Shown here piece after piece: positions 1-64,000 of a stretch of 64,000 nt of DNA (its first letter is position 1; every line of letters starts with the position of its first letter). The DNA is from Neopestalotiopsis rosae (taxonomy: Eukaryota > Ascomycota > Sordariomycetes > Amphisphaeriales > Sporocadaceae), in NCBI GenBank assembly GCA_023078685.1, contig JALGAS010000003.1, positions 1,240,001 to 1,304,000 on the forward strand, given 5' to 3'. A program made the position numbers and the translations under genes. The notes below the pieces were generated by a model. The model searched no databases. It was not told the DNA's origin and saw only the letters and a list, made by a program, of their open reading frames with translations.

Positions 1-1579
1 TGCTGATCGTCTCGTAGGCATCGGAGCTGAGTACCCTTTAGCTGAGTACCCTTTATCCGCGGTCATCACTTCAGAGTGGGCCAGTACGCAATCGAGGGCC
101 ACCATGCTCGGCTCCGTCTTCTTGATGCAACCCGTCGGCCAGGCGCTCGCACAGCTGGTCGGTCTCTGGGTCCTGCTAGGCCGCGAAAAGGAGTATGGCC
201 TGCAGGCAATGAAATGTGGCATCGACTCAAAGTATGACGAGGAGTGCAAAGAGGTGGTGGATGGCATATGGCGCATCGTCATTGGCTCCGGCGCCGTTCC
301 CGCGCTGCTTGCCATCATATTTCGCTTCTTCCTCTACGACTGCGGCTTGTACCAGCTCGAGGTGAAACACAAGCCGGGAATTGCCCTGAGAGATACTCGC
401 AGAATATACGTCACGTCAGAGACGTCCGGTGGCGTGGTTCTGGGCTCTCCGGGCGCAAACCGCGCAAGATCACCAGGGGCAAAGCCTGTGCAGTTTTCGA
501 GAAATGACTTGTACAACTATTTCATCCGCGACAAGAACTGGTACTACTTGTTAGGTAAGTCGTACATGCTGATATCATAAAACCAGCACCAGCTAACTAC
601 CGCCTAGGTACTGCCATGTCGTGGTTCATGTATGTCTGCACATGCACATGTATGCATAATTCGCATTGTTGACTTTGCTGACTGAATTGATCGCAGATTG
701 GATGTCGGGTTCTATGGATTTTCCCTAGACAATCGGGGAACGCTCGCCGATATATGGGCAACTTCTCAGCACAAGCCTCTGGATTCTAAACTTCCGTGCT
801 GGAACTCGACGCTCCCGGACGGCAGCTCTACAGTCCCCAGCTGGAAGACATTCCCAAACTGGGCGACAGATCAGACCATGCCTTGTAACAACATTTACGA
901 TGTACTCTTGGAACAAGCAAAGCAGTATCTTTTGACGGTTTCCATTAGCTCCATTGCCGGCAGCATATGTTTTATCTTTTTTGCAAACCGCCTTCCGCGC
1001 AGACAGTGGCTGACGTTTTCCTTTATAACGCTGGCGGTACTGTTCGTCATCACTGGGTGTGTGTATTACGGTGTCGCCTATACACATGGAGCACCCGCGA
1101 CTGTCACCCTCGTGGCTCTGAGCCATTTTGCATTCAACTTTGGTGCCAACACCCTCACTTTTGTGATTCCGGCAGAAATCTTCCCCACCTGCTATAGATG
1201 CACCTGCCACGGAATATCAGCAGCGGCCGGGAAGCTGGGATCGATTCTTGCTCTCGCCGTGGTATACGGCATCAACAGCAAGTACAAGAGCGCGAACCGA
1301 CAGGGCCTCATCTTTATCCTCTTTGGCTCAGTGCTGGCCCTCGGCGCTGTGTATTCGTGGGCTTACCTGCCCAACGTTCAGCGGCCTGTACTCATTGACG
1401 GTGAGAAGCGAGTTCTCGAGACGAAGAATCTGGAGGAGCTGGGAGAAGGAAGAGGCAAGGCAAGCCTAGAGGGCGAGGCCATTACGGTGAGGGAAAAGGT
1501 CGACGAGTTGAGGAGGAGGCATCGGGAGAAACGGACACAGCCTCTGCCACAGATCTCACAAGTCAACAATAGTGTTTGA
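1..1579 (+). CDS. Pho84-type MFS phosphate transporter, 3' part (5' end outside window)
   Basis: This is a plasma-membrane H+:phosphate symporter-like protein of the major facilitator superfamily. The reading frame is already open at base 2. Exons are 1-554, 608-629 and 697-1579; both introns begin GTAAGT/GTATGT and end TAG/CAG, and the joins give the family sequence GTAMSWFILDVGFYGFSLDN. Family hallmarks are EYPLSAVITSEWAS near the start, the central cytoplasmic loop, and TFVIPAEIFPTCYR followed by the helix with GKLGSI. About eight hydrophobic segments remain, matching the C-terminal two-thirds of a 12-TM carrier. The tail is charged and cytoplasmic. Odd feature: residues AEYPL occur twice in a row because of a 15-bp duplication in the conserved GxGxEYPLS loop, so transport competence is uncertain. 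Phosphate is the best substrate guess; glycerophosphodiester carriers (Git1) share these motifs. Confidence 0.85.
26..55 (+). repeat. Perfect 15-bp tandem duplication inside the MFS gene
   Basis: The 15-mer GCTGAGTACCCTTTA occurs at 26-40 and again at 41-55. It keeps the reading frame and duplicates residues AEYPL in the conserved transporter loop. Confidence 0.9.
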
Positions 1580-1691
1580 TCCGAGCAGATTGTCACAGAT
1601 CATTTTTGGCCTATATTCACAGAATTCATATTTATTGACTTTGTCCTGAATTTCCAGCAGAGAGAAAGAGCCCCGTGACCAGTTTGCATGT

Positions 1692-2818
1692 CTAGACATT
1701 CTTCTTCTTGCGCTTGTCCATGCCCTCAATCATGGCCGCAGCCATATCCTCGACCGTGGTGCCCCTCTTGCGCTTGCCAATCTTTTCCAGGCCGAGCTCC
1801 GAGTCCTCGGCCACGGCCTTGTAGACCTTTGCGGCGCCGCGGAACGAGTCCTGCGCGAAGCCGCCGTCCTCCTCAAACGTCGTGGCGATCTCCTCCATCT
1901 CGCCGACCCACCGGTAGGCCTTGGGGGCCATGCCGACGACGCCCTTTTCGGCGCGCTGCAGCGTCTGCGGTGCCATCTCGGACCGCAGCTCGTCCAGCAC
2001 GCCCAGCCGGGCCGCCGTCGTGAAGGACTGGATCGCGATCGACGTGAAACCCTTTGTCATGCTGGCAAAGCACATTTTGAGGCCGCTCGCCGCCCCAACG
2101 TCGTCCGAGATGTGCCGCGCGTTGAGCGCCGCGACCAGGTCCTGGCCGTAGCCCGGAATGTCGGCCAGCTTGTACGGGCCCGACATGGGAATACTCGGCT
2201 TATTCCATTTTGGCGAGGTCGATGCTGATGCTACCGCGTCGGACTCGGCGGAAGCAGAAGGCAAGGGGCTCACTGCCGCCGCCGCCGCCGCCGCCGGCTG
2301 CTCCTCCTCCTTGACCAGCGAAGGCGGGGCGCCGATGATGCCCCCATCCACGAAGCGGATGGGGGCCCGCGACTTTTCAATCAGGGCTGCCAGGGAGCGC
2401 GCCGTCGAGGGCGCCACGGCGTTGAGGTCCGCATAGTACAAGGGCGGGTCCCTCGCCGTGGTGCCGACCAGGGCGTCGACGACGCGCTCGGCGGTGGCGG
2501 TCGCGTCGCGCGGCGGCACCACGGAGAGGATCACGGAGCAGGCGTCGGCCAGCTCCACGTCCGAGGCGAGCACGTCGACCTGGGCGCTCTTGGCGCGCTC
2601 AATTGTGTCATTGCTTTTTTTTTAACACACGATTAACATTTTGATGGCAAAAAGGTAAATGAGAAAACCGCAACGAGATGCGGGCGAAAACATGTATCTC
2701 ACCTTCGACCTCGGCCGCAGGTTGCCACTGAGAACCCATGAGCTATGAGGAGCTTGGCAATGCTCATTCCCATGTCCCCGATCGACAGGATGCCAATCTT
2801 GGCTAACGAAGACGCCAT
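1692..2818 (-). CDS. NAD(P)-binding oxidoreductase, 6-phosphogluconate dehydrogenase / DUF1932-like
   Basis: Two exons, 2818-2703 and 2613-1692, with an 89-nt intron (donor GTGAGA, acceptor after an A-run) give 345 residues. The N-terminus has a Rossmann start, IGILSIGDMG, typical of beta-hydroxyacid dehydrogenases. The exon join gives a run ending DTIERAKSA, as in relatives. A segment with FVDGGIIGAPP matches the family's substrate-binding motif (DGGIxGGPP). The C-terminal half, with SGLKMCFASMTKGFTSIAIQS, fits the helical DUF1932 domain. A low-complexity Ala/Ser insert sits between the two domains, and the C-terminus is Lys-rich (DKRKKKNV). Substrate is unknown; in the family it is a small 2- or 3-hydroxyacid. 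The gene is convergent with the MFS gene, only about 110 bp away. Confidence 0.85.
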
Positions 2819-4893
2819 GTTTGCAGTTGAAAACTAGTAAGATACGTCAAGAAATATAGTAGTGAGATTGCTCAATTAGGAGTGATGTTTATCTACGATG
2901 GTATACTTGGCAACAGTTGATTACTGGTTGGACAGATTGTAGGCCGGTCATAAAAGTAGCGGCCGATTTGTGCCCCAACATGGCGGCTACGAGGTGCTGT
3001 GGGATTTACGCCAATACCTAGATGCGTGTGGAATACCCTTCAGCCAATGAGACGGGAGTCATCAAGGCAAAAGGTGTGATATACGAGTATTGCAGCCGAC
3101 TATAGCTGATGTTAGTATGCATGCTTTGCTATATCTTATACTACATGTGCATCCTTTCTCTTATTTGCAGTCAATGTGAATTCAGCTGCCGACTCATCGA
3201 GCCATAAAGACAATATCGGGACCAGTATTATGAATCTGCCTGAAGACTCTGTAGGGATCGATCGCAAATGCAAGCGGTGATTCATCCTCAAAAACGTTAT
3301 AACACCGACCACTCTATCTTGGGGAGAGGAGAGAAAAAAGTGAAGGCTGACATTGGCTGCTTAGTTGGTAATGTAATTGAACAGATTCTTCAAAAGTCCA
3401 TTAGGCAGCAGTGTACGAATGCTCGTTATAGCCACGATATCTACGCATCGGAGACATTTCAATCGGTTGCCCGTCTTTCCAACGGACTCGAATAAGCGGG
3501 ATAATTGGGTGCCCGCCCAATTCTGGAGGCCACTAGGTTAGCAGTATACAGACCACAAGTCGAAGCTGTCGCTTGAGAGCATCAATGCCCATTGATTGTA
3601 ATGTACTACCACTGCAATATGTGCTTGCATCATTGCCTTTACAATGCCTTAAAACACAATGGCATGATCTTATCATAGAAAATTCAATCAATTTCAAGTT
3701 ATTTCCGTGAAATCAAAATGTGCTCTGTACTACATGCGTGCTCTCCACCTCGGTTTTGATCTTGTCCCAGGATGAAACTGCGTCCAAAGGTTTTAGACCC
3801 TGATGTAATCTGTACTACTATCCTTGCTAGCGATCTGAACACCTGTTCTGGGCATAGACTTCATTAGCGCTGCAGATTTGCTGCAGTTTCTCTACCACTC
3901 ATCACTCCCATATGACAATCCCATTCCTCGGCAAAGGAATCCGAAAGAGAGGGACGGACGGAGTTCGTGTATAACGCCCGACTCCAGCGGCGTCGTGGAA
4001 AAGCCTCCGATTTAGTAGACTTTAGATGCATTGCACACTAGGCTGCTGGCATTGAACACGTATCTCGTGCTATTTTCCACTCGCCTAAATGCTGGCATCA
4101 GCAAGAAGCCTCGTCATTCAATTTGGTGCACCACATAGCAGAAGGACGATGATCAGGCGACCTTGTCCCACCCGTGTCATACGTACTGTATAGCTCAGGC
4201 TCGCACTCGGTTACGCTTCGACCTTGGAGATGGGGAAACATTGAAGCTGGATTTCTCTCGTTTGTCTCTCTGGATTCTTGGGAAACGGGAGCAGATCCAG
4301 CAGACTAGTCCCCTATGGGTAAAACCCTGTACCAGCTGAGCGGCATCTGGGCCAACCGTGCGGCCGGTTTTAGGTAGTAGTTTTAGTAGGGAAATGTCAT
4401 TGCCCCAAAATAGTTTGATGTGTAATAAGGACATCACCACTCGCGACATGCCAATGGGGATTGGGTTCCATTATTTCTTCACCTTATTCCCCAGTCATGA
4501 GTATATTTCCTGGGTAATGTTACCTTGCTCAGCCAGCCGCGCCTACATCAACGCCTAGTCAAGAGGAAATCACAATACGCTGGAACACGGGCCCAACTAA
4601 AGATGGTAGATTGCAGCATTGACTGGCGTCAACGATAAATACTGGACGACTACCTAACCCCCCTTGCAAATCGGATCTACTTCTGAAACTGTCCGACCCA
4701 GCCGTCACAGCTTTCCTTTTCGCCAGCCCAGTCTTTGAGCTGTTCAAAAAGGCAATCTAGTCAGAGCTGTTCCGAATTTCCTATCTTGCCATTCGAACAG
4801 CTGTGTTGTCTTGGCCAATTGTACTCTGCTCCCCCTTTCGACGGCCTCAACAGCAGACTAAGCTTTTGCAACCTTTCCCTACCAATTTCGGTC
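2819..4893. other. Intergenic region between divergent oxidoreductase and P450 genes
   Basis: About 2.1 kb, AT-richer than the flanking exons, presumably carrying both promoters. Only short open frames without recognisable composition were seen. A pyrimidine-rich stretch (about 4800-4890) precedes the P450 start and probably belongs to its leader. No RNA gene, repeat array or transposon end was recognised. Confidence 0.5.
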
Positions 4894-6641
4894 ATGGGCT
4901 CCCGCTCACGATTGGTGGCGATATCGTCGCTCCTCTTCACTTATCTGATCACAACATATAATGGCTCGTCGTCGATATCCAAGTTCATAGGCGTCTTTGC
5001 CAGCGTCGCGCTGGTACAAGGATTGGTGCTTGGCGCCTGGTCCATCATCCTATACCCCTACTTTTTCTCCCCTCTACGCCATCTACCACAACCCAAAGAT
5101 GGCAACTCTTTGTTCATGGGCCAGTTCAAGATGATCCGTGAACTGCCTTCAGGCTATCCGCACCGGACATGGTGAGTGGTTGATCTCTGGGCCAAGAAGC
5201 GTGTGTACACTGGCTAACTCGATGGTACAGGATCCGTGAGGTGCCCAATGAGGGTATCATACGTTACCTGGGAGCCTTCAACCAAGAGCGTCTCTTCATC
5301 ACAAAAGATAAGGCGCTGGCCGAGGTGCTCGTCCACCGCAACTATGACTTTGACAAGCCGTCCGAGGTCAAGACTTTTCTGGGCCGGATCCTGGGAGTCG
5401 GCGTCTTGGTCGCAGAAGGCGATGAGCACAAGAAGCAGCGCAGAAACCTCATGCCTGCTTTTGCCTTTAGACACATCAAGGATCTGTATCCCGTCTTTTG
5501 GCGCATCGGCCGCGACGGAGTCCGGGCCATGACCGAGTCCGTCCTGGCAGATGCCAAAAACAAGGGCCCATCGACAGACGCCGAGGAGGCTCTCGCGACT
5601 GGCGAAGACACTGCCGTCATCGAGGTGGGCAACTGGGCCTCACGTGCCACGCTGGACATTATCGGCGTGGCAGGCATGGGCCGCAATTTCAACTCCATCC
5701 AGGATCCCAACAATGAGATCAATGAGCGCTACCGAACGGTATTCCAACCCTCCAAGCAGGCTCAAATGTTGAACCTACTGTCCTTGTTCTTGCCTGCTTT
5801 CGTGATCAAGAACCTGCCGGTGAAGCGCAACAACGATATCGACTCAGCAGCCAAAATCATCAAGTCGGTCTGTCGGGAGCTCATTGTTGAGAAGAAGGAA
5901 AAGCTCGCAAGGAAAGAGCTGACTGATATTGACATTTTGTCGGTTGCCATTGAGTCGGGTGGCTTCTCCGACGAGGATCTGGTCAATCAGCTAATGACAT
6001 TCCTCGCGGCCGGGCACGAAACGACGGCCTCGGCAATGACGTGGGCCGTCTACATGCTGTCCCGGTACCCAGAAGTGCAGAAGCGACTACGGCAAGAAAT
6101 CCGCGAGCACCTGCCCTCGCCCGACGTGGACCAGGACGTGGACAGCTTGCAGATCGACCGCCTGACCTACCTCAACGCAGTCTGCAACGAGGTGCTGCGC
6201 TACTACCCGCCGGTGCCCATGACGGTGCGCGAGACGGTACGCGATACGAGCATCCTGGGGCATCCTGTCCCCAAGGGCGTCCGGGTCATCCTCGCGCCGG
6301 CGGCGGTCAACCTCGACCGGGAGCAGTGGGGCCCCGACGCCGGAGAGTTCAACCCGGAGCGCTGGATCCCCAAGGACGAGGCGGACAAGTCGGCCGCCAG
6401 CGGGGGCGCCAGCAACAACTACTCGTACATGACCTTCCTCCACGGGCCGCGCAGCTGCATCGGGGCGTCCTTTGCAAAGGCCGAGTTTGCGTGCCTGTTG
6501 GCACAGTGGGTCGGGCGCTTTGAGTTTGAACTGTACAACAAGGAGGAGCACGACGAGGCCAAGGTTCTGATCAAGGGTGGCATCACGGCACGACCTGCCA
6601 AGGGCATGTACGTGTATGCAAAGGTCATTGATGGCTGGTAA
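4894..6641 (+). CDS. Cytochrome P450 monooxygenase
   Basis: Two exons, 4894-5171 and 5231-6641 (59-nt intron, GTGAGT...CAG), give 562 residues. ATG 4894 was chosen over in-frame upstream starts because it directly precedes the N-terminal hydrophobic anchor (about residues 7-50) expected for a microsomal P450. Hallmarks: I-helix AGHETT at 353-358, K-helix EVLR at 413-416, the PERW-type motif (FNPERWIP), and heme loop FLHGPRSCIG with the axial ligand Cys502. The length is normal for a fungal class II P450, which needs NADPH-P450 reductase. The PFAM-like pattern resembles CYP4/CYP52-like fatty-acid or terpenoid hydroxylases, but the CYP family cannot be assigned here. The neighbouring FMO and acyltransferase suggest a tailoring role. 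Confidence 0.95.
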
Positions 6642-7346
6642 TGTTGGGAAAACCTTTGAGGCCTTATGGATATGCTGTATAAATAATCAGAAGAATCTAC
6701 ACCCATTTTTCTAAATCAAACTACACCTTGAAATTCTGGAGATACCATTTCAAACAACGATTGCTCTGTCCTGAAGACTAAGCTTATCTCACCTGTGGTA
6801 TTGCTCGTTTTCCAATATTTGCCGTCAATATATTTCTTTCTAAGAACTTGCGGCCACATGCGAGTGATCTCATCTGCCATAAGCACAGGTGTGATCATGT
6901 AAGAAAATGGGCCGCCCATGTCCGGGGAGCGACCGGGAATATTTTGTCCTCCGGGACCCCGAGACCTGGGACTGGACAGCGGCTTTACCCACGTGGGATT
7001 TCTAGGTACAATTGGGGGACTGTAGCGCTCTGTCGACCCACCAAAGTGGCAGCGGGTGCTCCCTAATCTAGTGGGTGAAGCCGCTGCATCTGCTCCAAAA
7101 TCAAAACGTCATGGAGCGCGGGTTTGGCGCGTTTTCTCGTCGCGCTGATTTTCTTGATTTTTTCAACTGTTGTTTTACAGCAGAAACCAGAGATATAGAA
7201 TTTGAGTTGTGTTCCTTTCTTTTTACGCAGTCAATTGATTCAAACTATAGAGGGATATAGATCTTCGGAACATACAGGGTACATTGTCGGCCAGACAAAA
7301 TCAACCTGATTTCTCTCACTTTCACTCTCTCATACACACATCGACC
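6642..7346. other. Intergenic region, P450 terminator side and FAR-17a gene promoter
   Basis: About 0.7 kb. A CT-rich leader (7310-7346, runs of TCTC) precedes the next start codon. On the minus strand 6919-6716 is open for 67 residues beginning MGGPFSYMITPVLMAD; it looks protein-like but has no recognisable family and no supporting context, so it is not called as a gene. Confidence 0.45.
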
Positions 7347-8051
7347 ATGGCAGCGGCAGTGCATCCGCTCCAGCGTCTCAGCGCGCCATCGCGGTCGCTC
7401 TCTCTCATTCTACACGCCGCCGGCATCACGTCCTTCCTGCTGTCGTTCCGGTTCCTCAACGAGTGGGAGACGCCCCTGTCCAACTCGTACGGCGGCAACT
7501 ACCAGTTCCTGACCATCATCGGCCTGGCGCTGTCGCTGGCCACGTTTGTCGTCGGGCTCGCGGCGGACGTGACGCTGTCCCGGCCCCTGTTCCGCCTCAA
7601 GAACGCCCTGGCCGTCGTCGCGGCCCCGCTCGAGATCCTCATCACGGTGCTGTACTGGGGCCTCTGCGCCATTGACAAGTCCCTCGTCTTCCCGCCCGAG
7701 TTCCAGCTCGACGTGCTGCCCGACGTGGGCTTCCACGCCGCTCCCGGAATCCTCCTGGCCGTGGACCTCCTGCTCTTCAGCCCCCCCTGGGCCGTCCGCC
7801 GCGGGGGCGCCTTTGCCCAGAGCCTCGTCTTTGCCCTGGGGTATTGGGCCTGGGTCGAGGTCTGCTACGGCCGCAACGGCTGGTACCCTTACCCCATCTT
7901 TGCCCTGCTCTCCACCTGGCAGCGCGCGGCCCTCTTCTCCTCGTCGGCGCTCGTCATGGCGGCTAGCACCATGGGCCTCAAGTGGCTGTACGGCAAGCTC
8001 AACGGCGTCGAGGACCCGGAGAAGGAGATTGTCGCCAAGAAGACTGCCTAA
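7347..8051 (+). CDS. FAR-17a/AIG1-like integral membrane protein
   Basis: Single exon, 234 residues. ATG 7347 sits in a good context (TCGACCATGG) after a CT-rich leader; an upstream in-frame start would add 21 unlikely residues. The protein has about six hydrophobic segments and reads as a FAR-17a/AIG1 family member: RFLNEW, then GGNYQFLTIIG in the second helix, and a later DVGFHAAPG before a helix. In animal AIG1/ADTRP, which hydrolyse fatty-acid esters of hydroxy fatty acids, the active residues are a membrane Thr and a His; Thr56 and His130 here are the natural counterparts (inferred by position, not alignment). Location is probably the ER membrane. It lies 0.7 kb downstream of the P450 on the same strand. 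Codon third positions are strongly G/C. Confidence 0.85.
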   Translation: MAAAVHPLQRLSAPSRSLSLILHAAGITSFLLSFRFLNEWETPLSNSYGGNYQFLTIIGLALSLATFVVGLAADVTLSRPLFRLKNALAVVAAPLEILITVLYWGLCAIDKSLVFPPEFQLDVLPDVGFHAAPGILLAVDLLLFSPPWAVRRGGAFAQSLVFALGYWAWVEVCYGRNGWYPYPIFALLSTWQRAALFSSSALVMAASTMGLKWLYGKLNGVEDPEKEIVAKKTA

Positions 8052-10889
8052 GGGTTGAGATTTACTCGGCTTATCGAAACCGACATTTTCGCCATCGTTG
8101 CAGCGATGGACTTTACAGGATCAAGCGTGGTGTGATTTAGAAGCTGGGTTCGCCGGGACCTGTGACGATTTAGAAGTACTTTTTGTTTCTATAGAGCGAG
8201 TTTCGTGCTGCTTGTTAGAGAATCATGTCAGTATCCCACGATACGCTGCATGTATTTAGCAGATCTGCATGTACAATCCATCATGATGAGGCTGTATCAG
8301 ATGGTCAGATGAAAAATGGTAGAGCTGTAAGGACGACGTGTATAAAGTACGTATATGTTTGATGACACTAGTCGAAGATGTTGTGCAAAGAGTATGGAGT
8401 TTTCTTGTGGTCATGTTCTCCATGACCTCCTACCATTGAGCGGCGATCACTTGCTTGTTCTCAACAAGTCTTAAGCAAGCACATACCCTTAATCACCTTG
8501 TGAGTGTTATCGTGGCTCATTACCTTATACGCGTAAGTGTGATGGCTTCTACTCTTTGAGACGTCCAAGAGAGCTGACAGGAATACCATAACGCTCAGAG
8601 TTCAATATTAGACCTGTTCATCTGGATACTCGGTGTATTTGTTCACCATTACCTTTCAGGAACTGGAGAAGCTGAAAAGTCGATGCGTGCTATCGGCAGC
8701 GGACTAACTTCTACGGTAATCGCACGTGCTACACGAGAAAGCCATCGGAAAGTCGCTGGAGCCTGATCGTCGATATACCATCTCGGTTACACGATGGGCC
8801 TACGCGGAGCCACTCAAGTCAGTCTTCCAGTGGAACAAGATGAACAAGATAAGTCAATGATCGTCGGTATGATCCCCCCTGAGCGCATCTTCGAGATTGA
8901 TTCCATACTGCCCGAGACTACGTACTAACATCTACAAAGTGGAAAAGCATTCATATCTGTGGCCCCGCAGACTTGACAATCTCTTCTTGACTGGCTGCTT
9001 CAGGTTGGGACTTGGCAAGCCCGCATCGTGCACCGATGTGAATGGGATGAAGCTTGCTTCCAAATACGTCCCCCGGCAGGAGGACATGGAAAGTCCACAC
9101 TTCGCGTGGCAATAATATGCGGTAGTTCCGTTCCATCATGGAGTCATGGGCACGTCCCTTGACGATGTGATTACCCTTCTCGAGGCTGGTACCTTGTGGG
9201 CGGTATCTCTCACCGCAAACAAAGATCCACGACATCGATGTTGGATCTTAATTCGCAAAGAAAAGCATGTGATGATGTGGTAATATTGCCCCTGGTCCTT
9301 TGCCGAATCCAGTCATTCGTTCATTCAAGTCAATGGGCAGATGAACATTCTACCACAGCTTAGTAAGAAGTTTTACAATCTGCAGAGCGGTCCTTTGGAA
9401 GGCTCTTCTGTAGAGCGACAGCCGGTAACTTGTATCACGACTAACCTACGTTTGTCGCTAGAACGCGGAAACTACGGAAGTACGCCGCAAATAAACTCCC
9501 AACTTCAACGGTCGAGACCAAGAAACGGGTGTTTGCAAAATACGAAAACTGGTGGTAGCGTGTGCGAAAAAAAAAGTACCGCTTCTAGAAGATCTTGGCT
9601 CACCAAGCCATCTACGTATGTTGTCACTTGGGCGCTTTTCAAGTGCAGCGGTTGTGCCGCTGGCCTACCGCAAATCCCAAGGGTTGGGACCTGGGGCGGA
9701 GCCCAGGAGGTGTGATTTCGGGCTTGCGTCCGACGTCCGAAGCCTTAATTATATCCGTCGCTCCGTCGCCGCACGCGATCCTGGAGTGTTGTGCAAAGAG
9801 GGTATTGGACGAAAAATGGACAAGGTTTACTGCATCATGGCCGAGCTATCGATGCCTCCTTTATATTGCACCACGTGTTTGTGGTTTGGGGAAAGTTGAA
9901 CCTGTCTGCAGCTCTGGTCTGCTCGTTGTTTCTTCAGCGGGCAGAGAAGGTATTTCGAACGACAAGGAAAGGGGTTTCTACAGTCTTGGCACCTCGCGCG
10001 ACCCTGGCTCTTTTTGACCAACCATCATGTCTCTTTTACATGATCTGCTACTGGATCCTCTCTTTGTCTGCGTGCGTACGTGGCCGCCTCGAACCACGAT
10101 CTACGGTCCAGATTGAGCAAAATATCCACTTGATGCGGCGAACGACGGAGCCGGGGACGCCATGAAGCTTCGTACCATGTAAATCCCTGATTATGGAAAA
10201 GAGAGAGAGAGAGAGCATTGTTAAAGACACGCCCCTGGCTCCATATATGGTCGAGCCACTTTGTTTAGTTACGGGTTTGCTGACTAACAGCTAACCATCT
10301 CCAGACTGTCATCTTGTTACTATGGTGCTAGTCGACTCACTAGAGCCTAGATCTCAACGGCGTCGCCTTGTTCTGCTTTCTCTAAGGGTCCAACCAGGCC
10401 ATGATTATTAAAACTGCAATCATACAGGCCAAGAAATGAAAGTCAACATCATTCGACTCCCAGACCCGAGTGTTATGATTCTTGCAAAGTTGGTGCATGA
10501 TATCTCTGTTTACTCAATTTCTCCAGGGCTGTGACAGCCGCCCGGGATACCGAGTCAGTCGGTCGAGAAAAAATCGGGTCAAACCCTTGCTCACTCCATA
10601 CGATGCCACTTTCGCACCATACAAACCATAAGTCTCGCGCTAATCACCACTACGGAAATGTCTGATGGCGATCATCTCGGGATGTGCGACGTTCCCTGGG
10701 CGGGATTCAGATATACCTAAATTAAGAATTCATCATCAAATCTGCGACATCAACGTCTGCGATTGGTTTATACTTCAGGCTATGTATACAATGGTACATG
10801 GTAGAAATACATTGGAACTTTTTGGCCATCTAGATTTGGCTATTGTTCAACGTAGACGGGGTTAGGGATTGCATCATTTTGAATGGATT
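8052..10889. other. Long gene-poor region between convergent genes
   Basis: About 2.8 kb where only terminators are expected. It contains a (GA)7 microsatellite at 10201-10215. One plus-strand frame around 8614-8927 reads protein-like with two internal stops (for instance GSGLTSTVIARATRESHRK, then MIVGMIPPERIFEID), which may be the decayed remnant of a coding sequence; I cannot name a family. A G/C-richer patch at 9640-9760 has no recognised identity. No intact gene or RNA was found. Confidence 0.4.
10201..10215. repeat. (GA)n microsatellite
   Basis: Seven and a half GA units in the 2.8-kb gene-poor stretch. Confidence 0.9.
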
Positions 10890-12373
10890 TCAAGCAGCAG
10901 TGGCTGCTTCCTTGGGCAAAGGCAGGAAATCCAGCACGGGCGCGCCGCTGTCAAAGGTGGAAAAGATGCGCATCTTGATCGATGAAGGGATCAGGGGAAA
11001 GACGAGCTGGATCAGCTTGGCGTACCACTTGCTCATGGTCTCGAAGCCGGCAAAGACGGCCGACGCATTGTAGACAAAGTCGGCGCGGGCGCGCGCCTGG
11101 CGCTCGTACGACGTGAACACTTTTACCAGCTCAGATGTTGAAGGCTGCTTGTTTTGTTGCAGGAGAGTGTTGAGCCCGTTGGTCAGGCGGCAGGCGTCGT
11201 CGACGCACAGGTTGCCGCCCATGCCCAGGTTGGCCGTCGCCTTGTGCACGGCGTCGCCCATGAGCACGGCGCGGCCGCCCTCCGAGTGCCAGCTGGTCGG
11301 CAGCACGCCCTCCTCCATGGACAGCATGTTGGCGCCCAGGACGCTGTCCCAGAGGTCGTTGAAGGTGTAGTCGGGGTTGAGGTGGAGGTGTCCCCATTTC
11401 TTCATGGCTTCGTCAATGTCGGCCTGTGAGGGAGGAAGCATTTATACATTGTCAGCAGATGAAAACTTTTTAAATGGTGAGAGGATATGTTCTTGGGGAA
11501 TGTCATCACTGACCTGTCCGTATTTTGCGCTGGGATAGGCCTTCTCTTCGCCATTGGCGATATAAATGGCCCAGAAGATTCTTCCCTCGACTCCAGCCAC
11601 GGTAAAACCTCCGACACCATGCTCGGGGTAGTAGGTATTATTGGTCATGCCGTCCTTGAGGAACTGGCGCTTGGGGTCGTTGGCAAAGTAGTTGTGCGAG
11701 GTGCATGTGAGGATGCGGTACCGCGTCTTGAAGCCAGAGGTCAAAATGGCCGCCCGCTTGGGATCCGTCGCCTGGACCGCCGCCGCCATGAGGTGGCGCA
11801 CCGCGCTGTGCACGCCGTCGGCGCCGACGAGCATGCTGCCCTCGACGACGTTGCCCTTGTCGGTCCGGACCGTGACGCCGTTTTCGTGTTCCGTGTACGA
11901 CTCGATGCCTTCGTGGGCCCGAACTTTGGATTTGGACGCCGGGCTGAGCCCATCGTAGATGTTCTGGAGGTAGATCTTGCGGTCTACGAAATATACTGGC
12001 TGCTTTTGACTTTGGGTACAAGTCAGACGTGATAGTAAGAATTTACAGTCAAGATATTTGCTTACACGCGCGCGAGCTGGATCAACTCGTCCGAGGAGCA
12101 GAATAGTTTGCCCTTGTCGTCCCAGTGCTCTCGTACACCTATAGAAAATGCGCCGTCCTCTGTCGGCTTCTTGAGGCCAAGTTGTTCGTGGATCAAGTTG
12201 GTACAAGGCAAGACAAGAATCGACTGGCCGAGCTGCGGTGCGACCTCTCGCTTCTCGAGCACTTCGAAGTCAATACCGGCCCGCTCGAGCATGTTGGCCA
12301 GCGTGAGGCCGGCCACCGACCCTCCGGCGATGATCACCTTGAAAGGCTGCTGCGAGTCTGTCGTCGTCGTCAT
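10890..12373 (-). CDS. FAD-dependent monooxygenase (PaxM / salicylate hydroxylase type)
   Basis: Three exons, 12373-12066, 12009-11514 and 11423-10890, give 445 residues. Donors are GTAAGC and GTCAGT; the last acceptor is CACAG. For intron 1 the donor GTAAGC fits the acceptor AAAG at 12010; a phase-0 alternative (GTGTAAG to GCAG) would drop three or four residues. Hallmarks of group A flavoprotein monooxygenases: dinucleotide fold [14 protein letters not shown] at 13-26, the NADPH/FAD DG motif [10 protein letters not shown] from 165, and the FAD ribityl GD motif [17 protein letters not shown] around 322-338. The C-terminus carries a hydrophobic stretch. PaxM-like members epoxidise or hydroxylate terpenoids and meroterpenoids, but other aromatic or aliphatic substrates are possible. 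The gene lies 0.7 kb downstream of, and on the same strand as, the acyltransferase. Confidence 0.9.
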
Positions 12374-13091
12374 GGTGTTTTGATATTTGCTTTTGACTCT
12401 ACAATAATGTTTCAAATGCTAACGAGAGTCCGGACCATGTAATACTTTGGATATGTTACAAGCGTGTAAGTGCAGCTACCCTGTCTTTTCGAAAACTTGG
12501 ACCCTTGACAACTTCCCGCACAACCGCACTTCCAGTCCCCATTGTTCTCCTGACAAAGCCATAGGGTCCAGACGCACGGAGCGGAAGGATTTCTAAATGG
12601 ATACTTGACTCGGGATGGATGCAAATTGCTGACTGGAACCGTTGGCAAAGAAAGAGGCTTGGCCAACAGGAACAAGCCGCGGGCGAATCCGGGCTATACT
12701 CTTATCATAACCCACGAGGCATCCTTGCACATGCACCCTGCCCGTGTCCACCACGTGGGAATTTCCCCCTGTCTTTAGGCGGGACGGTCCCGTTACCTTG
12801 CATCCATATCCACTAACATTCGATTGCTTCTCGGAAATCGAACAGGAAATAAATCCTCGTAAATTTCGACTGAAGTATCTGTTGTGCAGAAATTCCGGAA
12901 CGGTGATCATGTACGGCATATACATCTCGGGAGGTATTTTGACATGTGATTGTGTAATACAGTAGATCACTGTGGTTTCTCTTTTACACGGGTTTGAGCA
13001 GGTATTGGGTATTATCATTAGGTCTATACTATTGCAGTATCGATCTATCATCTAGAGAAGTTTTGACTGCTTGTCACTAATAGAAACAATT
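12374..13091. other. Spacer between acyltransferase and FMO genes
   Basis: About 0.7 kb on a shared transcription direction. It should hold the FMO promoter and the acyltransferase 3' end. No binding-site cluster, repeat or RNA gene was recognised. Confidence 0.4.
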
Positions 13092-14555
13092 TTATTCGTA
13101 GGCCACCGTAGTAGGGTTCTTGGCATATGTGTTCCAAGTCTCATCGCGCAGCAGGCGTGGCCAGGCCTCGTCCGACACATCAGTCAGGACATCCACGGTA
13201 CCGGCCGGGCTGTCGGGGTGCGTCGGCATGATGATCTGGAAGCCGGCGCAGACACCACCCGCGGGGAAGCGGACGGCCTTGATGTGGTCGCCAAAGGCGG
13301 CGCCCCACTCAATGTTGTAGTAGTCAAACTCGCTCCAGTTGCTCTGCAGCACGTTCTTGCCGGGCATGTCGAGGAAGGCCGTGCCCGCCAGCCGGTTCAC
13401 GTCGTCCATGTTCTCAATGTAGTGCGCCACCTCGTCGTAGTAGGTGCTGCCGCACTTGTCGACGCCGAGGCGGATCAGGCACGCCAGGTCGGCCAGCGTG
13501 GCCTCAGCGCTGTTGAGCACCTGCGAGATGGGCAGGATGGCCGGCGAGTAGCCCACGATGTTGCCCAGGGTGTGCTTGTGGACGGGCACGTGGGTCCGGC
13601 GGCGGGCGTCGAGGGCCACCATGACCACCGAGGGGGTCTCGGTGCCGTTGTAGGCGGCGTGGTCGGCCTGCTCGGCGCGCTGGGCGGACCGCCAGAGCAG
13701 CGCTGTCAGCACGTCGTTGGTCGAGACGAACTTGGGCAGCTTGTCCTCGGGCACCAGGCTCTTGAGCACGCGCACATTGGCGGGCGAGCACTCGGCCTTG
13801 AGCTTCTGGATGGACTCGGGGCTGAAGCGGAACACGTGGGCGTGGTGCTTGGCCTTGGTCAACCCGTCGGGCAGGGCGTCCGGAGTGAAAGGCAAGTGAA
13901 TCCATTCCTGGTGCTCGGCGGCAAAGTTGGCGCAGACGTTCTTGCCGGTGCTCTTGAGAAGCTTGGCACGGTCCGCCGTGGGAATTTCGACCGGCTGCTC
14001 AATAGCGAGACCCTGGGCCCTCCGCACATCTTCGGCAAAGATCTGGAGGAGCTTCCACATGGAAGTACCATCACCAAAAGCGTGGAAGCACAAGTGGTTG
14101 ATGAGCAGACCGCCCTTGATCAGGTTGGCCTGCATAAAGTTGGTGGCCAGTCTGTCAACGCCAAAGTTGGGCCAGGGACCAACGTCGCCGCGCAGGCAAA
14201 ACTTCTTGTGGCCAGCGGCAGAGTTGGGAAAACCTTGAGACTTGATCTGAGCAAAGGTGGGAAGAGTCTCATCGGCGCGGTGGTCCTTGACCACAAAGTC
14301 TTCGACCTCGCCATCGGCATAGGGCTGCAACTTGAGCTGACCAGCAGGCTTCAGGTCACCGCCTAGAGGTACAGCCTCAACACCGACCATGGGTGTGCGA
14401 GCCCTGAAGCTAGCCCAGGCCTTCTTGAGGATGGAAGAGATCTGTTCAGCATCGTAGTTTTCTGCCAGCTCAAGGCAGATCATGACTTGGATCCATCCCT
14501 TGGGTCCCGTCTGCTCGGGGCCCAGAAGAACAGGTGCCTTGTCTATGACAGCCAT
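13092..14555 (-). CDS. BAHD / trichothecene 3-O-acetyltransferase-like acyltransferase
   Basis: Single exon of 487 residues, the usual length of fungal BAHD-like acyl-CoA-dependent acyltransferases (Tri101 and relatives). The catalytic HxxxDG motif is present as HAFGDG with His158 and Asp162 at the solvent channel position. The second structural motif, DFGWG, is degenerate: the corresponding place reads SEFDYYNIEWGAAFGD around 408-423, as is common in fungal members. The enzyme should transfer an acetyl or other acyl group from CoA to a hydroxyl or amine in the cytosol. It is next to an FAD monooxygenase on the same strand and near a P450, so it may cap an oxygenated metabolite. Substrate is unknown. 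The antisense strand is open for over 400 codons, a by-product of its G/C-biased third positions. Confidence 0.9.
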   Translation of the reverse strand: MAVIDKAPVLLGPEQTGPKGWIQVMICLELAENYDAEQISSILKKAWASFRARTPMVGVEAVPLGGDLKPAGQLKLQPYADGEVEDFVVKDHRADETLPTFAQIKSQGFPNSAAGHKKFCLRGDVGPWPNFGVDRLATNFMQANLIKGGLLINHLCFHAFGDGTSMWKLLQIFAEDVRRAQGLAIEQPVEIPTADRAKLLKSTGKNVCANFAAEHQEWIHLPFTPDALPDGLTKAKHHAHVFRFSPESIQKLKAECSPANVRVLKSLVPEDKLPKFVSTNDVLTALLWRSAQRAEQADHAAYNGTETPSVVMVALDARRRTHVPVHKHTLGNIVGYSPAILPISQVLNSAEATLADLACLIRLGVDKCGSTYYDEVAHYIENMDDVNRLAGTAFLDMPGKNVLQSNWSEFDYYNIEWGAAFGDHIKAVRFPAGGVCAGFQIIMPTHPDSPAGTVDVLTDVSDEAWPRLLRDETWNTYAKNPTTVAYE

Positions 14556-16344
14556 CTTTCAATTGGATATTAAAAAGTGATGTGAAAGAAATATGCTGAA
14601 ACAGCGTGTGAGTGGACGATCTGACCGTGGAGGGAACGAAGGTTTGAATGGTAAACTTTCTAGAATTCGCCAGGCTTGGAAATTATCGAAGCATATAACT
14701 CGTACGGAAATATCAATTAGCTCTTCCCCTTTCAGAGAACCCTTACATGGTCCCTTTCAAGGGTCCTTTGTGATCTTTGCCGAGGTGATAAGCTTTCCAC
14801 ACAAAGTACGTGTATACGTTGAGACCAAGGCCGCATCACCCGTGATCTTCATCATCGCTTGGTCATCATACTATGTACACTATCCTTCAGGAAGAGGGGA
14901 GTGTGGATAATAGTCTGGGTAAACGCATTGGTATCATTATGGAGACTCATATTATCTCAACGTTAACGTGCTCTTGTGTCTCCATTCATAGGATCTGGAC
15001 AATTCTGGACTATTACTGATACCATAGTACAAAATCATACAATAGAAATCGGGCCCATTTTTATAGTCTGCCAAGACAAACCAGGATTGTACCCCTAGCG
15101 CCTCTGGAACCACATGGGATTTGACACACCCCCAGTTGGCAGCAGAGTCAGGTCTGCATAAGCAATACCATCTTACAGAGGCGATTAAGGGGGCGACATT
15201 ATCAGCAACATGATCACCGATGTATATACAGTAGTGTACACAGAATTTTCATACCTCCCCAGCTCCCATGAACGATGATCAGTCATCCAACAGGATCTGC
15301 CAGAGAGCGGCAGGGCCCGCGACTGGATAGGGTTTAGATTCCATTCGGGCCATTCACTTAGGTCATTCGCACGCCGTCTCCACCGCCGAATTCCAGGGTC
15401 CTTCTGGGCAAATTGGGAGCCGTTGGGCCTACGAGTGGTAGCGCAGTCTCGGTACTCGCTGTAAACGTACGTATTGGCACCTGGGCACTCGCGGAACTTT
15501 TTATCTATGGTCACCCCCTGACTACCTACATTGCCCCCAAAATGGTTTTTCGAAGTGCCAGTAGGTAACCAGAGTACCGTTCCCCTAGCCCTGGTATCCC
15601 GGCTTTCCGTAAAACCGAATCTGATCAACGTTCGTTGGCTTCCGCTTGGCTTTCATAAGAATCGTTCGTATATCGTCCGATTCCGACTCGGCCGATACAT
15701 AACAAATGGCCAATCTGCCTTTGAAGGGTAAAGAGCCGCGTGTGCCCAAGCACGCCGGATCTATCAAGATCTGCACCAGAAAGCCTCATTCCAAATCTTC
15801 TTGGAGGATGAGAGTCTGATAGGGTTAAATTACATCGTACCCCAAAAAAAGTGTCCCTGCTTATAGTATCCCCTTTGGGGGATGGCCAGGGTGCCAGCAG
15901 AGACCGAGTCAGGCCCCAAACTCATGCCTGGCCAGTAGTATGGAGGCGAAAGATTTTCCCTTTGAGTGCAGGATGTCATCGACGGTGAACGTTGGATGTG
16001 TGGATCGTGGAAATATCCGCCATTGGCTCGTCTTGGTCTGCAGGAATTACGGGGAAGGGGGGACGCCAGGACGCTTGAATCATACTACGAATGTCAGGTA
16101 CGGCACTGAAGAAAACTTGGGGGCAGTGAAATGGCTTGGCACCAAAGGGAGTCCGGCAGCAATATGTCTGGGGCAAGCGGCCACTTAATCCCCATGTAAA
16201 CTACTTTGCTCGAACATCCTTTTGCTGAGAGTGATGTTATGTTTTTATTTGTGTAGGTGCGTCTGTATATGCATGTTCTCTTTCTAGGACCATCGAGTTG
16301 TCTCCAGGAAAGATCCATCCACAACACAGCGACAACCGACCAAC
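14556..16344. other. Divergent intergenic region, acyltransferase and PTH11-type receptor
   Basis: About 1.8 kb holding two promoters. It contains only short, compositionally unconvincing open frames. No transposon end, repeat array or RNA gene was recognised. Confidence 0.4.
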
Positions 16345-17857
16345 ATGTCGACAACGAACGTATCGACACTCGACCCAGTCATCCTGGCGGTGTTTGGCAG
16401 TCCTCCGGATGGGACCGACTTAAGCGAGGAACAATATGTCGGCTACGATGTTGTCTCTTGCGTCGTACTGGGCTTGGCGGCAGCGGCAGTGGCTTTGAGA
16501 TTCTGGGTCCGCATGTCGAATAGGGCATCATTGGCCATGGACGACTGGACGATACTTATTGCTCTGGTAAGCCTCACCGACGATATCCAGACACCGACAT
16601 TTCGCTTTCCTTGGTTTCGCGTATTCTTTTTCAGCAAAAAGAGAAAAAAATGAACGGTTTCTTACGCGATCTTCTCCACAGATGTTTACTGGCGCCCTCG
16701 TAGCCACGACAGTCATTGGTAAGCCCACCTGACGAGACGAACACTAGCGACATCTCCAGATTCGTAGTCTCAATGCTGACTTGATTTGGCGAATAGCTGG
16801 ACAATATGGCTCGGGCAGACACATTTGGGCCTTGACCATTGACAATTTCATCTCATTGATGAAGGTATGCCGCTCCTTTCGAAACAGAACTTTTCACCTT
16901 CGACGAACCCGTCGACTGACAATCGCGACTTTTCTCACAGGTTGTCTTTGCCGAACCATGGGTCTATGCAGCATCCGTCACAATGACCAAGGTCAGCATT
17001 TTGCTCTTGTACCGGCGAATATTCTACGTCGGTGAAACCAGAAAAGTCGAGGATGGCAAGCCCTTTGTCATTGCGTTCTGGATGGCCACCTTTTTCACAT
17101 GTGTATACCCCTTCATCATGTGGATCGTCATGGCGTGTGCCTGTCGTCCCTTGAGCTTCTACTGGAGGCAATACACAGGGGCCACGGACGGAAAATGCAT
17201 TCAGGTCCTGACCTTTTATCTCGCGTTTGGAATCGTGAACATGATCAACGATATATTCGTCTTGGTCGTGCCTATTCCTCGTATCACGCGTCTGCAAATG
17301 AACAAGCGCAAGAAGGCGTCGGTCGCCGGAATCATGCTGCTGGGTAGCTTGTAAGTTTTCACATTCTGATTTCATTCCCATCGTGCTGCCTTGTGTATTC
17401 ACAGTACTAACCGCAAATCAACTCCAGCGTCTGCGTTGCCAGTATCGTTCGCATCTACTACCTAGTCCAGCTGGACAGCGGCGCCATCGACGTGTCCTGG
17501 ATTCTCGGCCCCGCCTTTGGCTGGTCGAGTCTCGAGCCCTCGGTGGCCATCATCTCGGCCTGCCTGCCGACCTACGCGCCCCTGTTCCGCAGCCTCAAGA
17601 ACCGGACGGGCAAGTCGTCCAGCAACCAGGCCTACGGCTACAACAGCCGCACGGGACCGGGAAACCACAGCCAGACGCCCAACTTTATGCAGGGTCAGTC
17701 ACACTTCCGCATCGAGGACGACGAGGTCGAGCTCACGGACAAGAACCACTTCCGGTCCACGCAGAGAAGCCACTCGAGCTCCGTGAGCAGACCTAGCACC
17801 GACGACCACGGCATCACGGTCAAGACGCAGATCCAGGTCATGTCGACTGGCAAATAA
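16345..17857 (+). CDS. PTH11-type rhodopsin-domain integral membrane protein
   Basis: Five exons, 16345-16566, 16682-16718, 16797-16864, 16941-17350 and 17428-17857, give 388 residues; all introns are GT-AG and all joins keep frame. The exon 2-3 join gives VIAGQYGSGRHIW, the conserved YGxGRHxW element of fungal rhodopsin-domain (PTH11/SAT4-like) proteins. Seven hydrophobic segments follow in order, with MTKVSILLLYRRIF in the helix-3 region and NDIFVLVVPIPRITRL in the helix-5/6 loop. There is no N-terminal CFEM Cys cluster and no signal peptide. The last about 100 residues are a Ser/Asn/charged cytoplasmic tail. Family members are putative GPCR-like sensors of surface or host cues, and some lie in metabolite clusters. 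Ligand unknown. Confidence 0.9.
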
Positions 17858-19369
17858 GGCGAAAGCGTTTTTTCCTTTGAGAAAGAGGAGGGCCGGCAGG
17901 CCAGGTTGGGAAAAAAAAAAAGTTGGTTTCTTCAATATAGAAATTCCTTTGTATTAGTTTTCAGGATCGATAGAGCATTGGATCTTTGTCGTACATTCAG
18001 CAACACAGCACACACGAGTATCGGCAGCAACAACCACATGATAGTATATATAATAAGAATGACCGAATATCTCTATAAGATCTTGCACAGCTGTACAGTC
18101 AAGCATCATATGGCTTTCGAACTGCAGCCATTGTAGGAACAAAACCCCCATGTGGATTAATTTTTGAGCCAGAACAAATCGAATATTTAGATTTGATGAT
18201 CAAGTTTTAGGGGGAGGGAATCCCACCAGGTGACCAATCAATTCACCTCAACAGAGACACTGCATGGTACAATACCAACTCTTCTCTGAAATGGGCTCGA
18301 TTATACGCCTTCCAGGTGTCCACAAAGATATATATCAGTCTTCAGGGATGATTCCATGACTCTTGATCTGTGGTGCTGGAATGCAAGATCAATCATGATC
18401 GTGATCAAAGAGACCAGGACACCTCCAAGGGCGAAGTACAGGGCCAAGATGCCCTGCAGTGTCCAACAAGTGAGCTTAATGAATGCGCAGTCGGGCAAAT
18501 GTAGTCAAACTTCGGCGCATTTCTTGTCATGATGTATTCATTCACCCAGTCATAGGCACATGGTTGAATTTCAATTTACAACCCTCTACCCCGAAGACAG
18601 TACCCTGAATATTGGCGTCATCTCAAGTGAATCTGATCTGTGAGCGATCTTAGAGAAGCCATGATGGCGTTTTATAGTTCCGTGCCTCATGTCCTTCATA
18701 GCTGTCCAACACTTGTCCCTTGCCAAATAGCCGAACGACAGTCGTATGTAAACGCTGTCGTGATGATGATCCTGGCAGATACAATAATTGTCTGCTTCGG
18801 GCAGCATCGTTCCGCGAGGCAAGGCTGCGCTGTCCAATTCAGACTCTCGGCTACCGAGGGAAACATAATTGCACGGTCTGCCCGTCGCGCGACATCTTGC
18901 ATTGGTTCGCGAATAGAACCAATGAGGCAAACTGGATTTCCTTAAAAACGGACCTCATGCCGCTCACCGTACGACATACCTTCACCATTCCGTCTCACCA
19001 CACATCTCCAGCATCGCCCAGTACACAGCCGCTGTGGTATACACCTTTGACGATACTGAGGCCTAGTCACTCTGTGAAACATGCAGAAACCCTGAGAAGC
19101 GAGTGTACTTTAAGTGCATTTCACACACTCAGATCAACGACGGCGCCTGCGCTAACAGAATTCACTGTTTCAACGGATCTACGTTGCATCGGCAGGGCAA
19201 TTGAAATTACATGTGTCTATGTTAAGAGGCATGATACAATTTGCGATGGACTTTTTTGCTTGTCCTTTGGCACAAGTACAGTGTAAAATGGTTCAAATTC
19301 ATTCAAAGAAAAAATGAATAGCTTATTATAATTGACTGCAACTTCCTGAATATATAAAATATATATAAC

Positions 19370-19393
19370 TATATATATATATATATATATATA
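19370..19393. repeat. (TA)12 microsatellite in an AT-rich island
   Basis: Twelve uninterrupted TA units, embedded in a stretch of about 200 bases that is very AT-rich. Confidence 0.9.
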
Positions 19394-20830
19394 ATCCCCT
19401 TTTTATTCGAAAAAAATAAATAAAAGGAAATTATTATACAAGAAAATTGCCTTATAAATCTTTTATCGTATAATAGACTTCTGCTAAGTATGTGTCGCGG
19501 TGAATGGCATGCTCTGCCTGATTCCAGTCGCACACGAGAATCCACGGTTCGGTACTTCTCTACCATCAGGAATTTGATGGGGATTCTCAACACATTACCA
19601 AACAATATTTGTGAGACGACAGGGGAAACTTGGGCAGCAACATTGTCAGGAGCCTCTACGAGTCGGGTGACATCAACAAGGCGATAGTCCAGCGACAAAG
19701 CTCCAGAGTGCTAAAGAAAAAAAAAATTTAGTATGTGAATAGCGACCGGCATATGTGAGATATAAAGATACCATTGGAAATACGCTTATAATTGCAAGGC
19801 AAAAGTGTAAATGAAAACTTGTCGTGAGACAAATGCCACTGACCATGGAGAGGCCGAGACCAGAGACGTGACAACTAGAACAGGTTACAACGGCCAAGGT
19901 AGTGGAATGTCAAGCTTCTGTCTGTCGACAACAGGAGGGATGTTCTGCTCAACAACCTTCCTCCCAGGGATAGTCAATCTGAACTTGGGCGGGTTTTCCG
20001 GAACTAAGGGTGCCTTCGACACCGCTCCCTACTTCTTGGTTACTGGTGCTGTAGCTGGTTCCTTATAAGGTTCGATATGGTAAAAATATATATAACGTAT
20101 TTGCTAGGTTCATTATGCGAATATCGTGCCGACAAACTGGGAAGCTGGAGGCGTGGATCCAGACATTGGAGCCTCTACCTAGCTCACCATAACGGATATC
20201 ACCACCCATGATTATGTGGTATTATAGCTTCGTGTCACTTCTAATTGTTAAGCATACTTGATCATGCTCAGCGACCAAGCACAAGGTCAAGAGCCGCTAG
20301 TAGAGCTTGGCGATCATAGTCGTGCCGCGCGAAGCCTTGACTTGGCAAGGCGACAGGAAGACAGCGCAGGCAGCAAGTCAATATTCGTTAAAGAAATCAA
20401 AGTTGAAAATTTTGGACCTGATGTAAAGGTGTCTTCTTGAAATATTTCTGATATTGCATGATATATGCGTTGTACAGTACCTGCAACGTAGTATAGAAAA
20501 AACATCATGAATAGCGGCATATGTAAGTGTACTTCGTACGCACTTTGAACACCGATATCTCCGTGCGATCCTCTTTTGCACGTGATGTTGAACGCTTGCC
20601 CGAATTGTTAATATGGTACCTTTTATTGGATGCGCAATTATAGTTGTTGTATGCACGTTGCATTGTATGGAAACCACATCTGCCGTATTAGGTATGCAGC
20701 TTGATGAGCCCTGGAAAATGCAGAGCTTTGGCGGTTTCGGAGCTACAAGACTCACTCTCGAGAACCAGATCCAGCCCCTGGGAGGTCCTGACCTATGAGA
20801 AAGATATTGAACGCCACGTCCCTTCACCTC

Positions 20831-21076
20831 TCACATCTTCAGGTCGATTTGTGGTTCCTCATTGATGGGCTTATTGATTGAGATAGTCGTATGATAGACA
20901 GATTGCAAGCGAACTGCATGATCACGGGCTGTTGTTCCTGGCTGAATCGCAGAAGTCGTAAAGTCAATCCAAGGACCCTCATTGATCAGTAAAGTTGGAG
21001 TCAATAGAGAAATGCCGTTATGCACGCCAGCGATTACGGCGCTGGTGACTGGCAGCTGGACGGCGAACCCCGCCAT
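20831..21076 (-). CDS. Doubtful small ORF, 81 residues
   Basis: An uninterrupted frame from ATG 21076 to a stop at 20831. Composition is protein-like, and two short segments resemble each other (INEGPWIDF and INEEPQIDL). I recognise no family. It lies only 230 bases upstream of the divergently transcribed DAHP synthase start, so it may be a chance frame or a remnant of a larger protein. Confidence 0.2.
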   Translation of the reverse strand: MAGFAVQLPVTSAVIAGVHNGISLLTPTLLINEGPWIDFTTSAIQPGTTARDHAVRLQSVYHTTISINKPINEEPQIDLKM

Positions 21077-21306
21077 AGTAGTAGATCACCCCTCCACTAA
21101 AGCTCATGTGTGACGCAAAGGGTCCAGCCGCTTCGCCTGCGAGAGCCAAAAATTATTCTACCACCATGAGGAACTGCCAAGCAAAAAACTAAAAACTTTC
21201 TTGCCATCACCACAATCATTGTTGTTAGGTCAATTGGTTGGCAACAGCATTTACTCGCTTTTGTTTTTCGGTTAAATTCTCGAATACAACGATCAACTTA
21301 TACATC

Positions 21307-22676
<1,370 letters not shown>

Positions 22677-22866
22677 TAGCATGGCCTGGATTTTATGATG
22701 TTCTCTTTGTTAATACGGTTGCAAAATTGGGGGTTCCAAAAAAAGAAAAGAATTATGGTAATTTTCGAGACCAATCACAAGCCTACTGCTTCATGCCAAA
22801 GTTCGCAACGCTTTCCTTTTCGTGAGGCCAAGTCAAGTCCAAACCAAGACTTCGAAGCCAAGCATA

Positions 22867-23859
22867 CTAATCAGACTTCGCGACGTCGTCGGTGTCGCGC
22901 AAAATACGATAGAAGTCTGCTCGAAGGTGTACAAGCTGTTCTTCCACTGCACATTCCAGTGTTAGTAGACTTCGCAAAATCATGATACGGAGCGCAAACA
23001 TGTGCTGCTGCTTCGACTTCTGGTAGCTTCATCAAGACAATCATTGCGATGTCCTGGGATCTGCTGAATCAGGAAACGCGTATATCACCAAGACATGCTT
23101 ACCTTTCACCAGCTGTATCCTAACCGGCGTCGGATCTATGATTGGATTCACAAGGATAGGCACATATGTCTGAAATATGACGTTGTAAGCAGCGGCTGGA
23201 CGCACAGCTTGCTGGGCCAGGGACAGGATTTCGGCCATGGTGAGCTTCTGATTGCCGAGCAGGAAAAGTTCCCCGGTCAACGGCTGACTGGTGATGCAAA
23301 TAGTGCCGCTGAGGTAGCTGGTTTGTAGTGACTCGTCGACAGGTATCAGAGTGGGCTGCACCAGCAGCATGCGTCGCCAGCTCGCATCGGGACGGCAAAA
23401 GGCGACATCCTTCTTCCAACGGGGATTGACGCGGCCCACCCAGGTCACGATCGAGTTCAGGGGCAAGTTTGGGTTTCGATGTTGATACACGGCAGGAGAA
23501 ACGGAATCCCTGTTGTCCCAGACGAAGCGGCGGCGCTTGAGCAGGCACGATAGATTCCAGTGGATCGGTAGGAGATCGGCAATTGCCTGGTTGATCTCCA
23601 AGCCATTCCAAGCAGCCAGATGCCGAGCTCTGAAGAAGAGATGTTCCTGAATATGCGGCGACGTACAGATTAGGTCATGAAAGTAGCGGTTAGTGCGCTG
23701 TACCGATGATAATAATGACCGCTGGTCCACGTTGAGCAGGATGAGCTCTAGCAGTTCGGGAGTACTCAAGACATTCTGGACGAGCGATGATGAGGAGACC
23801 AGGCTGGAGTCGTTAGGGTCTCGTGGATGAGGTGCAGGTGCTGGATCTGATGAGACCAT
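22867..23859 (-). CDS. F-box protein
   Basis: Two exons, 23859-23103 and 22946-22867, with a 156-nt intron (GTAAGC...CTAAC...GCAG) give 278 residues. Reading straight through the intron ends 20 codons later in unrelated sequence; splicing instead restores QLVKVEEQLVHLRADFYRIL, which reads as real coding sequence. ATG 23859 has A at -3 and G at +4. Residues 30-70 fit an F-box: LSTPELLELILLNVDQRSLL then a helix with TNRYFHDLI. The rest has no repeat domain, as in many fungal F-box proteins. It should act as a substrate adaptor of an SCF ubiquitin ligase; the target is unknown. The gene is convergent with the DAHP synthase gene, about 245 bp apart. Confidence 0.85.
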
Positions 23860-24891
23860 GATCGTCGACTGACAAGACAATTGCAAGCAATAACTTCTGA
23901 ATGATTGGTGAAGAATATGGAATGACGATCAGACGGGTGCCTCTCGTATGGCAATACTTATATGCATTTTTCACAGATCATTGAAGCCCTTGCATGAAAA
24001 TAAGACATGTACTCGCGTCCTAGTCGATGCATTGTAAAAGCAAGGCCAGAATGGTATTTTTGCAGGAAAGCAATGATCATACTTCCAATCACTGAACTGA
24101 TATTGACTGTTAATATGCATGCCCAATAAATTGGGTACGATGCAGGTGGAGAGCTGCTGAAACTTTTGTGAATGAACATAATCAGGAGAGAATGAACAAC
24201 AGCTCAAAGTGTAAGATGCGTTGTGAAATAATAAAGAATATCGGATTGAAAGTCATTGTGTTTGATTCGGTCGAATGATACTATGAGAAAGAGTTTCAAT
24301 AGACCATTTTGATGTCGGTAGAATAAGCAGTCGTAGCTGGCCAAAGCGATGTCCGTGAATCGGCCCAAGTGGGGACAACATCTAGTCGCAGCAGTAGGAC
24401 AATTGAAGTATCATTGTTTGCCCCGAGCTGTAATTGAGAATATGATCCCGTGATGCTGCAACAGTGTTAACTGATGTGTCAGATTTGAACAGCTGCAAGA
24501 TGAATCATCGACGTATTTGTGGTTGGCCTAGACAGGCCAGTGGTGGTGTCGGGTGTTAAGGGTGTTGTTCTTGGCGTCCTTGATTTGCTTGATTGCTGCA
24601 TCGAACCAGAACCAGTCAAGTTCTTTGCCCAGTCAATTCCAGGTCATCGGCAGAACCAGGAAGGCCGCAGGTCACGTGGCTAGCGCAGATCCACTGCCAG
24701 ACGGTCAGCTCTCCAATCAGCGATCGGGTTTTTCCATTATTCTTGCCGGGGGCCTCAGTGAGCTGTTTTTACTCGTAGTTTTCAAATCTACGTTAGACGA
24801 TTCCCGACCTCACGACCACGAGTCTGCCGACCCATTGACCCGTCAACACAGCTTGCCGCGCTTCGCACGACTGAAGAGCAGCTCGCCCATC
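23860..24891. other. Divergent promoter region, F-box and cytochrome c1 genes
   Basis: About 1.0 kb between two divergent starts. No repeat or RNA gene was recognised. A frame open upstream of and in phase with the cytochrome c1 start lacks any supporting signal. Confidence 0.4.
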
Positions 24892-26237
24892 ATGTTGGCA
24901 AGATCCTGCCTGCGCTCGACGCGCATTCTCAGCGGTGCCCGGAATGGCGCCTCCAGCTTCGCCAAGGTACGACCGAGAGAAATGAGCCATCCATCCCCAG
25001 CCGCAATTGAAGGGGCAAAGACCTTGCCTCGGCCGTCGACGGCCACCGCCAACATCTCAATGGCAATCTATGGGACCTCGTTTTCATCAAACATGTACTG
25101 ACTTGACGCTTCTCTCCAGCGCTCCGCCTCGACGTCGAGCTCCTCCGCCTCTGCCGAGACCCCGACCCGCCTGAACTTCGCCGCCGCTGCCTCGACCGCT
25201 GTGGCCATTGGTTCCGTGGCATGGTACTACCACCTCTACGGACCTACCGCACATGCCATGACGCCTGCTGAGGAAGGGTGAGTTTGAAAAGAGATGAGGG
25301 CTGCGATGAAGATGAGGGAGACTCGACGCTGCACTCGCGACGCGTGGCGACCACGTCCCAACATTCTTCATCTCAGCCTGCGTCATCCAAAACTTCGTTT
25401 GCGAGACTCATGTGCTGATCTATCAATGCAGTCTGCACCCCACACAGTACCCCTGGGTTCACGAGCAATGGACCAAGACCTTTGACCACCAAGCGTAAGT
25501 TACCGAAATCGATAGATACATGGTCGCGGGTTTTTCGGTAAACTGATAAATTGTGCTCCAGTCTTCGCCGTGGTTTCCAGGTTTACCAGGAAGTTTGCGC
25601 TGCCTGCCACTCGCTTAGCCGTGTCCCCTACCGAACTCTCGTCGGTACCGTCCTGACCGTCGATGAGGCCAAGGAGCTGGCCGAGCAGAACGAGTACGAC
25701 ACTGAGCCCAATGATGAGGGTGAGATCGAGAAGCGCCCTGGAAAGCTTTCCGACTACATCCCCGCTCCCTACAAGAACGACGAGGCTGCCCGAGCTGCCA
25801 ACAACGGTGCTCTGCCCCCGGATCTGAGTTTGATCGTCAAGGGTCGCCACGGTGGCTGCAACTACATCTTCAGCTTGTTGACTGGTTACCCTGAGGAGCC
25901 CCCGGCTGGTGCTCAGGTCCAGTCTGGCCTCAACTTCAACCCCTACTTCCCCGGTACCGGTATTGCCATGGCCCGTGTTCTGTACGATGGCCTGGTTGAG
26001 TATGAGGACGAGACCCCTGCTTCGACTTCGCAAATGGCCAAGGATGTTACCGAGTTCCTGAACTGGGCTGCCGAGCCCGAGATGGACGACCGTAAGAAGA
26101 TGGGTGTGAAGGTGCTGACCGTCACCGCGGTCCTTACTGCTATCAGCATCTGGGTGAAGCGATACAAGTGGTCTCCGATCAAGACGAGGAAGACTGTGTA
26201 CGACCCTCCCAAGGCTGGCAGAAACATGCGCCTCTAG
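24892..26237 (+). CDS. cyt1: Cytochrome c1, heme subunit of mitochondrial complex III
   Basis: The protein carries electrons from the Rieske centre to cytochrome c at the inner membrane. Four exons, 24892-24966, 25120-25277, 25432-25494 and 25562-26237, give 323 residues. ATG 24892 begins a basic, Ser/Arg-rich mitochondrial presequence ([13 protein letters not shown]), followed by a hydrophobic sorting stretch (about 45-65), giving the bipartite signal typical of this protein. The heme-binding motif is CAACH at 111-115, and Met235 in [13 protein letters not shown] is the expected sixth ligand. Another family segment is [16 protein letters not shown]. The C-terminal anchor is [20 protein letters not shown]. 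Exons are rich in favoured C-ending codons, as expected of a highly expressed gene. Confidence 0.97.
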
Positions 26238-27383
26238 ACGAAACGAAATCCTGTATGTAATACTAGACTCCCCAAAGAAAGGCTCCTTTGTTTTGAAGCA
26301 AAAAGACTTGATGCGAGGGGAGCAGACGGGGGATAGTGACTTTAGAGTGTAAATCAAGTTCCTTATTTCTATTGATTTTGTTGGCACATGTCGTTTTTTC
26401 GTTGCTCTCAAGTAAATAGAAAGGCTGGCAACAGTCACCTCTTGCTCTCACATTTTCCTCTGTTTTTGACATGACTCTCAACACAAATGGCGCTCTTGTT
26501 TTCATATGCAGCCAAAGACTATCTGCAGGTGCTTCACTCTTCACACTTCACGAGGTCTTGTTCCTTGGTCAACCACCGTTGAGGGACGAGAAATGGGACA
26601 ACATGACCAAGCAATATATGTGCTATGAATTCGGCATGCATATCGTGGACATGAGGTCATGGAAGTGGTAGGCATCCAATTAGCCACCCACCATCTTCCA
26701 GCCTGTTCCCCAAGTGCCAGCCAAATCTTGTACTTGTATTTTGAGATTACTGGCAGCGTTGCCATTCTCCTTTGCGAACTTTTCCCACCAAACTACTCCC
26801 AACGCCAAATTTCTTCTCTGAGAAATCTCTCATCGCGTCTTTGTGAATAATGCACATAAACAAACGAGTGCTCCGTTTACGAGCTCTTTGGTGCCAATAG
26901 GTCAGTGCAACGTGGAATGGAGCCAAGTGGGAATATACCAGTTGGCGGTTGAGGATCCAATCCACTTGCACCTAAATTTGCACCACTTGTAAGGGTCCTC
27001 AGTGCCCAAAATTTTCCCACCAGCGGGCCGACCTACCCCAGAAGATCCCCCCGAATTTTTATTTCTTCTGCAAAACACCTGACACCTCGACCCGGCACAG
27101 TTATTTTCTCTTTTGCATGTTAATGTGTAATATTGTTCTCATGATCGATTGATTACTCTTTGTCTTGTTTCAAAATTGGATTGATGCGATCTTGGGCTTT
27201 CGTTCTATGCTGTTCCAGAAAAAACATACAGCATGAGAAACAGCCCTAGTCGCCAGAGGTAGTTGATACTGCTTTCTTGAGAGTGCAGCACATAAACTTT
27301 CAAGCAAGTGACGGCCAATCTGACCTGTCCCTATCACTGAAGCGCCACTTTAATCATTCCAAGGTGTTATCTTGGAGGTTCAA
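26238..27383. other. Spacer between cytochrome c1 and the Lys/Gln-rich gene
   Basis: About 1.15 kb with the cytochrome c1 3' end and the promoter of the next gene. No further gene, repeat or RNA was recognised. Confidence 0.4.
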
Positions 27384-28541
27384 ATGGGCTTTTTCGAGGG
27401 CAAAGGACAACGAGTTGCCTATGCCCAACCCAACCCGAGAAAGATTCACAAAAAAGTGATGGGCTGGCTGGAAAAGACGAAACAAGTATCGTCTAGCATG
27501 GTAACAGCAACAGAGGAAGACGACGAGCAGGAAAATCCCCATTGCAACAACACAAAGTCTGACCTGGCCGAAGATTTCATGCTGGGCTGGGAGACGGACA
27601 ACGATCTGGAAAGACTGCATCTGGGACTGCTGGCCGCCAACGGCAAACACGACAACAAGTGCGAGGATCTCCGGCGTATGAGCCTCCTGCGCGGTGTCGA
27701 GGTCTGGGACATGATGGTTTCGTGCGCGCGGAGCCGGAGGGACTCGCTGGCCGACCCGGCGTCCATGGAGGGCCAGGACGTCTTGACGCAAATGGGCAAG
27801 CTCATGGCCCTGGGAACGCCAGAGGAGAAGGCGGCGGCTTTGGATCTGCAGAAGGTCGACCCTCGGGCACAGAAGACTATGGCACAACTGGCAAGTCAGT
27901 CGTCGAATCAACAGCAGCAAGGGCAGCTGCAAAAGAAGAGGAAGAAGAATAAGCAAAAGAAGGGCCAACAGAATCAACAGCAGAAAGGACAGCAGCAGCA
28001 GCAGCAGCAACAACAACAACAACAACAACAGAATGCACAGAAGCAAGGTCAAAAGCGAACAGCTGAGTCCCAAGAAGTTGCAGGGGGAAATAGGCCTAAA
28101 AAGAAACGAAGGCCTCGGAAACAAAAAAATGAGTCTCGTTTCTTTGAAAAGCCTACGCCGCCCGTCGCTATCGCTATCGCAAACACCGACGGCGGTATTA
28201 CGCCTGATCCCAGCATTAATACCAATGGTCACGGAAATGGCAAGGCCGGTACGGATGCAGAAGATCTGGAGACAGCTGCTCACCGCGCGGTCAAGGCGGC
28301 TGAGAAGAAGGCCGAAAAAAAGAAGAATAGGTCTCTTAAGCGGAAACTGAAGAGGGATTTTGCCAAGAATTTACCGCAGACTCCAGAATCAGTAGCACCT
28401 GTTCTCCAGGAGGCTTCCGTATGGTATACGAGCCATGATGACAGCAACAAGACTCTCGAGGTGGACACCAATCAGGCATCTGGACATGAAAGTCATGCCA
28501 ATGAAGCGAATGAGGGCCATTTAAAAGCCAGCCACTCGTAG
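27384..28541 (+). CDS. Lys/Gln-rich disordered protein, upstream partner of the glycosylase ORF
   Basis: One open frame of 385 residues; ATG 27384 has A at -3 and G at +4. I recognise no domain. Residues 1-170 are of ordinary composition (GRKIH-like basic start, then DFMLGWETDNDLERLHLGLL). The middle is a strongly basic, Gln-rich stretch with 14 consecutive Gln (27990-28031) flanked by clusters such as KKRKKNKQKK and RPKKKRRPRKQK, which would serve as nuclear signals. A predicted charged helix (AAHRAVKAAEKKAEKKK) follows. Only 26 bases separate its stop from the MBD4-like ORF on the same strand, and a heptamer plus hairpin at the junction suggest the two may be read as one protein by -1 frameshifting. 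The alternative is two genes, or exons joined by an unrecognised intron. Confidence 0.6.
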   Translation: MGFFEGKGQRVAYAQPNPRKIHKKVMGWLEKTKQVSSSMVTATEEDDEQENPHCNNTKSDLAEDFMLGWETDNDLERLHLGLLAANGKHDNKCEDLRRMSLLRGVEVWDMMVSCARSRRDSLADPASMEGQDVLTQMGKLMALGTPEEKAAALDLQKVDPRAQKTMAQLASQSSNQQQQGQLQKKRKKNKQKKGQQNQQQKGQQQQQQQQQQQQQQNAQKQGQKRTAESQEVAGGNRPKKKRRPRKQKNESRFFEKPTPPVAIAIANTDGGITPDPSINTNGHGNGKAGTDAEDLETAAHRAVKAAEKKAEKKKNRSLKRKLKRDFAKNLPQTPESVAPVLQEASVWYTSHDDSNKTLEVDTNQASGHESHANEANEGHLKASHS

Positions 28542-28563
28542 ACGGCCAGGAGTCTACGAGTGG
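28520..28563 (+). other. Candidate -1 ribosomal frameshift signal (slippery heptamer plus hairpin)
   Basis: TTTAAAA at 28520-28526 is in the phase T TTA AAA relative to the upstream ORF, which is the X XXY YYZ arrangement. A 5-nt spacer (28527-28531) is followed by a perfect 12-bp stem, 28532-28543 with 28552-28563, and an 8-nt loop. The stem includes the upstream stop codon (28539-28541). Loop bases CAGG (28547-28550) can pair with CCTG at 28573-28576, so a weak pseudoknot is possible. The -1 frame is open from 28514 through the whole glycosylase ORF. Function is inferred, not shown. Confidence 0.45.
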
Positions 28564-28567
28564 TGAA

Positions 28568-30076
28568 ATGTCCCTGAGCAATATTTTTTATATCGAACAA
28601 GAACAAGAACCAGAACCAGAGATCGATGAGCAGCAACAAGAGCCTTCAGACGTCGAGCTACCCATGCTCGATTTGGCGGATGAGCCAGTAGATGAAATGT
28701 CGGCAAATGAAGGACAAGCAGTCGAGCAAGTGGAAGACTCCGTGAGTCAGATAATGGACAGTTCAGAACAAACCGATTGCGACACACCAGATCAAGCGCA
28801 AGCAGAAGAAGAAGCAACAAGTGAACTTTCAGATGTCTCATCGGATATCTTTGCAGATGATACGCTGGTCGACGTAGCAACAGAGAACGAAGAACGAGCA
28901 CATGCAGAAGCAGACGAGACTCCAGCCAAGGGGACTCCAGCTGCGAAAAATTCAAGATTGGACGGCGAGATCCCACAGTCTGCCGCTCCGGCCAGGATAT
29001 ATGAATTACGATCATCCGCCGGAACACCCATGAAAACACCTGATTCTGCTGGTACATTTCGTCAGAGAGATCGTGCCGCCACGGATCCTACCCAAGGCAG
29101 ACGCCAAAGTCTCCGGCTAGCTGCAAAGACTCCCAGCAAAGTTCCGCTCTCGGAAAGCACGCCCGTTCGGGTAGATTCTTCCATCATTGAGCGCGCCGAA
29201 GGGAGGCGTCAGAGCCTCCGCATAAACTCCAAGACGCCAAGCCAAGAGCGAGTTTCCACGTCAAAATACTTTGCAACGCCAAACCCCAGTCCGCTCAAGC
29301 CCAAGAGCTCACCCCGCCCACCGCGCGGGACCGTCTCGGCGCTGCCATTCCCGACGCTGTCGGCCCAACGCTTTGGGCTCATTCAGGAAGAGCTAGCCGG
29401 CGATCCCTTTCGTCTGCTGATCGCCATTACGTTTCTGGTCAGGACGCCCGGCAGGATTTCCGTGCCCGTCTTTTACGAGCTGATGGAAAAGTACCCGACG
29501 CCGCACGCGCTCCTGGTCGCCGGCCCCGACGAGATCGCCTCCATGATCAAGCACCTCGGCCTGTCGGTCGTGCGGACGGCGCAGATCCAAAAGTACGCCC
29601 GAATCTGGATCAAGAGCCCGCCGAGCCGCGAGGCCCGGTACGGCGTCAAGAACTACCCGCTGCCGGGCGACGGCGCCGACGTCCGCGCCGGCGAGCAGCT
29701 CGCCCCGGAAGGCGAGGACCCGCGCGCCTCGGCGTGGGAGATTGGCCACATGACCCAGGGCCCTTACGCCATGGACAGCTGGCGCATCTTTTGCCGCGAC
29801 GTGCTGCTGGGCCGCGCCGAGGACTGGCAGGGCAAGGGGCGGGAGCCCGAGTTCCAGCCCGAGTGGATGAGGGTCCTGCCGGCCGATAAGGAGCTGAGGG
29901 CGTACCTGCGCTGGATGTGGATGCGGGAGGGGTGGGATTGGGATCCCAACACGGGCGACAAGCAGCCCTTGTCCGTGGAGCTGAGAGAGGCCGTGAATCA
30001 GGGGCGTGTCCAGTGGGATAATACTGGATCGCTGCAAATTGTGGAAGGTGGTAATGAGATTGCTGAGGATGCTTGA
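28568..30076 (+). CDS. MBD4-like HhH-GPD DNA glycosylase
   Basis: 502 residues from ATG 28568. Residues 1-270 are disordered: acidic at first, then Ser/Thr/Pro-rich with two copies of a GRRQSLR motif. The catalytic domain starts at 281 (FRLLIAITFLVRTPG), matching the MBD4 core. The helix-hairpin-helix includes IKHLGLSVVRT around 328-338. The catalytic Asp is Asp403 in YAMDSWRIFC, where MBD4 has its active Asp before a Tyr/Trp-Arg-Ile-Phe-Cys string. No iron-sulfur Cys cluster follows, again as in MBD4, and there is no methyl-CpG-binding domain. The expected role is removal of T or U from G mismatches formed by cytosine or 5-methylcytosine deamination, in the nucleus. The frame remains open upstream to 28514, so translation may begin further upstream through frameshifting. 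Confidence 0.88.
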   Translation: MSLSNIFYIEQEQEPEPEIDEQQQEPSDVELPMLDLADEPVDEMSANEGQAVEQVEDSVSQIMDSSEQTDCDTPDQAQAEEEATSELSDVSSDIFADDTLVDVATENEERAHAEADETPAKGTPAAKNSRLDGEIPQSAAPARIYELRSSAGTPMKTPDSAGTFRQRDRAATDPTQGRRQSLRLAAKTPSKVPLSESTPVRVDSSIIERAEGRRQSLRINSKTPSQERVSTSKYFATPNPSPLKPKSSPRPPRGTVSALPFPTLSAQRFGLIQEELAGDPFRLLIAITFLVRTPGRISVPVFYELMEKYPTPHALLVAGPDEIASMIKHLGLSVVRTAQIQKYARIWIKSPPSREARYGVKNYPLPGDGADVRAGEQLAPEGEDPRASAWEIGHMTQGPYAMDSWRIFCRDVLLGRAEDWQGKGREPEFQPEWMRVLPADKELRAYLRWMWMREGWDWDPNTGDKQPLSVELREAVNQGRVQWDNTGSLQIVEGGNEIAEDA

Positions 30077-30313
30077 GGCCATATGGCGTGTTGGTGATGA
30101 ATACCGAAATAGGATTTATAGTCGGAAGTTTGGCCGTATAAGCGAGCATAATCGTTCAGAGCGATGCATTCTTTGGTGGGCAAAAACATATAGAGCAGCG
30201 TATTTCCAGATTGCATATCATGAGAGACGGGGAAAAGAGCATCTTGGACTAGATTGGAGCATTTAATTTGTTAGATCACACTCGTATACCTTTTTTTGTT
30301 TTTACCCGCCCTC

Positions 30314-30895
30314 TCACAGCGTTTCATCTTCAACACCAACTTTCTCATCCCCATCATCATCATCATATTCCAACACCCCGCGACTCTCCCCTCTCATGAT
30401 CCTCTCCACCTCGGCCCGGGTCCGGGCCTCGTGGAGATCATCCAGCTGCACCGAAGCGCTCTGCCAGGCGGCGATGAGAAACATTTGCCGGTGCAGGCTG
30501 TCCCGCCAGTACGGGGGGCGGAGCTGCGCCCGGGACAACAACCCGTGACGACCGCCAAAGCCGGCGAGCGGGAAGTTGTACGCCAGGTGCAGCTGCAGGA
30601 GGCGCGGGTGCTCGCGCAGGGCCACGAGCGCCTGCGCCAGCGAGAGGCGGTGGTACGCGATCGAGGCGCCCACGAAGCCCACGCAGGAGCCCACGAGAAA
30701 ACCCGCCGAGCCCGAGCCCGTCAGGAGGCCTAGGGTCGCGGCGAGGGAGACGCCTAGGATGGCCTTTTTTCTGGTGGTAACATGTGCCCACCGTTTTGTA
30801 AGTTTGATTACTTATATGAGAGTTGGAGAAATGCTGTGATGCTTCTGGAATATGCTTACCGCTGTTGAAGAAGCTACCATCAAACTCCGAAACAT
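30314..30895 (-). CDS. Small membrane protein of unknown function
   Basis: The main exon, 30763-30314, encodes 149 residues with one long hydrophobic region rich in Gly/Ala/Ser (for example GLLTGSGSAGFLVGS then GFVGASIAYHRLSLAQ), followed by a hydrophilic part (HLAYNFPLAGFGGRHGLL) and an acidic tail. A plausible first exon is 30895-30860 (MFRSLMVASSTA, donor GTAAGC). The join to the main exon keeps frame only with an AAAAAAG acceptor at 30764; the more usual CCAG nine bases upstream would shift the frame, so the 5' end is uncertain. The total would be 161 residues. I recognise no family. The gene is convergent with the glycosylase ORF, about 240 bp away. Confidence 0.6.
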
Positions 30896-32569
30896 GTGAA
30901 GACCACGACCACTAGTAGGCAGTACGTAGTGAGAAGGCTGAATAAAAAAGTCGATTGTTCCTTTCTCATGTCTCACCTTGGCGTGCCCCAACTCCCAATC
31001 GCTCGGAGCAGCTGTGTGATACCGTTGACCCCAGTTTGTTCTTGTTCAGTCTACGATCAAAGGTTTAGTCTCGACAGGCTTCATGAATTTGTTCAAGTCC
31101 ATGCTTACGCTTGACATCTTGTGGAGGATCTCGGGTCTCGCGTATCGAGAGACAATTGTGCTTCTATCCCTGAAGGAGGTAAACCGGTCAAACTTATCAC
31201 TCGCGTATTGTGCTTTTCTCGGACGAAGTTATTTTGAGTTCTGGGGGCTCAGATGGAGCCGCGTCGTGCGCTAGAGACATTGCTTGTTATTGTACACAGT
31301 AGTCTCTCACGGCCCGTCCTGGGTCGTGTCGGCTCGGATATCGAGAGACCAGTCCCTGATATGAGCAACGTACAAGAGATCAATATGAGAGATTGAATAC
31401 CATGGCGCAAGGAAGTGGATGCTTAGAGACCTAGAATGAGGCAGTTGTATGTCAAATACTGTGATACCTTGACTTCATCTTTGTATCAACTGCCCCAAAT
31501 ATCGTACCTTATTGCATCATTTGCAACTGGTTCCAGGTAGTACAACACGGCCCAAAGCTTAACCCGCTGCCAATGCCCTGGCACAAATGATACAAACATA
31601 GCATGTGTGAACGGCCGTGTGGTTATGACTAAGTAGTCATGGATCGATAAGAAAAGATCACGCCATTAGATGATTGAATCATTCTTCTGCTCGGTATGTC
31701 AATGCGAGCGATAATAGTTGTCTCCATAATCCTCGACAAATTCTTGACTCCCAAGTCATAGATCACTATATCTATATCTATAAGTACTACTACACTATTA
31801 CTCGCTTCTGTGGAGTCTATTTCACCATTTCCAGATTGCGGCTCAAGACATTGGATTTTGCAAAATCTGAACTTTTCAAGGTTTGCACCAAATAAGCGAT
31901 GACTCGACACTATGCATCAGCAGTCCAAATAAAGCGGGAAAAAAGACGTAACCACTGACGGACAATTGAGCGTTGGTTCCATGTTTTCTGGAAATGCCTC
32001 TAACCTACAGGTGAAATAGCCCCAAGAGCCCCTGCAAAATCACAGCGTGCCACTGATTGATTAGCTTTTACCCCGCGAGTTCCAATCGGGTTCTAGTCAG
32101 GCGACCCAGACCTGCTCTACATTACCTGCATAGTGACCCCCTACATCATACCCACAGACAGACAGGTTGGATATATGCAAGAAAGAGTCAAGCCCGTTTG
32201 AGGTGGCCAGTTGGATTTTCCCCCCAAGACCCCCCCCAAGACCCCCCCCAAGACCCCCCCCCCCCCCCCCCCCCCTCCTCCCCCTTGAACCCCTACAATA
32301 TACACACATACATGTATCCGTACCTATAAAGATACGACGGCTCCCTCCGGCTCCGGGTATGCGGAATTTAGTCGCAGCTACAAAGTACAACGACAATCCC
32401 CAATTTCACTTTGCTTGCTTGCCCAATTGCCCAAGCAAGTTCTCATCAAAGGGTGTCACACGAGCACTCTTTTCTTTAACCAAGCCAGCCCAGACGAGGG
32501 GCAGACGGACAGACATCATCACTTTTTGGCCCGCATATCATTTTTCCATAAGTGCCTCTCCTCCACGCC
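30896..32569. other. Divergent intergenic region containing a C-rich array
   Basis: About 1.7 kb, mostly AT-rich, interrupted by the C-tract array at 32220-32283 about 290 bases before the next start codon. No other structure was recognised. Confidence 0.4.
32220..32283 (+). repeat. C-tract array (C6, C8, C8 separated by AAGA, then C22)
   Basis: Three C-runs of 6, 8 and 8 bases, each followed by AAGA, lead into an uninterrupted run of 22 C (32254-32275) and then TCCTCCCC. The minus strand therefore has four or more long G-runs, a strong G-quadruplex pattern. Length of the C22 run may be inexact because such runs are error-prone in sequencing. Confidence 0.85.
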
Positions 32570-33888
32570 ATGGGTTCCATCGACTCCGCGACCAGAACCG
32601 TGGGCGGCGGCGACGAGACGGATGAGTTCAGGGTCCTGATTACTGGCTTCGGGGTATGTAAATAGGTTTTTTTCTAATAAGGTCGTTGGATCCATGTCTC
32701 TCAAGGGCGTCGTCCCCCTTGGTCCCCAAGAGACACGCTCGACTTTCGGCCACAATTGCCCCTGGCGATGCTGAACTGTCCGACGCCCCTTGTTCTGTTG
32801 CCCGTACTACCCAAGCAGGGCGTTCCTTTTCTCTATTCATCTCATCGTCTTCTTGATCACTTTTTCTCGGGCAGCAAAAAAAGTAAGAAAAGGAAAACAC
32901 ATTTGCTGACTTTTAGTGCCCTCTTGCGTTTGTGGGCGCGGGTCACAAGTAGCCATTCAAAGAAGGATATCCCATCAACCCGTCATGGGAGATTGCATCA
33001 TCGCTGCCAGAGTACCTGCCGTGGGACCGGGTCAAGGACCCGGCGCGGCGGACGTCGTCCAAGATGCCGCGGGTCCGGCTGCTCGTGCACAAGCCCGCGG
33101 TGCGGGTGAGCTACGACACGGTGAGGGAGCTGGTGCCGCGCCTGTGGGACCAAGAGGACTGTCATGATGATGACGAGGAGGTGGTGGTGGAAGCAGCCGG
33201 AGAGGAAACCGGCAGCTGGAGTAGTACTAGTAGGAATCGGGGCGGCCGCGGCGGCGGCGGCGGCTACGACCTGGCGCTGCACATTGGCATGGCCGGTCCA
33301 CCGGTGCGCTACTCCATCGAGCGCCGCGGACACCGGGACGGCTATCGGCATCGGGATGTCGACGGCAAGTATCTCGAGGACGACAAGCGGCGCGAGCGCG
33401 AGGGCGACGACTGGATCTGGCACGGCGTGCCCGAGGAGCTCCTGACCGATCTCGACATTGAGGATATCTACAAGAGATGGGTCAAGCGGTGTCCAGTACG
33501 TCACATTTTTATTATAGTTCTTCTTTTTTGTTTTTCCTCTTTTTTCTTCTTTTTGCTTCTCGTTACATACGTCGTGATATGTACATCAGTATCCTACCTT
33601 TTGTCACTGACACGAACAATACAGGATGGCGGCGAAAGCGGGCCAGAGCTTCGCATCTCCGAGGACCCCGGGCACTACCTGTGCGACTTTATCTACTTTA
33701 CGAGTTTGGCTCACCTTTACAAACAGCAGCGGACGCGGAATGTGCTCTTCCTGCACGTTCCGGCTTCGGGGACCGCCGAGTCAGTACAGACGGGCACGGA
33801 GCTCGCGACGCAGCTATTGCGGGCCATGGTGGAGAGCGAGGTTGAGAGGCGGTCCAAGGCTTCCAGGGGTCTTGGTCCCATCTCGTAG
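32570..33888 (+). CDS. Pyroglutamyl peptidase I-like protein (peptidase C15)
   Basis: Three exons, 32570-32653, 32953-33495 and 33625-33888, give 296 residues. The join across the long (299-nt) first intron restores LITGFGPF, then NPSWEIA, the start of C15 peptidases. The expected catalytic triad is present: Glu151 in YSIERRG, Cys229 in PGHYLCDFIYF, and His253 in VLFLHVPASG. The enzyme should release N-terminal pyroglutamate from peptides in the cytosol. It is larger than the about 215-residue bacterial enzymes because of an insert (about residues 95-135) that is first acidic and then Gly-rich, placed before the DLALHIGMAG strand. Two introns have normal GTATGT/GTACGT donors. Function is inferred from family. 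Confidence 0.88.
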
Positions 33889-34896
33889 TCTTGCTGCATG
33901 GCACAACTATGGACTTGTGGTATTGCTGTCATTATATAACTTGCATACGTATTGCGGCCGTCACTGTCTGCCGCGAGGGAGAGTGAGTCTTAGTGATTGA
34001 AGCAGGGATGTCGAAAGGGTCGGTCATTGTGGCCAACTTGTACGAAATTGACGAGATATTTATGATCAAAATAGCTCGGTCCCTGAGACGTTTCCATGTT
34101 GACTGAAACTACATGAGATTCTCTTGGAGTAACGGACAGACTTCCATACCCCTAGATGAAGCAGGATTGCCTCGAGCTCGACGGATTCTTTTCGGACATT
34201 ATCAAGAGCTCTTCAACAAATGCGAGTTCATGATTCATATGCTCTGTTCGTTCCAGCTTTTCGAGGATAAGAGGCAATTCCATCAAAGCTCCAACGGCTT
34301 AATGGACAGTGTGTCAATGATAATATTCACGTGAGATTGTCCTCATATGAGTCCAACAGAATTGCAAGCATAGTATTAGGGTGACTTTGGCGCACAACAG
34401 TATCAAGGTTGTAAAAGCATGTGAGCGCATGCATCTGAAACCTTCCTACATTTCCTCAGAGTGCAACACACAGATGATTATGAGTGATAACATATGAACG
34501 CCGATTATAAAACAAGCAGTATAACTCTATCCATCTTCCCCGTAGATATATGATTGCCATGGTTGATCGGCGATATCGGGAGTCGAGGTCGCCGCTTCGC
34601 CGATCTCTCTAGCTCCCCCGCAAAGGGGACGTTGGTTGTCTCCCCCGGAGGCTTTGCCAGTGGCAGCACCACAGCACCACATGGTCGGCGACTGTGAGAG
34701 GGGCATTGCGATAGCCTAGAACAAGCGCTAATTGATAAACCCGTTGATGAATGCTCAAGAAATTCCCACTTTGTCCGCAAAGAAAGATCAGCTCAACTTT
34801 CTACTTTATTTGTCAAATCTATCTACAATTCCATACAATCTGCCACTTTTTCTCATCTTTTCACCAAGAAAAAGCAACCAGCTCTCCACAGACAAA
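33889..34896. other. Spacer before the 53-residue Cys-rich protein gene
   Basis: About 1.0 kb, AT-rich except for a G/C-richer patch at 34580-34700 of unknown nature. Pyrimidine-rich leader with repeated TCTTTT/CTATC just before 34897. No gene recognised. Confidence 0.4.
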
Positions 34897-35175
34897 ATGT
34901 GTATGAAGGTCAACTGCAGCACTTGCAGTACGTAAGCCTCGGGTGGTGTTGGCGGCTGAGATCCTCCAGTCCAGGGGGGCAATCTCCTTTACCTTCCCTT
35001 CGTTCCTTCTTTTTGGCTGACATTTTCAACCTCTCTTCCTCTAGACAAAGCCACCTGGTATGGCTGCGGCGCACACATTCCTAGCGTCCTGGACAACATC
35101 TCCCAGGACCAGTGGTGCACCTGTGACCCCAAGGTCGAGATGAACGGCAAGAAGTACCCGCCCAAGGCCAAATGA
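34897..35175 (+). CDS. Conserved small Cys-rich fungal protein (53 residues)
   Basis: Two exons, 34897-34927 and 35045-35175, with a 117-nt intron (GTACGT...CTAG) give 53 residues. The N-terminus reads MCMKVNCSTCNKATWYGCG, and the middle has QWCTC followed by a Lys/Pro-rich end. Six Cys occur as CxxC, a single Cys, and CxC, which suggests zinc or other metal binding. Small proteins of this pattern (KVNCSTCNK then WxGCG then WCTC) are, to my knowledge, widespread in ascomycetes without an assigned function. The second exon is G/C-rich and codon-biased, consistent with good expression. There is no signal peptide, so it is probably cytosolic. Confidence 0.85.
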
Positions 35176-35732
35176 AGCTTAATGAAGTGGTTCGACTGGG
35201 CTTGGTAGAGGATTCTTTCTTGATTGATGATCACGGGAGAGGGGTATCTTGCCAATTCCCTCTCTTGGGGGAGAGGCGTACATAGTCTGTTTCTCGGGGA
35301 TCCTCGCGAAAGTCGTCTTGTCTTCTGCAGGAGTTCCCAACGAAGGCTTTGCACAAATACCAAATCTTGAAAATCACAGGTTCATATCCAATCCCTCAAA
35401 TCATCAAGGTGTGTGTTTAAAAGCCCGCGGAAAGATACGCCACAGTCCTTTCGTCAGCAACATTTATTTAGGGCACGCATGTGATCATTGACACATTTGG
35501 AATTTTATCAGCTGGATGGTCCCATCTTGTATGACTGGCTGACTCTTGAAACCTTGAAAACCGTGACAGGTTCGTCCCAAGACACAATCCCATGAAAATC
35601 CTTCCCGTCAGCACCGAGATCCCGCGCCAAATCCATCTCATCCCATGTCTCGTGTTACCATGGCGCGTAAAGGAGCGTAGAAAGAAGCCTTGCTTACATT
35701 CATATCTCATAATCATCTACAGCCAACTCACC
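35176..35732. other. Intergenic region between convergent genes
   Basis: About 0.55 kb; only 3' ends expected. Nothing further recognised. Confidence 0.45.
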
Positions 35733-37058
35733 TTAAACCCTCTGCGACTTGCGCCAGCCGGCGCGATGATACTGGTTGGGCCAGGCGACCTCGACCCCGA
35801 GGTGGTGGGCGACGCGCAGGGGGAACTCGGGCTCGCGCAGGAGCTGGCGCGCCAGCAGCACCAGGTCCGCCTGGGTCCTCTCGCCCGTGCCCTCCTGCTC
35901 GACCTCGATGGTGCCGCAGCTGGGCCGGCGGTCGCGCTGGGCCTGCGTCTCGGCGTCGCTCTGCTCCTGGACGATGGACCGCGCCATCTCGGCGTCGGTG
36001 ATGAGGCCCACGGCGCCAATCAGCAGCTGCTTCTGCCCTCCGTCCTTCTTCACGGCGTCGCGGATCGCGCCCGCCAGGTTGACCTGGTAGTACGGGTTGA
36101 TCTCAATCTTTTGGTGGGCGTTGTTGCCGCCCGAGCTCACGTCCAGCAGGTCGACGCCGGCGGCCGGCAGCAGCCTGGCCAGCTGGATGCTGTCCTGGAG
36201 CGTCCAGCTCGGGTCCCCGGCGTACTCCATCCACTCGGTGGCCGAGATGCGCAGAAAGAGCGGCATGGCGTCGGGTATGACCTGGCGGATCGCCTTGACG
36301 ATCTCAAAGAGGAGGCGCGTCCGGTTCTCAAAGCTGCCGCCGTACTCGTCGGTGCGCCGGTTGGACAGGGGCGACATGAAGGCGTTGATGAGGTAGCCGT
36401 GGGCGCCGTGGATCTCAATCACGTCGAACCCGGCCTCGACGGCCCGCTTGGCCGACTCGCCAAAGGCCGCCACCACGGCGGCGATGTCGTCCTTGGTCAT
36501 CTCCCGGGGCTCGGGAAACCCGTCGCTGAACTTGCCCGGGGAGGGCGCCCAGACGTTGTCGGGCCACCCGCCAAGCTCCGGCGTGGCCGTGGCGCTACTG
36601 CCCCCTTGCCGGGGCGCGATCCACGGCGCCACGGTGCTCGCCTTGCGGCCCGCGTGGGCGAGCTGGATGCCCATCTTCTGCCCCTGAGCGTGGGCAAAGG
36701 TGACGATGCGGCGCAGGGGCGCGACCTGGCTGTCCTTCCACAGGCCCGAGTCCTCGGGGGTGATGCGGCCGTTGGCCATGACGGCCGAGGCCTCGACAAT
36801 GGTCAGGGCGCTGCCGCGCAGCACAAACTGCGACAGGTGGGCAAAGTGCCAGTCCGTGTGGTGCCCGTCCTCGGCCGAGTACTGGCACATGGGGCTCACG
36901 ACGAAGCGGTTCTGCAGCGTCACGCCCCGGATGGTGAGCGGCTGGAACAGCGTCGGCGCCGACTCGGGGTGCAGCGCCGTGCCCGCCGGCGGGTCCTGGG
37001 CCGGGGTGAAGTACGGCGTCCCGGCGGCCGGGGTGTTCTCCAGTGGTGACTTGGTCAT
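35733..37058 (-). CDS. NADH:flavin oxidoreductase, Old Yellow Enzyme of YqjM type
   Basis: Single exon of 441 residues. This is an FMN TIM-barrel ene-reductase that reduces activated C=C bonds of enones with NAD(P)H. The barrel starts at about residue 36 (LFQPLTIRGVTLQNRFVVSP). Cys58 in SPMCQYSAEDG is the redox-tuning Cys of the YqjM (class III) group. Others are HAGRKA at 135-140, the substrate-binding His217/His220 in IEIHGAHGYL, and the RRTDEYGGSFENR segment at 234-246. The first about 35 residues are Pro-rich and extra to the fold. The C-terminal part has a short polar insert (QSDAETQAQRDRRPSC) before the ARQLLREPEFPLRVA helix. G/C-ending codons dominate; the opposite strand is therefore open for most of its length. 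Physiological substrate unknown. Confidence 0.93.
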   Translation of the reverse strand: MTKSPLENTPAAGTPYFTPAQDPPAGTALHPESAPTLFQPLTIRGVTLQNRFVVSPMCQYSAEDGHHTDWHFAHLSQFVLRGSALTIVEASAVMANGRITPEDSGLWKDSQVAPLRRIVTFAHAQGQKMGIQLAHAGRKASTVAPWIAPRQGGSSATATPELGGWPDNVWAPSPGKFSDGFPEPREMTKDDIAAVVAAFGESAKRAVEAGFDVIEIHGAHGYLINAFMSPLSNRRTDEYGGSFENRTRLLFEIVKAIRQVIPDAMPLFLRISATEWMEYAGDPSWTLQDSIQLARLLPAAGVDLLDVSSGGNNAHQKIEINPYYQVNLAGAIRDAVKKDGGQKQLLIGAVGLITDAEMARSIVQEQSDAETQAQRDRRPSCGTIEVEQEGTGERTQADLVLLARQLLREPEFPLRVAHHLGVEVAWPNQYHRAGWRKSQRV

Positions 37059-40000
37059 GGTTTTTTTTTTCTTCTTATTTTTCCGTACTACGTCCTTGGG
37101 CTAAGGGGGAATCCTGGGGGACCTGTACAATCTGAAACCCCGGACGAGATAGATCCGATCAGGGATCGAGATGTCCCCACAAGCAAAAAAAAGACCAGTG
37201 GGAAAGAAGCTGAGGTAACGATGATTATGGGCGGGAAGCCAATGCGGTTATCCGCTGCCGGTGCTCAGACGATTAGAGTTGTCTTGGCGTGCCTGAGAGA
37301 AATTGAACGACGGGGGGTCGTTCGGTGCAATGGGACGAGGGGAGGCAAGGTATGGGACAAACGGGGGCTCAACTACTATGGATTCGTGGGTGAGTCGGAG
37401 ATTTTTGTTACAAGAAAGAAATGTTGGCTATAGCAAAAGTCTTGTTATCTGTTGGGATTCGATGGCTAGCTGTATGTTTCAAGAGAAGAGAGGATGACAA
37501 GCGGGGTAATGACATTTTATACTATGGTCTTTGCATCATAGTTTGCAGATAGCTCTAATGGTGGCTTGCAGTGTCCCAGCGTGCGACTTCTGTTGCTGGT
37601 ATGTCAAGTTCAGCCTCATGGAGATGAGAATGCTTTGAAATGGACATGTTCCTTGCACCAGTATAGCATTGCCAAGCCGTGATCATGCAATTGGCTGATT
37701 AATACCACTTGCCACGCGGGCCTATTCAATGCCATTTGATGTCAATGGGTTTTGTGAGGAGTCAAACCTGCCGCCACCGACCGCCATGGGCCGGGATGAT
37801 TCGTGTTGCTCGAAAGAGGGGTTGTGGCCTGTGAATGAGTGAGCGTGTTGCATACTCTACATGCATTTGTGTCGGTTGTACTTTCAGCCGTCAATGCTAT
37901 CGTTTGACATATACGAACTTAAGAGGAATATGGGGGAGCCTAAGATAGTTTGCCCGTTCGCTCTGTCAGACTCGGGAGAAGCCGGTTAGCTGGTTGGGGC
38001 ACAATATTCCCCGGGTCCTTTTCCAATGTGAGCCAACATCTCTATCAAAACTTACCTTGCCCACCTCTCTTAGCTGCAGTGCCTGCGGTAGGTAGCTGCG
38101 CATATATAGTTCACGATTTGTGGTAGCGTATGAGATTGCCGCGCCGACAGACCGTCCATTAGCCTAGGCTCAGTAATTGCTATATCCATTGATCACCAGA
38201 TCACCAGATCACCAAAACAGATCTTTGACATGTCAAAGATCCGAGCTCATCAGTCATGCAGTGATCATTAGTAACGACATTGCATGATGGGCAATGGCAA
38301 CACGGCACAGAGACCCCTAGAGTGGTCATCTATTGTGTTCTTCCTGGCGAATCACAGCTTGCAGCCTTTGGCTTGATACATTGTCTCCGCCCAGGCTTCA
38401 TGCTCCTATCAGCAATCACGATTTTCGGCTGTCAAGTTTGACAGTTTGGCATGCCGAAACAAAAGTCGAAACCCCTTTGTTCCATGAGTTTTCCGTACTT
38501 TTTTGTTCCTCCCCCAGTTTCTTCATCGACGAAGCATTCGCTTGACAGGCGTGTGGAACAAGCAGACGGGATGCATGACTCTGGATGGACGGGCGGGCTT
38601 CATCTCGAGTACTTTGCCCAGGATCCGCATTGAAACAGCACGTGGTTGTGGACGGAAGGGCAAGGGGAGGAAGGGGGAAGGATACCACCTCGGACAGACC
38701 AGATCCAGGCCTCATCAAAGGCTCGGCGAAATGAATATTATGGGACGAGAAACAAATTCTTGGTCTGATGCTTCCTGTGGGATCTCCCATGCATTGTGTG
38801 GAAGTTCGTAGATCTGAGAAAATCCCGTCTGATGAACACTTTGCTCGCCTTATCCTTTTTTATGTTTCGTACACACTTGACGTATTGGAAACAAAAAGTT
38901 GAAGATGCACATGATCTATAGTTGAGCGCTATGACTTGAGAGTCGGGATTCTAATTCTATTCTCCGTGGTGGTCGGCGATTTTGTAATGACAGCTAGTAA
39001 AGCTATAGCCAACCTGGGAACAGGGCGAGGAGAACGTGCGCTCAACGGTCCTCGCCAAAGTCGCCTACCGAGTATAGGACCTGCGCCATGGGCACTATCG
39101 TAAAAGTCTCTTGGAACGGTTTCCTTACAAGCCACTGCTACTTCGTACATGCACTACTGTAAAGTCCAGGCAATCAATTAAACTAGTACACCACGGATCC
39201 CTCTTCCTATGTTTCCCCCCTTGTGCCTGGGGGTCAGAGGTGGATGTCGGCCAAACACATGAGGTGGTATTCGCACCAGAATTGGCCAATGGACATGAAG
39301 CCCAGGCCAGCCTAATACATAGTACACAGCTACCCACTGATTAGTGAGGGGAAAACGGCACTCATTCTAGGAAATTGTACTCCTCCATCCGAACCCTCAG
39401 AATCCCAGCACGCGCAGATCACCCGGGTTTCAGTACACCTTGGAATCGTGGTATGGTGATTAGTGTGGGTTGTATTAGAATCTCAGGCACCTGGCACCTA
39501 GCACCTAGACTACTGTAGTAGATAGCAGTGCCAAACCCCCAGCCCCCGAAACAGCTCCGGTCCGTGCCTCCAATCCGGGAAGAGACGAAACACGAGGGGA
39601 TCCGTGAACATGGGCCCTTAGCACCTGTCTAGTGTAATAACCTAGTACTGGACAAGCTTCTCAACCTTGAAGTGTAAACCCCCAGCCAGTGCCCCATTCA
39701 TCGTGCAGCTTTTGATTCTCTAATACAGATTACAAGCAGTAGCAGAACCCGCCAAACCCGCATCTCCCATCCCGCGCCACGACCAAAACGCTGCTTGGCT
39801 GGCTGGATGGATGAATGGATGGATCCATCATGGGCGATTGTGCGAGGGCCACCCTCTACTATACATTCAACCCGTCTGAGGTCCCGCAAAGTCTTTCGAT
39901 TTCCCTGCCAGGATCCATAAATTGTAAGCGTGGGAATGGGGGTCCCTTGGTTCCTGCTCCTGTGGGCTGTAGCACCCTAGTTCCACTACCGTATAGTTGA

Positions 40001-40366
40001 CACGCTTTACCAGGGATGGGAGGGACCACCCATTGAGAGCCGGTCCTACTGTGCTTGGCTTTTTGGTAGAAGCTTGTCCGTGTTTAAGGTTATTGGTACA
40101 TAGTAGCTAATGTAGCTAGGCCCCGATCCAATGGGATTCTGTCCCAAGCACATGTATGTAATATGTAGAACATCCCGTCCTCTTTTTCCCATCCTAAAGA
40201 TAGAAGAATCTGCCCATCGCCGTCATACAGTCATTCGAGCATCGTTCGTCGTTGAAGCTTTTCACTCGCTCACTGTTCAACGTCGGCTTCTCACTTCGGC
40301 ATCAGACTTCCTCTCTGACCTGACCTGACCGGCCTGTCTATCACCCGGGTCTCATATACACACACA
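37059..40366. other. Long divergent intergenic region with a palindrome
   Basis: About 3.3 kb between divergent starts. It contains the GATCACCA triple repeat and adjoining palindrome listed separately, and a degenerate GGAT/GAATGGAT stretch near 39800. No gene with coding signature, RNA gene or transposon was recognised. Confidence 0.4.
38191..38241. repeat. Three GATCACCA units followed by a 22-bp perfect palindrome
   Basis: GATCACCA occurs three times without gaps at 38191-38214. Five bases later, 38220-38241 is a perfect palindrome with half-site GATCTTTGACA. Function unknown; a dimeric regulator site is possible. Confidence 0.7.
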
Positions 40367-41651
40367 ATGCTCAAGGCAAAGCTCGCGTGCAAGAGAGCTT
40401 CGGCACTCGCCATCAAGCCGTAAGTCTTTCTTTCCTAGCACTACAACCCAAACCCTTTGACTCGGGCATCACCAAGATGCTAGATCGACACTATTCCAAT
40501 TATACATGGGAAAGGCAAGACATGGAAAGCTAACAAGAAATAACAACAGTACCCGCAAATCAGAAGACTCGGAAAATGTTCGCGTCTTCGTGGGAGAGGA
40601 GAGCCGCGAGTTCAACTTTTCCAAAAAGGAACTGGCCTCGACGTCGCCGTACTTTGCCACACGTCTCGACGCCTCGGGGCTCAACTACCTGCAGCGCGAC
40701 GCCCAGCTGAGCACGCTCTGGCTCGAGGACCTGTGCCCAGACATGTTTGAGCTGTTTGCGTACTGGGCGGACCAACGGCATCGCAGCAGTCATACGGGGG
40801 AAGGGTCGTCCTTCTTTGCCGGCTTTGAGCTCTTCATTGACGAGGCCCAGCTCCAGGACTGCTGCGAGGAGCTGCACTGGGACCTGGTCAACCTGCACCT
40901 CTTTGCCGCCCGCCTCGGCATTGATACCCTCCAAGACGCCGCCATGGACGCCATCCAAGACCTGTACCTGCGCTGCGACTGGGACATCACCCCGGAACTC
41001 GTCAGCCGGGCCTACAACCTCACCGACGACGACGACCAAGATGAAGAAGAAGAATATGACGAGGATGACGCCGCCGTCTACAGCTACCGCCTGCGCAAGT
41101 GGATCGTGGCCATGGTGGCCTGGACGCTCAACGGCTCGGGCGGGTGCGCCACCGAGGCCGAGCAGGAGCGCGTGCGCTCCCTGTTCGCGCGCGCCCCGGG
41201 CCTCCGCGGGGACTACGACGCCCACATGGACAAGTCCTCCCGCAGCCGCGTGCGCCTGCAGTTCAAGAACCCGCAGCTGCGCCTCCCCAGCAACAGCCTC
41301 CGCAACGACGAGCGCCAGTTCGGGTTCCGCCAGTGCTCCTTCCACACGCACCGCTCCTCGGTCGGCCAGGGCCGCTGTCCGCACTCGCTGGCCGCCGCCA
41401 AGGAGGCAGAGGCTGCCCGCGGTGCACAGCACCGCCGGGTCCCTTCCTTGTCCTTTCTTGACTCGGACATTGAGGAGGAGGAGCTCGAGTCCGACGCCGA
41501 GCTGGCGTCGCCCGTCCAGCACCACAATGCCGTCGGCAGCGGCCGTCCCGTCGTCGGTCATCTGGACCTCCCGCTCGGCAGCATCACGGCCAAGGACCTC
41601 TTGATCTCGCCAAGGACCATGATCTTTGACCTGTACCTGGACATTGATTAA
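40367..41651 (+). CDS. BTB/POZ-like domain protein
   Basis: Two exons, 40367-40419 and 40550-41651 (130-nt intron, GTAAGT...ACAG), give 384 residues. After a short basic start (MLKAKLACKRASA), residues about 25-140 look like a fungal BTB/POZ fold: VRVFVGEESREFNFSKKELA, then TSPYFATRL, a Leu-rich part, and a helix with DMFELFAYWAD. The next part has LVNLHLFAARLGIDTLQDAA, as in other fungal BTB proteins. An acidic run (DDDDQDEEEEYDEDD) follows, and the C-terminal third is polar with a second acidic patch. Such proteins usually act as protein-interaction modules or Cul3 adaptors; there is no catalytic domain. Target unknown. The start ATG follows a CACACACA leader. Confidence 0.8.
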
Positions 41652-42622
41652 GTCTGAGACCAAACTTTGAGTCTCATTGCATCCTGCATACAGGACCATT
41701 CCCTTTTCAACACACAACATGACAACTTTCTCCCCAGTTTCCTTTGTCATTATACCATTCCGGTTTTCATTCCTTTTCATATCATATACCAGGTTTTCTT
41801 CTCTTGCATCAAAGGGGCAAGGGTTCGGCGTTCTATTGCAAATGTTACAATATACCCATGGGGTGCGATGAGGCGCTAGATAGACCAAATTGAATTAGAG
41901 TGAAATCCTCAAAGTGCCTGTTTCCAATCATAGTGTGCGATGTCGAAATGCCATGATCTTGTTGAGACCAAGTATACTACGCGACGCGAGCAAGAAGACA
42001 TGTTCCAGTCCAATTGAAAATTTATATGTATATATATGTCTTCCCTCACGCATTCGGACGTGCGATAGGCAGAAGTGGTGTTTAGTGATATTTCCGGAGA
42101 CATGATGTAGCAATGTCATTCGCAAGTCACAATCAAGAAATACGACGTTAATTCTGGCACTATGCTTTGTCGTCAATTATCTATGTAATGACCATCTATT
42201 TCACGAATCGCTTCATATGCTAAATCGCGTGCCTGTATGTATCATAAAATAGTTCGTTGATAAAACAACTTTTCTTGGCCAAAAAGACCAGTAAAACGCC
42301 GATTTATCCTAGCCATATTCTGGCATGCTTGCTTGGTAACGTAATTTGAAAAAGAAATCGTGGGGATGGTGACCCCCAGAAACATATTCATCATTTACCA
42401 TTCGTCGTCATATCGTATCCGTATTCTCATACAACCCGTGAAAAATCAAGGAAAATGTGAATGAGCTATGCGAATGAAAGGAAAATTAATAGGCTTATAG
42501 CCCCCAAGTCCAAGTATGCTTGATGCAATGGCCGAGAAGAGGGTTGTTAATGTTGTTGTCGATGTAAAAAGTAGATATTCTTGAGCAAATGAAAAATTTA
42601 AGTTGTGGTGTTTGAATGGCTC
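41652..42622. other. Intergenic region between convergent genes
   Basis: About 1.0 kb of AT-rich sequence with 3' ends of both neighbours. No feature recognised. Confidence 0.45.
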
Positions 42623-44572
42623 TCAGACGGACGGCGATTGCGACTTTTGGCGACTAGTACGGTTTCTCAAGTCCTTGAGCCGTTGATCCAGGTAAGCCAA
42701 GCGTGATGATAAACCCGCCCGAGCGGGCGAGGTCTCGGAGCTGGGCTCCCTGGTCTGGTGCACAGTTGCAAACGGTTTTCGGAGTGCCCCAAGGTTGAAA
42801 TGAATGGGTTGTGTAAATCTGTTGGGGAAAGAGTGACTTGCGTTAGGGAATGAAAATGGAGAGCCCAGACGAGCGGGCATCGATGCTGGCATCATCTGCA
42901 TTGACGGCTCGTGCAGGCCTGTAGCGGATTGGGAGAAGGCTCCAGTGGTGGACGACCGGGGAATGAAGAGTTTGTCGTTCTCGCAAGAATCCGTCGAGCT
43001 GAACTGAGTGTCTGTAAGGGTGTTGTGGGATGAATTTGTTGGCGGATCCCATACAACTGAGGCCAAACTCGGACGACGCTTGCGAGGCTTGCCACAGTTC
43101 TTATTAGATCTTCGTTTTTGCGTACCGGACTTGGTCAGACGGGCTGGCGACTTGAGGAAATTCCGCGGTCCGACAGTTTGCGATTGGCGACGAGACTCAA
43201 TCCCCTCTGCAAGGGTCGACGAGGAGCTAGGGCCATAGCTTTTCGCAAATGGGGAACCTAGTCGCATGCGACTCGCCTGTGAGCCGTGGTCCACGAAGGG
43301 ATCATTTTCCACCTGGTCCTCGGACTTTGGACCCCTCGTCTGGGGCAAAGTTTGTTGCGGTGTGTCCTGTGACCCGCGGACAGACCTCGTCAAGCGTGCC
43401 AATGGACCTTCTGGATGCATGGTTTCCGAGGTGCTCATTGCCAAGGACATACCCATCTCTTGGGCGGAGAAAACCGAAGGGGATCGTAATGGCGTCGATC
43501 TCCGGTTCCATCGCCTGTGGGCTGCCTTACTAAATGGGGCAGGGCTTTGGGCCATGTTTGGGGCAGCAGCAGGGGCAGCTCGAAGTTTGCACAATTCCCG
43601 TAGATGGGCACGGGTAGCTGCGCCGGTATGAGGCCACTCAATATAAGGTCTAGCAGACTCGGCAGTCGGAGTACTGCTGCCACTCTTATTACTATCAAGC
43701 ATTTGCTTGGAGCCTTTCCAGCTACGCTTTGCTTCCCGTGCCACACGCGCACAAACGCCATTGGGAGGGATGCAACTCTTGCCCATATTGACGGGCGTCA
43801 CTGTTGAGTCTGACAGGTACAGCATATATGTTGACCAAAGGTGCGAACTCATTGCCCTGGTCCAGGGTGCTTTTCGGGGTGCCCTGCTCGAGTTCAAGCT
43901 GGTATTGTCAGTGCCGTGCCAATCTGCAAAGTTAAAATAGCCCTTGTCCACGTCGGGGCTAATACAGTCCCCATCTTCTGACGGATGTGAGAAGTGACTC
44001 AATAGCGACGAGCTTGTTTGCGTTGAAAAAGCCGTTGAAGGTCTGCTAGACTCATACTCGGGACTGGATTCAAGATCCGAATCGCTCCACGATGATTCAA
44101 TCGACCAATTAGGAAACTTGGCGAATGCTTTATACGATGGAGCAAGGTCCACAGTGGGTGTTTGGGGTCGTGATCCTGATGATGCTACTGCGCCCATGCC
44201 AATAGGACAGAAATTCATCAAGCTCTTGCCGTCATCGTCGCCATGTTGCAAGTGTATCGTGGGCAGATAGTCGATCATGTTTTCATCCGAAGTTGTAAAT
44301 GCGGCCGCAGAGTCCAAAGCCTCTATACTAGGAATGGGCGTGTCGGCGGTCACGGGCGTGGTCACGACGGTCGCATCCGTGACAAATTGGTGGTGACTCG
44401 CGGCGCGCAATTGGGACGAAGCGTTGCGCTTCCTTAGTCTGAGGCGCGGCCGTGGGTATGATAGAAGCTCATCGTCGCCATCGGTGCTGGCAGGTTCCGG
44501 AGTCCTGGGCATTTTGGATTCGTCGCGGAAAGTGCCGGGAACGGTCATCGCCCGCAATCGCAGTGAAGACAT
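42623..44572 (-). CDS. Large, mostly disordered conserved fungal protein
   Basis: Single exon; ATG 44572 gives 649 residues (an upstream TTG-started extension is unlikely). Most of the protein is Ser/Pro/Arg-rich and predicted disordered. One block, about residues 237-287, looks folded and conserved: WTRAMSSHLWSTYMLYLSD, then PPNGVCARVAREAKRSWKG. I have the impression of similar blocks in other uncharacterised ascomycete proteins but cannot name a family. A further short motif is EWPHTGAATRAHLRELCK. Basic clusters such as KRRSNKNCGKPRKRRPS suggest a nuclear location. The C-terminus has a short predicted coiled coil (LSSRLAYLDQRLKDLRNR). A regulatory or signalling role is only a guess. Confidence 0.8.
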   Translation of the reverse strand: MSSLRLRAMTVPGTFRDESKMPRTPEPASTDGDDELLSYPRPRLRLRKRNASSQLRAASHHQFVTDATVVTTPVTADTPIPSIEALDSAAAFTTSDENMIDYLPTIHLQHGDDDGKSLMNFCPIGMGAVASSGSRPQTPTVDLAPSYKAFAKFPNWSIESSWSDSDLESSPEYESSRPSTAFSTQTSSSLLSHFSHPSEDGDCISPDVDKGYFNFADWHGTDNTSLNSSRAPRKAPWTRAMSSHLWSTYMLYLSDSTVTPVNMGKSCIPPNGVCARVAREAKRSWKGSKQMLDSNKSGSSTPTAESARPYIEWPHTGAATRAHLRELCKLRAAPAAAPNMAQSPAPFSKAAHRRWNRRSTPLRSPSVFSAQEMGMSLAMSTSETMHPEGPLARLTRSVRGSQDTPQQTLPQTRGPKSEDQVENDPFVDHGSQASRMRLGSPFAKSYGPSSSSTLAEGIESRRQSQTVGPRNFLKSPARLTKSGTQKRRSNKNCGKPRKRRPSLASVVWDPPTNSSHNTLTDTQFSSTDSCENDKLFIPRSSTTGAFSQSATGLHEPSMQMMPASMPARLGSPFSFPNASHSFPNRFTQPIHFNLGALRKPFATVHQTREPSSETSPARAGLSSRLAYLDQRLKDLRNRTSRQKSQSPSV

Positions 44573-46268
44573 GTTTTGTCGCAAAACTAGTCGTAAAAGT
44601 TGTTGATGTCGATGTTGTTGATGGGAAATGGGGATGAAGGTCGCGCGATCGCGCGTTCGTCTCTTGCGACGGCGTGTTTGTTATCGCTAGACGAGACGAT
44701 GCCGAACGTCAACAGAGGGCGGTCGGAGAGGTTTGATGATGGCAGGTGCGCAGCGCTATAAGCGCAAGCTCCTGTCACAGCGGGTAAGGCGAATCAATCA
44801 AGGTCGTGGTGGTCGTGCGCAAAACAATCAAATCATGGATGGCGATGACAGAAGTTACTCAAAGCACAACGTGCACAAAAAGGTACCGATGATCGAGGGT
44901 CGTAGGCTCGTAGCGGGGAGACCCCCGGGATTTAGGGCCCTGAATGTCTGGGAGGAAATCGGGTGGCTGGTCCCAGGGCTGATACTTTTTGTAACGGGGA
45001 GCAGGATTCTTGGCCGCGTCCGGGAACAGTAGCAGAGTGTGAACGTGCACGCACTTTCCAACTTTGTCTACTGCCTATAACAGTACGCCCGTTTTTTTTC
45101 GCTTTCTCCCACTTCTGTTGTAGTATCTTCGCAAATTAGATACCGAAAAGTTGGCGGGTAAACATAAGAGAATAATTTCGGTGAGGAGAATTTTTCAGAA
45201 AATCAAGCAAAGAGAAAATAGTAATAGTCATAAAATGTCGTGAAATTCCTGAGTCGTTGTTCGTTGAGGGCAATAAAGAAATCGGGAAGGTCGTCAGGTA
45301 TTGAGGGGACGGGCGGACTGCATTAATGCAGGTCTGGGTGGCTAGAGCATATAGCCCATACTAATTAGGTACTGTAGGTTCCCGCTGTAGTAGTGTTGAG
45401 ATGCCGCCGTTTTAGTACCTTTCAGTATGATTGCAGGCTCTTGTCGACGATATTGCTGCTGCTTGCTATATGCCCGCCACCGCCGCCAAACATAACCAAG
45501 GCCGGATGGGGTATGGGAATGAACGACTAGGGAGAGTCTGAATATGTTGCGATGTAAAAATTCAAGATGAAAAAGACGGAGGCGGGGGAAACAGGCGAGG
45601 GAGAGATAATGTAGGACCCGACCTAGGGTGGCAGAGCAGGCCAGGCAGGTAGGCAGGTAGGGTAGGTAGCCAGACCAGGTCCAGCAGACGGGCACGGGGA
45701 GAATAAAGAGAGGGAATAAAATGTGGGTAATAGTAGTGTGGTGGAGTTAGTTGCTCACGGGCATGGCATGTGGACAGGGTACAAACAGAGAAGAATCCAA
45801 GAGACTGTCCTGTTTGGTCTGTCTGTGTCTGTCTAGTCCCCAGCCCAAAGGTCTACTAGGTATATATTGTGCCAAACAGAAGCCAGCAGCCAGGTGGCGC
45901 GCTACATGTGCTTTGAGGATATACACAGGCCTGCAAGGTATTGATAAGGTCTGTTTTTGGCTGCTTCAATACCCAAGTTGCCAAGGTAGGCTAAATGTAG
46001 GTAATCTATGTATGGAGGCCTGTATACTGTAGGTCAGGGAGGCACATCATGTCAAGAAGCGCTGGACCATAACGCCCGATACTGGGGATGGAATGGTGTA
46101 TTGTGAGTTTGTGTCCACTGCAAAAGCGAGCCATCAATTGGACTGCCCGAATGTACGGAGTCCGTCCCTTGGTAAACGAATGAAGCGCGGGAGGGCAACT
46201 GGGGGCTGGTGATCTTTTGGGCTTGGTTTGGGCTGGCGATGGATCCTTCCTTTGTGACGAACGACAAA

Positions 46269-46288
46269 CAGACAGACAGACAGACAGA
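46269..46288. repeat. (CAGA)5 microsatellite
   Basis: Five perfect CAGA units in non-coding sequence. Confidence 0.9.
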
Positions 46289-48244
46289 CGGGCAGCGGCT
46301 GTGGATTGGATTGGGAGCACTGGTTCCTCGACTATGGAGGTACAGTAGTCACTACGGGACGTGCAACACTAGCGAAGCATATCTAAGGTATGCAACCGGC
46401 TTCGCGATGACAGGCGCAGTGGGGACGAGAACGTTGAGATTCATGGGTGCCTGTCCTTGCTGGCCGCTCTCTAGTGGCATGGCTGGCCTACAGGCTCTGC
46501 GACGACTATCGCATGCTCATGCACGACGGCTGCAGGTTGTGGCCAACTACGACGAACACAACAGAGCGCATATGCATTGATCGGCGCACAGTTTGGGGAA
46601 ACCGAGTAGCGAACCAAGAAATGGCTGTACTTACGCGTCTGAAGAAGAACGCGGGAATTTGCTGGCCAGAGAAACCCCTCCAGTGGACGCGGGCAGACAA
46701 ATGCGGAACGAAATGGAATGGCTACGGTTGTTCAGCTAGTTTTTGTTGCCCGCTTCAAATCCCGCGATTTTTGCAAGTTTCTGCGGCAGAGCGTGCTCCG
46801 AGCATGAAACTATGAACGCGCGTGTTGTGAAAATGTGTCTAGAAAGTATAGGTAGGTGGAGTCAAAGATGGCAGTGTGCAAAAGCAGATCCAGAACGACT
46901 GACTGGCGTCAAGCCCCTAGAAGTAGTAGTTTTAGATCTAATAAATGCGGTGAACGGAGAGAATGACTGGTGCAATGTAGTCGCTCAAGATACGTATATA
47001 GACAAGAGTATGTACTCTGTAGCAGTGCGAGGTGACGGGCGTTTCTTAGTCAAATGTGACGATGTGACAATGTGACCCTGACGCGACCCTTTCCGCAGCG
47101 TGCTTGGCTGGCTTGCGGCTTGGTCCTTGCTGTAACTGAACCCTGAGGGCCTCCAGGGAAGACCTGGGAAACAAGACCGCCTTCAAGCCGTCACTTGATC
47201 GGCTAAGAAGACGAGTTTGAGAGGCTGAAGGTTACGAAAACATGGGATCTCTCTTTGCCGCCGTCAAAGGTCTTCGGGTCGATGCGCCAGGCCGCATTAA
47301 AACCACCAGCGGCAGCAAGACAGCACCCCAAAACACACCAAGTGGACTGAACCCGGCCCATCATACGGGTCCAAGGAATGGAAATGTCCCGACACCAGCC
47401 ATAGTCGAGGTCGAGGTCCATTATCGTACAACAGCCAGCCTCATTTTTGCCATGTTCAATGCCTTTGGTCTACCAGATTCAGGCGAGAAAAGAGATGTAA
47501 CGTGGGACTTGTGTGTGCGAACCGAGTAAGGGCATATCACAACCATCCATAGCTGAGTAGGGGAGAAGAAGAAAAACATAAACGACCGAGACTCATGTTG
47601 TGACAAGGGTGATTGTGATTGGGAGGGGAGACGCGAAAAGCACGCGACGAGACGCGTAAAGTGTTGTTCCCCACTTGTCCGTAACCAATCAGAGTACAGT
47701 TTTTGCTGATCACAGCTTCCATGTTATCCACCTTTCTTCACCTCGTCAAAACTTGACCATACATACCCTGATTGTACAACCTGTCAGAGAATCTTCAGTC
47801 TAACCCCCTCCCTCGGTCTTGTATTGATGATCCATCATCTGATCAAGTGTGAGCAATTGGATCAAGGTGGTGCCCCAACCAATTGCTTTGAAGAGAAAAA
47901 CAAATACATAGTCTATACATTCAAATAGGAAGCAATATAGCTTCCCGTGGCCTTCTGTGCTTCTGAATCCACACGAAAGACTCCACCAGTCTATGGGGAA
48001 GTATGATACCTGTACTATGAATCGTGTACGCGCTCTCAGCAACATACGTCTTGGCTCACCGTTTTTCTCAATCCCGGCAACCTCGGTCTCAGCGACCTTG
48101 CAGCCGCCCTGGCGAAAATGTGTAGAAAGGCCGTCGGTACCCCTTGCAATCTCAACCATGCTTGTTAGGCACACATCTGACTTGACTACTGATATGGTCT
48201 CGCTCCCCAGCTACAGAGACGTCATCGCATTGAAGGTCATAAAA

Positions 48245-48314
48245 CCATCGTCGATGATACTTATAGTCCATCGTCGATGATGATTACAGTCCCATCGACG
48301 ATGGTGGTTGTAGT
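48245..48314. repeat. Three-unit degenerate tandem repeat with a palindromic core
   Basis: Units of 23, 23 and 24 bases start at 48245, 48268 and 48291. The first two begin CCATCGTCGATGAT; the third begins CCCATCGACGATGG, in which the core appears inverted (ATCGACGAT against ATCGTCGAT). Each unit ends with AGT after TAT, TAC or TGT. The array lies about 0.9 kb upstream of the fucosyltransferase-like gene. Confidence 0.75.
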
Positions 48315-49253
48315 CCATGAATTCTTTGGACTAAAGCACATCCTACTAGCCCGTTGTAGATATTTCAGCAAGAGGGCAGCCCAAGCACTCGCGAGCGGCT
48401 AGCTAATTGTACAGCCGATACCTATATCAAGTAAGACATCACACGGGCTTTCAGGTGATGCACTTCTCGTACCACACCGCCGGTATCTTCCCAGCCTTTC
48501 ATCCAGCCCTCAAGCCTTGTGCTTAGCCTCGTGCTGGATTGCCCGGCTCAGCAATGCTTTATGGATCCCACTACGATGAGGTATACGGTAGCTATGAGCT
48601 CGATATCACATCGCTTTGAGCGAATCGGTATTCATTAGAACAGCTGTAGTGTGTTGCAGGCTTCTGATCCTGGCGAAACACTAGTCGAGTTCATTACTGC
48701 GTGTCTGGTCTTATGTTCAGGCACAACATCGATTCGTATATTTGTCAGATGAGCGTGTGCCTCAATTTGATCTTCATTAGCAAGCGGCATTATAGTATTT
48801 GAAGCCCTGCAAGTTACAGTATAATAATTCCAGAGACGCTCAAAGTACGATTAGCTGCTGCCATCGGAAGACAAAAGTAATTTTGTTGGAGAGTCATCAA
48901 AAGAGGGTTGCGGCCACGTTGCCGCTCCCTAGGACTTGGATGGTTTGGATGGCAAACAAGCAGAGTGGCAGAATAGCCAGAATTACTTTAACAAGACGTG
49001 AGAAAGCTTCATGATATGGCCGTAATTATGTAACAGCGGTCGGATTGATGAGTTTGAGACATTCGTGTAGCCACGCCTCAGCCGTGCAAAAGCGCTTGCT
49101 TTTCGAGGGCGCCTCGAGACATTTCAAACTTTAGTTTCCCCCCTTTCTCCTGATAATGAAGCGTGGCTTTGTCCCGAATCTCTCACGACTCATTTGTCGT
49201 AATTCTTGTCCCAACATGACAATCCCATCACAATACCGGCAAATGTTGCAATA

Positions 49254-50690
49254 ATGCTCAGTTCTACGCGAGTCTCCAGCCTGTTGAAGATCTTAGTGGC
49301 TGTGTTGATCTGCTTTTGGTCTCTATGGTATTTTGGCTTCACGACGCCGGCCTACGAAAAAGTTGTCGGACACTTGAAGGGTGAGAGTGCTGTTAAGGAT
49401 GAAAAGAGTGACGAGGATCGCTATCTCGAAGATTACTTGCAACGCGAAGTTGGTGGCATCTTCGATGGTCAGGCAATAGCAGCGAAATGCTCCAAGCAGA
49501 AATGGACCAAAGGGCTTATCTTCCACTGCGATCCAGCTCCAGGAGGGATAGGCGAAGTTAGAAATGCTCACCTCAATTGCATCCGATTTGCGATCGAGGC
49601 TGGTGGTGAGTTACCAAAAGACAGTTGCATAAGCAGATCGTTGAACTGACTCCACCCATGTAAAGCGGAATTGATCCTACCTGAAGTCGTCAAGCGTAAC
49701 GAAAAGGATATCACCATCGTCGTTCCCCCTTCGAAAGGGACCCCAAGAGGCGTGCCGCTCGACTACTTCTTCGACAGACAACATGTGAACCATACGCTGT
49801 CAAAGTTTTGTCCTCAGATGAAACTCTACCAATCTATTGATGACCTCTATGATGTCCCGATGGGCAATCCAATCTCGATATCAGTCGCGCGAGTCGGTAT
49901 GGACATGGTGAATGGAACCATCATGAGCTCCCCAAAGACATGGGCGAAGAAGTATCAAGAGTTTGTCGACAGTAAATCTGACCCCAAGAAACGGACTTCG
50001 CCATTTCGTGTCATTCTCGGTGTGGACAACTACGTCTGGCCCACAGCATATGACCCGCCAAAGTTCGTCTCCAGTTTCGGGCGTATACTGCGCTTCCGTG
50101 AAGACGCAAGAATCCTGTCTGCATCGGCGTTTTCTGCCATGGAAAAGCACGCGTTGCAGCCGCAGGAGGGACGTCGACCAGAGTTCCAAGATATGCATGG
50201 ATTCGTGGGAGTACACCTCAGAACCGAGCAGGATGTATGGAATACTCACTTCCCATCCTTTGACGAGCAGGCAGGCTATTATCTGGACTTTATCAGCAAG
50301 TCGCCCTATCGGCTTGCTTACCTGGCCACAGGGGACAACACGGGCAATGTCAGCGAGTTCAAGGAGAAGGCGCGCGACTTCAACGTTACCGTCTTTACCA
50401 AGCATGATGTTTTGAGCTCAGAGGAGCAGGACCGTCTCGGCGGACTCTCATGGGACCAGCAGGCCTTGGTAGACTACGAGGTTCTCCTGAGGGCCGACTT
50501 GACGGTCGGCGTCAGCGCGAGCAGTTTTACGTGGAACGTGGCTCTCCGTAGAGCGGCAGCGGCAGGTTTCGTTGGAGGCGCTCCGCCGGCTTCGAATGTC
50601 GCCGAGCATGTCCGCTGGTGGGACGGCACGTCTTTGATCGTTGGCGACAATGATCAGGGAATGGATATGCAAATGGGTATATGGCCATGA
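49254..50690 (+). CDS. O-fucosyltransferase-like type II membrane glycosyltransferase
   Basis: Two exons, 49254-49605 and 49666-50690 (60-nt intron, GTGAGT...AAAG), give 458 residues. ATG 49254 directly precedes the single N-terminal membrane anchor (about residues 8-28, ILVAVLICFWSLWYFG), giving a Golgi type II topology. The lumenal part begins with CSKQKWTKGLIFHCDP followed by GGIGEVRNAHLNCIRFAIEA; the join restores IEAGAELILP. The segment GFVGVHLRTEQDV (His301-Glu305) matches the HxRxE motif of the GDP-fucose O-fucosyltransferase fold, and a late GVSASSFTWNVALRR matches the sugar-nucleotide-binding end. Donor and acceptor are inferred only from fold-level motifs. Several such proteins are encoded in fungal genomes, largely uncharacterised. 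Confidence 0.75.
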
Positions 50691-51369
50691 GGTACGATAT
50701 AGCTTGTCTGTTTTGAGTTTTGTCAACGAGCCTGTCATCTGGGACCATGTCTGAATACGTTTTCCTTCTGAAGTTTCTTTTTAATACCACTGGAAAATAA
50801 TCCTCGAATATTGTGAGTGATGCAACTTCGTGTTTGACGTTACTTTGTGCATGATGTATGCTTAACAGGGCGGGGTTTGAGCTTTATCTGTACGAAGTAT
50901 ACCTAAGCTCTGAATAGACTCGTGCATATACAACGAGTTCTCAAGGTTAGCTCCATAGTGGCATTCGCATTCGTCAAATACTGAACATTGCAGCAACGCC
51001 ACATTTCGATAAAATGCACAACTTAATCCTTGATATCTTGCCTTTACCTCCAAGGGTCCGACGTAATAATAATTATGTGATTTTGTAGCAGAAGGAAAGA
51101 GCAATTGCCACTATCAAAACGCGACACCTTGCCCACCTGCCGTATTATTCGTCCACTCATTCAGACCTTCTGGGGGGAACATGACGCAGCTCCACCTGAC
51201 CTGCAGCTCAACTTCCCACTCAGCTGCTGCCCGCATTTTGCGAAATTCTCCTTTCATGGACAAGCTCAAACTGCGCTCCCGATTCTGGCAACTCCGTCGA
51301 CTCCAGGCAGCTATCTTGTGTCCCGCACTCTCTCACAGACGTCTTGCTTCAAGTTCATCATCACCCAGG
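50691..51369. other. Spacer between the fucosyltransferase-like and Rtg2 genes
   Basis: About 0.7 kb with the 3' end of one gene and promoter of the next on the same strand. A CT-rich leader precedes 51370. No other feature recognised. Confidence 0.4.
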
Positions 51370-53313
51370 ATGGCGTCACAAACAGATATCATCACATTGG
51401 ATAATTTCCAGGCTCGAATGCCAAAATGGGAGCCTCAACTCTCCAGCCATCTCTATGCCTTGGTGGATATGGGCAGGTGAGTCTGTGCTTGTTGGTCTTG
51501 GCCGCGAAATACGGCCGCGCTTCCTTGAAATTCTCATGCTCATCACCCACAGTAACGGCATTCGATTCTCCGTGTCGGACTTGTCGCCACCGCACGCGCG
51601 CCTTTTGAAATGCTTGTATCGCGAGCGTGCTGCCATTTCTCTGTTTGATGCACTCAACTCGTCGTCGTCTGGCGGAGCTCTAGTCTTCCCGGCAAAGACC
51701 ATCAGCGAAGTCTCGAATACTTTAGCACGCTTCAAATCCATCGCAGTCGGTTATGGCGTTCCTCCAGAGCATATCTCCATCTTTGCAACGGAAGCGATGC
51801 GCAAGGCTGAGAACGCTGGTGCTATGCTGGATGCCATCTTGAAAGCGTCCGGGCTTGGTGTACACATATTGGCTCCCGAAGTCGAAACCCTCTTTGGGGC
51901 CATGGGGGCTCGAAGCAGCTTCTCTGAAGTTAACGGTCTATTCCTGGATCTCGGCGGAGGCTCTGTTCAAATGTCTTATATGAACTCGGCAATGGAAGGC
52001 TATGAGACTCTTGCATCCCAATCTGGCAAGAGCCTTCCCTTTGGTGCCGCCAGACTAATCAGAATTCTTGATGGTGATGCGAGTGTGCAAGCGACGGCAA
52101 AGAACGAGTTGGAGTCCGGCCTCGAGCTTGCTTTTTCCAAGCTGAAGCAGCAATTCTCTGATCTGAGAACGCTGTGCGAGAGTTCGGATCGCGGCGGGAT
52201 CGATGTCTATCTGTGTGGTGGAGGCTTCCGAGGCTATGGCAGCATGTTGATGCATAATGATCCGATTCAACCCTATCCGATTCCAGCTATTGGTTCCTAT
52301 ACTGTATCGGGGCATTTCTTCAAGAAGACTGCTGCAATGCGTCTTGTCAATGAGGAGCACGAAGGCAAAATCTAGTAAGCATCTCCAAGGCATTTTTGCT
52401 TAGGTTTCTTCTGTCTCCTTTGCTGACTCGGAACTTCATAGTGGCATGTCGAGTAGGCGCCGCCAGCAATTCCCTGCCATCACGACTGTGGTCGATGCGT
52501 TGATTGCTGCTGTCCCAAATATTCGTACCGTAACATTCTGTGCCGGTGGTAACAGGGAAGGAGCTTTACTTATGAAACTGCCACGGAACATTAGAGAAGC
52601 AAAACCTCTCACTCTCCTTCATCAGCCAGGTGACCAGACCAAAGACGATGTCATACAGTCTGTCATCGCAACCATCCTGTCCGCCACTCCTTCAGATTTC
52701 GACTTTTCAAAAATTACCACGGTCTTTACTTTAGGTCTTGGGCCACTCTTTGTAGGCAAAATCTGGTCTCACCTTGGCGAGCCCAGCGAAGCCAACGCAG
52801 CATATGAGCTTCACCGCACTGTAACCCGGGATCCGAGCACGCCAGGATTGACTCATCTAGCAAGAGCTGTTCTCGGTCTGACCACATGCGCCCGTTGGGG
52901 TTCAACCCTAGGTCCGATTGATCAGCAACTGCACGTAGGGCTCCGAAAACTTGCTGCAAACGACTCACCTGAGGCAAATTTTTGGGCCGATTACTTTGGC
53001 GTGGTTGCCTCAGTCCTGACTACCGTTTGCCCTGCCGAGCCCAAGACAGCAGATCAACTCGACAGGCTCATCAGGTTTGTTCAGCCCTCCCTCAATACAA
53101 GACTTGTACTAATGTAGACACAGATTTTCGGCAAAAATCGTCGATGGCAAGAAGAAGCCTCAAATAGAGTTGACAATCTCTGTCGCCGACCACATAGCCG
53201 ACCTGCTTGAGCGCAACGATATTGATGAAGCGTTCAAACGCGTCGGGAAACATAAGAAAGAGCCATGGACAGTCGGTAGAAAGGTCAAAGCGACCGTGGT
53301 GAGAATGTCATAA
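51370..53313 (+). CDS. rtg2: Retrograde regulation protein 2 (Ppx/GppA phosphatase family)
   Basis: Four exons, 51370-51476, 51553-52374, 52442-53074 and 53124-53313, give 583 residues. Introns are 49-76 nt; the third has an unusual donor, GTTTGT, but the join restores LIRFSAKIVDGKKKPQ. The N-terminal actin-like ATPase fold shows the first phosphate loop VDMGSNGIRFSV (from residue 32) and the second, LDLGGGSVQM (Asp168 onward), both typical of exopolyphosphatase/GppA proteins. The C-terminal part contains TFCAGGNREGALLMKLP, as in Rtg2. In yeast Rtg2 transmits mitochondrial dysfunction to the Rtg1/Rtg3 factors; that role is inferred here. It ends 284 bases before the convergent zinc-cluster gene. 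Confidence 0.93.
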
Positions 53314-53597
53314 TTCGTGGCCTAGATTCTAGTCATTTCGGGCTGCCATACCCCCCTTCCCAGTTATCCACACTACCAGCAAGTTCCAACCCTAGCAATC
53401 ATTCTTGCCCATTCCAGTTGAAAAGACGATGAGTGAAGAGTGGGTATCATATGGACTCCAAACGCCCTGACAAACAATGCAAAACCACCTTCCGACATGG
53501 ACTTCACTCTCCAAAAACCCATCAAACACGCAATCTGATTCCCAAACCATGAAAAGAAACCCCATTGACCTCTGAAATCAAATCATCCCGTCTATAT

Positions 53598-55716
53598 CTA
53601 TCTTGATGTCTTCTGACGTTTCGCGGAATGGCCCTTTTTGGATGTCTTGGGGCGCAAAACCGAGAGGAGCACGTTGAGTTGGTTGATCTTCGGATCGAGA
53701 CTGTCGACTAAACACGGTGTCAGCAGGGGCGTTATGTTTTGTATCGCGACAGTACTCACTATACTCATCTCGGCGAGCTTCGACCTCCTTCAGCATGGCA
53801 TTGATGCTTTCTTTCATGCGGCACACCTGTTCTCCGTGGCGGCTGTCCACCTTGAAAGCGAGTTCCTTCTTGCCGAATGAGGCTTCACATATCACGACCA
53901 ATGCAGAGAACAACTTCTTCGAGATATTGCGCAGCTGATGGGCGCTTCGATAGTATGCATGATCTGAAAACTGTTAGTTATCTTGATCGTCGACGTTATT
54001 GGTGGTATACTGACTTGGCGGCATATTGTTCACTGATACGGTCTTGCCAAACAGATCGTAGTACATCAAAATGAGCTGCAGGACCGCCGCCCAAACGGCC
54101 ATCTGTTCGTCGTCTTGCAATGCATCCTTTTGTTTGGGGTTGACGAGAGACTTTTCTAACAAGGCGAAGACGTCTTGCTCGAGTCGCCTCAATTCGAACT
54201 TGGCCAGATTTCTCAAGCCAGTCTGCAACAATTTGCCAAGTACATGCATGGGACCACCAGACTCGTATTGGTAAACAAACTCTTTCTGGCTCCAAATCTT
54301 GTACAAGCATCGCATCTCGTGAATCTTGCTCAGAAGGTCACACTGCGAGGTATAAGTATTGGCTTGAGAGAACAGGTATTGCTGTACTCACCTTTGGCAG
54401 GGCCGCGTGCTTTCCTGGCACGCGCGCGCGGGTATACTCGAAGACAAAGTTGTCAAGAGTGGATTGAAAGTCGGTGTTCCCTACTCTGACCATGTGCTGC
54501 ATGTGCTCTTCTGCCCAACGACGTAGGTCGCCATAGTTTGGTTGGTGGTCAATGTGCAGGTTGCAGTTGCCAGCATCGAACTCTTGACCAGGAACCAGGC
54601 TACTGGCTTTCATCACAACATACAACGGCAGGGGAGTCTGCGCTCTAGTGTCGTTCAGGGCCGGTCGGAAAAATACTCTGAGCCACCCTACTCTGTCGCC
54701 AGGCGCTGGTCGGCTAGCAATGAGCGATGGGAAACGATTCGTATCTGTCTCTGCTTGCTGTTAGATTTGACCAGGACATTTCAGACATTATTCTGACAAC
54801 ATTCTGGACATACTTGCAATCTGGGGAAACAAGAGTTGGCTTTCCGCAAATGGATTACGGAAGCAGATGTGACGCCCCGAGATGGATCCAGAGCTGCATT
54901 TGTACTTTGGTGCCTTCTCGGTACATTTGCCGCATACATCTTTTTCGTCACACTGGGAGGATGTTAGATGTTTGTCTAGGTATAGCGTGGGTGCAAGGGC
55001 AGACTTACCTTGACCTTGCGGACGCGGCAGCAGACGCAAGCTCCGACAGCTCGCACCTCTGCTACTTCCTCTCCGTTCTTCAGAGGACCGTTGCGCTTGC
55101 CTCGAGCCAAGTAGGGATTGTTCAGCTGACTTCCGTCACTGCTGGACCGTGGACTGGAGGGTGGAGACAGTAAAGTGCTCTCGGAGTTGTAGCCATTAAT
55201 GCTTCCTCCAGTTGAGTGTGCACTGTTGACTGAGATGTGAAGATGATACGCCGAGCTGTTTTTGGGCCTCAGCTCCCGCTGTTGGGGAAAAGTGTACCCA
55301 TCATCAGTCTTTTTGGCTTCTTTCAGCTGGCTCCTGTACTGCAGGTAGTCCTCCTTCTCCCTTGACGGAGAGGTGGCGCCGTCTTTTTCGGATGGCGGTG
55401 GAGTCGTTCCGGAGGTGAGTCCAGGCATGGAGGGAACGTCAGATTTGGATCCAGAGAGTGCGTTGATGACTTGATCGTCCCTCCACAAAGTCCAGTCGAA
55501 AAAGTCATCAATGAAACTCTCATCACCAGGCTCACTGACTTCGGGAGAAGAATAAGAAGGAGAATGGGGCAGGTAGAAATCGGCGGCACCGGGATTCTGG
55601 AGGTACCGGGGACGGTTATGTACCTCTTGGATGACCAGCTTGATACCCTCGACAAGCTGGGGTGTCTCCCGGAAGTGATCCATTTGCATGGCGCGTGCGT
55701 ATAAGTCACCGGTCAT
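53598..55716 (-). CDS. Zn(II)2Cys6-type transcription factor
   Basis: Six exons, 55716-55009, 54952-54814, 54744-54392, 54342-54015, 53963-53760 and 53707-53598, give 613 residues, all joins in frame. Exon 1 ends in ACVCCRVRKVK and exon 2 begins CDEKDVCGKC, so intron 1 splits the zinc cluster. The restored Cys pattern is C227-x2-C230-x6-C237-x5-C243-x2-C246-x8-C255, a regular C6 binuclear cluster, placed unusually far from the N-terminus. The part before it is Ser/Pro-rich. The part after it has helical regions (MRCLYKIWSQKEFVYQYES; FELRRLEQDVFALLEKS) and a basic C-terminus. The last intron (52 nt, GTGAGT...CTGAC...TTTAG) is easily missed because the exon frame stays open; splicing gives EYIDSLDPKINQLNVLLSVL and a KRQK-type end. 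Target genes unknown. Confidence 0.87.
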
Positions 55717-58022
55717 ATGTAGGTACCTTGTCTGTCTAACCCAAGTATAACCGAATCAGCAGACGTCAGGCACAGACAGAGCGGGTCTCTTGTTTCTTGA
55801 GTGGGGTGTGATATTTGTCGATAAACTGTTTTTCTTTTGGGTGAAGGACAAATAATGAAGAATACACAGGTTTGTGATACTGGACCTTTGAAGATGTAAA
55901 GACCCCATGGTCCTTCGACTTCAAACACCTTCATGAGGCGTATATCGAACTTGACTCTCATTGGCGAATTGTACATGGAGCTAGTAGGCCATTGACGAAT
56001 AGCATCCCCTGTAGTCACCGAGAATGGGATGCCAGAGGTTCGCTCACTTTGACTGGCCGCTCGTCACCTGACCCGGCCAGTTGCTGAGGCCCGGATCTAG
56101 AGCGCAAACAAATTTTTGGGGGCCGACGGCTCCAAGACGCCTATGGGACGCCTTCGAATCACCATCTAGTCGGGCGCAAGGCTGTAATTCCAGCTTCGAC
56201 AAGGCTATAAAAGCCAGAAGAGAACTAAGCAAATCATTTTTTACTATAGTATATCCCGTGAAACACAGATTCCGATCATTCTGACCCAAAGGGGAAATTG
56301 TGGTCGATGGCCTATCGGGGTGCCTGCATGCCGACTACAAGGTTGCAAGCCATCACTTTTCTATCTGGGAACTCTTAGCGGCAAAGGAGCTGAGACCTGA
56401 CCACTCACCACCAATAACGACGGCGTCTTTTCCTCGGGCATCGATGAACGTTCAACCTGCATACGTCCCATACACATGATACATGGACATTACTGACAAG
56501 GCCAGCCCTTTCTTGCACTTCTCTCTTGTGGTAATTGTCCATGCTTCGTACTTACTCGTTTTCGCTAAGATCAGGTTGACGCATGAGAGGGGGGTTCATC
56601 TAGGGAGGAGGGAAGGGACTTGATATGTCGACGCCAGTGGGCCGTTTATAGTACATACATCCAACAAGATAGGGCGACCTACATGATACCTACATGCCTA
56701 CATACATACCTACCTACATTACCCTTACGAGATTCTCGCGTCACCTCGCAAGTAGTCCGCTGACCGGCTTGCACCGCACACCTTCTTTCTTTCCCTCTTC
56801 TGCGATTGCCTTTTTCGGTATGTGCTAGGCATGCTGATTGGCCCACTGACAGCATTTGACCCTGGACCCGATGGAGAACAAGAAGGAAAACGAACACCTC
56901 TTGGATGCAGAAAACCATCGTGTCTCGTGCCATGTCATCTACTTGCCCCTCTCCCCCCATACCAAACCCCCCACCAAAGCTGGAGGAGACCCTCCAATCC
57001 ATTCCTTGCGTGTGTACTACCTCAATGTGTGTAAGACGAGAACCAAGGTGCACGATACTTTCTGCTGAGGACGGTTGGAAAATTTGCTCCAGGCTGGCCA
57101 CCTCAACCAGCGGAATAGTATATGCACTCAAGAGGCATTCGGCGGACTCTGTACTGCATCGAATTTTCTGGTTTTGATGTTGAATTGCTCTTGCAATTTG
57201 AAGAAAGAGAAAAGGTGACCTATGAGGAGTTCTTCCCATTCACCGTGCACTGGCTTCCTCGGTGGGTTATCAGTATAGTCAACCTCCGGTCTCCGACGCT
57301 TCACCAAACTCCACATCACAAGTTTTGTCAATGCCTCACAAGGGATTACGCTCCGCAGGGTAACAGCTTGCTTGTTGTCGCTCCTCGTGCTCGAATTTGG
57401 TTATATATGTTTCTGACTTACAGAGACGTGTATCTGCATACAAAGTGCATGGCAGAAAAAATGACCGTGCCGGGCATCACTGTCATCACTGTGTGCCAAT
57501 ATACTATTATGGATGCCAAGATGGAAATATTTGGCGACATGGGGTTACAGTCGTCCTTGTATTGCTTGAAAGAGTGTGAACGGATAGAATTTATCTGAAC
57601 TATCTCTGTACCAACAAGCAACGAAAATTTGAGCTGACAGCCATGCGCAGATGACTTTTTGGCAATGGGCGATGTAATAGTTTCGGAGCAAAACCAAAAC
57701 ATGCTTTCTCGTAATTGCTCTCGAAATTGTAAAGGCCTAGCCACCCTCCCCATCAGTATACATGCTTGTTAATTTGTATATCTCAGCTGCTCCAAGTTTA
57801 TTATATTGATAAAAAAAAACCAAAGCAAGACTTCACAGTGATTTTAGCTCCCGACGAGCATGAAAACTTATGCGGATTTCTTGGAGGCTAGGGCACGAAA
57901 TAGAGTGTCGGGTGTCTCCGTCGCAGTGCCACACAACGCTGCATCTCCACTGCCGTTCGATGCAGTGGAGATCGATTATTGGTAATCATCATATATTATA
58001 TTAACAACCCTCTCCTCAACAA
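55717..58022. other. Gene-poor region upstream of the zinc-cluster gene and tRNA
   Basis: About 2.3 kb. It includes TACATACC/TACC-rich runs at 56670-56720 and an 11-bp hairpin just before the tRNA gene, listed separately. No protein gene was recognised. Confidence 0.4.
57943..57972. repeat. 11-bp inverted repeat (hairpin) upstream of tRNA-Tyr
   Basis: ATCTCCACTGC at 57943-57953 is perfectly complementary to GCAGTGGAGAT at 57962-57972, with an 8-nt loop. It lies 50 bases before the tRNA. Function unknown. Confidence 0.65.
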
Positions 58023-58119
58023 CCCTTGATAGCTCAGTTGGCAGAGCGATGGACTGTAATTGATACCATTCCAATCCAGGAATATCCACAGGTCGCCGGT
58101 TCAAATCCGGCTCGAGGGA
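58023..58119 (+). tRNA. tRNA-Tyr (anticodon GTA) with a 24-nt intron
   Basis: The acceptor stem CCCTTGA pairs with TCGAGGG, the D-arm is GCTC...GAGC, the anticodon GTA is at 58056-58058, and the T-arm is GCCGG-TTCAAAT-CCGGC. Exons are 58023-58059 and 58084-58119, giving a 73-nt mature tRNA before CCA addition, with discriminator A. The intron begins one base after the anticodon and contains TAC (58064-58066), which can pair with the anticodon as in spliced eukaryotic tRNA-Tyr precursors. The pair at the top of the anticodon stem (position 27-43) is A-C, a mismatch. Confidence 0.95.
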
Positions 58120-59007
58120 CGTATTTCTTTTGACTTTTTATTGTCTATAAAATTTTTTTTTTTTTTGTAATATCTCCTGGCAATATGGTGCTGCATCAGT
58201 CGATATATATGATATGCATGTTTGTATGCTTTTGATGCCCTTTTTTATGCAGAAAGTAGTATAGAATCTTCAGCAAGTGTGTCGCCCGCCCCTTTGTTCT
58301 GTAATTGTCGGGATGTGGGGGAAATGCATACGTCTGTCAACCTGATCTCCATTTGAGAGATTTTTTCTCCCGTGGTGGATTCTACATAAATTCCCACTAT
58401 CATTAGTGCTAGCCTGAGCATAATGATGCTGGATCATGGATGGGAATGAGAGAAATGGCATACGTACGCACACGGTACACTAGGTGATGACCGTTTTGCT
58501 CTGTTTGCGGGGACCGAGAACTCTCCAGAAAGATTTAACACTTTATCAGACTTTGGTAGGCAATATGATGCCCATAAAACGGGCGGGGCCGGCGCGGTTT
58601 CACTCAAGGAGTGGAAATGCGATGGGACCCAGCAGGAATGCTTGCTTGCACAGGGAAGATGCCAGTCAATCGCAAGACTGGCAAGCATCCTCTCAGCCAG
58701 TGGATCATCGCCAATCTACAGAGTACCGTTCGGAATACTACTTGGACGTCTATATGATAATTTGATCGTGAAGTTTGGATGGCAGTCGACAGCCGATGTT
58801 GTAATACGCGAGATAAGCATCAGCCCAGAGATCACCTTAAACTCTGGAGCGCCAGGGCCTGATTGGCTCAAGGTCATTAAACATTGCTCCTGAAATTTCC
58901 ATCCTTGAGGCTCTGCGAGATTTATAGGACAATCCGACCAATCACATACGGATCATACGACTCTTCTACCATACCAACCTAGCTACTCGGCTTCTTTATG
59001 CTTAAAC
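58120..59007. other. Spacer between tRNA-Tyr and the PQ-loop gene
   Basis: About 0.9 kb with the tRNA terminator, a 14-base T-run and the promoter of the next gene. No other feature recognised. Confidence 0.4.
58128..58139 (+). terminator. RNA polymerase III T-run terminators after tRNA-Tyr
   Basis: TTTT at 58128-58131 and TTTTT at 58135-58139 begin 9 bases after the tRNA 3' end, as expected for Pol III; a longer T-run follows near 58150-58163. Confidence 0.7.
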
Positions 59008-60143
59008 ATGGACAATACAATTGCTGCTGCGACGCTGGCGATTGCAGGCGCTGTATGCTGGTCGGTGCAGGTGAGCACAGTTCTGCTGGCCGCAATTCCG
59101 AGTATCAGAGCCGCTCACCAATCTTGTCGCAATAGCTGATTCCCCAAATTATCATCAACTACCGCAGGCATGACACGACGGGATTGCAGCCCGTCATGAT
59201 GCTCCTCTGGGCGACTGCCGGGATCCCTCTGGGGGCGTACAACATCGTGCAGGACTTTCACGTTGCGCTCAAGATCCAGCCTCAGATCCTCACGGCCCTA
59301 AGCTTGACCACCTGGATCCAGTGCCAGTACTACGGCAGCGGGTGGCCGTGGTTCAAGTGCTTGGTCCTCGTCACGCCACTGGCCCTCGTGTTGAGCGGCG
59401 TCGAGCTGGGTTTTGTATTTGCCCTGTACGCGGCCGAGCGGCGCGACCTGCAGTGGCCCGCGACGCTCATGGCCGTCCTCTCCGCCGCGCTCCTCAGCGC
59501 CGGCGTGCTGCGTCACTACTGGGACATATACGCCGAGCGGACGGTCAGGGGCATATCCTTCTTGTTTGTCGCCATTGACGCGTTGGGCGATCTGACCTCG
59601 CTCGCGTCCATCTTCTTCCAGCAGCAGCCGGGCGAACACCTCGACGTCCTCGGCATGGTGATTTACGGATCCGAGCTCGTGCTCTGGCTCGGCATCCTTG
59701 GCTGCGGTGGCTACTGTAAGTTTTGTAATAATAGCAATATCAAAATCCATTCCCGTCGGCCGACTGGTATCGGTACTGGGGGGAACCGTGCGGCCTCAGC
59801 CTCTTTTTCTCATGTCATCATTAACCCCCTTTCTTTTCCCCCCCATCATCTCTCTATCGGCTAACGTCAGCAAAAACAAGTCAACTTGAGGCCCTGGCTC
59901 AGTCAGAAAATCGCGGCTCTTCGCGTGCATCATGACTCGGAAGTTCATCATACTAGTAGGGACGACAATAACGACGACGACGACTTACGCGAGAGCCATG
60001 AAAGGCAGAGTCTGTCGTCGAGGTCGAGCACCGTCTTCCAGACTGCCGCCTCCTCGACGCGTGCCGACCACCATGCGGGAGGGTCTACTCCCAGCCTCCG
60101 GCTGCGAACGTTGCCTTCGCTGCGAGACACACGAAATTTGTAA
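59008..60143 (+). CDS. PQ-loop repeat membrane protein
   Basis: Three exons, 59008-59070, 59136-59715 and 59881-60143, give 301 residues. The first join puts the PQ motif together: CWSVQLIPQIIINYRRHDTTG with Pro24-Gln25. Seven hydrophobic segments follow, with a second loop of the family type in ERTVRGISFLFVAIDALGD (no literal PQ). The third exon is best joined with the AAG acceptor at 59880, which gives CGGYFNLRPWL and a polar Ser/Asp/Arg tail with a run of Asp; using the earlier CAG would end the protein after about 25 other residues. PQ-loop proteins include lysosomal or vacuolar cystine and basic amino-acid exporters, so a vacuolar amino-acid transporter is plausible. Substrate unknown. 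Confidence 0.85.
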
Positions 60144-63100
60144 TGATCATTCTTTTGTTCTTATGATCATGCTATTGTAGTCAGCGTATGCTCCAGCCTA
60201 CTCGGATACTTGACGTCGGAGCTCTACTATGTTTGAAAGATACAGACTTGTATCGTTTTGTCCATTTCATATCGTCTGTGATGGATTTCCATCGATCCCT
60301 AGCACTGGAAATTATCATGATGTGGAGTCTCAAGCTCGATCAAATAGATAATATCAGATCCCTGTAGCGTCGCTTGGTCGGTAGCTCAGGGAATGGCGTT
60401 TAGGCCGCGCCTGAGCATATCGTGCCTTTCTAGAAAATCTCGATTCAATCTTCTTAAATGTATTAAAATGGTCGCCAAGGTGGCAACCGTTGTGGACATA
60501 TGGGACAAAGTCCCCTTCCACGGGGCGTGCTAGGGCATTCCTCCTAGGCAGTCCTACCTTGCACAAGTTGTGCGAATTCGGTGTATCCCGAGTGGACTCG
60601 CGGGCGGATCTGATGATCCAGCTGCCAGCTATACCTATACAGTGGGCGGCGGGTTGCCGGAAATCTTTAAAGAGCCGCATAAGACTTTCGCTCCCGAGGC
60701 CGGCGGAAACAAAAAAAAAATGGTGCAAACCCCCCCTACGACACTACTATTGGGACCGCTGGAACAAAACAGCCCATGAACGCGCACGACGACGGACGAA
60801 CCGCCCACTAGGCAGCCTCAATATGTGGGTTCACCATACTCCATCCAACGGGGCCATTTAGCAGACTAGACACTGACGAAGGATTCGTCCTCTAATGGAG
60901 AATGATATTTTCAGCAGACATTGCATCCTCTAGGTGTAATAATAATAATATAGTCATGATCAAAGCCAGTTTTTGAGGCTGTGCTACGACAGGGCCTCCT
61001 TCCGGAACACTCAGCCCTATTCACCGAGAAGCGAGCGTATAGTGAACGAGTGAAAGAAAATGAACGGTCATTTCGACGTCACCTTGACGATCAACATGCG
61101 CGACTCTGGGCTCACGGGGTTTCCTCTTATTACTGCTTATTGGCGTAGTCTTCTCCCCGATTATTCAGATGAGTCCTATATTTCAAGTAGGCAATGTAGG
61201 TCTCAGGTCTCCAGGTAGACTAGAATCGAAAAGTTCCATAACAAGCTTGACAGGGAGCTTGACTCCCGACCGTCAGCGCTAGGGAATGGAGGTACGGAGT
61301 AATGTGCAGAGAGAAATACTAGAGATGCAGACATGCACTTGCGTGCTGACTTGCAGCAGCTGCCAGCAGGGCGGGGTCAAGTGGACTGGAGAACGAAACC
61401 CCATTGTATGAAGGACTGATCATCTCGTGGATCACCTCATTTGGATGGTCTATCGTGATCTCAGAAAGAATTTTGGTCACTTGTGATGATGGGGAATCGA
61501 GGGAGGGAGCTTGGCGGTAGCAGACAAATCAATTCTCAGTCATCATATCAGTCAGCCGGTCTCTAATGCAGTCTGACAGGAGAGTCGTATGAAAGAAGAC
61601 AAGTTATTACCTAAGGTACCACTGGCTGAATATTGACGGAATAAAAGACTAATATAAAACGGAATCAGAAAGGGGCGAAACCACGGACGGTTGCACTAAC
61701 AAGACGACTCGGTTGAAAAACACTTTAACAGAATCACGAGTTATTTACACCACGTGCGCGCGGGACGACTCGCTAATAGCGCAAACAGCCGCAAACCCAA
61801 GACTCTCGTCGTGGTGAAAGTTTTTCCTCGTCTTTTTTTCTCTTCGTTTTCTTTCTCGTCCTTCACTGCCCGCTAGCCCCGACATGGCGATGAACGACAG
61901 TGTGAGAGCTAATAATAGCCCCTGCAAGACCCCCTCCAAGCCCTCCAGAGACCCTTAACGCCACGTTAGTCTGCTCAGCTGTTTTCAGGCACAAACCTTT
62001 TTTTGCTCTCATGTCTTGCAGGATTTCGTGTTGTAATTCTTGACCTCTGGCGGGGGCTTTGTGAGGCGCCAGTACCGCCTTGCAGTGCAGGCGCAATCTC
62101 AGTACAATTTCTAGAAGGAGGGAGCGCGAGATGAAGTTGTAAAGTGATTTCAATACACAGTAATAATAGTAGTTCAAGTACATAATTTCCCTCCTGGATG
62201 ATGCGATCCATGGACGATCTCGCAGATCGGCCTGAGACGACAAGGGTAGAGAGCGAAGCAGCGGCTCGCATTGGAGCAATATGCCTAAACAGGCCTTGGC
62301 CCAGTTCCCCGGGAATTGTTCTCTCGTCGCACCCTTCCCTGCCCTTCCTCCCTGCGCTGGCTTTGGCTTGGCTGCCTACCTACCAGCTACCTACCCAGGG
62401 TACCCAACCCCTGCAAAGTCCTTGGAGAACTCAGCAAAGAATGACGCAGTCAAACTGCTGCAGTCAGGCCATGTATCTCGCTCATGCATACGCACCGTGG
62501 CTGAAGGGGTGAGGAGGACTCGTTGTCCTTTGGGTCCTGCACACGTACACACATACAGCAGCAGCACAAGCACAAGCACAAGCACACTTTTTTCTCGTGT
62601 ATGTGAGGTGTGTGGTGCGACGACTACGAGTTACGACGACGCTCGCTGGAATGTTCAAAGCCGCAAGACGAGAGGAAGCCTGGCGATGTACCAACATCCC
62701 CCCGGTCGCTTTTCCCACGTTTCGCGCCAAATACGCACCATGGTAGTACAGAGTCGGTTCAACTACAGGAGGACGAGGTTCGGCGAACCGCGAGGGACAG
62801 CACTCGCTTCGCTCCCGGCGGCGTAGAAAAATGCAATGCCACCACACACCACAACCCACAGCTGTATATCTTAGCACGGACATGCATAATGGTACATAGG
62901 AGCTTGCAGCACGTTGGGTTCATATGATGCCAGGGGCCCGGGGGTGCGCATTTTTGCAGCGACCCAAGTGTGCCAAGCATCGGTACCTTGGCCCTGCTGG
63001 AACCCGTCCGCCCGTCGCAAACGTCCCAAAACAGAGAGCTCATGTGCTGTGCCGTTTCTAGAAACTTGACAAAAAAACTTCCTTGCAAGCCCGCCACCTG

Positions 63101-63741
63101 GGCTACCCGTTGGAAAGCTGCCGGTACTGGACGCCTGTTTTGCAAGCTTGATTTTTAGACTAATAGTTATAACCTGCCTGCTTTGCCTGCCACCTAACAC
63201 AACTGCCAAGTTTTTGTGAACACGAGTATTCATTCCACCTTGGAAAACTTTATACACAACACACACATACTGCTGCTACTGCTGTCAGGGACTAACATTA
63301 TTCTTATTACTTACTATTGCTTGCTTGTCACTTAATAGTTTTGTGCTGGTCGCTGGAAACCGTCTCGGCTGTTGTTCTCCTATTCGTTGACCTTGTCCCC
63401 GGTTGCCCACTCGCTGCCGCCAAACCCGAGATCTCTTCGTCTACTAGCTCTTGTCCTGCCCTCTCCACAACCAATCTTTGATGCTTGCGCGTACACAAGC
63501 GTCCGCAAGAAGGTCCGTAAAAGCACGAAGCCGTCTTTGTGGAGACGGTCGAACGGTGCTCGGGTCCCAGGATCACCCATACACGCCCACTACGAGTCTG
63601 CGGGCTTAGCGGTAGGAGGCTTGCGTAGCAGCCCTTTAACTCTCGGACTCTGTCCATTATTTTGGCTTGCTTGCTTGGTTTTGAAAGGTGAAAATCCCCC
63701 AGAGGTCAGGGATACCATCACTTTGCAAGACAAGATCCAAA
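60144..63741. other. Long non-coding region upstream of the Ser/Gln-rich gene
   Basis: About 3.6 kb. It holds short repeats such as four ACAAGC units at 62564-62587, ACCTACCTACC-like runs near 62370-62400, and a C/T-rich stretch before 63742 that is likely a long leader. An open plus-strand frame at 62281-62826 has a repetitive, unconvincing composition. No gene, RNA or transposon recognised. Confidence 0.4.
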
Positions 63742-64000
63742 ATGTCTTCAAGTAAGTCGAAGCGTGCCGGCAGTGGCCGTAGTTCTGTTGTTTCTGCCTC
63801 TATTTCTTCTTCTCCCACTTCGTCATCAACCTCTGTAAACACCACAACCGACCGAGACTCGCCCAGCTCTACCGTCGCCGAGAGCCCTAGCACCAACGAG
63901 GAACAGCACTTGCAGCACTTGCAGCAGCAGCACCAGCAGCACCAGTTGCAGAAGCAGCCAACCGTCCCGCCCGCAGATTTAGCATCCAGTCCGTCGGAAA
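63742..64000 (+). CDS. N-terminus of a Ser/Gln-rich protein, cut by the window edge
   Basis: From ATG 63742 (CCAAAATGTC, A at -3) the frame is open to the last base, giving 86 residues. The start is basic and Ser-rich (MSSSKSKRAGSGRSSVVSAS), followed by a Ser/Thr-rich stretch, then a Gln/His-rich part with repeated QHLQ and QQHQ units. This composition is common in the N-terminal arms of fungal transcription factors and signalling proteins, but no domain has begun before the window ends. A long, gene-free upstream region also fits a regulatory gene. Identity cannot be given. Confidence 0.6.
   Translation, partial: MSSSKSKRAGSGRSSVVSASISSSPTSSSTSVNTTTDRDSPSSTVAESPSTNEEQHLQHLQQQHQQHQLQKQPTVPPADLASSPSE

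Follow-up and report, generated by a model that had tools for sequence, protein, structure and literature searches.

A candidate programmed -1 ribosomal frameshift leading into an MBD4-like DNA glycosylase in Neopestalotiopsis rosae and its relatives

This study analyzed a 64,000-nucleotide stretch of the Neopestalotiopsis rosae contig JALGAS010000003.1 (hereafter the window), and all features described below lie on its forward strand. The sequence and the list of open reading frames (ORFs) revealed an upstream ORF at 27384-28541, which defines the zero frame and encodes 385 amino acids. Its product consists of an N-terminal domain followed by a Lys/Gln-rich segment and a variable linker whose end reads GHLKASHS-stop. 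A re-reading of the sequence confirmed the first-pass annotation that this ORF ends at 28541 and that a glycosylase ORF, open from 28514, lies in the -1 frame. The -1 ORF (28514-30076) overlaps the end of the zero frame; its first ATG is at 28568, and the ORF counted from this ATG (28568-30076) comprises 502 amino acids. Within the genome (53.8 Mb, 17 contigs), the 301-base stretch around the junction is unique.

The N-terminal domain was delimited by a profile of homologues to residues 14-206 (about 27423-28001). The upstream ORF had no match in Pfam or NCBIfam. The predicted structure of the domain (P0125, 10 alignment rows) had a mean pLDDT of 61 and a pTM of 0.29, with helices mainly within residues 16-123, and a Foldseek search of this model against the PDB returned 0 matches at E <= 0.001. 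The downstream ORF matched MBD4 chains with an E value of 3e-14, or 2e-21 when a profile was used, and its conserved glycosylase region spans about 29324-30073; the Pfam HhH-GPD model scored 24.9 bits on it, under the cut-off of 26.2. The GAC codon at 29774-29776 encodes the Asp of GPYAMDSWRIFC, which the profile aligned with the Asp of GKYGNDSYRIFC in MBD4 and which we take to be the catalytic Asp. The HhH-GPD region and the motif GxYxxDSxRIFC are thus shared with MBD4, whereas no methyl-CpG-binding domain was found by Pfam in either ORF (the downstream ORF gave HhH-GPD only) and the N-terminal domain is a different one. Judged by these comparisons, the predicted domain is an MBD4-like glycosylase domain and not MBD4.

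Standard eukaryotic -1 frameshift signals consist of an X XXY YYZ heptamer, a spacer of 5-9 nt, and a stem or pseudoknot. The junction of the two ORFs has a heptamer in phase before the stop, a spacer of such a length, and a predicted stable structure downstream. The heptamer T TTA AAA (28520-28526), in the zero-frame phase X XXY YYZ, is followed by the 5-nt spacer GCCAG (28527-28531), a spacing that is fixed in the homologues. A perfect 12-bp hairpin, evident in the sequence and in the predicted RNA fold, then combines a 5' arm (28532-28543), the 8-nt loop GGCCAGGA (28544-28551), and a 3' arm (28552-28563) that reads ..ESTSG in the -1 frame; the zero-frame stop TAG (28539-28541) lies inside the 5' arm. 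The structural description in the first-pass annotation was therefore correct in all details checked. It had also proposed a pseudoknot, and the underlying complementarity between CAGG in the loop (28547-28550) and CCTG (28573-28576) is present, whereas the pseudoknot that this pairing would form as a second stem is plausible but less certain. At +4 or +5 past the hairpin, 25 of 28 rows had a Leu codon preceded by one that allows a final C, a pattern that may have a cause in the protein.

To compare the signal with chance, we folded the RNA and scanned the window. The predicted fold of 28527-28600 reached -25.4 kcal/mol versus an average of -13.98 for shuffled sequences (z -4.06), and 0 of 200 shuffles folded as well. 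Both strands of the window were scanned for X XXY YYZ (Y = A or T) with a perfect stem of 10 bp or more after a gap of 4-9 nt; the scan found this site only, and among 100 first-order Markov sequences of equal length, with one strand each, 1 gave any site. A chance origin is unlikely, foremost because the site recurs in relatives. A search of Rfam over 27300-30200 with E values up to 1 gave no match. Two other ways of passing the stop were considered: transcriptional slippage was set aside, as the run contains just four A, and so was stop readthrough alone, as it would not lead into the frame of the downstream ORF.

We then compared 10 upstream-only ORFs, namely that of the window and nine homologues that are 25-58% identical to it. 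All 10 share the C-terminal motif x-L-K-x-x-(H/R)-S-stop, which in the window is encoded by the heptamer, the 5-nt spacer, and the stop-bearing arm of the hairpin. In each of them, the zero frame remains open across the variable linker to this common end, L-K stands at the heptamer, and exactly two residues separate LK from (H/R)S. A frame break in a single genome often reflects an assembly indel or a decayed gene. This explanation is excluded in practice for the indel, because the shared motif also terminates the nine homologous ORFs, which come from other assemblies, and decay is scarcely more credible: both ORFs are long and intact, the Asp region is present, and the 97% identical P0003 retains the downstream ORF. 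Whether the residue before LK could have a codon ending in T was also considered; this was possible in 10/10 ORFs and was discarded as uninformative, with a chance expectation of about 0.13.

The -1 frame was examined in two relatives annotated in that frame, P0041 and P0070, both of which carry FK....DG(Q/R)ES.S; their peptides FKRSSLIDGRESMSD (P0041) and FKRALLTDGQESVSG (P0070) match the FKSQPLVDGQESTSG of the window. Two-frame codon analysis revealed that FKR or FKS in the -1 frame together with LK in the zero frame permits the heptamer only as TTTAAAA. The stems of relatives were deduced from protein by back-translation rather than read as DNA, and on this basis P0041 and P0070 allow 12/12 standard stem pairs, versus 0.3% of 14,100 control 15-mers, with compensatory changes at two pairs, 28538:28557 and 28539:28556. 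Counting Watson-Crick pairs, the arms of one and the same sequence allowed 12, 12, and 11 pairs and the six arm swaps 9-10, but the covariation is weakened by the finding that two of the six swaps likewise allow 12/12 once G-U pairs are counted. The zero-frame HSQMARRL (P0086) and the -1-frame DGQASVSG (P0057) can be encoded by a single stretch (control, 0/2,000), and two-frame coding implies the GGCCAGG of the window's loop region for Annulohypoxylon too.

These comparisons show that the candidate site is conserved at protein level in Pestalotiopsis-type, Diatrypaceae/Monosporascus-type, and Hypoxylaceae-type relatives, with codon covariation of the stem in two relatives. Neither motif was clear in Seiridium P0005, Neoarthrinium P0008, or the Xylaria models, so conservation of the site is not established for these three genera. 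LKxxHS occurred in just 4 of 96 fused rows. Nucleotide relatives were sought in viral contigs (P0008, homologue alignment) and in genome contigs (alignment), and none were found.

An intron, spliced and perhaps alternatively retained, might instead join the frames, with LKxxHS-stop as the retained form and the 3' splice site inside the hairpin (loop CAG|G). For many relatives, the annotation is indeed a fused model whose frame switches between the N-domain and ES(M/V)SG. Three Daldinia models (P0035, P0060, and P0076) share one frame joint, as expected of true splicing, and two Monosporascus models (P0047 and P0051) agree with each other; nevertheless, the five fused Monosporascus models use four different joints. 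A 3' arm with GTGAGT would provide a good donor, but the window has no GTRNGT donor in 28200-28541, and the one CTRAY branch site in 28200-28900, at 28204, lies upstream of all candidate donors. The better-scoring of 118 frame-joining candidates (with GCAAGG at 28240, GTATGG at 28419, or GTACGG at 28249 as donor) lack a branch site, and use of the GTATGG donor would remove part of the conserved ASVWY. Moreover, an intron leaves unexplained the heptamer, the fixed spacing, and the paired arms, and it sits poorly with a zero frame that is open through a variable linker to a common end in 10/10 ORFs. On these grounds, an intron in the window is disfavoured, and we consider it improbable. Unconventional splicing of the HAC1 type, which needs two stem-loops, was set aside, as one stem-loop was seen here.

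Separate synthesis of two proteins, either by termination-reinitiation on one mRNA or from separate transcripts, would require the glycosylase to start at its own ATG (28568). This ATG is 27 nt past the stop, and the 3' arm codes Met (ESMSG) in several relatives. Gene models, in whose predicted introns a Met could hide, gave an earlier Met in 12 of 20 cases, the window among them, but no Met after the hairpin and before the glycosylase core in the other 8. The arm codes Val in P0025, P0037, P0056, P0062, and P0070, where the next Met is 38 residues into the core; the models P0047, P0051, and P0052 have a Met in the arm itself, and the one that follows it likewise falls inside the core. Outside the group, most homologues have the two parts fused in a single frame, so this is one gene rather than two. 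A true dicistron is accordingly disfavoured, and we regard it as very improbable. A continuous gene seems to have been the starting point, with the broken frame arising in Xylariales (broad sense) and no longer present in Apiospora; the pair P0099/P0104 is fused, yet its place in the tree is among the Xylariales.

Comparison with relatives strongly supports the frameshift interpretation offered in the first-pass annotation, through the junction kept in 10/10 ORFs, the recurring -1 peptide, and the stem-compatible codons; each prediction that was testable without RNA agreed with it. We propose that this is very probably one gene expressed by programmed -1 ribosomal frameshifting into two proteins. 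Both would come from one mRNA, presumably unspliced. Most ribosomes would stay in the zero frame as far as the TAG in the hairpin and release the 385-residue protein, which has the N-terminal domain but lacks the glycosylase. A share of ribosomes, delayed by the 12-bp hairpin (perhaps a pseudoknot), would shift back by one base on U UUA AAA and continue in the -1 frame. GHLK would thereby be joined to the -1-frame SQPLVDGQESTSG (SQPLV), giving a product of 897 residues (381 up to LK and 516 in the -1 frame) with the MBD4-like glycosylase. We speculate that this arrangement serves to keep the amount of glycosylase at a constant small fraction of that of the N-domain protein.

The closest precedent among the sources consulted is PaYIP3, a Rab-GDI displacement factor gene with a -1 frameshift conserved in Pezizomycotina and backed by cDNA and protein evidence, with the site U UUU UCC, a 2-nt spacer, and a frequency of about 1% in yeast (PMC3777964). 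Both cases concern a nuclear gene of filamentous ascomycetes in which a first ORF overlaps another in the -1 frame, and both combine a stem or pseudoknot past the slip site, compensatory changes in it, and long-term conservation. Unlike in PaYIP3, the heptamer here is the canonical U UUA AAA, the spacer is 5 nt, the -1 part is an enzyme, and the frameshift is predicted from sequence. The viral cassette of IBV, T TTA AAC with a pseudoknot (PMC3777964), resembles the present signal in its TTTAAA-type tandem-slip heptamer, short spacer, and strong stem or pseudoknot, whereas here the gene is a single-copy fungal one, the heptamer ends in A, and the frameshift is predicted. A prokaryotic frame-transition cluster, 'DNA glycosylase / Dephospho-CoA kinase', is described as one in which programmed frameshifting and translational coupling may occur (PMC3711429). 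It too concerns a DNA glycosylase gene with a possible programmed frameshift, but it is prokaryotic and joins the glycosylase to an unrelated enzyme. No eukaryotic DNA-glycosylase frameshift appeared among the matches listed from open-licence literature excluding preprints.

The proposed mechanism is of a known kind, a -1 frameshift, in an unexpected gene. We consider it likely that a canonical -1 frameshift like those of viruses is the sole route here to the catalytic domain of a cellular DNA-repair enzyme. The signal would have persisted in Pestalotiopsis-type, Diatrypaceae-type, and Hypoxylaceae-type fungi and would have disappeared again in Apiospora through a return to one continuous frame. 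If this is true, a host gene with a canonical -1 site would be a cellular counterpart of the viral mechanism, the dose of a repair glycosylase would be set by translation, and public gene models that join the frames by doubtful introns would need correction. The single-frame gene of Apiospora-type and outgroup rows would allow a direct comparison of how frameshifting was gained and lost.

Reading of the sequence bore out the arrangement proposed in the first-pass annotation. The upstream ORF (27384-28541) and the -1-frame ORF (open 28514-30076) overlap at a heptamer T TTA AAA (28520-28526), which is followed by a 5-nt spacer and a perfect 12-bp stem (28532-28543/28552-28563) with an 8-nt loop (28544-28551). 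In the zero frame, the end of the upstream ORF is read as T TTA AAA, then the spacer, then CAC TCG TAG; the -1 frame across the junction bases reads FKSQPLVDGQESTSG. The junction stretch is single-copy in the 53.8-Mb, 17-contig fungal genome, where the window spans positions 1240001-1304000 of one contig, and the region folds at -25.4 kcal/mol versus -13.98 (sd 2.81) for shuffled sequences (z -4.06; 0/200 shuffles as good). We scanned both window strands for X XXY YYZ heptamers (Y = A or T) followed after 4-9 nt by a perfect stem of 10 bp or longer. The sole such site was this junction; 1 of 100 Markov sequences contained any.

The downstream ORF is, by homology, an MBD4-like HhH-GPD glycosylase. 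It matched MBD4 chains at E 3e-14 and, when a 19-row profile was used, at 2e-21, with GpYAiDSWRiFC lying opposite GKYGNDSYRIFC in the profile alignment; the Asp within this region is presumably the catalytic Asp. Its Pfam HhH-GPD score (24.9) was slightly under the cut-off (26.2), and PF00730 was present in most of the 120 top-ranked glycosylase homologues (792 in total), among which P0004 of Pestalotiopsis sp. 9143b was the closest named (70% identity over 97%). The homologue P0003 was 97% identical. No methyl-CpG-binding domain was found in either ORF. The upstream ORF had no match in Pfam or NCBIfam; in a predicted structure of its homologue P0125, helices were modelled with modest confidence, and a PDB search gave no match at E <= 0.001. 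The upstream ORF contains poly-Gln (14 CAG/CAA codons in a row, 27990-28031), and the homologue P0123 is likewise glutamine-rich.

Searches with the window's upstream ORF and with an upstream-domain alignment returned 5 and 12 proteins, respectively. Both searches together yielded 9 different ORFs (10 including the window's) that carried the N-domain (about 27423-28001 in the window) without the glycosylase and shared 25-58% identity with the window's ORF. All 10 ended in x-L-K-x-x-(H/R)-S-stop, with H in nine and R in P0124. The approximately 30 residues preceding this motif were poorly conserved and variable in length; nonetheless, the frame was always open up to the motif. In the NCBI annotation, P0128 (Monosporascus sp. 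GIB2) is a stand-alone protein ending in LKGGHS. The frame-break site, whose conservation the first-pass annotation had named as support, is thus the same in 10/10 upstream-only ORFs at the protein level, and an assembly error at the junction would not be expected to recur in nine other ORFs. LKxxHS was also present in 4/96 fused rows (N-domain and glycosylase in one protein; P0010, P0034, P0059, and P0086); in the others, the frames are either joined elsewhere or truly continuous.

Two Hypoxylaceae models are annotated in the -1 frame at the junction, with the peptides FKRSSLIDGRESMSD in Daldinia vernicosa P0041 and FKRALLTDGQESVSG in Hypoxylon crocopeplum P0070; other models join this frame slightly later, at ES(M/V)SG or near variants. 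When the -1 frame encodes FKR or FKS and the zero frame LK (assumed from relatives for P0041 and P0070), TTTAAAA is the sole codable heptamer. Back-translation allowed 12/12 standard stem pairs in the window, P0041, and P0070 each, compared with 0.3% of 14,100 linker 15-mers, a control that is not phylogenetic. The paired arm changes appear more telling than this test. The codons at 28538-28540/28556-28558 encode Val/Thr in the window; in P0041 they encode Ile/Met and in P0070 Thr/Val. By back-translation, the pair 28538:28557 would change from G-C to A-U and the pair 28539:28556 from U-A to C-G, which allows compensatory changes of the proposed stem at two pairs. The own arms allowed 12, 12, and 11 Watson-Crick pairs and the six arm swaps 9-10; counting G-U, the own arms allowed 12 each and the swaps 10-12, with two of the six at 12.

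A pseudoknot between CAGG in the loop (28547-28550) and CCTG downstream (28573-28576) had also been suggested. The complement is present, and we analyzed 28 rows hand-picked for a locatable hairpin end (20 models and 8 short ORFs starting there). Leu occupied codon +4 past the hairpin in 19/28 and +5 in six more, the exceptions being P0042, P0052, and P0071; Leu at other positions reached a maximum of 8/28, at +11. The residue before that Leu can have a C-ending codon in 25/25, and the Leu codons are compatible with the pairing in 25/28 rows. A protein-level constraint is a possible alternative source of this Leu; the proposed pairing is a likely candidate that these codons fit.

In Annulohypoxylon, the annotated model P0086 (Annulohypoxylon sp.) follows the zero frame here, with the peptide HSQMARRL, and P0057 (A. 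truncatum) follows the -1 frame, with DGQASVSG. A single DNA stretch can encode both peptides (1,152 solutions, with at most 10/11 testable pairs Watson-Crick); in the control, 0/2,000 random linker 7-mers were compatible with HSQMARRL. P0059 (Rostrohypoxylon) gave no solution with DGQASVSG and was compatible with GQASVSG. The zero frame in Annulohypoxylon runs through the 5' arm, with CAG where the window has TAG (28539-28541), and its stop could be a TGA in the 3' arm. The implied stretch has the same loop GGCCAGG as the window (28544-28550), which includes a self-complementary GGCC; a kissing-loop dimer through GGCC is a conceivable alternative to the pseudoknot.

An N-domain profile built from 12 rows and run over 132 proteins identified the domain N-terminal to the glycosylase in 96. 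Of those 120 top-ranked glycosylase homologues, 33 rows carried no organism label and were taken, by inference, as unspliced ORFs; the two parts shared a frame in 18 of them, and the N-domain was lacking in 15. P0045, a weak match, was scored as lacking, and the absence in P0066 may only reflect a contig end. On a tree of 81 rows (midpoint root, for drawing only), the clade that includes Chaetomium, Podospora, Lasiosphaeria, Pleurostoma, and Thyridium contained 13 fused rows and 2 without the N-domain, and the remaining rows (Xylariales in the broad sense) 5 and 13, respectively. Three of these five fused rows adjoin Apiospora, and P0099 and P0104 form a pair on a long stem branch. Because of these counts, the frame appears mostly continuous outside Xylariales and mostly broken within it, with Apiospora-type rows whole; the continuous state is presumably the ancestral one. 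By homology, the two parts are a single gene, not two.

Both parts lie in one frame amid broken-frame relatives in P0013, P0015, P0018, and the Apiospora models P0011, P0012, and P0014, possibly as a natural return to continuous reading. P0121, a Rutstroemia record labelled pre-mRNA splicing factor, is actually a glycosylase homologue whose long branch falls among Xylariaceae rows; mislabelling, contamination, or transfer could explain this. In the gene model P0122 (Achaetomium), the glycosylase is fused with a cytochrome c1 domain, probably through the merging of two neighbouring genes.

Splicing could instead join the two frames. However, a GTRNGT donor is absent from 28200-28541, the lone CTRAY of 28200-28900 sits at 28204, and the better-scoring of 118 frame-joining candidates (GCAAGG 28240, GTATGG 28419, and GTACGG 28249) all lack a branch site. 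Annotated joints also differ inside one genus, with four joints among five fused Monosporascus models and a stand-alone upstream protein as the sixth record; conversely, one common joint in three Daldinia models counts against frameshifting, as do P0005, P0008, and the Xylaria models, in which neither junction motif is clear. The Monosporascus records P0043, P0046, P0047, P0051, P0055, and P0128 exhibit the same frame break with differing annotation solutions and are probably mis-annotated. Separate initiation of the glycosylase would be compatible with 12/20 models, including the window (first ATG 28568), that have a Met between the hairpin and the glycosylase core, but is disfavoured by the 8/20 that have none.

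The -1 frameshift originally proposed is the best-supported reading, from site conservation, -1-frame peptides, and stem-compatible codons. The hairpin or pseudoknot would stimulate a tandem -1 slip of ribosomes at U UUA AAA, and the products would have 385 and 897 residues; we infer both the slippage and its frequency. PaYIP3 of Podospora undergoes an experimentally supported -1 frameshift conserved in Pezizomycotina, at U UUU UCC with a 2-nt spacer (PMC3777964), in contrast to U UUA AAA with 5 nt in the window. Where excerpts of a 2016 review name Pezizomycotina, PaYIP3 is the sole case given, and they do not contain the word glycosylase (PMC5009743). A 2013 prokaryote survey includes a "DNA glycosylase / Dephospho-CoA kinase" cluster for which programmed frameshifting and translational coupling are given as possibilities (PMC3711429), and according to a 2025 paper, the known conserved nuclear cases are very few (PMC12551717). 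Among the matches listed in the open-licence literature, we found no eukaryotic DNA-glycosylase frameshift. We speculate that frameshifting may limit the glycosylase, which could be harmful, to a small and constant proportion.
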